From: a virus
DNA length: 30,418 nt
Direction: 5' to 3' (one strand)
Virus record (IMG/VR): IMGVR_UViG_3300032560_000087
Location: 1-30,418 of that record
This document shows, piece after piece, positions 1-30,418 of this stretch; position 1 is the stretch's first letter, and the number at the start of each line of letters is the position of its first letter. The notes below the pieces were generated by a model that saw only the letters and a list, made by a program, of their open reading frames with translations, did no database searches and was not told where the DNA came from. A program made the position numbers and the translations under genes.

Positions 1-132
1 TATCGCATGAAGTGTGGCGGTAAATTCACCCGTTCCATAAACTTCCAAAATGCGAAGCATAAGGATTTGCTCCCGCAGCTTTGCGTTTACGGTCCAGATT
101 ACCATCTGTTGAGGAGTTAAATCTTCATTCAT
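1..132 (-). CDS. Hypothetical protein, C-terminus outside window
   Basis: Minus-strand reading frame open from an ATG at 132 to the left edge, giving at least 44 residues without a stop. It starts MNEDLTPQQMVIW and reads as a soluble alpha-helical protein. Its start overlaps the stop of the upstream gene by 8 bases (ATGAATGA), the same tight coupling seen along this operon, and this is the main support that it is coding. Function unknown; no family recognised. Confidence 0.6.
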   Translation of the reverse strand, partial: MNEDLTPQQMVIWTVNAKLREQILMLRILEVYGTGEFTATLHAI

Positions 133-358
133 TTGGCGGTTCCGTTAATAGCGGGGGGTTAGGTATCTTTACTCGCCCAAAGGTTGGATTGGATTGCGAC
201 CGTATTTTAGGGTTGGGCCAAGTCCAGATTTCACCAGTTTCATCTTGGGTGCAAACCCACATGAGGTGATGCTCTTCCCCATAATCGATCATAAATAGGG
301 CCAATGCTGACCCCTTAGGGGTCAACACTGGCATGGTGGGGTTGAGTTGGATAATCAT
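125..358 (-). CDS. Small conserved phage protein of unknown function
   Basis: 77 residues. The central segment (GSALALFMIDYGEEHHLMWV, then a TGE-IWT-PNPKIR stretch) resembles small proteins I recall from alphaproteobacterial phages, which have an 'IDYG-E--L-WV---D-TGE-WT' pattern and end near IR-Q-N-T-GR. No catalytic motif is visible. The ATG at 358 overlaps the previous stop (TGATG), so this start is preferred over the TTG one codon upstream. It is the penultimate readable gene of the leftward operon. Function unknown. Confidence 0.7.
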   Translation of the reverse strand: MIIQLNPTMPVLTPKGSALALFMIDYGEEHHLMWVCTQDETGEIWTWPNPKIRSQSNPTFGRVKIPNPPLLTEPPNE

Positions 359-681
359 CAATGATGATCCTTACCAAGTTCCAAAAGGTGCTTGATATAC
401 TGTTCAGTAATACCCTTCACTTTTTTGAATGTCATATCCAGATCATTGGTTTCCAGAACCTCTCTGTTCATCATGCAGATGATGAGCATCAGGGCGATGG
501 AATGAGCGATGATTGCATCTGATATGTTCTTGAAATCTTTATCTTCCTGAACCATCGTCAGGACCGAGTCATTGACATGCTTGGATAGTTCGTCCGCCAG
601 AGGAAAAGCGTGATCGAAGATATTGCCCAATGGGCTATCCGTTTGTTCTGGTGGTGGTCCGTCTGTAAGAATAAAAGCCAT
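358..681 (-). CDS. Hypothetical protein
   Basis: 107 residues, mostly alpha-helical, with a moderately hydrophobic stretch around residues 58-72 (HSIALMLIICMMNRE). This is too short and too mixed to call a membrane segment with confidence. The start has a good ribosome site (AGAAGGGACAAG just before ATG) and follows the HNH gene stop directly. It is coupled to the downstream gene by TGATG. No family recognised. Confidence 0.65.
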   Translation of the reverse strand: MAFILTDGPPPEQTDSPLGNIFDHAFPLADELSKHVNDSVLTMVQEDKDFKNISDAIIAHSIALMLIICMMNREVLETNDLDMTFKKVKGITEQYIKHLLELGKDHH

Positions 682-1029
682 TTACTTGTCCCTTCTGACT
701 ACTGTGCCGTCCATTTTTCGTTTGAACTCAGATTTTTTACCAAATGGTAGCGGCGTCCTAGATACGTTAACTCCAAGGTGACGTGCTTCGCGCCGTTTAG
801 CCTTTGCAATTGCACCCACGTCATCAGTCGTTTTTGTTCGATGGCATCGTACATGCGCTGGTGACCAATTGCTTTCGCTATCTTCGCCGCCCATCGCAAA
901 AGGAACTCGGTGTTCGACCTCCCATGCTTCTCCAATGCCAATTTTGCCTTGGCATATATGGCATATACCTTTGTGGTCATTGAATAATTTAACCCTTTGT
1001 TTTGTTGAAATAGATTTGCGCTTTACCAA
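682..1029 (-). CDS. HNH endonuclease
   Basis: 115 residues with a clear HNH nuclease core: a zinc-binding pair C23-x2-C26, the E39-H40 catalytic pair in EVEHRVPFAMGG, N54 in ESNW, and H59-x2-C62-H63. HNH enzymes of this size cut DNA using one metal ion. In phages they often work beside terminase in packaging, but this one sits in the early recombination operon, far from terminase, so a role in recombination or host DNA breakdown is as likely. No in-frame ATG precedes the core; translation probably starts at TTG 1029, overlapping the stop of the SSB-like gene. Confidence 0.9.
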   Translation of the reverse strand: MVKRKSISTKQRVKLFNDHKGICHICQGKIGIGEAWEVEHRVPFAMGGEDSESNWSPAHVRCHRTKTTDDVGAIAKAKRREARHLGVNVSRTPLPFGKKSEFKRKMDGTVVRRDK

Positions 1030-1322
1030 GGCGGTAACTCATCATCTAATGCGTCCCTTGCAGGAGGCTGCGGGGCTGGCTGGTGAGTATTTTTGTGAGA
1101 TGTGCTACCCCAACCGCCAGACGACTGAGGCTTGGTTTCTACGGGCTTTCCAACGTTTCCTGAGAAGAAGGTATTACCTGCCTTGGATGTTTTCTTCCAG
1201 AAAGTCAGTTCGTGGTCTTTTCCGTCTACGACAATAGTCCCACGGAAAATAGGCTGGTTGTCCGCAGTGCGCCGCGTATTTTCAAACAGAACGCAATCGC
1301 CGTCTTTTTTCTCATATGCCAT
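1023..1322 (-). CDS. Single-stranded DNA-binding-like protein with acidic C-terminal tip
   Basis: 99 residues. The N-terminal 60 residues form a compact beta-rich unit (GDCVLFENTRR…FRGTIVVDGKDHELTFWKKTSKAGNTFFSG) like small phage OB-type proteins with the pattern LF-N-RK--PDY-G---V-G-EY---AW-K--K-G-F-S. It is followed by a Gln/Pro/Gly-rich linker and the acidic tip DALDDELPPW. SSB proteins use such a tip (DDDIPF in E. coli) to recruit partners. Its place directly after exonuclease, ERF and DUF1367 fits an ssDNA protein of the recombination module. The SSB role is inferred from the tail and context. The final PPW instead of PF is unusual. Confidence 0.65.
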   Translation of the reverse strand: MAYEKKDGDCVLFENTRRTADNQPIFRGTIVVDGKDHELTFWKKTSKAGNTFFSGNVGKPVETKPQSSGGWGSTSHKNTHQPAPQPPARDALDDELPPW

Positions 1323-1323
1323 T

Positions 1324-1776
1324 TTATTTCACCCAAATATCTGTGAGGTTGAAGCCGATCATCTTCTCCACCTCGTGCAACAGTTCGTATTGATTTATGT
1401 CTGGTATCACTTCTTCGACGATCACATCCAAAGCGGCATCGAAGAACTTCTTAAACTCATCCTGACCCATCGCGTTAAAGCTGATGGATTGCGGAACCCA
1501 CCAAACCTTATCGTCATGGAATCTGACTTGCTCCACGTAACCCAACTTGACCTTCAACCAAAGTAGTAGCTGTTCAGGGCGGCGGTAGGTTTCGTTGTTC
1601 TCGCAAATCTTTTGAAGGAGCGCCCAAAAAAACCTGTGTTGTTTGGTGCTTCTGGTCCTCGCAATCGTTGCTGAGAAGTCTTTCCCTTCTGGCAACTCAT
1701 TCAAGGCTTCCTCATCCACGAGGGAACAAGGCTCCAGCTTGTTCCCCCGACGACGAACGTAAATAACTTCAGCCAT
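1324..1776 (-). CDS. DUF1367 family protein (recombination-module protein)
   Basis: 150 residues matching the DUF1367 pattern: a basic N-terminus, the RTRSTKQHRFFWALLQ motif at about residues 40-55, a LLLWLKVKLGY segment, then WVPQSISFNAMGQDEFKKFF and a C-terminal helix. The family is found in phages next to ERF or RecT-type genes, like NinB, and its biochemical role is not established. It overlaps the end of the ERF gene by 8 bases, showing translational coupling. NinB-like is the main alternative name. Confidence 0.75.
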   Translation of the reverse strand: MAEVIYVRRRGNKLEPCSLVDEEALNELPEGKDFSATIARTRSTKQHRFFWALLQKICENNETYRRPEQLLLWLKVKLGYVEQVRFHDDKVWWVPQSISFNAMGQDEFKKFFDAALDVIVEEVIPDINQYELLHEVEKMIGFNLTDIWVK

Positions 1777-2410
1777 TGTCGGAAGTTAACGATGCGCGGT
1801 ACGCTTTGTAATCCGCTAGGAGATTTTCACGATGGGCAGGGATTAGTTTGCCAATCGCATCCTTATTTTCCGTAGCCCATGCGGTCAGTTCAGCAATCGT
1901 GCCGCACATCTTCATGGCGTCACGGGAGATTTCCAAGAACTTTTGGCTATCATCCGGCTTCATGCCCGGCTCCATCTGCTTAGGCTCCGCCTTCTTGGAC
2001 TTTGCTGCTGGCGTTTCAGCGGCCTGTGCGGCATTGCCATCGTCATCGTCCTCACCAGCTACCCCGACCATGCTAAACAGGGCGTAGCGCCGTGCGTAGG
2101 TCATGGCGGAACCCATCTCCTGAGGGCGTCCTAAGCCGCCTACAGGATAGTCAGATTCGATCCATTGCCCCGACTTGTGAGAGATGCGGGTATGGAGGAC
2201 AATCATATTGCCTTCCGTTACAGACGTGCCTTGGATAAAGCACAGGCCGTGTTTGCCGAAGCACTCACGGATAGCCGTAAGACCATCCGACAAATCCACA
2301 TACTGAGATTTGAAGTGCGGATTGGTCTTTAGCTTTGGCGGGTTCTTCAGTACGCCCTGAGCCGCTGCGATAGCGGTTGCCAATTCGTTGATTGTTTCAC
2401 TTGTTCTCAT
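1769..2410 (-). CDS. erf: ERF-family single-strand annealing protein
   Basis: 213 residues. Residues about 1-130 carry the ERF signature: an N-terminal helix ending in a lysine-rich patch (VLKNPPKLKTNPHFKSQYVDL), then the MGSAMTYARRYALFSMVGVAGEDDDDGN block typical of Essential Recombination Function proteins. A lysine/acid-rich linker and a helical C-terminal domain follow. ERF proteins form rings that anneal complementary single strands. Here it is directly downstream of a YqaJ exonuclease and upstream of an SSB-like gene, giving a full Red-like annealing system. Confidence 0.93.
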   Translation of the reverse strand: MRTSETINELATAIAAAQGVLKNPPKLKTNPHFKSQYVDLSDGLTAIRECFGKHGLCFIQGTSVTEGNMIVLHTRISHKSGQWIESDYPVGGLGRPQEMGSAMTYARRYALFSMVGVAGEDDDDGNAAQAAETPAAKSKKAEPKQMEPGMKPDDSQKFLEISRDAMKMCGTIAELTAWATENKDAIGKLIPAHRENLLADYKAYRASLTSDNG

Positions 2411-2411
2411 C

Positions 2412-3194
2412 TTACTCTCCCTTCATGCGCAATGAGCCGCGCTTATCACGTTTAAAACTAATGCCGTAGCCATAGGCTTCCGCTACATCTTCTTCAATCA
2501 TACCCTTCAAGTTGCTGACAGCTTCGTCGTACAGCTTCTTGCCGGAACTGTTCAGCTTCAATTGGGCGGTAAAGTTTGCCCACGCATTGTTGCCCGTCAT
2601 GTCCACCTTACGGACAGCATCAATAGGCGCACGAACGTTTATAGTAACTGGCGGGACTTTGTTTTTAACGCAGTCCCAGAACTTTGTTTCCGCTCCGATC
2701 AGGATGTCTGCGTACAAAGCATCCAGTGAAACATCAAACTTCTCATACTTCCCATTGCCGAAAAACACAGACAACACCGCCCGCTCCAAGCCACAAACAA
2801 GCATGTTGTGGGTCAATTGGGGGTAATACTTGTCCAGAATTTCGTCATCCTTGGCGAAAGCTGACACATGCTTTGCTTCGAAAACCGTTAGGCCATCATC
2901 CGTCAACCCATCCAAAGTGCAGCCCATGAATGAATGTGTTGCACTGGTTCTCTGAGTACCGTTATCCGTAACCTTACGGCCCGTCTGCTTTGTAAACCAT
3001 TGAATGTTAAACGGCTCAGTGAATACACCCATCTGGACGTTCAGGTTATCGCTAAGATCGTCATCTTCTTTTTGACCAGTCTTAACCATCCAAAGGTTCA
3101 TAAGGTATTCTTCGTTACCACCCATAATGGTGTTAGCGTCTGATCCGCCCAAAAGATTGGCGCGGAACAGTTTCTGTTCTGCTGTAAGTGCCAT
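2412..3194 (-). CDS. YqaJ-type viral recombinase exonuclease
   Basis: 260 residues of the YqaJ / lambda exonuclease fold. Visible elements are the N-terminal GGSDANTIMGG, E60 in GVFTEPF, D95 in GCTLDGL, the E106-A-K108 catalytic pair in VFEAKH, and Q126 in YYPQLTHNM. The enzyme resects double-strand ends 5'-3' to expose single strands for the ERF protein encoded 1 base downstream. The ATG at 3194 lies after GGGGAAC and about 30 bases from the predicted promoter at 3222-3250, so this gene opens a sub-operon for recombination. Confidence 0.93.
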   Translation of the reverse strand: MALTAEQKLFRANLLGGSDANTIMGGNEEYLMNLWMVKTGQKEDDDLSDNLNVQMGVFTEPFNIQWFTKQTGRKVTDNGTQRTSATHSFMGCTLDGLTDDGLTVFEAKHVSAFAKDDEILDKYYPQLTHNMLVCGLERAVLSVFFGNGKYEKFDVSLDALYADILIGAETKFWDCVKNKVPPVTINVRAPIDAVRKVDMTGNNAWANFTAQLKLNSSGKKLYDEAVSNLKGMIEEDVAEAYGYGISFKRDKRGSLRMKGE

Positions 3195-3211
3195 GATGTT
3201 CCCCGTTGTTG

Positions 3212-3221
3212 TACAATTGTA
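3212..3221. promoter_or_regulatory. 10-bp perfect palindrome in leader of exonuclease operon
   Basis: TACAATTGTA is a perfect palindrome immediately downstream of the predicted -10 box of the minus promoter at 3222-3250, about where transcription would start. It could be an operator. It resembles the half-sites (GGTACAATC / GATTGTACC) found at 17568-17619. A common regulator is a guess. Confidence 0.35.
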
Positions 3222-3250
3222 TTTTTAGTGCTAGTTCGATAATTTGTCAA
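3222..3250 (-). promoter_or_regulatory. Sigma70-like promoter for exonuclease-ERF genes
   Basis: On the minus strand a perfect TTGACA (3250-3245) is followed by a 17-base spacer and TAAAAA (3227-3222, 4 of 6 to TATAAT), with TACAAT as a possible alternative further on. It lies in the only intergenic gap (3195-3258) between the nuclease gene and the exonuclease gene, directing transcription leftward. Confidence 0.55.
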
Positions 3251-3258
3251 CTAGGTTC

Positions 3259-3729
3259 TTAAAGAATTATAAACTCAGCTAAGTCCTTGTGACATAAGTA
3301 TTTTTCTTCCCAAGTGTTTTTTTCCTCTTCATAAATGTTGCGAATGACCCACTTTTTTTTCGTTTCGCCCTTGATGATGGCGGCGTGGGTGAACTCATTA
3401 TTTACGATGAAGTACGCAAACGCATTGTACCGATCTGCTGATGCGACATTCGCGACGATAATCTCATTATATATGAAGCTGTCACGGTCATAAAAAAGCA
3501 TATTACGACCTTTGACTTCAATGATGTGCTTCCCGTTAACAATTATATCCCCGATGTCTTTGTACTCATCTGCAAAATCAGGATCAGGGGCCAATTGCAT
3601 GGCGGGTATTTCAACAGAGCAGTTCTTTTCCCTGTTCAAATATTCCGCAACTTTAAACACCGCCGATCTAGAATTGATAAAACGTTTCGTGAAAACGCTC
3701 CAACTTCTGTTTACTGGTTTCTCATCCAT
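3259..3729 (-). CDS. PD-(D/E)XK nuclease-like protein
   Basis: 156 residues. The core DIGDIIVNGKHIIEVKGRNM gives D61, then E71-V-K73, the arrangement of PD-(D/E)XK nucleases, with a possible upstream acid at E29 in the first helix. The rest is a beta-rich C-terminal half (AFAYFIVNN, AAIIKGETKKKWVIRNIY). It may be a resolvase-like or VRR-like nuclease helping process recombination intermediates made by the adjacent exonuclease/ERF pair. The specific subfamily is not recognised. The ATG overlaps the end of the upstream gene. Confidence 0.6.
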   Translation of the reverse strand: MDEKPVNRSWSVFTKRFINSRSAVFKVAEYLNREKNCSVEIPAMQLAPDPDFADEYKDIGDIIVNGKHIIEVKGRNMLFYDRDSFIYNEIIVANVASADRYNAFAYFIVNNEFTHAAIIKGETKKKWVIRNIYEEEKNTWEEKYLCHKDLAEFIIL

Positions 3730-3926
3730 CTCTTTACATCCCCCAGAAAGTTAAGTTCCGCCCGTTTATCAGAAGGGGTTAAGGCTTTTATGAACATCCG
3801 TTCTCTTATCCCATATCTGACGTGAATTTTCAGATGGTTTCGGTGTTGATCAACCGAAGTTATTTCAACACCCATATTTTCGATTTTCTCCTTAGCGTCT
3901 TTGAGACTTTTCAAATTGATCATTCT
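3711..3926 (-). CDS. Hypothetical protein between GcrA and nuclease genes
   Basis: 71 residues from the ATG at 3926, preceded by GAGAAAAGAGACTCAG, which supplies a ribosome site; the longer frame from 4007 would run far into the GcrA gene. The protein (MINLKSLKDAKEKIENMGVE…) has a basic N-terminal helix and a beta-rich centre with RYGIRERMFIKALTPSDKR, compatible with a small nucleic-acid-binding or toxin/antitoxin-like fold. No family recognised. It overlaps the upstream GcrA gene by 35 bases and the downstream nuclease gene by 19. Confidence 0.55.
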   Translation of the reverse strand, partial: RMINLKSLKDAKEKIENMGVEITSVDQHRNHLKIHVRYGIRERMFIKALTPSDKRAELNFLGDVKRWMRNQ

Positions 3927-4407
3927 GAGTCTCTTTTCTCTGAGTACGTGGGATGGTGTAAAGAGCCATGTGGTGCTTGCACCATGATTTTCCTTGTACC
4001 GTCTCATTACCGCAATAAAGGGTATCCAGCCCCTTTACAGGGCCAAGAACCGCCCTGCATTGTTCAAACAAGAAATCCAATTTCAGGATTTTCTTATTCA
4101 TGGGCGTGTAAGGAGCGTCCGGCTCATCGCTAATTGCTAATGGCGGCAATGATAAATTTGAATAACTTTCCCCTGACCCGAACACTATTTTTTTCTGTTT
4201 GTTTGGCTTCCTTAGTTTTTTACGAACTGCATTTGGAGTATTCTGTGCGGTTCTAACTCCAAGAGGAATACCCCTTCGACTACATACGCCAATGACGGAG
4301 TTTCTTGTCCGATCAGGAAAGTGGGCGGCAATTTTGGTAGAACTTTTACCCTCGTTTGTTAGTTTGCGGATTAACTCAATATCTTTTTCAGACCAATATG
4401 GATTCAT
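3892..4407 (-). CDS. gcrA: GcrA-family cell-cycle regulator homologue
   Basis: 171 residues. The N-terminus (WSEKDIELIRKLTNEGKSST, then KIAAHFPDRTRNSVIGVCSR) is the GcrA helix-turn-helix. The C-terminal region, about residues 113-151, has the GcrA cysteine/histidine module (EQCRAVLGP…LYCGNETVQGKSWCKHHMALY). Host GcrA binds sigma70 and CcrM-methylated GANTC DNA and activates cell-cycle genes in alphaproteobacteria. The linker here is basic and shorter than a typical host protein. In this phage it shares an operon with an adenine methyltransferase. A role redirecting host RNA polymerase is inferred. Start ATGA overlaps the upstream stop. Confidence 0.85.
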   Translation of the reverse strand: MNPYWSEKDIELIRKLTNEGKSSTKIAAHFPDRTRNSVIGVCSRRGIPLGVRTAQNTPNAVRKKLRKPNKQKKIVFGSGESYSNLSLPPLAISDEPDAPYTPMNKKILKLDFLFEQCRAVLGPVKGLDTLYCGNETVQGKSWCKHHMALYTIPRTQRKETQNDQFEKSQRR

Positions 4408-4781
4408 AGTCCTTCCCCTTCTTCCACATCTATTTCAACCTTCACACAGGCGATGCGGACACCTAAACTTGTTTGCTTGTCAGCAAGATTAGCATCTGCT
4501 TTCGCATCAAAAAGACCAGAACGATTTGATCCATTGTATAAATTCACCCAAAAGCTGCGCTTGATGCGGGGCTTCACTTCAATGAGGTCAGACGCAGATG
4601 AAGGTGAGCCATCATAAACTCCACCGCATATAAATTTTCCATCCTTTGCCCAACACATTGCCCACCAGCCATCCTCCGTAAGTATGGCTCCATGAACTGC
4701 CCAAATACTATTCCCATCCGTCGCATAAATCCGCACTTCGCGGCCACCACGGGTGCGGTATTGCTTATCTTTGCTAATCAT
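4404..4781 (-). CDS. Conserved phage protein, paralogue of C-terminal domain of 6581-7183
   Basis: 125 residues. The sequence begins with K-QYRTRGGREVRIY, continues with a VHGAIL…WAMCW segment, then DLIEVKPRIKRSFWVNLY and ends RIACVKVEID-EEGEGL. The same domain forms the C-terminal half of the gene at 6581-7183 (QYRT, VHGAI, DLVEVKPRIKR, RIACVKVEID, EGEGL), so the two are duplicates. It is a common small phage family without known function; beta-strands predominate. The second ATG (4781) is chosen because the GAGAGGG ribosome site is too close to the first ATG at 4787. Its stop overlaps the GcrA start by 4 bases. Confidence 0.8.
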   Translation of the reverse strand: MISKDKQYRTRGGREVRIYATDGNSIWAVHGAILTEDGWWAMCWAKDGKFICGGVYDGSPSSASDLIEVKPRIKRSFWVNLYNGSNRSGLFDAKADANLADKQTSLGVRIACVKVEIDVEEGEGL

Positions 4782-4802
4782 AGTCATTCCCTCTCTTTCA
4801 GT

Positions 4803-4967
4803 TCAATTCCATTCCACCCACGCCATGAAAACGACAAAGCCCCCACATATTCCCGTACAAAACGACGCGACAAACGACCATACCGCGATTGGGCCTTCGG
4901 TCGGTGCTACGTTGGCGATCCAGTAGCTTACCGCTATTAGCGCCGCACCTAAAATTGCATTTTTCAT
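4803..4967 (-). CDS. Small two-helix membrane protein
   Basis: 54 residues, MKNAILGAALIAVSYWIANV followed by a short polar turn and a second hydrophobic run (AVWSFVASFCTGICGGFVVF), ending WVEWN. This gives two predicted membrane segments. The ATG follows AAGGAGGGTGAG and overlaps the previous stop (TGATG), strong evidence of real translation. It could be a superinfection-exclusion or holin-like protein, but nothing here proves that; its early location argues against a holin. Confidence 0.65.
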   Translation of the reverse strand: MKNAILGAALIAVSYWIANVAPTEGPIAVWSFVASFCTGICGGFVVFMAWVEWN

Positions 4968-5188
4968 CACTCACCCTCCTTCAGTGCGGCACGGGCTATA
5001 TTCTGCAAATCATTGAAATTTTGAATTGCATTTTCATGGTTATCGTAACGATAAAATTTAATCTGTTGCAACGCTTCCCGCAGCCGCACGATCTCGTCGG
5101 CGGCTTCTGTAAAAGCTAATTCAAGAGTGCTATGCGATTCATACACATGTTTTCCCGCGTAGGAACGCAACCGTTCAACGATATCCAT
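4967..5188 (-). CDS. Small coiled-coil protein with KEGE tail
   Basis: 73 residues, MDIVERLRSYAG…FTEAADEIVRLREALQQI…ARAALKEGE. The central EAADEI-RLREAL heptads belong to a family of small phage helical proteins repeated in this genome (10515, 10745, 11104, 18177). The last codons carry the embedded ribosome site for the next gene (AAGGAGGGTGAGTGATG), which produces the KEGE tail. Function unknown. ATG 5188 is chosen over the GTG codon just before it. Confidence 0.7.
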   Translation of the reverse strand: MDIVERLRSYAGKHVYESHSTLELAFTEAADEIVRLREALQQIKFYRYDNHENAIQNFNDLQNIARAALKEGE

Positions 5189-5436
5189 CACTCACCCTCA
5201 CCAATCACGCCCATAATATCTTTTGCCATATCCAACCGCCCTGCTTGTCGCCCAACAAAATACGCTTCGTTAATCGCGTCTGCTGAAATGCCGTGTTGGT
5301 CAATAAAATACTTTGGAACATTACCATCTGCGGCTTTCAAGCGTTCGCTTGTCCAATGGGCGGAACTGCATATTTTACGAATGTCGTCTTTTATAAATTT
5401 GATCCGCATTTGTAGTTTTTCATAATCAGTTTTCAT
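5188..5436 (-). CDS. Small hypothetical protein with EGE tail
   Basis: 82 residues, MKTDYEKLQMRIKFIKDDIR…GISADAINEAYFVGRQAGRL and ending in IGEGE. The N-terminal half is a charged helix. The GRQAGRLDMAKD segment is moderately conserved-looking but I do not recognise it. The gene is coupled on both sides by the GAGGGTGAGTGATG overlap. Confidence 0.65.
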   Translation of the reverse strand: MKTDYEKLQMRIKFIKDDIRKICSSAHWTSERLKAADGNVPKYFIDQHGISADAINEAYFVGRQAGRLDMAKDIMGVIGEGE

Positions 5437-5927
5437 CACTCACCCTCCTTCAGTGCGGGGTAAACTAGAAACCCTAAACTACTTCCACGCATCAATGCTT
5501 CCTTAGCTTTATTTCCTAAGCCTAACAAAGCTGTCCCCACATTACTGGGAGCTTTGCTTGCTAATCCGTTTGGTTGTATGAATTTTACCCGTGGCCCTAT
5601 AAATAAAATTGCATCCATTTTTGGTGCATAAGTTTGAAACCATTTTGCGCTTGTCCGATCAGGGGTTAATGAAATTCCATTTCCATGAGATAAGAATTTA
5701 TTAAGCCACGGTTCTATCCCTTTTCTTTTTCCAAAAGGAGGGTTCATCCAAATAAACCCCTTCCACTCTTTTTCAAGGCTGTTTTCTGTGTAATAATTTT
5801 TAGTAGGAACATACGTTGCTTGTTTAGGATGCGCTACGTCTAGATCAAATTCACAACCTAACGCATCAAATATATATTTTGGCGTATACCACTCATTAGA
5901 TTTTCCAATACCTTCCCAATGAAACAT
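5436..5927 (-). CDS. dam: Phage DNA N6-adenine methyltransferase (Dam type)
   Basis: 163 residues. It carries the phage Dam (PF05869-like) layout: NEWYTP near residues 11-16, FDLDVAHP at 27-34, and the catalytic motif IV NPPFGKRKG at 62-70, then SLTPDRTSAKWFQ and the FIGPRVKFIQPNG block. Such enzymes methylate adenine, often in GATC, protecting phage DNA or changing protein binding. It shares an operon with a GcrA homologue, whose host counterpart reads adenine methylation. It ends in a KEGE tail formed by the recurrent coupler. DNA here is AT-richer than its neighbours, suggesting separate acquisition. Confidence 0.9.
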   Translation of the reverse strand: MFHWEGIGKSNEWYTPKYIFDALGCEFDLDVAHPKQATYVPTKNYYTENSLEKEWKGFIWMNPPFGKRKGIEPWLNKFLSHGNGISLTPDRTSAKWFQTYAPKMDAILFIGPRVKFIQPNGLASKAPSNVGTALLGLGNKAKEALMRGSSLGFLVYPALKEGE

Positions 5928-6004
5928 CACTCACCCTCCTTCAGTGCGGCCTCATAATCAGCACGGGATAAAAAGTAATCCATGTGTATTCCCTTGCTAT
6001 CAAG
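5925..6004 (-). repeat. 80-bp perfect inverted repeat, left copy
   Basis: Read on the minus strand, these 80 bases are identical to 11027-11106 on the plus strand, by direct base-by-base comparison. In the right copy they encode the last 25 residues of a coiled-coil protein plus the stop/start coupler. In this copy they sit out of frame behind a short upstream reading frame. The match starts at CTTGATAGCAAGG and ends at the ATG of the next gene. Confidence 0.95.
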
Positions 6005-6030
6005 TTTTCTTCTGGTTTTTTATTTCCCAT
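5927..6030 (-). pseudogene. Chimeric gene remnant upstream of dam
   Basis: An ATG at 6030 overlaps the preceding stop (TGATG) and opens a 29-codon frame (MGNKKPEEN…) that ends at 5941. The rest of the stretch is the 80-bp repeat, whose original frame (…MDYFLSRADYEAALKEGE) is blocked upstream by a TAA. The join looks like the start of one small gene fused out of frame to the tail of a paralogue of the 10745 gene. Either the 29-residue peptide or an 18-residue peptide from the internal ATG might still be made, supplying the coupler for dam. Confidence 0.6.
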
Positions 6031-6146
6031 CACCACTGCACCTCCCCATTAACGACGATATGCTCATACCAGCGGTCGTTATCCTCACCTTCCCAGAGCG
6101 CCCAGACGTTGTTTGGCTCGTATTCGTATCTTATTAAGGTTTTCAT
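6030..6146 (-). CDS. Very small protein with DRWYEHIVVNGEV motif
   Basis: 38 residues, MKTLIRYEYEPNNVWALWEG, then EDNDRWYEHIVVNGEVQW and stop. A clear paralogue of 39 residues lies on the other strand at 10396-10515 (ALWENEDGDRWYEHIVVNGEVIW at its end). Conservation of protein sequence with synonymous changes shows both are real genes despite their size. The ATGA start overlap and the GGGGAGGTG coupler inside its own 3' end place it within the operon. Function unknown. Confidence 0.75.
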   Translation of the reverse strand: MKTLIRYEYEPNNVWALWEGEDNDRWYEHIVVNGEVQW

Positions 6147-6397
6147 TTCATTTCCTTTATAAAAAGTTCTTCGTATTGAGACGGAATTGGAAAATAATCC
6201 AATGATACTTGTCTTAGTCCCGGCATCAGAAGTTTCCGAATTTCAGAAAAATTGATCCTGCTCCCCGTCGGAACGATAACTTTTATTGGCTTTGGTTCAA
6301 TAAACGAACGAACAGGCATGATGTCTGCCACCCGAATTACTGCCGGAGCCGCTACAAAACTGATCAGCCCCTGAATAACCCCTCTGCGCGTAATCAT
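6143..6397 (-). CDS. Small protein: Tat-like N-terminus plus capsid N-terminal-like segment
   Basis: 84 residues from ATG 6397, which lies just after the stop of the upstream membrane-protein gene. Residues 1-30 (MITRRGVIQGLISFVAAPAV and on to IRVADIMPVRSF) look like a twin-arginine signal: TRRG, hydrophobic core, AP-A turn. Residues about 49-82 (INFSEIRKLLMPGLRQV…IPSQYEELF) match residues 3-36 of the major capsid protein encoded at 27937 (NLSQIRDLLLPGLRGV…IPSQYDKVF), 18 of 33 positions identical. It lies in the early operon 20 kb from the head genes. Function unknown; it might bind capsid or its partners. Confidence 0.75.
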   Translation of the reverse strand: MITRRGVIQGLISFVAAPAVIRVADIMPVRSFIEPKPIKVIVPTGSRINFSEIRKLLMPGLRQVSLDYFPIPSQYEELFIKEMK

Positions 6398-6401
6398 GTC
6401 A

Positions 6402-6581
6402 TCACCACGCCCCAAACCAAACGCCGGTTCCATGAATAATAGCGATTGGGAACATCAATGCTCCCGCAATCAGGAAACCCCATTTACCCGCTACCAGACA
6501 CACAACCACATGGGTTAACCATGCCGCCGAAGCCCATAAGCCAATTACAGACCCGATCAACCACCCAATAAAATTAACCAT
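6402..6581 (-). CDS. Small membrane protein
   Basis: 59 residues, MVNFIGWLIGSVIGLWASAA followed by WLTHVVVCLVAGKWGFLIAG and ALMFPIAIIHGTGVWFGAW. It is almost entirely hydrophobic, with two or three membrane segments. The ATG overlaps the stop of the upstream gene (TAATG) after GAGGGTTTG. It is the counterpart in position, though not clearly in sequence, of the small membrane protein at 4803-4967, which also neighbours a copy of the EGEGL family. Function unknown. Confidence 0.65.
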   Translation of the reverse strand: MVNFIGWLIGSVIGLWASAAWLTHVVVCLVAGKWGFLIAGALMFPIAIIHGTGVWFGAW

Positions 6582-7183
6582 TACAAACCCTCCCCTTCAT
6601 CACAATCGATCTCAACTTTCACACAGGCGATGCGATTACCTACTTGCATTGCATCGGCCTGTTCTTTTGATGAACATCCAGCCGTCAAACCTTGCGGTTT
6701 AGGATATACATTAAACCAAACCGTCCGTTTGATCCGTGGTTTTACCTCAACAAGATCAAACAGGGTTTCATTGTCGCCTGAATTGATATTGCCGCCAAAC
6801 TCTGTCCAACAGGTCATTACCCACCTGTCGTGATGTTGTATTGCCCCGTGAACCGGATATTTCCCGCCACCATTCACCGAATAAATTATAACTTCATCGT
6901 CTTTGGCGGTACGGTATTGCTTACTGATGTCGATCAAAGGTTTAACTTCGGGTATCTTGCGGATCATATCGTGCAGAGCATCATGCTTCTTTAATTTTTC
7001 AATTTCGGCTTCAACCCATGATGCATTTTTATATTTTGCCTGTTTGATTGCAAGGCTGCTTTTCCCCATCAAAACGCCAATTTCTTTGTGGCTTTTACCG
7101 GCAAACAAATACGCTGCAAGTTCTTTAATTTTACTATATGTCCATACATGGGAAGTTTTTGGCCCCGTTTTTTTCTTAATCAT
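6581..7183 (-). CDS. Two-domain protein: HTH-like N-terminus fused to EGEGL-family domain
   Basis: 200 residues from ATG 7183, preceded by GAGGAGAAAAAA. The longer upstream frame to 7306 crosses the promoter and is rejected. Residues 1-70 are basic, with a helix-turn-helix-like GKSHKEIGVLMGKSSLAIKQ resembling GcrA/SANT-type DNA-binding helices. Residues about 88-200 match the protein at 4404-4781. It is the first gene of the leftward operon. A DNA-binding role for the N-terminus is inferred; the C-terminal family has no known function. Confidence 0.75.
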   Translation of the reverse strand: MIKKKTGPKTSHVWTYSKIKELAAYLFAGKSHKEIGVLMGKSSLAIKQAKYKNASWVEAEIEKLKKHDALHDMIRKIPEVKPLIDISKQYRTAKDDEVIIYSVNGGGKYPVHGAIQHHDRWVMTCWTEFGGNINSGDNETLFDLVEVKPRIKRTVWFNVYPKPQGLTAGCSSKEQADAMQVGNRIACVKVEIDCDEGEGL

Positions 7184-7236
7184 TTTTTTCTCCTCATTGC
7201 CAAGTATCGATGTTTCATTTGAACCCCCGTTGTTCG

Positions 7237-7276
7237 ATATTGACACTATGGCTTGTATCGAATAAGTTGTCAATAT
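7237..7276. promoter_or_regulatory. Overlapping divergent promoters with inverted-repeat operator
   Basis: Leftward: TTGACA (7273-7268), 17-base spacer, CATAGT (7250-7245). Rightward: TTGACA (7240-7245), 17-base spacer, TAAGTT (7263-7268, weak). Each -35 box therefore sits on the other promoter's -10 region, so polymerase can occupy only one. The -35 boxes are embedded in a perfect inverted repeat ATATTGACA (7237-7245) / TGTCAATAT (7268-7276), a natural operator for the Cro-like protein encoded at 7298. Confidence 0.6.
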
Positions 7277-7297
7277 GGTTGTAAACGGAAAATTGAA

Positions 7298-7543
7298 ATG
7301 ACACATGAAGTCGCGACGCGGGTAATCAGAAAGCTGGGCGGCCCTCGTAATGTTGCCAATATGTTAGGCATGACGACACAGGCTATCTATAAATGGACAT
7401 GGCCTGTCGAAAGGGGCGGCACTGGTGGGTTTATTCCTACACGCCGTCAGATTGAATTGATGGTAGCCGCCAAGCAACGTGGCATCGAATTGAAAAAAGA
7501 TGATTTCTTTCCAAGGGACCCAGTCGATGACGCCACGGTTTAA
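7298..7543 (+). CDS. Cro/YdaS-like transcriptional regulator
   Basis: 81 residues from ATG 7298; the upstream frame to 7253 runs through the promoter. The helix-turn-helix is GGPRNVANMLGMTTQAIYKW (about residues 13-32), followed by RGGTGGFIPTRRQIELMVAA, a layout usual for phage Cro/CII-size regulators that choose start sites next to themselves. It is the first rightward gene beside a divergent promoter pair with a palindrome, so autoregulation of both operons is likely. The ribosome site is weak (GGAAAATTGA). No partner CI-like repressor is visible in the window. Confidence 0.8.
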   Translation: MTHEVATRVIRKLGGPRNVANMLGMTTQAIYKWTWPVERGGTGGFIPTRRQIELMVAAKQRGIELKKDDFFPRDPVDDATV

Positions 7544-7919
7544 AGTATCCCCGAAAGAGGACAGAACGATTGACGGGATTACGTTCGACTCCAAAGGCGA
7601 GATGAAGCGTTATCTTGATTTGAAGTTGGCGCAGAAGGCTGGAGAGATTAAAGACCTACAACTTCAGTATGAGTTCCCTGTCCAGATCGATGGGAAACAT
7701 TTTTGTACGTACACCGCTGATTTTTCGTACATAGAAGCTCGTACAGGCAAGGCGATTTATGAGGACACTAAGTCTACGGGAACCGCCAAGGACCCCGCGT
7801 ACAGGCTCCGTAAGAAGGCGGCGGAACTATACTATGGCGTAAAGATTACGGAATTTTTGATTGGGTGGAAGCCAAAAACGTTGACGAGGAAGAAAAAGAA
7901 GATTACGGTTAAAAAATAA
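7527..7919 (+). CDS. DUF1064 family PD-(D/E)XK nuclease-like protein
   Basis: 130 residues from ATG 7527 (ribosome site CCAAGGGA), overlapping the regulator gene by 17 bases. It shows the DUF1064 pattern: ITFDSKGEMKRYLDLK with E25, YTADFSYIE with D65, and IYEDTKS with E79, D80 and K82, then AYRLRKKAAELYYGVKITEF and a very basic tail (KTLTRKKKKITVKK). These acids and lysine form a PD-(D/E)XK-like site. Family members are small phage proteins thought to be nucleases. The tail would aid DNA binding. Confidence 0.8.
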   Translation: MTPRFKVSPKEDRTIDGITFDSKGEMKRYLDLKLAQKAGEIKDLQLQYEFPVQIDGKHFCTYTADFSYIEARTGKAIYEDTKSTGTAKDPAYRLRKKAAELYYGVKITEFLIGWKPKTLTRKKKKITVKK

Positions 7920-7920
7920 A

Positions 7921-7940
7921 CGGCCCCACATGGGGCCATT
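7921..7940 (+). terminator. Hairpin after DUF1064 gene, weak terminator
   Basis: A GC-only stem GGCCCC / GGGGCC with an ACAT loop sits 2 bases after the stop codon. The following ATTTGAAG is not a strong T tract, so termination would be partial. Confidence 0.4.
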
Positions 7941-7985
7941 TGAAGTAGGTGATGGGACTGCAATCCCTAATCCTAATACTTAGGT

Positions 7986-8031
7986 GGCGGAAGTTCAGGA
8001 CTGATTTGTTTATAGTCCAAAGACTGCCGCC
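7986..8031 (+). other. Long interrupted RNA hairpin before replication gene
   Basis: GGCGG (7986-7990) pairs with CCGCC (8027-8031). Inside it AGT pairs with ACT, and GGACT (7998-8002) pairs with AGTCC (8014-8018) around an 11-base loop. It lies in the 130-base gap before the gene at 8053 and ends 9 bases before AGGTGG, its ribosome site. It may be a leader structure controlling translation or transcription; no known riboswitch class is recognised. Confidence 0.4.
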
Positions 8032-8052
8032 TTGCAATAGGTGGTATGTGTT

Positions 8053-8343
8053 ATGTCTCAAAAAGCTATAGGTTGGGCTTTAAGTAAAACAGGAATTTCG
8101 TGGCAAGCGAAATTTGTTTTAGTTTTGCTTGCTCATCATCACGATGAAAGCACGGGTTTTTGCAACCCGACAAAAAGTATTTTAGCAGAACAATCTGGTT
8201 TCCCTCAACAAATGATTGGGAGATACACAAAACAGCTAAAAGACATTGGTTTTATTAAAAAAAGACCTCGTTATGATGAAAATGATGCTCAAATAGCAAA
8301 TCATTATTGGCTCCAAATGGAAAATGATGGAGTTGCAATATGA
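8053..8343 (+). CDS. Winged-helix DNA-binding protein, replication-associated
   Basis: 96 residues from ATG 8053, with AGGTGG 7 bases upstream, preferred over the GTG at 8041. The chain forms one winged helix-turn-helix (HTH_36-like): SWQAKFVLVLLAHHHDESTG, then CNPTKSILAEQSGFPQQMIG and YTKQLKDIGFIKKRP. It resembles the N-terminal domain of the next protein, so the pair is probably a tandem duplication. Such proteins act in phage replication initiation or helicase loading. The DNA is AT-rich compared with its neighbours, suggesting a separate origin. Confidence 0.75.
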   Translation: MSQKAIGWALSKTGISWQAKFVLVLLAHHHDESTGFCNPTKSILAEQSGFPQQMIGRYTKQLKDIGFIKKRPRYDENDAQIANHYWLQMENDGVAI

Positions 8344-9317
8344 GTGGATTTGCAAAAATCTGGGCTTGGGAACAAAAAAACCTTACCCCAACAGAAAAAT
8401 GTGTGTTGATGGGGCTGGCTGATTTTCACACGGAAAATGGCGGATGTTATCCTTCTTTAAAAAGAATAGCTGAAAAAGTTAATGTTAGCGTTGATACGGT
8501 AAGCCGTTCGATTGATAATTTGATTGAAAAAGGTCTTGTCAAAAAGGAGCATAGGAGGAAAGAAAATAATGGTCATACTAGCAACTTTTACGATTTGCTA
8601 TTTACCTCCATTTTACCTCCTATACCCTTACCGCAAATTGCGGATACCCCTTCCCGCAATTTAAGTAACGAACAACAGTATATAGAACAAGATACAGTTC
8701 CTTCGGAACTGCACGATCCCCTAATTGCCTTTTCGTCGAACTACGAAGAGCCGCCAGTGAGTGAGCAAGCGGAGTTCTGGGCGGAGGCTAAGGTTATCTT
8801 CGAAGGTTGGCGGATACCGGACAAACGCGCTAATCCATTGATTGGAAAGCTGCTGAAGATGTCTGGCGGCAATTATTCAGAGGTTAGGAGATTGCTGGAG
8901 GAGGCAATCGCCAATGACGTTACCGACCCCGTTCCGTGGTTGATAGCGGCTGTTAGCGGTAAAAATAAACGGGGCAAGGAGGCAAAGAAAAAGCAGATTG
9001 CAGATGCATTTGCAGAACTGGAGGCAGCAAGTGAACGAAGGAAAGCTGAATGGCGGGAGCAATACGGGACGGAGTACGGCGTTTACCCTGACGCCGGAGA
9101 AAGCGGTGGAAAGCATAATGAATTGCTACAGCCTGAACCACCTACCGAATCCAAGCCTGTTCATTCAGAACGCAGCGAAAGCGTTGTCAAAGTATCCGCC
9201 AAACGTGTTGCACAGATTGTGCGACCCAACCGTAGGGATACTAACCAAGGCCAAATTCGCCCCATCCATAGCGGAACTGGTGGCGGAGGCGGAGAAACTA
9301 ACGAAGCGTGGCAGTAA
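8340..9317 (+). CDS. Phage replication initiation protein (HTH_36, O-like)
   Basis: 325 residues. Residues 1-85 form a winged helix (LTPTEKCVLMGLADFHTENG, SLKRIAEKVNVSVDTVSRSI, EKGLVKKEHRR), as in lambda-O-like origin-binding proteins. A Pro/Ser linker and a helical domain (about 140-205, WAEAKVIFEGWRIPDKRANP…VPWLIAAV) follow. From about residue 230 the frame overlaps the gene at 9031 for 287 bases, and its tail becomes low-complexity (HSGTGGGGGETNEAWQ), as expected where another frame dominates. Base composition shifts from AT-rich to richer in GC at about 8.7 kb, so this gene looks like a mosaic of two sources. ATGA overlap with the upstream gene. Confidence 0.8.
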   Translation: MSGFAKIWAWEQKNLTPTEKCVLMGLADFHTENGGCYPSLKRIAEKVNVSVDTVSRSIDNLIEKGLVKKEHRRKENNGHTSNFYDLLFTSILPPIPLPQIADTPSRNLSNEQQYIEQDTVPSELHDPLIAFSSNYEEPPVSEQAEFWAEAKVIFEGWRIPDKRANPLIGKLLKMSGGNYSEVRRLLEEAIANDVTDPVPWLIAAVSGKNKRGKEAKKKQIADAFAELEAASERRKAEWREQYGTEYGVYPDAGESGGKHNELLQPEPPTESKPVHSERSESVVKVSAKRVAQIVRPNRRDTNQGQIRPIHSGTGGGGGETNEAWQ

Positions 9318-9330
9318 GAATTTTGTTTAA
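9031..9330 (+). CDS. Overprinted small protein, helical
   Basis: 99 residues from GTG 9031, preceded by a strong GGAGG six bases upstream. The sequence FTLTPEKAVESIMNCYS…SLFIQNAAKALSKYPPNVLH and DPTVGILTKAKFAPSIAELV resembles a pattern common in alphaproteobacterial phage proteins (a 'YP--V---L-DP--G-----KF-PSIAE--E' helical segment), so this frame looks genuinely coding. It lies almost wholly inside the end of the replication gene in another frame. Function unknown; it may assist the replication proteins it is translated with. Confidence 0.7.
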   Translation: MNEGKLNGGSNTGRSTAFTLTPEKAVESIMNCYSLNHLPNPSLFIQNAAKALSKYPPNVLHRLCDPTVGILTKAKFAPSIAELVAEAEKLTKRGSKNFV

Positions 9331-9346
9331 CAACGGGAGAACTAAA

Positions 9347-9634
9347 ATGGATACGACAAAAGAAAAAACGCATGGCAACTATCGCGATACAGCTTCGATC
9401 AGCCAAGGATTGAAAGCAGTGATGGCATCTGGGAAAAACTGGGATAATCTTAATAATTCGCAACGTGAGGCCTTGGAGATGATTTCGGTTAAAGTTTCAC
9501 GCATTCTGTCTGGCGATGCCAATTTTCGCGATCATTGGGATGACATCGAAGGTTACGCTGAACTTGGCGGTGAGAATAGCAAGAACAGTCTGCCACAGGT
9601 TCAGTTTGATTTAGCAAAAGCGATGGGGGCGTGA
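9347..9634 (+). CDS. DUF6378 family protein
   Basis: 95 residues from ATG 9347 (ribosome site CGGGAGA). It shows the DUF6378 pattern: KTHGNYRDTASISQGLKAVM near the start, NSQREALEMISVKVSRILSG in the middle, and a DHWDDIEGYAELG end. The family is widespread in phages of alphaproteobacteria and others, with no proven role; the fold is all-helical and MazG-like. Context in the replication arm would suit nucleotide or DNA metabolism, but this is only inference. Confidence 0.85.
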   Translation: MDTTKEKTHGNYRDTASISQGLKAVMASGKNWDNLNNSQREALEMISVKVSRILSGDANFRDHWDDIEGYAELGGENSKNSLPQVQFDLAKAMGA

Positions 9635-9636
9635 AA

Positions 9637-9963
9637 ATGACCGATGATAAAATAAAAAAAGCCTATCGGGAATTAAGCGCACTAATTGACGGAGGAACCA
9701 AAATGACTGAATGGATGGATATAAAAACCGCACCAAAAGACGGAACTGAAATTTTGACGATACAGATGCACGAAGGCGATTATTTTAAAAGACAAGCCAT
9801 CATGTATTGGTATTTGCCACCCGCACAATATCGTTGGAATTTAACAGACGACGACACAATGAAGCGGTTTCCTATTCCGCCAATTGGATATTGGCGCGGA
9901 GAAATATTTTTAAACCCCACTCATTGGATGCCATTACCTAATGCACCGGAGCCGCCAAAATGA
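9637..9963 (+). CDS. DUF551-like small phage protein
   Basis: 108 residues from ATG 9637. The conserved part starts at an internal ATG at 9703 with a better ribosome site (GGAGGAACCAAA): MTEWMDIKTAPKDGTEILTI…THWMPLPNAPEPPK. This is the DUF551-type pattern (W--I-TAPKDG-EIL and HWMPLP). The 22 residues between the two starts may be translated as an extension or may regulate the inner start. Its neighbour at 9960 is a shorter copy of the same family. Function unknown. Confidence 0.75.
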   Translation: MTDDKIKKAYRELSALIDGGTKMTEWMDIKTAPKDGTEILTIQMHEGDYFKRQAIMYWYLPPAQYRWNLTDDDTMKRFPIPPIGYWRGEIFLNPTHWMPLPNAPEPPK

Positions 9964-10160
9964 CTGAATGGCAACCAATAGAAACCTGCCCAAAAGATCA
10001 TTGGGTATTGGTGTATGAACCCAGCGGGCATCTTATAGTTGCCAAATGGATTTACGCAGACCAATGGCAATATGCTCAAATTGATGATCCTAAATTTTAT
10101 TTAAGTTGCCGCCCTACCCATTGGATGCACCTGCCAGAATTGCCGGAATTTCCAAAATGA
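9960..10160 (+). CDS. DUF551-like small phage protein, tandem copy
   Basis: 66 residues, MTEWQPIETCPKDHWVLVYE…RPTHWMHLPELPEFPK. The start W-PIE-CPKD and the end HWMHLP match the protein encoded just upstream, so this is a tandem duplicate that lost the central loop. Its ATGA start overlaps the upstream stop and its own stop overlaps the next start in the same way. Function unknown. Confidence 0.75.
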   Translation: MTEWQPIETCPKDHWVLVYEPSGHLIVAKWIYADQWQYAQIDDPKFYLSCRPTHWMHLPELPEFPK

Positions 10161-10399
10161 CTGAACACAAAGCCATTGGTTTTTCCTATAGCATCATTGG
10201 CGATGTTAACGAAAACAAATGTGTTGAGCCAGAAAAACGGTGGGTAGGTGGTCAATATGGCTGGGCAACGCATAGGTTCCCGATAAAGGGCGGAATAACA
10301 AAACGGGAAATGACGCGGCGTATGTTGATGGATTCAATGTATGAGGCCAGAAATACAATGTTGATAAATTTGTTTAGTAAAACGGAGCCAACAAAATGA
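10157..10399 (+). CDS. Hypothetical protein
   Basis: 80 residues from ATG 10157, overlapping the previous stop (ATGA). The first half is polar with a WVGGQYGWATHRFPIKGG stretch; the second half is a helix rich in Met and Arg (REMTRRMLMDSMYEARNTML). Not recognised. Coupling on both sides supports translation. Confidence 0.6.
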   Translation: MTEHKAIGFSYSIIGDVNENKCVEPEKRWVGGQYGWATHRFPIKGGITKREMTRRMLMDSMYEARNTMLINLFSKTEPTK

Positions 10400-10515
10400 G
10401 ACAGTGGATAGTCCGCCATGAGCGGGACGGCGACAACATATCTGCGCTGTGGGAGAACGAAGACGGCGACCGGTGGTACGAGCATATTGTCGTCAATGGG
10501 GAGGTGATTTGGTGA
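10396..10515 (+). CDS. Very small protein, paralogue of 6030-6146
   Basis: 39 residues, MRQWIVRHERDGDNISALWE followed by NEDGDRWYEHIVVNGEVIW. It shares the DRWYEHIVVNGEV-W ending and the ALWE-ED segment with the minus-strand gene at 6030. The start overlaps the previous stop (ATGA), and its end carries GGGGAGGTG feeding the next ATG through TGATG, exactly as in the other copy. Function unknown. Confidence 0.75.
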   Translation: MRQWIVRHERDGDNISALWENEDGDRWYEHIVVNGEVIW

Positions 10516-10745
10516 TGGACAACGAAAAAGAAATAGTTTGGACAGATGACATGGGGTTCATGCCACCAGTGGTGAAAACAGAAGGCCGAATTATTTGTCG
10601 GCATGAGTGTCAGCTAACAGAATACAAAGCCGAGATTGAGCGGTTGCGTAAAGAAAATCTCAGCCAAAGGTATGACATCATGCTTCTCAATTCACGTCTC
10701 CAGACAGAGCATGAGATCATTCGCATAAGTGAGGAGGGTGAGTGA
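10515..10745 (+). CDS. Small coiled-coil protein with EEGE tail
   Basis: 76 residues from ATG 10515. A polar N-terminus (MDNEKEIVWTDDMGFMPPVV) includes CRHEC, then a coiled coil YKAEIERLRKENLSQRYDIM continuing LLNSRLQTEHEIIR. The second half is nearly the same as the C-terminal half of the minus-strand protein at 18177-18452, while the N-terminal parts differ, showing module exchange. The gene ends in the GAGGGTGAGTGATG coupler. Confidence 0.7.
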   Translation: MDNEKEIVWTDDMGFMPPVVKTEGRIICRHECQLTEYKAEIERLRKENLSQRYDIMLLNSRLQTEHEIIRISEEGE

Positions 10746-11104
10746 TGGATATTGCTGAAAAGATGGCTGCTGATATTGCATTGGCGATGGATGGCGGAGA
10801 ATGGAAAGATGGAAAATGGTATAGCAAATTCCACCGTGATGCGTGGATCAAGGCTGTCAAGCCATACGCTGATGAGATTGAGCGGTTGTGGGAGGCCGCA
10901 AAAGATCGGCCAAAAGATCGGCCAAATGAAGCCGCCAATGAAATTGAACGGTTGCGGGAAGAAATGGCGGATTTGAAATATAAAAAAACTTATTTTGAAC
11001 GGGCTTATATGGCGGCAAGAAGAACCCTTGATAGCAAGGGAATACACATGGATTACTTTTTATCCCGTGCTGATTATGAGGCCGCACTGAAGGAGGGTGA
11101 GTGA
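10745..11104 (+). CDS. Coiled-coil protein with GGEWKDGKWY domain, tandem copy 1
   Basis: 119 residues from ATG 10745. Residues 1-50 contain MAADIALAMDGGEWKDGKWY and AWIKAVKPYADEIERL; a helical region holds a 12-base tandem duplication (KDRPKDRP); then NEAANEIERLREEMADLKYK. The last 25 residues are encoded by the 80-bp sequence repeated inversely at 5925-6004. The N-terminal half matches the next gene, so these are tandem paralogues. Function unknown. Confidence 0.75.
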   Translation: MDIAEKMAADIALAMDGGEWKDGKWYSKFHRDAWIKAVKPYADEIERLWEAAKDRPKDRPNEAANEIERLREEMADLKYKKTYFERAYMAARRTLDSKGIHMDYFLSRADYEAALKEGE

Positions 11105-11106
11105 TG
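11027..11106 (+). repeat. 80-bp perfect inverted repeat, right copy
   Basis: Identical over 80 of 80 bases to the reverse complement of 5925-6004. It covers the end of the coiled-coil gene (SKGIHMDYFLSRADYEAALK, then EGE) and the stop/start coupler. The two copies face each other about 5 kb apart and flank the divergent early promoters, so recombination between them would invert that segment. Confidence 0.95.
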
Positions 11107-11430
11107 GATAAAACAGAGCAAATGGCTGCGGACATTGCTATGGTAATGAATGGCGGCGAATGGAAGGATGGCAAGTGGTATGCCGAAGGACATCGGCAAG
11201 CATGGATAAAGGCTGTCAAACCATACTCTGATGAGATTGAACGGTTGCGGGGTTCATATGAAGACTGCATCAATGCTGTTGATACTATAATCAATGACGG
11301 AATGACTGAGCCAGCAAAATTTGCCAAAATTCAACACAGTGGGTTTACCGCGTATAACTACATGATCGCAATGGCGGAAGACATAAAAGATGAAATTAAA
11401 AAACGGGCCGCATTGAAGGAGGGTGAGTGA
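11104..11430 (+). CDS. Coiled-coil protein with GGEWKDGKWY domain, tandem copy 2
   Basis: 108 residues from ATG 11104. The N-terminus (MAADIAMVMNGGEWKDGKWY, AWIKAVKPYSDEIERLR) repeats that of the preceding gene, while the middle and end differ (AKFAKIQHSGFTAYNYMIAM), and it again finishes KKRAALKEGE. Thus the N-terminal domain and the coupler tail are shared and the centre is variable. Function unknown. Confidence 0.75.
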   Translation: MDKTEQMAADIAMVMNGGEWKDGKWYAEGHRQAWIKAVKPYSDEIERLRGSYEDCINAVDTIINDGMTEPAKFAKIQHSGFTAYNYMIAMAEDIKDEIKKRAALKEGE

Positions 11431-11666
11431 TGTATATCGTAAAAAACCGCGCACCAGATTTAGCGATTGAACTATTGGAAAGCGCGGTGGAACAAAGAGA
11501 TAAGACAATTAAACAGGCGGTCGAAGCCTTGGAGATGTGGGTTAAATTCTGGAACGCTGACAACGATGAAAACTCATTGGAGCCGCTATTGGCTAAAGAA
11601 GCTATGGAGGCAACGTTGGAACTTCTGGAACGATTAGCAGAGGAGAATAAGTGGAAAAATATATAA
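11430..11666 (+). CDS. Small helical hypothetical protein
   Basis: 78 residues from ATG 11430, coupled to the previous stop by TGATG. The sequence is charged and helical (APDLAIELLESAVEQRDKTI, KQAVEALEMWVKFWNA, LLAKEAMEATLELLERLAEE). Not recognised beyond a general likeness to small phage helical proteins. It is the last member of the coupler-linked series on this strand. Confidence 0.65.
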   Translation: MYIVKNRAPDLAIELLESAVEQRDKTIKQAVEALEMWVKFWNADNDENSLEPLLAKEAMEATLELLERLAEENKWKNI

Positions 11667-11779
11667 TCATATTTTTCGGGCTGCACTCACTATGTTGTTT
11701 CTTGGTACTATTGGCTTGTGGACTAAAACAGGAGAAGAAAATTGAAAAAATCGACTACCTCGCCAGATGGCGAAAGTGA
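11651..11779 (+). CDS. Small single-pass membrane protein
   Basis: 42 residues from GTG 11651, preceded by GAGGAGAATAA. A hydrophobic segment IIIFFGLHSLCCFLVLLACG (about residues 5-24) is followed by a basic, charged tail (LKQEKKIEKIDYLARWRK). It overlaps the upstream gene by 16 bases and the downstream TTG-start gene by 38. Size and layout suit an Rz1/spanin-like or regulatory membrane peptide, but there is no spanin partner here. Coding status rests on the ribosome site and the open frame. Confidence 0.5.
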   Translation: MEKYIIIFFGLHSLCCFLVLLACGLKQEKKIEKIDYLARWRK

Positions 11780-12014
11780 TGTTGCTGTGTTTTGGCAGAA
11801 AGAGCGGATGGAATTGCTCGCTGATTTAGGCGAAGCCGTTGCCGTCGTTAAGATGGCGGCTGTGATCCTGAAAGACCCCGAAGATCGTTTAAACCTGAGG
11901 GAAATTTGGGACGATAAAGCACAAGAAATCTGGGATAAATATTACGGGAGGATACAGGATGGACGTACAGGCATTGGCGCAAAAGCATGGGATACGGATT
12001 GGGTCGGGGACTAA
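11742..12014 (+). CDS. Hypothetical protein upstream of primase
   Basis: 90 residues, apparently from TTG 11742 with AGGAG seven bases upstream; no in-frame ATG lies near. The sequence contains FWQKERMELLADLGEAVAVV and KDPEDRLNLREIWDDKAQEI, mostly helical and acidic. Its end overlaps the zinc-binding primase gene by 56 bases. Not recognised. Confidence 0.55.
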   Translation: MKKSTTSPDGESDVAVFWQKERMELLADLGEAVAVVKMAAVILKDPEDRLNLREIWDDKAQEIWDKYYGRIQDGRTGIGAKAWDTDWVGD

Positions 12015-12267
12015 GGGCGCACAAAAAACAAAATGCCCAAAATGTAGCGATAAAAGGTCGCACGCATCAGACCCGTGCCTATCGGTCAGAATAGACCAAA
12101 CGGGGATCGGGTGGCGTTGCTTCCACTGTGGATGGACGGGAGGAGAGATGACGGATGCTTTCAGAATTACATCAAAAGTGGTTAACCAAACGGGGAATAA
12201 ACACCGAAATCGCGATCCATATGGGGATTTACTCCGTAAAGCGCGGGTCGGATGGGCAACTCATTAG
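11959..12267 (+). CDS. Primase zinc-binding domain as a separate protein
   Basis: 102 residues. It carries a T7 gp4-type zinc ribbon: C26-x2-C29 (KTKCPKCSDK), C40 in DPCLSVRID, and C54-x2-C57 in GWRCFHCGWTGG. The ribbon reads the DNA template for primer synthesis and is normally fused to the Toprim domain. Here the frame continues for about 40 residues after the ribbon and stops at 12267, while the Toprim-helicase starts at 12155 in the +1 frame. It is therefore a split primase or a frameshift product. ATG 11959 follows GGGAGGATACAGG. Confidence 0.85.
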   Translation: MDVQALAQKHGIRIGSGTKGAQKTKCPKCSDKRSHASDPCLSVRIDQTGIGWRCFHCGWTGGEMTDAFRITSKVVNQTGNKHRNRDPYGDLLRKARVGWATH

Positions 12268-13645
12268 TGATACGGAGGGCGATATCATCGCCTTCCCTTT
12301 CATCAAAGACGGGGAAATAGTCGGCCATAAATATCGCGGGCCGCATAAAACATTCTGGCAGCAAGCCAATGGTAGAAAGCAATTCTTCAATGTTGATGTT
12401 CTCCAAGACCCCAACCTCATCGACGGGACTAGTGCGCTTGTCATTGTGGAGGGAGAACTTGACGCATTGGCGGTGGCATCTGCGGGATACCCCTATGTGG
12501 TATCAGTTCCAGACGGTGCGCCGCCACCTAGGGATGGGAACGGAAATCTCATTGTCGTCCCAACCGGAACCGAAGATATCATACCAGATGCCGACGGAAA
12601 ATTTGGCTATGTCACGGCTGATTGGGAGTGCCTTGCTAAGGTCAGGCGTATCATTATAGCGGTCGATAATGACGAAGCTGGAAGGAGATTAGCGGATGAA
12701 CTCGTAAGGCGGCTGGATAGGGTTCGCTGTTCGTTTGTGACCTATCCCGAAACCTGCAAAGATTTAAACGAGGTTTTGGTATTGCATGGGTCGGAGGGTG
12801 TCAGAACCCTGATATTCAATGCAAAGCCATATCCGGTCGATGGTGTTTACAAACTATCGGACTTCCCGCCTGAGGAACCGATTAAAACCTACTCCACAGG
12901 CTGGGGACAGCTTGATGAGTATCTGAGGCCATATGCTGGCGCTTTCATGGTTGTAGGTGGCTTTCCGGGGCATGGTAAGTCTACGTGGACAATGCAATTC
13001 GCTACGAACATGGCTCGGTTGCATAATTGGAATATTGCGGTTGCATCGTTCGAAATGAAGGTTGTCCCGTATGTAACAGATACGATTATGTCCACGTTTC
13101 TGCAAAGTCCGATCAAATTTGCTGCTGAAATCAACCGAAAACGGGCGGTTAATTTCGTAGAAAACAAGTTTACGTTTCTCGCCCCTAACCGCTCGGATAA
13201 CGATACAGAGTACGATATCGATTGGCTTTTGGAGCGGATGCAGGTTGCGGTTATCCGAAACGGGGTTCGGATGGTCGTAATTGACCCGTTTAACGAAATA
13301 GAACACCGGAAGCGCGGCGATGAAACCATGACGGAGTATATCGGTCGGGCGATCCGGAAGCTGAAAGCGTTTGCAATGCAATATAACGTGCTCGTTTGTG
13401 TTGTCGTGCATCCAACGAAAGGTTCCAGTCAATTAGATAGCGCGGATTTGAGCCTATATAGCCTCGCTGACTCGTCCCACTGGGCGAATAAGGCGGATTT
13501 AGGCGTAATAATCGGTCGGGTCGGTGATCCTAAAATTGATTTGATAACGGGCGTTTATATTAAGAAAATCAGGTATCAGCCGGATGCTGGTGCGCTCGGA
13601 GAAGCGTTTCTAACCTTCGACAAATCGACTCGGTTGTTTTCGTAA
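12155..13645 (+). CDS. Toprim primase / DnaB-type replicative helicase (T7 gp4-like)
   Basis: 496 residues. The Toprim domain spans about 90-200, with catalytic E99 in VIVEGELDALA and the metal site D171-N-D173 in IIIAVDNDEAG. The RecA-like helicase begins about 245: Walker A GGFPGHGKST (268-277), Walker B VRMVVIDPFNE (371-381), H3-like VLVCVVVHPTKG near 412, and a basic hexamer-contact tail. The enzyme makes primers and unwinds DNA at the fork. Its zinc ribbon is on the preceding overlapping gene. ATG 12155 has GGAGGAGAG upstream. It ends the rightward early operon. Confidence 0.95.
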   Translation: MLSELHQKWLTKRGINTEIAIHMGIYSVKRGSDGQLISDTEGDIIAFPFIKDGEIVGHKYRGPHKTFWQQANGRKQFFNVDVLQDPNLIDGTSALVIVEGELDALAVASAGYPYVVSVPDGAPPPRDGNGNLIVVPTGTEDIIPDADGKFGYVTADWECLAKVRRIIIAVDNDEAGRRLADELVRRLDRVRCSFVTYPETCKDLNEVLVLHGSEGVRTLIFNAKPYPVDGVYKLSDFPPEEPIKTYSTGWGQLDEYLRPYAGAFMVVGGFPGHGKSTWTMQFATNMARLHNWNIAVASFEMKVVPYVTDTIMSTFLQSPIKFAAEINRKRAVNFVENKFTFLAPNRSDNDTEYDIDWLLERMQVAVIRNGVRMVVIDPFNEIEHRKRGDETMTEYIGRAIRKLKAFAMQYNVLVCVVVHPTKGSSQLDSADLSLYSLADSSHWANKADLGVIIGRVGDPKIDLITGVYIKKIRYQPDAGALGEAFLTFDKSTRLFS

Positions 13646-13709
13646 TCGTTTCGGGGTATAAGGTTAAACGCGCTCCCGTTTTTCCTCCCGAAATCGGTTG
13701 AGCCAAACT

Positions 13710-13754
13710 AGGCGGTTGGCTTTCCTCCCCCGTTGAGCCAGCCGCCTTTTTTTG
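13710..13754 (+). terminator. Strong intrinsic terminator after primase-helicase
   Basis: AGGCGGTTGGCT (13710-13721) pairs with AGCCAGCCGCCT (13736-13747), 11 of 12 pairs, followed by a run of T. It ends the rightward operon 65 bases after the helicase stop. The TTTCCTCCC…GTTGAGCCA part of the loop repeats imperfectly a stretch at 13679-13705. Confidence 0.85.
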
Positions 13755-13765
13755 TTTAACGCATT

Positions 13766-13803
13766 GAAAAACAACCGAAAACGAGGTATTCTCGCTCGGT
13801 TGT
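13766..13803 (-). terminator. Terminator for the minus-strand cluster 13835-15322
   Basis: ACAACCGA (13771-13778) and TCGGTTGT (13796-13803) form an 8-bp stem, with CGAG/CTCG pairing inside. Read on the minus strand it is followed by TTTTC. It faces the plus-strand terminator next to it, separating convergent operons. Confidence 0.65.
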
Positions 13804-13834
13804 TTCTCATTGTAAATATGACAAAAGGGGGCGG

Positions 13835-14095
13835 TTATTGAACCGTTCCACCGTTTCTTATTTCCTCCATCGCTTCGATTTGCGATAGGGTTTTAATCGC
13901 CCCCTCAAAGGTTCCTCGCAATAATTGGGGCGGTATTCCGCTTTCCATTGCGACTAGGACAATAGCCCCGACAAGGGACGGAAACGCGGTAGGGCCGCGC
14001 TCGCCCGCATAGTTTGCAATATTTAGGGCCGCATCCATCAAATCGTTGAATGGCGGTTGGTTGCCTTGGTGGTGCTTTTTCTTTTTCTTGCTCAT
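13835..14095 (-). CDS. Hypothetical protein
   Basis: 86 residues. A lysine-rich start (MSKKKKKHHQGNQPPFNDLM) leads to a helical domain (AALNIANYAGERGPTAFPSL, VGAIVLVAMESGIPPQLLRG) and an acidic end. The middle has a mildly hydrophobic run but no clear membrane segment. Its start overlaps the upstream stop (ATGA). Not recognised; the basic tail might bind nucleic acid. Confidence 0.6.
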   Translation of the reverse strand: MSKKKKKHHQGNQPPFNDLMDAALNIANYAGERGPTAFPSLVGAIVLVAMESGIPPQLLRGTFEGAIKTLSQIEAMEEIRNGGTVQ

Positions 14096-14313
14096 AGGTC
14101 GGCCGCCTTTTCCATTGGGTTATAAGGTTTAACCGCTCGGTTATATACCGACTCGGATTTAGTCCAAAGGACGCGTTCCCACGCGCCCCCGATTGGTAAG
14201 CGTAAATTGTCGCGTTCGATATCGTCGAACGTGTCGTAATCATGCTCGGTCCAGCCGGAACCGTTAGACCAACAAAGGTCGGGATCGGTTAAATTGTAAA
14301 TGATCCAAGCCAT
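14092..14313 (-). CDS. Hypothetical protein
   Basis: 73 residues, MAWIIYNLTDPDLCWSNGSG, WTEHDYDTFDDIERDNLRLP and GGAWERVLWTKSE. Rich in Trp, Asp and Tyr, acidic, with a beta-rich look. ATG 14313 follows AAGGGGAAAGTT. It is part of a four-gene minus operon headed by GP88. Not recognised. Confidence 0.6.
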   Translation of the reverse strand: MAWIIYNLTDPDLCWSNGSGWTEHDYDTFDDIERDNLRLPIGGAWERVLWTKSESVYNRAVKPYNPMEKAADL

Positions 14314-14325
14314 AACTTTCCCCTT

Positions 14326-14568
14326 TCACCCGCAATCTATGATTTTGTCGCCTTGCGTCAAAACGAACGCGAGAGGCTCATCCGCATTGAAGCACTTTGC
14401 TGCCGCGTTTATTAATTCCATAGCGTCATAAACGGCGGTTTGCCCTAATCCAAGGTGAGCTTCCCCGTAGGAAAGCTCAATAGATTGAACCGCATCCGCC
14501 TTTTTAGCCTCTTGATAGCTAAAATAGCGGCTCTGTTTGTAAAAATTTAATGTTACTGAAGCGGACAT
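14326..14568 (-). CDS. Hypothetical protein
   Basis: 80 residues from ATG 14568 with ribosome site AAGGGGAAAACC; the longer frame to 14664 overlaps the GP88 gene and is rejected. It reads MSASVTLNFYKQSRYFSYQE, YGEAHLGLGQTAVYDAMELI, DEPLAFVLTQGDKI, an alternating alpha/beta small domain. Not recognised. Confidence 0.6.
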   Translation of the reverse strand: MSASVTLNFYKQSRYFSYQEAKKADAVQSIELSYGEAHLGLGQTAVYDAMELINAAAKCFNADEPLAFVLTQGDKIIDCG

Positions 14569-14578
14569 GGTTTTCCCC

Positions 14579-15322
14579 TTATGCGTTGTGGGTTGAATAG
14601 TTACGGATGACGAAGCCGGATTCGTCGCGCTTTGCTCGGTTGCCTTTCGGCGATAATCCGACAATTACGCCCTTGGGATCAAGGAACCGCAAATCGTGTT
14701 TATCCCCGTCAATAACGGGATAACCTAAATAGGTTTCAGGCAAGCCGGAACCGAAAACAACCGCAACATTGAAACCACGCGCTAGCAATGCGCTGGCGTC
14801 TTTTTCGTTAGTTTCGGATAGGCTAAAGGTTAAATGGTAATTAGCGGGCAATGGCCGGTCAAACCGTTTAGGGTTTTTCGTATAATCCAGAAAAGGGGCT
14901 TCTGGAAACGCTTCCATAATATTTTTATAGATTAGCCCTTCCAGCGTGACGGGAATTCCCTCGTAAGCGATATCAGTTGAACCGTTTGGTCGAATGGCTG
15001 GCTTTAAACCATTTTTAGCTGCCTTTTTAATGGTTTTACGGATATGCAACGCAAATTCCGTCATATACTCGGCTCGGCTTTGCATAAAATAGCGCGCTTT
15101 GCGTTTCCGGCTATCCTTAACCTTTTGTGACATAGCGGCTTGTCCAGAATGGTCGCCTAAATATAGCGATATACAACCCGCGCTTGCATGAGGGCATAGG
15201 TTACCAACACCGCCTAACTTGTGCGGGGCCATGTAATTGATCCCGTTTAAGTAACCGTAGCCAGATGCCTTAATTGCTTTCGGGCTATCGGTCGATAGAA
15301 ACTTTTCGAATTGGATTTGCAT
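14579..15322 (-). CDS. GP88-family protein (PF17338-like)
   Basis: 247 residues from ATG 15322. It shows the family marks of 'gene product 88': SGYGYLNGINYMAPHKLGGV, the cysteine motif NLCPHASAGC, RKARYFMQSRAEY, the RPNGSTDIAYEG segment, FLDYTKNPKRF and LTFSLSE. Two cysteines in CPHASAGC and the surrounding pattern suggest a metal or Fe-S site, but no activity is established. It heads a minus operon diverging from the DUF932 gene, a pairing worth noting. The start follows ACGAGGG. Confidence 0.8.
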   Translation of the reverse strand: MQIQFEKFLSTDSPKAIKASGYGYLNGINYMAPHKLGGVGNLCPHASAGCISLYLGDHSGQAAMSQKVKDSRKRKARYFMQSRAEYMTEFALHIRKTIKKAAKNGLKPAIRPNGSTDIAYEGIPVTLEGLIYKNIMEAFPEAPFLDYTKNPKRFDRPLPANYHLTFSLSETNEKDASALLARGFNVAVVFGSGLPETYLGYPVIDGDKHDLRFLDPKGVIVGLSPKGNRAKRDESGFVIRNYSTHNA

Positions 15323-15342
15323 TTTCAACCCTCGTTGCAATA

Positions 15343-15366
15343 TGAACCGGAACCGGAACCGGAACC
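15343..15366. repeat. Four tandem copies of a 6-bp repeat before GP88 gene
   Basis: GAACCG is repeated four times without change, 20-45 bases upstream of the GP88 start and inside its predicted leader. It could be a regulatory protein site, a translation-tuning repeat, or a slippage-prone tract. Confidence 0.85.
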
Positions 15367-15375
15367 GTAAGAATA

Positions 15376-15404
15376 CTTTTATCGAATTAGGAATCGATTT
15401 GCAA
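15376..15404 (-). promoter_or_regulatory. Promoter for GP88 operon with GANTC in spacer
   Basis: Minus strand TTGCAA (15404-15399), 17-base spacer, TAAAAG (15381-15376). The spacer contains GATTC (15395-15391 on this strand), the CcrM methylation site read by GcrA. In the regulatory gaps I examined, this is the only GANTC inside a predicted promoter. Confidence 0.45.
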
Positions 15405-15470
15405 GCCCCTAAATATAAAAATAGCTACTTAGTGAAAGTTTAATCACGCTTCATATATAGGGCGGAAACA

Positions 15471-15534
15471 CAAGCGAAAACGGGCTAAAATATGAGGTAA
15501 AAAAAAGATTAGGTTGAATTCACTTTTTCGCTTG
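15471..15534. repeat. 10-bp inverted repeat in GP88-DUF932 intergenic region
   Basis: CAAGCGAAAA (15471-15480) is the exact reverse complement of TTTTCGCTTG (15525-15534). The right arm lies in the spacer of the predicted DUF932 promoter. The arms are 44 bases apart, suggesting an operator pair for looping rather than a hairpin. Confidence 0.6.
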
Positions 15535-15543
15535 CAATAAATA
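15514..15543 (+). promoter_or_regulatory. Possible promoter for DUF932 gene
   Basis: TTGAAT (15514-15519), 18-base spacer, TAAATA (15538-15543), followed by an AT-rich palindrome and a small leader hairpin TAGGC-AATGAA-GCCTA (about 15566-15581). The gene starts at 15605 after ACGGGGTGAC. Boxes are weak. Confidence 0.35.
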
Positions 15544-15604
15544 AAAAATTTATTTAATTTCAAATTAGGCAATGAAGCCTATCTTTTAACAACGGGGTGA
15601 CAAA

Positions 15605-16435
15605 ATGAATATGATCAATCAATCGGCTTTTAATCGCGCAATCAATCTTCCAATGGCGACTTTTGCGGAAGCGCCACATGTTTCTAGAACAGAACGTTTT
15701 ATTCATATCCCTACGCATGAAATAGTAGAACGTATGGAAAGCGCTGGATTCGTTCCGGTACGGGCAAGCGCCCGCAGCGTACGCAATCCCGATAAGCAAG
15801 GTTTCCAGAAACACGTGATCCGCTTTCGTCGTCATGATCAAACTGATTTGCGAGTATTAGGCGAGAACGTGCCTGAAATTGCTTTGTTAAACGCTCATGA
15901 CGGAACGAGTCCAGCAATTTTGTGGCCGGCCGTGTTTCGCCTTGTTTGTCTTAATGGAATGGTTGTCGCGGATAGTGATTTGGGAAAGATATCAATCGCG
16001 CATAGGGGAAATAATGTAGCGGATAAGATTATCGAAGGGAGCTACACGGTTATAGAACGGGCAGATCGGGCAATTGAGGCAATAGGCTCATGGTCGCAGA
16101 TCCAATTGACGGCTAGTCAGTCGCTGGATTTAGCGGATAGGGCGCTATCGCTTAAATATATCCCGAAGGAAGGGGAAAAGCGGGCGGATATCTGCCCTAT
16201 TGAGCCGGTAGCATTATTGCGCCCACGCCGTTACGCTGATACGGGCAACGATTTGTGGAAAGTATTTAACCGCGTGCAGGAAAACTTAATAAAAGGTGGT
16301 CAGTCCGGTTATATCCGCTCGGCTGAAAGGGGAATGTTAATCCGCTCAACGCGGGCGGTCCGATCAGCTGAAAAGGATATTACGCTTAACGCGGCGCTTT
16401 GGGGCTTGGCAAAAGAATATGCAGACGCGGCTTAA
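15605..16435 (+). CDS. DUF932 family phage/plasmid protein
   Basis: 276 residues with the DUF932 arrangement: an N-terminal YIPT-like IPTHEIVERMESAGFVPV, the HVIRFRR core, a central PEIALLNAHDGTSPAILWPA followed by FRLVCLNGMVVAD, and RAIEAIGSW. It ends with a helical region containing a W-VFNRVQENLIKGG motif. The family is common on phages and plasmids (LF_82-like), and its function is unproven. It stands as a single-gene unit with its own promoter region and terminator, divergent from GP88. Confidence 0.85.
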   Translation: MNMINQSAFNRAINLPMATFAEAPHVSRTERFIHIPTHEIVERMESAGFVPVRASARSVRNPDKQGFQKHVIRFRRHDQTDLRVLGENVPEIALLNAHDGTSPAILWPAVFRLVCLNGMVVADSDLGKISIAHRGNNVADKIIEGSYTVIERADRAIEAIGSWSQIQLTASQSLDLADRALSLKYIPKEGEKRADICPIEPVALLRPRRYADTGNDLWKVFNRVQENLIKGGQSGYIRSAERGMLIRSTRAVRSAEKDITLNAALWGLAKEYADAA

Positions 16436-16459
16436 GGCGGCTTCACAATAATATGATTT

Positions 16460-16484
16460 AAGGGGGTGAAAGCCCCCTTTTTTT
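16460..16484 (+). terminator. Intrinsic terminator after DUF932
   Basis: AAGGGGG pairs with CCCCCTT around a TGAAAG loop, followed by a run of T. Classic rho-independent form, 25 bases after the stop. Confidence 0.9.
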
Positions 16485-16485
16485 A

Positions 16486-16514
16486 TTGATTTGTTAAGGA
16501 TTAGGCTTTATAAA
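16486..16514 (+). promoter_or_regulatory. Promoter for 16562 gene
   Basis: TTGATT (16486-16491), 17-base spacer, TATAAA (16509-16514), immediately after the DUF932 terminator and about 48 bases before the next ATG. Confidence 0.55.
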
Positions 16515-16561
16515 ATAAGGGCGGGCGCAATTGTGCGAGCCGCTTTTCAACGGGGGTTGAT

Positions 16562-16843
16562 ATGACAATTGCTGAAATCATGACGGTTTTGACGGATGAA
16601 TTAAACGCAACTAAAGCCGCCAATGAAAAGCTAGCTGCTAGAATTGAAACGCTGGAAAGAATGGCGGATTATCGGGCGGGATATACGCAAAGCTTAAAAA
16701 GCCGCGCAGATGATACGGATGAAACCTTAGTTACAGTCGCTTGCAGATTGGCGGATTTAACAGAAAAGGTTAAGGGGCTTGAAGCCGAGTTATCAATTCA
16801 GGCTTACAGCAATCAATCGCTAGCGGAAGCCTTAGAAGGATAG
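16562..16843 (+). CDS. Coiled-coil hypothetical protein
   Basis: 93 residues, MTIAEIMTVLTDELNATKAA, NEKLAARIETLERMADYRAG and LADLTEKVKGLEAELSIQAY. Regular heptads over most of the length predict a coiled coil. ATG 16562 follows ACGGGGGTTGAT. It has its own promoter and lies next to the repeat-rich noncoding region. It could bind partners at the putative origin, but this is a guess. Confidence 0.65.
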   Translation: MTIAEIMTVLTDELNATKAANEKLAARIETLERMADYRAGYTQSLKSRADDTDETLVTVACRLADLTEKVKGLEAELSIQAYSNQSLAEALEG

Positions 16844-16933
16844 GATTAGAACGTTGGAAAGCGGCGGCTATTCAAAAGCCGCATAAAGGGGCCGCAATAG
16901 CCTAGCTATTACATATAAAGACAAGACAGAAAC

Positions 16934-16965
16934 AAAGGGGGGGGGCTTTCGGGCTTCCCCTTTTT
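16934..16965 (+). terminator. Probable terminator after 16562 gene
   Basis: AAGGGG (16935-16940) pairs with CCCCTT (16957-16962) around a G-rich loop with TTTCGGGC, followed by TTTTT. The G9 tract makes several registers possible. Confidence 0.55.
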
Positions 16966-16975
16966 CATTGCGCAA

Positions 16976-17046
16976 GAATGCCAGGCGGATGAATGCCAGG
17001 CGGATGATAGCGAGGCAATGCGGATTATGGGGAAATATGGGGAAAT
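16976..17046. repeat. Two tandem duplications (15 bp and 10 bp)
   Basis: GAATGCCAGGCGGAT occurs twice without gap (16976-17005) and ATGGGGAAAT occurs twice (17027-17046). They look like recent slippage or recombination products in the noncoding region. Confidence 0.9.
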
Positions 17047-17097
17047 ATACGGTTACAAGCCCCTCTTTTCTTCCAAGGGGGCGGGGGCGAGCGTAAA

Positions 17098-17236
17098 AAT
17101 ACAAACGTATCTCCGCGCCTAAAGATAAAAAATTATCCATAGCGCGAAGGATACAAACGTATCACTAGGGGCAGATACAAAAGTATCACTAGCTAATGGA
17201 TACAAACGTATCCTTAGGAATGGATACAAACGTATC
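17098..17236. repeat. Iteron array, GATAC-N4-GTATC
   Basis: Five copies of a dyad with arms GATAC and GTATC around AAAC: 17098-17111 (first base A), 17150-17163, 17174-17187 (AAAA core variant, GATACAAAAGTATC), 17199-17212 and 17223-17236. The last four are spaced 24, 25 and 24 bases. Most copies are followed by a CACTAGG or CCTTAGG block, so the full unit is a direct repeat of about 24 bases containing a palindrome. The first is 52 bases before the second. Confidence 0.9.
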
Positions 17237-17462
17237 ACTAGGCGCTGCCATGCTACGTAAGCATTGGGGATAGCAGGAGACATCGTATAGGGTGCTATGC
17301 GGCCACGGTAGGGGCATGGGGATGGTAGTGGGCAGGGGGGGGCCTAATAGGGCGCGGAAAGATAGGCTCGGAAGGAGAGACCCCCACCCCCCCCTTTTTT
17401 GCCTTCCCCCCATCCGGAAAGGGACCCCCCATACCCCCACACAAAATCAAAATTTGACTAAG

Positions 17463-17527
17463 AATAAAAACGTATCCATACCCCAACAAAAAAATAAACC
17501 CATGACTAAGAATACAAACGTACAATC
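17463..17527. repeat. Degenerate iteron copies
   Basis: AATAAAAACGTATC (17463-17476) and AATACAAACGTACA (17511-17524) keep one half of the iteron dyad, each preceded by GACTAAG. The second runs into GTACAATC (17520-17527), the half-site of the neighbouring inverted repeat. Confidence 0.65.
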
Positions 17528-17567
17528 ATCATCTACCCCACCCCCTTTTTGGGACCCCCCTATACCT

Positions 17568-17619
17568 AGGTACAATCCGGATGGCGGTGATTGTACCTAA
17601 CTGGAACTTTGGTACAATC
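17568..17619. repeat. GGTACAATC inverted repeat with extra half-site
   Basis: AGGTACAATC (17568-17577) and GATTGTACCT (17589-17598) form a perfect 10-bp inverted repeat with an 11-base spacer. A third half-site GGTACAATC lies at 17611-17619. Sites of this type are usual for a dimeric regulator. Confidence 0.85.
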
Positions 17620-17625
17620 GACAGC

Positions 17626-17656
17626 AAAAAGCCGCCAGAGTTTCCCCTGACGGCTT
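17626..17656 (-). terminator. Leftward terminator downstream of tRNA-Pro
   Basis: AAGCCG-C-CAG pairs with CTG-A-CGGCTT; on the minus strand the stem is followed by TTTTT. It would end transcription of the minus-strand tRNA and the genes behind it. Confidence 0.6.
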
Positions 17657-17809
17657 GATAGTCTCTCCGGACGTTTGGTACGGGCTATGAATTGCCTATG
17701 GGGCGTTTCATTGTCTTAAACCATGCCCCCGTACAGCATGGTAGCATTGTGTTTAACAAAACGGACAAGCCGCAAGCCAAGCCAGAACACAAACCAGTCA
17801 GGGCTAATA

Positions 17810-17886
<77 letters not shown>

Positions 17887-17895
17887 AATTACGTA

Positions 17896-18123
17896 TTACT
17901 GGGCGGCTGGCTCTTCCGCAGCGACTGGTGCTGGTGGGTTGAGCGTATTGTCGATCTTGGCGTTTAAAGCATCTACGTCGTCGTTGGAAGGGGAACCAGC
18001 GTATTTGGCTAGGTTGGTTTCCAATTCAGCGATCTTGGCCTCTGAGGCGGCTTTGAGGGCTTCGTAGTCGGCTTTGAGATTGAGGAGGGATTCTACTTTG
18101 TTGATGAGGTCGGAAAAGGACAT
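17896..18123 (-). CDS. Small coiled-coil hypothetical protein
   Basis: 75 residues from ATG 18123 (ribosome site CAGGAGCCTCCA): MSFSDLINKVESLLNLKADY, EALKAASEAKIAELETNLAK, then a Pro/Ala/Glu-rich tail ending PVAAEEPAAQ. Helical heptads and a disordered acidic tail. It lies directly upstream of the tRNA on the same strand and may share its transcript. Not recognised. Confidence 0.65.
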   Translation of the reverse strand: MSFSDLINKVESLLNLKADYEALKAASEAKIAELETNLAKYAGSPSNDDVDALNAKIDNTLNPPAPVAAEEPAAQ

Positions 18124-18176
18124 TGGAGGCTCCTGAGGGTTGCAACGTCCTATCATATCTGATTCAGGGTAATAAA

Positions 18177-18452
18177 TCACTCCCCCTCCTTCATAGCAGC
18201 AATACGAATTATCTCATGCTCTGTCTGAAGACGTGAATTAAGCAGCATAATGTCGTATCTTTGGCGGTCGTTTTCCTTCCGCAACCGTTCAATCTCGTCG
18301 GCGGCATCAACAATCGTTTTTGGCATAAGCCGTAACGCTTCCCGCAACTGTTCATTTTCCGCCCGCAGCTTTACAATCTCGTCAATCGTAACCTTATCCG
18401 CATGGCGGCTATTAGGAGGGTACGGTCCTAACCATCCCTTTTTATCTGTCAT
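18177..18452 (-). CDS. Coiled-coil protein with KEGE tail, paralogue of 10515
   Basis: 91 residues, MTDKKGWLGPYPPNSRHADK followed by two heptad regions (IDEIVKLRAENEQLREALRL and AADEIERLRKENDRQRYDIM, LLNSRLQTEHEIIR) and MKEGE. The C-terminal half nearly equals that of 10515-10745, while the N-terminal half is unrelated. The end still has the GAAGGAGGGGGAGTGA form of the coupler, but it is followed by TT instead of an ATG overlap, so coupling is lost here. Function unknown. Confidence 0.7.
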   Translation of the reverse strand: MTDKKGWLGPYPPNSRHADKVTIDEIVKLRAENEQLREALRLMPKTIVDAADEIERLRKENDRQRYDIMLLNSRLQTEHEIIRIAAMKEGE

Positions 18453-18664
18453 TTAGCGGCTTTCTTTTTTAATTCCGCATAATGAAAACAGGTTTCAGAA
18501 GGATCAACCTCCAATGCCCGGCGGATATGATAAATGTAATCCCCCGTAGAATTGTTGAAATGGTTGTGCAACCTGTCATTTAAAGGATTCATGCAGTTGC
18601 CCGTAACGTCCGGACCCGCCCAAGGACGGAACCATTTGCAATTATCGCAAACCTTATCCAGCAT
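18449..18664 (-). CDS. Small cysteine-rich protein
   Basis: 71 residues from ATG 18664, with AAGGA eight bases upstream. CDNCKWFRPW at the start, GNCMNPLND in the middle and ETCFHYAELKKKAAK at the end give four cysteines in a C-x2-C…C…C arrangement, as in small zinc-binding phage proteins. No named family. Its stop overlaps the next start (ATGA). Confidence 0.65.
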   Translation of the reverse strand: MLDKVCDNCKWFRPWAGPDVTGNCMNPLNDRLHNHFNNSTGDYIYHIRRALEVDPSETCFHYAELKKKAAK

Positions 18665-19148
18665 TGGCTTCATCCTTAAAAAACTTTTCCAAACACACTT
18701 CGTAATCAGCAATTAAGCGATTGTGTACTTTTTCCAAAGTTTCAAATTTCCGCCGCCATACTTCGCATTGGGTTTCTGCTTCACGCCTTTGATCTTTATG
18801 AAACTTGATGGAATCCTTGTATTCTTTGGGTTTTAATCTGGCGGTTAATTCTTCAACCTGATCTTTTAACGCTTCATTTTCAGCGTATAACTGCAAGCCC
18901 AAAGCCCCCGCTTGATCGCTTTCCCGAAGCCCCGCCAACCGCGTATGACGAAGTTTATGAACTTCCCGGCGCAGTTCAATAACTGCCCGTGCCAATGATA
19001 GGCGGCCAGATGCCCAATATAATGCCCGCCAAAGCCAGTTGTCTTCACCTTCGATCTTTATTGCAACAGACCAAGGATCATAGCCGTCTGAGTTGCCGTA
19101 ATTTCTCAAATCACTTAACCCGACAATTTTTGGATGTTCATCGCGCAT
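18654..19148 (-). CDS. Helical hypothetical protein
   Basis: 164 residues from ATG 19148 (AAAGG seven bases upstream); ATG 19163 would add five residues and is possible. An N-terminal region with EDNWLWRALYWASGRLSLAR is followed by long charged helices (VIELRREVHKLRHTRLAG, LYAENEALKDQVEELTARLK, KVHNRLIADYEVCLEKFFKD), a predicted coiled coil. It is the first gene leftward of the divergent promoter next to terminase. Not recognised. Confidence 0.65.
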   Translation of the reverse strand: MRDEHPKIVGLSDLRNYGNSDGYDPWSVAIKIEGEDNWLWRALYWASGRLSLARAVIELRREVHKLRHTRLAGLRESDQAGALGLQLYAENEALKDQVEELTARLKPKEYKDSIKFHKDQRREAETQCEVWRRKFETLEKVHNRLIADYEVCLEKFFKDEANAG

Positions 19149-19180
19149 GGATGTACCTTTCATAAGAGCGCCTCAGGTAC

Positions 19181-19213
19181 TTGCATTATTATCAACTTTT
19201 GCGATATAGTCAA
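19181..19213. promoter_or_regulatory. Overlapping divergent promoters at the early/late boundary
   Basis: Rightward: TTGCAT (19181-19186), 18-base spacer, TATAGT (19205-19210). Leftward: TTGACT (19213-19208), 17-base spacer, AATAAT (19190-19185). As at 7.25 kb, each promoter's -35 overlaps the other's -10, making use of one exclude the other. The rightward one drives the late operon from the small terminase gene. Confidence 0.6.
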
Positions 19214-19230
19214 CGCAAAGGAGCCGAGTA

Positions 19231-19740
19231 ATGAAAGCGATCAAGAACAAAAACCGCGTCGTCCCGACTGAAATAACCGAAACAAATCCTAAGGGGGCGG
19301 GGCCAAAACGAGGTCGAAAAAGAAAGATTCCTGATGACGATATGGTGCGCCGCACCGTCATGGGCCTCGCTAAACGGGGCAATACAATAGACGAGATCGC
19401 AGACATTGTCGGAGTATCCCGTGCGTGGCTTACGCGGGAGTATGGCCATGAAATTAAAAACGGGCGGCAGATCGCAGACGCTCTTGTTGTTGAAAACCTT
19501 TACCAGCAAGCCCTTAAAGACACTCCGTCATCTATTAATGCGGGTATTTACCTGACCCGCGCCCGTATGGGATGGAAAGATAAACCAGATACGCAAGAAT
19601 TTGCCCGCCCAAGTGTTGTTTTCAACTTTGGCGACCTATCTTATGAAGAACGCATTCACCTTATGAACCGCGTAAAGACCAAAATTGGCGGCCCACAAAT
19701 CATTGAAGGTGAAATTTATGAAGATGAAACCGACGAGTAG
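19231..19740 (+). CDS. terS: Terminase small subunit-like protein
   Basis: 169 residues. A basic N-terminus (GAGPKRGRKRKIPDDDMVRR) leads to a helix-turn-helix (KRGNTIDEIADIVGVSRAWL), then a helical oligomerization region (YLTRARMGWKDKPDTQEF) and an acidic tail (IEGEIYEDETDE). It lies directly before the large terminase, overlapping it by 23 bases, the usual position of the DNA-recognition subunit. The ribosome site CAAAGGAGCC is strong. Identity rests on position and the HTH rather than a specific family. Confidence 0.8.
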   Translation: MKAIKNKNRVVPTEITETNPKGAGPKRGRKRKIPDDDMVRRTVMGLAKRGNTIDEIADIVGVSRAWLTREYGHEIKNGRQIADALVVENLYQQALKDTPSSINAGIYLTRARMGWKDKPDTQEFARPSVVFNFGDLSYEERIHLMNRVKTKIGGPQIIEGEIYEDETDE

Positions 19741-21331
19741 CCCAATCTTGCGGGCCAAAACTTTAGAAGAAGCAATTGATCAGTATCCTCAGGACGCCGT
19801 CCGGGAATTGGAAAGGCTTAATTTTGAAGAAAAAATGGTGGATTTTGTCGCGGGTGCTTGGAAATACATTGATCCAAACCCCTACCAGTACGGTTGGCAT
19901 TTGGAAGCGATTGCAGAACACTTACAAGCGGTCACCAGAGGCGAAATCCGCCGATTGGTCATCAACGTCCCTCCCCGCACTTCAAAGTCCTCCATGGTGT
20001 CCGTATGCTTTCCCGCTTGGACTTGGTCACAGTCTGAGACGGGGCCATTGTCCGGTCCGCATGTTCAATTCTTGTATGCTTCCTACGCCCAATCCCTTTC
20101 CATCCGCGACAGCATCAAAACCCGCCGACTACTGGAAAGCCCTTGGTATCAAAAATACTGGGGAGACAAATACCAAATTACATCCGACCAGAACACGAAA
20201 GTTCGTTTTGATAATTCAAAAGGCGGATACCGTTTAGCAACATCGGTTGACGGCGCTCTGACGGGTGAAGGCGGCTCCATTATTGTGGTTGACGATCCGC
20301 ATAACGCCAATGAAGTTGAATCTGATCTTGTCCGCCAAGGTACTTTGGAGTGGTGGGACCAATCCATGTCCACCCGTCTTAACGATCCTAAGACCGGTGC
20401 ATATGTCGTTATTATGCAGCGGCTCCATGAATCCGATCTTACGGGCCACGTCTTATCCAAAGACACGGGGAACTGGGTTCATTTATGCCTTCCAATGCGT
20501 TTTGAACGCGACCGCCAATGTATCACACAATGGTTCGTTGACGACCGTGAAGAAGGCGAGTTGCTGGTTGAAGGGCGTTTTGGCGAGGACGAAGTCAAAA
20601 GCCTTGAAACAAGCCTTGGGCCATTTGCGGCGGCTGGACAGCTTCAGCAGCGGCCAAAACCAAAAGGCGGCGGTATTATCAAACGCGAATGGTGGCGGCT
20701 GTGGGATGAAACCATTGCGGGTGCGCAGGGTCTTCGTAAAACCGTGTTTCCCCCCTTTGAATACGTCATTGGTTCATTGGATACAGCCTATACGACCAAA
20801 CAGGAAAACGATTACTCCGCTTTAACAATATGGGGAATCTGGCACGACAGAGACGATAACCAACGCATTATGCTTATTTATGCGTGGCAAGATCGTCTTG
20901 AATTTCCGGAACTGGTTAAAAAAGTGCTTAAATTATCCAATGAATTTAAGCTGGACAAACTTTTAATTGAGTCCAAAGCGGCTGGTTTGTCTGTTGCGCA
21001 GGAACTCAGGAACCATTTTGCCCGTGAAAACTGGGGCATTCAGCTTGTAGACCCCGGCAGAGGCGATAAAGTAGCCCGTACTTATGCTATTCAGCATTTG
21101 TTTGCGGAGGGGATGATTTACGCTCCAGACTATGAATGGGCTGAAAAGGTCATTGACCAAGCAGAATCGTTTCCACGCGGCGCACATGACGACTTGGTTG
21201 ATAGTATGACCCAAGCATTGTCACATTTGCGTGTTATTGGTTTTGCGCGTAAACCTGTAGAAATAGTAGCTGAAAAAACTGAATCTATGCTATATAAGTC
21301 ATCAAAGATTTCGCAACTTTACCCGGTGTAG
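19718..21331 (+). CDS. terL: Terminase large subunit
   Basis: 537 residues from ATG 19718 (GAAGGTGAAATTT upstream). ATPase domain: VINVPPRTSKSSMVS at about 81-95 is the Walker A equivalent of the 'PPR-GKS' class, here with TSKSS; Walker B is SIIVVDDPHNA. Nuclease domain: IGSLDTAYTTKQENDYSALT with the first acid, LLIESKAAGLSV with the second, and HDDLVDSMTQAL with the last. It cuts and pumps DNA into the head through the portal encoded next. Confidence 0.95.
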   Translation: MKMKPTSSPILRAKTLEEAIDQYPQDAVRELERLNFEEKMVDFVAGAWKYIDPNPYQYGWHLEAIAEHLQAVTRGEIRRLVINVPPRTSKSSMVSVCFPAWTWSQSETGPLSGPHVQFLYASYAQSLSIRDSIKTRRLLESPWYQKYWGDKYQITSDQNTKVRFDNSKGGYRLATSVDGALTGEGGSIIVVDDPHNANEVESDLVRQGTLEWWDQSMSTRLNDPKTGAYVVIMQRLHESDLTGHVLSKDTGNWVHLCLPMRFERDRQCITQWFVDDREEGELLVEGRFGEDEVKSLETSLGPFAAAGQLQQRPKPKGGGIIKREWWRLWDETIAGAQGLRKTVFPPFEYVIGSLDTAYTTKQENDYSALTIWGIWHDRDDNQRIMLIYAWQDRLEFPELVKKVLKLSNEFKLDKLLIESKAAGLSVAQELRNHFARENWGIQLVDPGRGDKVARTYAIQHLFAEGMIYAPDYEWAEKVIDQAESFPRGAHDDLVDSMTQALSHLRVIGFARKPVEIVAEKTESMLYKSSKISQLYPV

Positions 21332-21334
21332 CCC

Positions 21335-23638
21335 ATGCCATTAGCCCCTATGAACATACGGCAGACCCCCGTTTTGGGTAGTACTCCGGACGATTTTGGC
21401 GCAATCGACATGGATATGTCGGCTGAAGGCAATCTTAAAACGGAAGTAAATCCAAAATCTTCATATGTTAAGGTGGAACTTCCTGATGGTTCCGTAACCA
21501 TTAGTTTTGGTGCGCCAGAGCAAACGGATAATGGCGACGATGATTTTCATGAAAACCTTGCGAAACGGATTAACCCGTCAACGCTTGGGATGATCTCGTC
21601 TGATCTTATCCGTTTGATTGAACAGGATAACGAATCCCGCGCTGAATTGCTGGAACAGTATAAAGCTGGCCTTGATTTGCTGGGGACCAAGATTGAACAG
21701 CCGCGTTCCAACGCTTCTGATGGTTCTACGGCGGTGGAAGGGCAAGCAACTGTCCGTCATCCGTTGCTTTTGGAATCAATTGTGCGGTTCCAAGCCAATG
21801 CGCGTGGCGAATTGCTGCCTTCTGGCGGCCCCGTTAAGGTTCGTAATGACGGATTGAGCAGCGCCAACATTGACGCACAGGCTGCGGCATTTGAGCGGGA
21901 CTTTAACCATTATCTCACGGTAACCGCATCCGAGTATTATCCGGATACGGAACGCATGTTCTTTGCGTTGGGTTTTGGCGGCACTACCTTTAAAAAGGTT
22001 TACTACTGCCCAATCCGTCGTCGTCCGGTATCGGAGTTTGTCAGCATTCCAGAGATCATTATTTCCAATGCTGAGACAACCGCTGCGACTGCGCAACGCA
22101 TTACTCACGTTATCAAAATGCCGCCAAGCACCCTAAAAAGGCTGCAACTGGTAGGAATGTACCGTGATGTGCCTCTTTCCAGCGCCCAACCACCCAAAAT
22201 GAACGTGGTGGAAGAAAAAATCCAACAAATGCAAGGCGTAATACCTAATAACCTTGCGAGTACAGATAACCAACTACGTGAAATCTACGAATGTTATTGT
22301 GAATTGGACATTCCGGGATTTGAACATGAAGACAGTGAAGGGCCAACAGGGCTTCAACTTCCATACCGCGTAACGATTGATAAGACCTCAACGGAAATTT
22401 TGGAAATACGCCGTTGGTGGAAAGAAGATGATGAACAATGCCTCCGTCGCCAAGTCTTTGTTGATTTTATATTTGTACCCGGCTTTGGTTTTTACGGTTT
22501 GGGGCTGCTTCACCTTGTGGGTAACACCACAATGGCGCTTACGGCTGGCTGGCGTATGTGCATTGATAACGGGATGTTTGCAAACTTCCCCGGATTTTTA
22601 TACGCAAAACAGGCTGGTCGGCAAAATACCAACGAGTTTCGCATTCCTCCCGGCGGCGGCATGCCAATTGATACGGCTGGCGGTCCAATTCAGTCTGCCG
22701 TTATGCCATTGCCTTATCGTAGCGTGGACGGTCAGTTCCTGAGCCTTATCCAATTAATGGAAGCCAGCGGTCAGCGTTTGGCCTCCACAACGGAAACAAA
22801 CGTCGGTGAGGGCAATGCTGAAGCTCCGGTAGGTACAACCATTGCGTTGATTGAGCAGGCCCAGAAGGTCATCTCTGCGGTTCATAAGCGCATGCATGCG
22901 GCCCAAGCCCGTGAGTTTAATTTGCTGAAAGATTTGTTCCGTGAATGCCCTGAAGCATTCTGGGAAAATAACAAATATCCATCGTATCAATGGACGCCTG
23001 AAACGCTGACTGATGCTTTGGATAACATCAACCTTGTTCCAATGGCGGACCCAAACACACCATCTCAATCGGTTCGCATTCAAAAGGCTATGGCAATTAA
23101 GCAATTGCAGCAAGCCAATCCTGAATTGTATGATCCACGGAAAGTGGATGAGCGTATTCTTACGATGCTTGGCATTGAAGATGCGACGGATTTGTTTAAT
23201 CCTCCAATGCCGCCTCAAGCCGCTCCTCCTGATCCAATGATGATTGTTGCGCAAGCCAAGATGATGGATGCGCAAAGTCGTCAGCAAGAAGTCCAAATTA
23301 AAAAGGTTGAGGCTCTGGCTGATATTCATCACAACAATGAAGATCGCGCCAGTAAGGAACGTATTGCCAGAGGTGAACAGGCTCCATCAGGTTTGCATGA
23401 CCCAGAAATGATTATGGCTCAAGCAAAAATGATTGACGCGCAAGCAAAAATGGCAGAAGTTAAAGTTAAGGAAGTAGACTCGGCGGCTGATGCTCAGAAC
23501 CGTACTAAAGACAGAGAAAGCAAAGAACGGATAGCTATGTTACAGCTTGCCCGTGAAATTGCAGTTCACCCAGAGAGCGCCTCTCAGGCTGAACAAATAG
23601 TAAAACCTGAGGTTAAGGAATTGAGAGACAATTCCTAA
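21335..23638 (+). CDS. Portal protein
   Basis: 767 residues, the size of podovirus-like portal proteins. The core includes SRAELLEQYKAGLDLLG, RHPLLLESIVRFQANARGEL, DTERMFFALGFGGTTFKKVY, the wing FIFVPGFGFYGLGLLHLVG and the stem region PVGTTIALIEQAQKVISAVH. The C-terminal 130 residues contain a duplicated unit (MIVAQAKMMDAQSRQQEVQI…ASKERIARGEQ and MIMAQAKMIDAQAKMAEVKV…ESKERIAMLQL) predicted to form a long helical barrel. It sits between terminase and scaffold genes as expected. Confidence 0.93.
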   Translation: MPLAPMNIRQTPVLGSTPDDFGAIDMDMSAEGNLKTEVNPKSSYVKVELPDGSVTISFGAPEQTDNGDDDFHENLAKRINPSTLGMISSDLIRLIEQDNESRAELLEQYKAGLDLLGTKIEQPRSNASDGSTAVEGQATVRHPLLLESIVRFQANARGELLPSGGPVKVRNDGLSSANIDAQAAAFERDFNHYLTVTASEYYPDTERMFFALGFGGTTFKKVYYCPIRRRPVSEFVSIPEIIISNAETTAATAQRITHVIKMPPSTLKRLQLVGMYRDVPLSSAQPPKMNVVEEKIQQMQGVIPNNLASTDNQLREIYECYCELDIPGFEHEDSEGPTGLQLPYRVTIDKTSTEILEIRRWWKEDDEQCLRRQVFVDFIFVPGFGFYGLGLLHLVGNTTMALTAGWRMCIDNGMFANFPGFLYAKQAGRQNTNEFRIPPGGGMPIDTAGGPIQSAVMPLPYRSVDGQFLSLIQLMEASGQRLASTTETNVGEGNAEAPVGTTIALIEQAQKVISAVHKRMHAAQAREFNLLKDLFRECPEAFWENNKYPSYQWTPETLTDALDNINLVPMADPNTPSQSVRIQKAMAIKQLQQANPELYDPRKVDERILTMLGIEDATDLFNPPMPPQAAPPDPMMIVAQAKMMDAQSRQQEVQIKKVEALADIHHNNEDRASKERIARGEQAPSGLHDPEMIMAQAKMIDAQAKMAEVKVKEVDSAADAQNRTKDRESKERIAMLQLAREIAVHPESASQAEQIVKPEVKELRDNS

Positions 23639-23641
23639 TTG

Positions 23642-24979
23642 ATGCTGGACGCAGCACGGAGCAAGCAGATGACGCATTACAAGAGCGAAGCCAAGTCGGC
23701 CTCTTCCGCTAAAATGAAGCGGATGGGTTTGCACAAAGAACACAAAACTCCTACCTTTGATGGGTTCCATTCTTGGGATGGCGAACCGGGTTTGGACAGC
23801 GGCAACGCTGGAAAAATGCCGATTACGAAATCAAAGTTTAAACGTGGCGGCAAAGTTGCCCACGTTGAAGGCAACAAAGCCAAGCATCACCTTGGTAAAA
23901 AGCCTCGTTCGCATAAAACTACTGGCGGCCCAATTCCTGTTCCACCACGGCAGGATGATGATAATTATAATCCATATCCATACAAATTAACAAAAGCCCA
24001 ACAGGCTTATTTGTATAATCAAGAGCATCCTAATGATACTCCAGATTTAGGAACGGCGCGGTCAACAAACGCTCGTGGTGGCATGATTGGTGCAACCCCA
24101 TCTCAGCGCAAAAAAATTGTTGGCGCATTGGTTTCGCGTAAGAAAAAAGAAGGAATGTCTACGGCTATTCCTAAGGGTTTTGGCGTTCCACGCGATATTA
24201 AGGCTCCAATTGGTGCATTAGCCCCAATGAAAAAAGGCGGTCGCGCTCATCATCACCATGAAGATGAAGCAGAAGATCGCGCATTAATTCGCAAAGAAGT
24301 TAAACCTTCTGCGTTAAAACATCGTTCGCATAAATACGGCGGTGGCCCAATCACTTCGCAGAACCCAATGATGAATATGGGTGCGCAGGGTCAGGCTTTG
24401 AACCCAACCCACATGCACATGAATCCGGGCGCTGTTGGTCAAGGTTTCGGTCAAAAACAGACTTGGGACCCGACTCATATGCGTATGAATCCCGGTGCAA
24501 TGGGTAATATGCCTCAGGCTCCTGCTCAAATGGGTCCTGCTCCAATTTATCAGAGCAACCCAATGACACAAGCTCCATTGGCACAAACGCCAAATGGCAT
24601 GTTTAATAAAGGTGGCCGTGTGCAACGCGCTACTGGTGGACGTACTAAGGCTGGCAAAACCAATGTTAACATCATTATTTCGCCGCAATCAGGACAAGGG
24701 CAGCAACCTTTGGGCGCTGGTGTTGGAATGGGTCAGCCTCCTGTCCCGCCAATGATGCATCCAATGCCTCCACAGGGAATGCCTCCAATGGGCGGTATGC
24801 CTCCTCAGGGTATGCCACCACAAGGAATGCCTCCAATGCCTCCGGGCGGCGGCGGTGGACCGTTCAAAAAGGGCGGTCGCGTAGGAATGCCCAAATATCA
24901 GGAAACTGAATATGGGTCTGGCTCCGGACTAGGTCGTCTGGAAAAACGTAAGTGGCCCAAAGCAAATGGGACACCGTAA
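23642..24979 (+). CDS. Low-complexity KGGR-motif virion-region protein
   Basis: 445 residues, basic and disordered. It contains repeated KGG/RGG basic motifs (FKRGGKVAHV, MKKGGRAHHH, NKGGRVQRA, FKKGGRVGMP), a repeat DPTHMRMNPGAMG / NPTHMHMNPGAVG, and a Pro-Met-Gly-Gln tract (MPPQGMPPMGGMPPQGMPPQ). There is no enzymatic domain. KGGR-type proteins are seen beside portal genes in other alphaproteobacterial and marine phages; their role is unknown. Its proline codons are mostly CCA and CCT, a fit with the phage tRNA-Pro(UGG). ATG 23642 lies after a TTG codon; the start is uncertain by one codon. Confidence 0.8.
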   Translation: MLDAARSKQMTHYKSEAKSASSAKMKRMGLHKEHKTPTFDGFHSWDGEPGLDSGNAGKMPITKSKFKRGGKVAHVEGNKAKHHLGKKPRSHKTTGGPIPVPPRQDDDNYNPYPYKLTKAQQAYLYNQEHPNDTPDLGTARSTNARGGMIGATPSQRKKIVGALVSRKKKEGMSTAIPKGFGVPRDIKAPIGALAPMKKGGRAHHHHEDEAEDRALIRKEVKPSALKHRSHKYGGGPITSQNPMMNMGAQGQALNPTHMHMNPGAVGQGFGQKQTWDPTHMRMNPGAMGNMPQAPAQMGPAPIYQSNPMTQAPLAQTPNGMFNKGGRVQRATGGRTKAGKTNVNIIISPQSGQGQQPLGAGVGMGQPPVPPMMHPMPPQGMPPMGGMPPQGMPPQGMPPMPPGGGGGPFKKGGRVGMPKYQETEYGSGSGLGRLEKRKWPKANGTP

Positions 24980-24987
24980 GGAGTAAC

Positions 24988-25200
24988 ATGGCGTCACTTG
25001 ACTTGCTTCTGTACCGCAAATTGCAGGAGCGTATTGAAGAGGAAAAGCAGAACCTTTCAGAGAGCATTCTGGCAGGTTCTGCACAAAACTACGAGGAATA
25101 CAAAAACCGTGTCGGGTATCTAAAAGGATTATCCGACGCACTTATCTGGGCGAAAGAGACGATGGACGACATCGTCGGCATTAACCAAAAAGCGAGATAA
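24988..25200 (+). CDS. Small helical head-operon protein
   Basis: 70 residues from ATG 24988 (ribosome site AAGGAGTAAC): MASLDLLLYRKLQERIEEEK, QNLSESILAGSAQNYEEYKN, RVGYLKGLSDALIWAKETMD. A single helical domain with coiled-coil tendency; proteins with an EYK-RVGYL-GL--AL segment commonly sit just before the GroES-like gene in such phages. Function unknown. Confidence 0.75.
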   Translation: MASLDLLLYRKLQERIEEEKQNLSESILAGSAQNYEEYKNRVGYLKGLSDALIWAKETMDDIVGINQKAR

Positions 25201-25201
25201 A

Positions 25202-25600
25202 ATGAAAACTGCTAATATGAAAATGCTCCATGTCGGTGACCCGGCAGAGGAGTTAAAAGTTGCGATTGGTGACATTTCCAAGGTGCAGGTTTACAATAAC
25301 AACATTCTCTGCGCTGTTTATAAGCGTCCAGAGCGCACTAAATCAGGCATTTTCCTTTCTGACAATACCCGTAAAGAAGATGATTATCAGGGCAAAGTAG
25401 TTCTTGTTTTGAAAAAAGGTCCTCTTGCTTTTGTGGATGACGACCGCACTGCGTTTGCTGGTCAGGATGTTGAAGTAGGCCAGTGGATTGTTCTTCGCTC
25501 CTCAGACGGCTGGAAACTGAATATTAATGGCGTTCTTTGCCAGATTATTCAGGATGTTAACGTCAAATTGGCTATCCCAGAGCCAGACACAGCGTACTAA
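25202..25600 (+). CDS. GroES-like co-chaperonin
   Basis: 132 residues. After a 25-residue N-terminal extension comes the Cpn10 barrel: NNILCAVYKRPERTKSGIFL with the mobile-loop region TKSGIFLSDNTRKEDDYQGK, then VVLVLKKGPLAF and VEVGQWIVLRSSDGW. As in T4 gp31, phage GroES proteins replace the host one in the GroEL ring to fold the capsid protein. Its place before scaffold and capsid supports that. No GroEL is encoded here. Confidence 0.85.
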   Translation: MKTANMKMLHVGDPAEELKVAIGDISKVQVYNNNILCAVYKRPERTKSGIFLSDNTRKEDDYQGKVVLVLKKGPLAFVDDDRTAFAGQDVEVGQWIVLRSSDGWKLNINGVLCQIIQDVNVKLAIPEPDTAY

Positions 25601-25610
25601 GGGGGCATAA

Positions 25611-26558
25611 ATGTCAGATTTAGAAGCAATTGAAGTCACCGTTAAGTCTCCTGTGCCGCTTCCGGTCAAGGATGACTACGATTTAGGTGCTGATCCTGTT
25701 GCAAAAACGGAACCAGCAGCAGAACCAGTTAAACAACCGGACGAAGGTGTTGAACTTCTTCGCCGCCAGTTGGATGAAAAACGTCGTGAAGCTGATGAAG
25801 CCCGCCTTGCACGGGCGCAAGCTGAAAAGTTTGCTCATGAAGCCAAGCAGGAAGTAAAAACTTACCAAGTTCAGGCTCAGGATAACCAATTAACGGCATT
25901 TGTTAACGCAATTGCCAGCTTTGAACGTGATGCGGAAATGTTGGAGCGTGATTATGCTGCAACTTTGGCGGATGGTGATTACAGCAAAGCCGCAAAACTG
26001 CAACGCCAGATGTCTCAGGTCGAATCCCGCCTTATGCAATTGGCCCAAGGCAAGGAAGCAGTCGAAGAAAAATTGAATTATGAACGGCAAATGCTTGAAC
26101 AACAGCGCCGTCAGCCTCAGCCACGCTTTGAACAACAGCCTTCTGACCCTATTGAGGCTCAAATTGCGGCTGTTAAGAGTCCAACGTCGCAAGCATGGCT
26201 TCGTTCACACCGTGATGTGCTGGCGGACCCTGATAAAACGGCTCTTATGACTGCTGCACACTACGAAGCGATTGCTAGGAAGATTCAACCTGACAGTCCA
26301 GAGTACTTTGCGCACATTGAAACCCGTGTTTACGATGGTGAACCGCAACAAGCACCTATTTCTCAGGTTCGTCAGCGTCAAGCTATGGCGGCTGCACCTG
26401 TTTCACGGTCAAATGCTGCTCAAACCTTCCGTTCAGGCCAGACCGTAACCATGACATTGACGCCAGCAGAGCGTGATCACGCTATGGCAATGGATATGAC
26501 GGATGAAGAGTACTTGGAAGGTAAACTTTATCAGATGAACAAGGGTGCGATGGGGTAA
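25611..26558 (+). CDS. Capsid scaffold-like protein
   Basis: 315 residues. An acidic Pro/Ala/Glu N-terminus, then long coiled coils (ELLRRQLDEKRREADEARLA, LQRQMSQVESRLMQLAQGKE), a glutamine-rich linker, and a C-terminal domain ending LTPAERDHAMAMDMTDEEYL. Length, helical content and location between portal and capsid are those of scaffolding proteins, which shape the shell and then leave. There is no protease domain in it, so if it is cleaved another enzyme is needed. Confidence 0.8.
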   Translation: MSDLEAIEVTVKSPVPLPVKDDYDLGADPVAKTEPAAEPVKQPDEGVELLRRQLDEKRREADEARLARAQAEKFAHEAKQEVKTYQVQAQDNQLTAFVNAIASFERDAEMLERDYAATLADGDYSKAAKLQRQMSQVESRLMQLAQGKEAVEEKLNYERQMLEQQRRQPQPRFEQQPSDPIEAQIAAVKSPTSQAWLRSHRDVLADPDKTALMTAAHYEAIARKIQPDSPEYFAHIETRVYDGEPQQAPISQVRQRQAMAAAPVSRSNAAQTFRSGQTVTMTLTPAERDHAMAMDMTDEEYLEGKLYQMNKGAMG

Positions 26559-26561
26559 ACC

Positions 26562-27149
26562 ATGACAGATCAACCTAAACGTGGACCCGGACGCCCCGCA
26601 AAATCTCCAATTATTGAAATGGTGGAAGAAACAATGAACGATTTACGCAATTCAGCCGACACCGAAGTCGAAGCACCTCTTGTTTCCCGTGGTTTGCGGG
26701 AAGCTGCCATCCGTGCGGAAGAACTTCGCAACCAAATGCGCAATGATAACTTCGATGCATCCATGCATGATGAGTTTTACATTGACCCACGCAAGATTCC
26801 GGAAGGATGGGACTACAATTGGAAGCGTGAAAGCATTGCTGGCATGACGGATCAGGAGCATATGATCGAAATGCGTGGCGTTGGCTGGGAACCAGTTGAT
26901 GCAAGGCGGCATCCTGAGATGATGGCGATTGGTTATGTAGGTCCAGTACGCCGTAAGGGCATGATTTTGATGGAACGCCCATCGGAAATTACCCGTATTG
27001 CAATGGATCGTGAACTTGCAACGGCCCGTGAAGTAGTCGCGTCAAAGGAACGTGCATTGGGCATGACTCCGTCAGGTACTTTTGAACGTGATCACCGCAG
27101 GACTGGCGTAAACAAGTCATACGAACCAATGAGTATTCCTCGTTCCTAA
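26562..27149 (+). CDS. Head-operon protein with AT-hook-like N-terminus
   Basis: 195 residues. KRGPGRPAKS near residues 6-15 is an AT-hook-like DNA-minor-groove motif; the middle carries FYIDPRKIPEGWDYNWKRES and MIEMRGVGWEPVDARRHPEM, which look conserved in head operons of related phages; the end is basic and polar. It may be an internal virion protein touching packaged DNA. Function unproven. Confidence 0.7.
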   Translation: MTDQPKRGPGRPAKSPIIEMVEETMNDLRNSADTEVEAPLVSRGLREAAIRAEELRNQMRNDNFDASMHDEFYIDPRKIPEGWDYNWKRESIAGMTDQEHMIEMRGVGWEPVDARRHPEMMAIGYVGPVRRKGMILMERPSEITRIAMDRELATAREVVASKERALGMTPSGTFERDHRRTGVNKSYEPMSIPRS

Positions 27150-27152
27150 TAG

Positions 27153-27177
27153 AAAGGCCCCTTTGGGGGCCTTTTTT
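27153..27177 (+). terminator. Intrinsic terminator inside late operon
   Basis: AAAGGCCCC pairs with GGGGCCTTT around a T-rich loop, followed by a run of T, right after the stop of the preceding gene. It would separate the packaging/scaffold transcript from the capsid transcript. Confidence 0.9.
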
Positions 27178-27185
27178 ATTACCTA

Positions 27186-27214
27186 TTGCAAGGCATCAAT
27201 TGTGATGCTATGAA
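27186..27214 (+). promoter_or_regulatory. Capsid-gene promoter with dyad in spacer
   Basis: TTGCAA (27186-27191), 17-base spacer, TATGAA (27209-27214). The spacer contains the dyad GCATCA-ATTG-TGATGC (27193-27208), a likely operator. Downstream a leader of about 90 bases includes the hairpin CGCTACG/CGTAGTG (27228-27244). This would give the capsid genes their own regulated transcript. Confidence 0.5.
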
Positions 27215-27311
27215 TATCAGATAACTCCGCTACGCGCCGTAGTGGGCTTCCCCTCGTTGGTTACAAAAAGACGCGCTGTCTTGCATGTAGCCTACCGAAA
27301 AGGAGCAACCT

Positions 27312-27923
27312 ATGGCGAATATCTCAGCGCCCAATGGTTTCCAGCTTGCTGGCTTTCTGGACGGGCGTACTGGTTCTTTGGGCCAGTCGTCGTATCAAAT
27401 TGCTAGCGGTTATTCTTCCAACATTTTCTCTGGCGACCCCGTACAGATTTCTGGCGGCTATGTAATTGCTGGTGCTGCTGGTACTGCCGCAGTTTTCGGC
27501 GTTTTCGTAGGCTGCGAGTTCTACAACGCTTCGGTTAACAAGGTGACTTGGTCCCCTTATTGGCCAGCCAGCCAGACCGTTCCATCGGGAACTGTCATCA
27601 CCGCTTACGTCATTATCGACCCACAGGCTACCTTCAAGGTTCAGTCGTCGGGTCCTGCTGCTGTTACTCAGGCTCAGGTCAATTCGAACATTGACTACGC
27701 CGGTAATTCGCCAGCTTCGCCAACCAACACCCAGCTTTTGTCGGGTCAGTCTACGGCTTATGCTAACCAAGCGAACATCAGCACTTCGACCACGTATGCA
27801 TTCCGCATTCTTTCTCTGGTTACGTTCCCACCCGGTGCGAACGGTACTGATACAACGACGCCTTACAACAGCATCATCGTTGGCTTCAATAACCAGTCTT
27901 TCCGTATCACTGCCGGTTCATAA
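27312..27923 (+). CDS. Capsid decoration / structural protein
   Basis: 203 residues rich in Ser, Thr, Gly, Ala and beta-strand residues, starting MANISAPNGFQLAGFLDGRT and with VIAGAAGTAAVFGVFVGCEF and TFPPGANGTDTTTPYNSIIV. No signal peptide. Proteins of this kind directly precede the gpT-like capsid in related phages and are thought to be head decoration or minor capsid proteins; this is inferred from position. The ribosome site AAAAGGAGCAACCT is strong. Confidence 0.7.
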   Translation: MANISAPNGFQLAGFLDGRTGSLGQSSYQIASGYSSNIFSGDPVQISGGYVIAGAAGTAAVFGVFVGCEFYNASVNKVTWSPYWPASQTVPSGTVITAYVIIDPQATFKVQSSGPAAVTQAQVNSNIDYAGNSPASPTNTQLLSGQSTAYANQANISTSTTYAFRILSLVTFPPGANGTDTTTPYNSIIVGFNNQSFRITAGS

Positions 27924-27936
27924 GGAGTAGGCTCAA

Positions 27937-28851
27937 ATGGCTGTCAATCTTAGTCAGATTCGTGACCTTCTCCTCCCCGGTTTGCGGGGCGTGGAAGGCA
28001 AATATAACATGATCCCAAGCCAGTACGACAAGGTGTTTGAAATCACCAAGTCGAACATGGCTCTGGAACGTACCGTTGAAATGCGCTACCTCGGTCTTGC
28101 ACAGTTGAAGACCGAAGGCGGCAATACTCAGTTCGATAACGCCGCTGGCGAACGTTATGTTTACAATCAGGAACATAACGAAATTGCCCTCGGTTACGCG
28201 ATTACCCGTAAGGCAATCGACGACAACCTTTACAAGGCTCAGTTCAAGCCTACGAACCTCGGCCTGACGGAATCGTTCCATCAGACTAAGGAAATCTACG
28301 CTGCCAACGTTCTGAACACGGCGACGACGTACAATGCAGCTATCGGCGGCGACGGTGTGGCACTCTGCTCCACTGCTCACCCTATCGACGGCAGCACAAT
28401 TGCGAACACGCCTACGGTTCAGGTTGATCTGAACGAATCGACCCTGCTCAACGCAATGGTCGCCATTCGCCAGAACTTCCGCGATATCGCTGGCAACAAG
28501 ATTTTCGCCCGTGGTCGTAAGTTGATCGTTCCTCCTTCCTTGGAGCCAGTTGCTGTTCGTCTTACGAAGACGCAGCTTCGTCCGGGTACGGCAGATAACG
28601 ATACTAATGCTATACTGTTTACCGGCGGCGGTTTGCCCGAAGGTTACATGGTCATGGACTTCTTGACCTCCAACTATGCTTGGTTCTTCCTGACTAACAT
28701 CAAGGGCCTTGTCTATATGGAGCGCGTTCCATTCGAAATGGACATGCAAGTCGACTTCACGACTGATAACCTTCTTGTCAAGGGCTATGAGCGGTATTCG
28801 GTTGGCTACTACAACTGGCGTTCGATCTACGGTTCATTCCCAACCTCGTAA
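27937..28851 (+). CDS. Major capsid protein (HK97 fold, gpT-like)
   Basis: 304 residues. The N-terminal arm NLSQIRDLLLPGLRGVEGKY leads to a MALERTVEMRYLGLAQLKTE E-loop region, FDNAAGERYVYNQEHNEIAL, TESFHQTKEIYAANVLNTAT, and a C-terminal P-domain (LIVPPSLEPVAVRL). It matches Mu-like gpT/major head subunit proteins and is of usual size without a large cleaved domain. Its first 36 residues are copied in the early small protein at 6143-6397. The ribosome site AAGGAGTAGGCTCAA supports high expression, and the codons are GC-richer than those of the early genes. Confidence 0.93.
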   Translation: MAVNLSQIRDLLLPGLRGVEGKYNMIPSQYDKVFEITKSNMALERTVEMRYLGLAQLKTEGGNTQFDNAAGERYVYNQEHNEIALGYAITRKAIDDNLYKAQFKPTNLGLTESFHQTKEIYAANVLNTATTYNAAIGGDGVALCSTAHPIDGSTIANTPTVQVDLNESTLLNAMVAIRQNFRDIAGNKIFARGRKLIVPPSLEPVAVRLTKTQLRPGTADNDTNAILFTGGGLPEGYMVMDFLTSNYAWFFLTNIKGLVYMERVPFEMDMQVDFTTDNLLVKGYERYSVGYYNWRSIYGSFPTS

Positions 28852-28861
28852 GGAGTAGCTT

Positions 28862-30097
28862 ATGTCTATTACAGCAAACTCCGGTCCGTATGTTAGCTTT
28901 GGACAGGCTCCATTCGCTGACTATAATCCTGAGGCTGGTCCGTCGTTGTTTTATTCGGGCATGGGTCTTTTAGACCCACGTTCGATTTATACCTACGTAC
29001 CGGGCCAGAATTTTGGGGCTAACACGCTTGGTTGGCTTGGCGTAGACAACGTTTTGACGTTGAATACGACTCCTCCTGCGGCTTCTGGCGTTGCTATTGC
29101 AGCGGCACAGGCCATTACCTCTGGTATGCTCACTGCGGGCATGACGCTTGTTTCTTCTTCTTCTGCCTCCACGGCAGTAGCGGTTGCACAGTCGATTATC
29201 CGCGCTGACACTGGTGTTCAGGTCACTGGCCTTTTGGCTCTTGACGCTTACACTTCGGTTACGGGTTACATTTCGAACGGAACCAGCGGTACTGCTGGCA
29301 ACATTCTGATTGTTTCCACGAACGGCAACCTTCCGCTCACCATCGGAATGACGATTTCTGGCACTGGTATTGCTGCTGGTACGATGATCACGGGTTATGG
29401 CCCGACGGTTAACGTATCAAACGGCAATTCGGCGGCTGGCTTTACGGGTTCCTACACGGTTAGCGGCGCTCCTGTTGCGGCTGGTACAAGCGGTTCTCAG
29501 CTTACTATCACTGCTGCTCTGGGTTCGGCTACAAACGACGCAATCACTGGTTCGCAGATTGGCTTCGGCTCTGCTCAGACAATTTCGTTGTGGAACCCAC
29601 AGGCTCTTAGCGCACGGGCTGTAAGTGTTACCCCTGTGTCTGCAACTCCAACTGCAAGCATCACCTTCACCGTCTCTGGGTTTGACATTTATGGCTACCC
29701 AATGTCGGAAGTGATCTCGCTGACGACGAGTTCGACGCAGAACACCGCTGTCAACGGTAAGAAAGCATTCAAATATATTACGTCTGTCATCCCTTCGGTA
29801 GCCGATACGGTTACTTACAGCGTTGGCACGACCAATATCTTTGGTTTTCCTCTCCGTTCTGACAACTTTGGTGATTTGCTGATTAACCAATCGGCCTCTG
29901 TCAACCCTGCGGTTGTCACGGCTAACTCTGGTTATGTTGCGGCGGTTACGACCTATGCAACCAGCACGACAGGCGACGTTCGTGGCACGTACACGTTCAC
30001 GCCAACACTTGCCACTACCCGTTTCGTCGTTCGCCAAACGGTTCAACCATACAATGTCGGGTCAATCGCTGGCCTGTACGGCGTCACACAGGCATAA
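28862..30097 (+). CDS. Structural protein with beta-rich repeats
   Basis: 411 residues. It starts MSITANSGPYVSFGQAPFAD with an LDPRSIYTYVPGQNFG segment and contains a long Gly/Ser/Thr/Ala-rich central region (LPLTIGMTISGTGIAAGTMI, QLTITAALGSATNDAITGSQ) predicted to be beta-sandwich repeats, then an Ig-like GFDIYGYPMSEVISLTTS segment and a C-terminal domain. It directly follows the capsid gene with ribosome site AAGGAGTAGCTT. It may be a head-decoration, head-fibre or tail-neck protein; the repeats suggest surface exposure. Confidence 0.65.
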   Translation: MSITANSGPYVSFGQAPFADYNPEAGPSLFYSGMGLLDPRSIYTYVPGQNFGANTLGWLGVDNVLTLNTTPPAASGVAIAAAQAITSGMLTAGMTLVSSSSASTAVAVAQSIIRADTGVQVTGLLALDAYTSVTGYISNGTSGTAGNILIVSTNGNLPLTIGMTISGTGIAAGTMITGYGPTVNVSNGNSAAGFTGSYTVSGAPVAAGTSGSQLTITAALGSATNDAITGSQIGFGSAQTISLWNPQALSARAVSVTPVSATPTASITFTVSGFDIYGYPMSEVISLTTSSTQNTAVNGKKAFKYITSVIPSVADTVTYSVGTTNIFGFPLRSDNFGDLLINQSASVNPAVVTANSGYVAAVTTYATSTTGDVRGTYTFTPTLATTRFVVRQTVQPYNVGSIAGLYGVTQA

Positions 30098-30107
30098 GAG
30101 GTAAATT

Positions 30108-30418
30108 ATGGCTAAACATCACAGTATGCATGGTGAACACCATGAGCATGATGGCCATCATGGCCATCACATTCACCACACGGTGAAGAAGCATTCGATG
30201 CATTCGATGAAGCATCGCGGTCACCATGCAAAGGGTGGCGCGGTGTCGGAAGGCGAAGTGCCTCATGACGACGAACCACGCGACGTTTACGCTGGCGCAA
30301 ATTCGCCAACCGTTCACGAAGCTGATGAGAAGCACGCTGCCCGTAAGCACGGTGGTCGCGCCAAGAAGCATGCTCATCACATGAAGCATGTTGAAGCACA
30401 TGGTAAGCATGCGCATCA
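30108..30418 (+). CDS. His-rich protein, C-terminus outside window
   Basis: 103 residues read before the window ends. It starts MAKHHSMHGEHHEHDGHHGH and contains 28 histidines in 103 residues, alternating with Met, Lys and Gly, with the short KGG/HGGR-type motifs AKGGAV and RKHGGRAKKH like those in the 23642 protein. Ribosome site TAAGAGGTAAATT. The richness in His suggests metal binding or disorder; no domain is known. Its antisense frame is Met-rich only because CAT reads ATG in reverse. Confidence 0.8.
   Translation, partial: MAKHHSMHGEHHEHDGHHGHHIHHTVKKHSMHSMKHRGHHAKGGAVSEGEVPHDDEPRDVYAGANSPTVHEADEKHAARKHGGRAKKHAHHMKHVEAHGKHAH

Follow-up and report, generated by a model that had tools for sequence, protein, structure and literature searches.

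A palindromic repeat array upstream of the terminase genes as part of a putative protein-docking locus in a phage family

P1 pac, SPP1 pac, and lambda cosB are terminase small-subunit sites, and mycobacteriophage L5 stoperators are multiple phage-specific operator sites that lie in gaps and are dispersed through the genome. The locus described here, known from sequence alone, is similar to the former in that clusters of a short recognition element are located at or near terS, in some of these systems flanking the cleavage region, and to the latter in having multiple sites in a gap. With the lambda O-type origins, which consist of in-gene iterons, it shares repeats spaced by about 23 to 25 bp, dyad cores, and an HTH_36/O-like initiator. 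The initiator gp38 of the Bacillus phage SPP1 binds both an in-gene site, oriL, and an intergenic site, oriR, about 13 kb apart (PMC6316719). The resemblance to oriL and oriR comprises direct repeats near an AT-rich stretch, a position among the longest intergenic gaps, bracketing transcription signals, and a distance of kilobases from an initiator gene itself containing repeats.

The window, i.e., the whole stretch of 30,418 nucleotides that was analyzed, is a 30.4-kb virus record (IMGVR_UViG_3300032560_000087). Replication and recombination genes occupy its left part, and a terminase-portal-capsid operon its right part. Its toolkit is SPP1-like and includes a YqaJ-type exonuclease and an ERF-type recombinase, both identified by sequence reading, as well as a Holliday junction resolvase. 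A GcrA homologue in the window suggests an alphaproteobacterial host. Terminase identity to named phages is at most about 47%, the closest being Roseobacter phages CRP-901 and CRP-902 (about 45%; the CRP-901 stretch examined covers terS and late genes), and a prophage search found no relative of the terminase in bacterial genome contigs. The O-like replication initiator (HTH_36) is encoded at 8340..9317 (+). Converging transcription units enclose the locus, which lies a short distance upstream of the terminase genes and is flanked on the left by the gene for a DUF932 protein (15605..16435, +) and a small coiled-coil ORF (16562..16843, +) that varies among relatives; the terminase small-subunit gene terS (HTH; 19231..19740, +) is located to the right, at a distance of about 2 kb from the array. 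The gene-free surroundings of 966 bp reported in the first-pass annotation measure exactly that, from the end of the small ORF at 16843 to tRNA-Pro at 17810 (gap, 16844-17809). The ORFs within the gap are short, overlap C-runs, and show no protein conservation by eye.

The first-pass annotation described four GATAC-N4-GTATC sites spaced by 24, 25, and 24 bases, and exact copies of this dyad (GATACNNNNGTATC) are indeed present at 17150, 17174, 17199, and 17223, against 0.01 expected per window in shuffles. The fifth site that it placed 52 bases upstream of the exact series was also recovered (AATACAAACGTATC at 17098, one mismatch), and a sixth, degenerate unit that it had missed (GATAAAAAATTATC at 17124) is located halfway between 17098 and 17150. 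The full series thus consists of six plus-strand units at spacings of 26, 26, 24, 25, and 24: unit 1, AATACAAACGTATC (17098..17111); unit 2, GATAAAAAATTATC (17124..17137), which reads GATACAAAATTATC in the relative L005/L086; unit 3, GATACAAACGTATC (17150..17163); unit 4, GATACAAAAGTATC (17174..17187), which reads GATACAAACGTATC in L005; and units 5 and 6, both GATACAAACGTATC (17199..17212 and 17223..17236). Two outlying plus-strand units, ACTAAG-AATAAAAACGTATC (unit 7, 17463..17476) and ACTAAG-AATACAAACGTACA (unit 8, 17511..17524), share ACTAAG-AATA[C/A]AAACGTA, also written ACTAAGAATA[C/A]AAACGTA. A position weight matrix built from the units ranks these eight above every other site of the window, with scores of 14.3 to 21.4 against 12.0 for the best of the others. 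The direct-repeat tails are present as ACTAGG, ACTAGC, or CTTAGG, and the tandem duplications mentioned for the gap also exist (GAATGCCAGGCGGAT and TATGGGGAAA). The AT-rich tracts hold locally, in the array (38% GC) and at 17440-17530 (30% GC), but not for the gap as a whole (49% GC). The 17440-17530 stretch lies about 200 bp from the array, behind a C-rich block.

Two C-rich blocks, recognized by eye, enclose the outlying units. Block 1 (ACCCCCACCCCCCCCTTTTTT ... AAAGGGACCCCCC; 17378..17439) recurs in relatives, its minus strand being G-rich, and block 2 (CACCCCCTTTTTGGGACCCCCC; 17537..17561) has the family form CACCCC-W5-GGNWCCCCC. To the right follows an optional dyad cassette, GGTACAATC .. 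GATTGTACC .. GGTACAATC (17567..17619), which was identified in L006, L090, L014, L029, L145, and L035 and is absent from L005, L021, and L034; its three GGTACAATC/GATTGTACC elements are at promoter-like spacing. Terminator signals, found partly by scan and partly by eye, flank the locus on both sides. On the right, a terminator hairpin with a CCGCCAGAGTTTCCCCTGACGG core (17629..17656, -) closes minus-strand transcription and is kept in 15 viral contigs. On the left, there is a terminator on the DUF932 side (16460..16485, +) and, by eye, a likely terminator of the small plus-strand ORF that the scanner did not list (G-run, loop, and CCCCTTTTT; 16937..16968, +). In addition, a sigma70-like promoter, TTGCAT-N18-TATAGT, is located directly upstream of terS, and the array is therefore not needed as a late promoter.

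When 2.9 million viral contigs were scanned for the pattern, corresponding to the search for relatives proposed in the first-pass annotation, one further contig, L005, was found to contain the array, and a different phage, L163, to contain the core motif. L005 and contig L162 are from one sample and have an exact 77-bp overlap, and we therefore treat them as pieces of one phage. L005 is identical to the window at 95 of 97 positions in 17147-17243, whereas the gap outside 17098-17243 is identical at 626 of 825 positions (76%); none of 20,000 permutations, which ignore local clustering of differences, matched this contrast. The L005 counterparts of degenerate unit 2 and variant unit 4 are nearer the consensus than those of the window, and of the outlying units L005 has only unit 8, whereas L006, which covers the right half, has both. 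Since the array is better conserved than the rest of the gap, it appears to have been kept by selection or to have been recently exchanged.

Relatives gathered through the terminase, DUF932, and the CCGCCAGAGTTTCCCCTGACGG hairpin include about 15 phages with an equivalent locus between DUF932 and terS in which the repeat sequences differ (L014, L021, L034, L090, L096, L028, and more distant relatives); they are few, many of the contigs are fragmentary, and their C-rich blocks, like some of the operator overlaps, were recognized by eye. The regular dyad array, which the first-pass annotation read as a site of cooperative protein binding, is retained in one relative, and repeat arrays occur at this locus in about 15, which supports that part of its interpretation. 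In the family, DUF932 and the small ORF are followed by the repeat array, then by one or two single sites enclosed by two C-rich blocks, the second of the form CACCCC-W5-GGNWCCCCC, then, as a rule, by the hairpin, and finally by minus-strand genes and terS. The array words include AATTACTAAAA in L014, TGCTAATCAGTGA in L021, and GGGACTA palindromes in L044. Wherever a contig of a relative has both, the locus precedes terS by 0.1 to 2.8 kb, always in the same orientation, and the initiator is farther off. The half-site CASTRNTTNKCW is confined to the locus in 12 relatives, with 25 copies in 11.8 kb of locus and 11 copies, which is chance level, in 272 kb elsewhere; because it was picked from these same loci, the P value is inflated, and weight should be given only to the 52-fold enrichment over the remainder of the genomes. 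Some family sites are 12-4-12 dyads (L031, L034, and L035; 9 to 10 of 12 matches). The window units have the outer CTA and inner ATAC elements in common with the family site and only a weak outer dyad (5 to 8 of 12), and it is plausible that they descended from it. In L014, L038/L146, and L060, GTTCN7GTTC sites of the alphaproteobacterial LexA type are found right before C-rich block 1. The clusters are at L014:3395-3474, L038:1030-1073, and L060:7179-7266 and 3481-3575, the boxes in L060 thus occupying two places and being partly in 11-bp phase. The ends of about 12 contigs also cluster in the locus, at differing bases in the poly-C region, a pattern for which assembly breaks at poly-C would account as well as packaging termini would.

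The reading that we favor, at a probability of roughly 0.4, is that the locus is insulated and serves as a docking site for protein in a late DNA transaction, i.e., the start of packaging or a replication switch. The array would be the version used by one lineage of a cis-acting locus common to the phage family. A dimeric DNA-binding protein, of phage or host origin, would bind cooperatively to the six dyads of the cluster as well as to the two sites enclosed by the C-rich blocks and, once bound, would build a nucleoprotein complex that serves the late transaction rather than gene regulation. We infer the binding, its cooperativity, and the late role. We give pac-like initiation of packaging a slight preference over a second origin or a replication switch because the locus is always 0.1 to 2.8 kb upstream of terS and an initiator-bound origin is apparently elsewhere. 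However, the TerS recognition helix does not covary with the array here, which distinguishes the locus from P1 pac, SPP1 pac, and lambda cosB.

Candidate readers of the array were sought among the neighboring proteins. The first-pass annotation had named the winged-helix proteins encoded at 8053 and 8340 and the Cro-like protein as candidate binders, none of which agrees with the comparison of relatives. The L162/L005 phage has the array of the window, but the N-terminal winged helix of its initiator is unrelated to that of 8340, and the phage lacks 8053, an extra HTH_36 gene of the window; the C-terminal part of the initiator is 96% identical between these two close phages. This winged-helix swap concerns 8053-9317 (+) in the window and L162:9998-10975. 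In this pair the repeat sequence does not covary with the DNA-binding domain of the initiator, which was rejected as the reader, and the comparison also speaks against 8053. Cro was rejected because it has its own dyads, TTGACA..TGTCAA, at the cro promoter in six of the six phages compared; the conserved promoter dyad, TTGACA...TTGTCAA, is at 7230-7290 in the window and at the same place in L162, L155, L158, L156, and L157. TerS is disfavored because its recognition helix, SRAWLTREYG, is identical in the window and L014, the arrays of which differ. DUF932 genes of other phages were inspected and had no such array, and the DUF932 protein was also set aside. Its AlphaFold model is confident (pLDDT, 87; pTM, 0.84) and had no match in the PDB with an E value below 0.05. 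The reader may be a phage protein encoded outside the window or a host protein. An HTH_3 (XRE-type) gene, absent from the window, adjoins the locus in the array-sharing relative (L005:7516-7944, +).

The sites could instead be operators or a silencer, by which a regulator of the phage or its host (in some relatives LexA) would control transcripts that start in the gap or cross it; we regard this as possible but doubtful. Some of the dyads of L090 and L096 lie upstream of the small ORF and overlap a -35-like TTGACA hexamer, in L034 a dyad overlaps TTGACA-N16-TATATT (all by eye), and the LexA-type arrays at the locus in three relatives, with a second place in L060, point in the same direction. 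In the window, however, the array is followed on both strands by a terminator before any gene start, promoter matches are at chance level, the sites overlap no promoter, GTTCN7GTTC is absent, and GATACNNNNGTATC is not a LexA box; across the genomes the family half-site is not above chance outside the locus. No CI/S24 repressor was found: the integrase and S24 repressor models had no match in 12 related records, several of them fragments, whereas the controls matched, and the single HTH_3 match in the related records is the accessory gene on the contig of L005. The repressor-type multi-operator silencer of the first-pass annotation found no support in these searches, and the sites differ from L5 stoperators in not being dispersed through the genome and in the repressor gene not being found, although a repressor of another family in the genome part beyond the window is possible. 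A partition site, also raised in that annotation, would be the centromere of a phage with a plasmid lifestyle and is extremely improbable. Regular palindrome arrays are typical of some centromeres, but neither ParB_N nor ParA (AAA_31), the two partition models searched, matched in the 12 related records, some of them near-complete at 59 kb, whereas control genomes matched. Given that integrase, ParA, ParB, and S24 repressor were all without matches, both a lysogeny silencer and a partition site are less likely. That each phage uses its array as a decoy to titrate a host regulator, which would differ from phage to phage, is very improbable: the LexA-type boxes, the switching of motifs between phages while the locus stays, and the occurrence of GATACNNNNGTATC pairs as common operator-like sites in unrelated bacteria would suit this idea, but there are only six to eight sites, and the constant geometry of the family half-site suggests a single family of binders. 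A host origin of the motif was rejected, as paired GATACNNNNGTATC in 85,000 genomes led to 75 unrelated places, from unrelated phyla and with varied centers, and to no host regulator.

Iterons bound by the O-like initiator are an unlikely explanation, whether as the main origin or as a late second origin or fork barrier like SPP1 oriR, although the array does consist of regularly spaced direct repeats. In its period (24 to 25 bp) and its 5-4-5 palindromes it is similar to the in-gene iterons (23 to 24 bp) of related initiators, the nearby AT-rich stretch at 17440-17530 might serve as an unwinding element, the SPP1 precedent (PMC6316719) is joined by an SPP1-like toolkit, and GATACAAAAGTATC repeats four times at 23 bp inside the HTH initiator gene of the unrelated phage L163. 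On the other hand, the phage with the same array, L162/L005, has a different initiator winged helix and different in-gene iterons (GGGGAGGGTGAAA at 23 bp). In-gene iteron-like repeats of about 23 to 24 bp occur at the junction of the winged helix and the C-terminal part in L162 (L162:10274-10309), L153, L151, and L152, and the initiators of L060, L044, and L056 also contain in-gene repeats (L044 and L056 by eye), which in L060 and L044 differ from the array motifs. Since related initiator genes carry their own iterons, a lambda O-type origin is likelier to be inside the initiator gene; the array is about 8.8 kb from that gene in the window, in which no clear in-gene iterons were found. The SPP1 oriR precedent fits the position of the array but not its mismatch with the in-gene iterons: SPP1 has one initiator for both sites, whereas here the array has no counterpart among the in-gene iterons of relatives and is retained when the winged helix of the initiator has been exchanged. 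An initiator-bound origin at the array, one of the readings first suggested, is thus disfavored, although the array may be a second late origin. The GC skew proposed as a check changes with gene orientation and gave no independent origin signal. Finally, neutral or selfish tandem repeats would agree with the fast sequence turnover between relatives and the short tandem duplications nearby, but the array is better conserved than its surroundings, the units of the relative are closer to the consensus, and repeats are at the same place family-wide, which makes this explanation improbable.

Returning to the docking locus for a late DNA transaction, a more far-reaching proposal is that a lytic-looking family keeps a dedicated cis locus upstream of terS, composed of a C-rich block, a single dyad, a C-rich block, and an array, in which the repeat alphabet turns over fast and independently of the initiator, Cro, and TerS. 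Phage nucleoprotein loci would then include a new class, with a putative reader of its own; we regard this proposal as rather unlikely. If the locus controls packaging or a replication switch, the about 15 phages would provide aligned, diversified sites for finding the reader, and such sites could change in sequence while the neighboring replication and packaging proteins stay similar. A dyad array near winged-helix genes is not automatically an origin: here the array could be dissociated from the initiator by comparing two phages.

Some further elements were observed. The HTH initiator gene of L163 contains GATAC-N4-GTA[T/C]C four times, at a strict 23-bp spacing and with G-runs between the units (L163:6107-6189). 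GATAC-N4-GTATC arrays with a 22-bp period were detected in many contigs of the same Bacteroidales genomes and look like a dispersed repeat family; these are one Prevotellaceae genome (L174, L178, L188, L198, L201, L208, L209, L216, L227, and L230) and Bacteroides sp. 519 (L193, L212, L215, L217, and L219).

On the minus strand, the region at 17660-17809, between tRNA-Pro and the terminator hairpin, is conserved in six phages and may encode an undescribed structured RNA. It had no match in Rfam, in which only the tRNA was above the threshold. The predicted helices are TTGTGTT/AACACAA and a covarying hairpin, CCATGC/GCATGG and variants, in which five pairs are changed on both sides and 99.2% of cells are paired, the structure having been drawn on the same sequences. 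The loop GTACGGG can pair with a downstream CCCGTAC, suggesting a possible pseudoknot.
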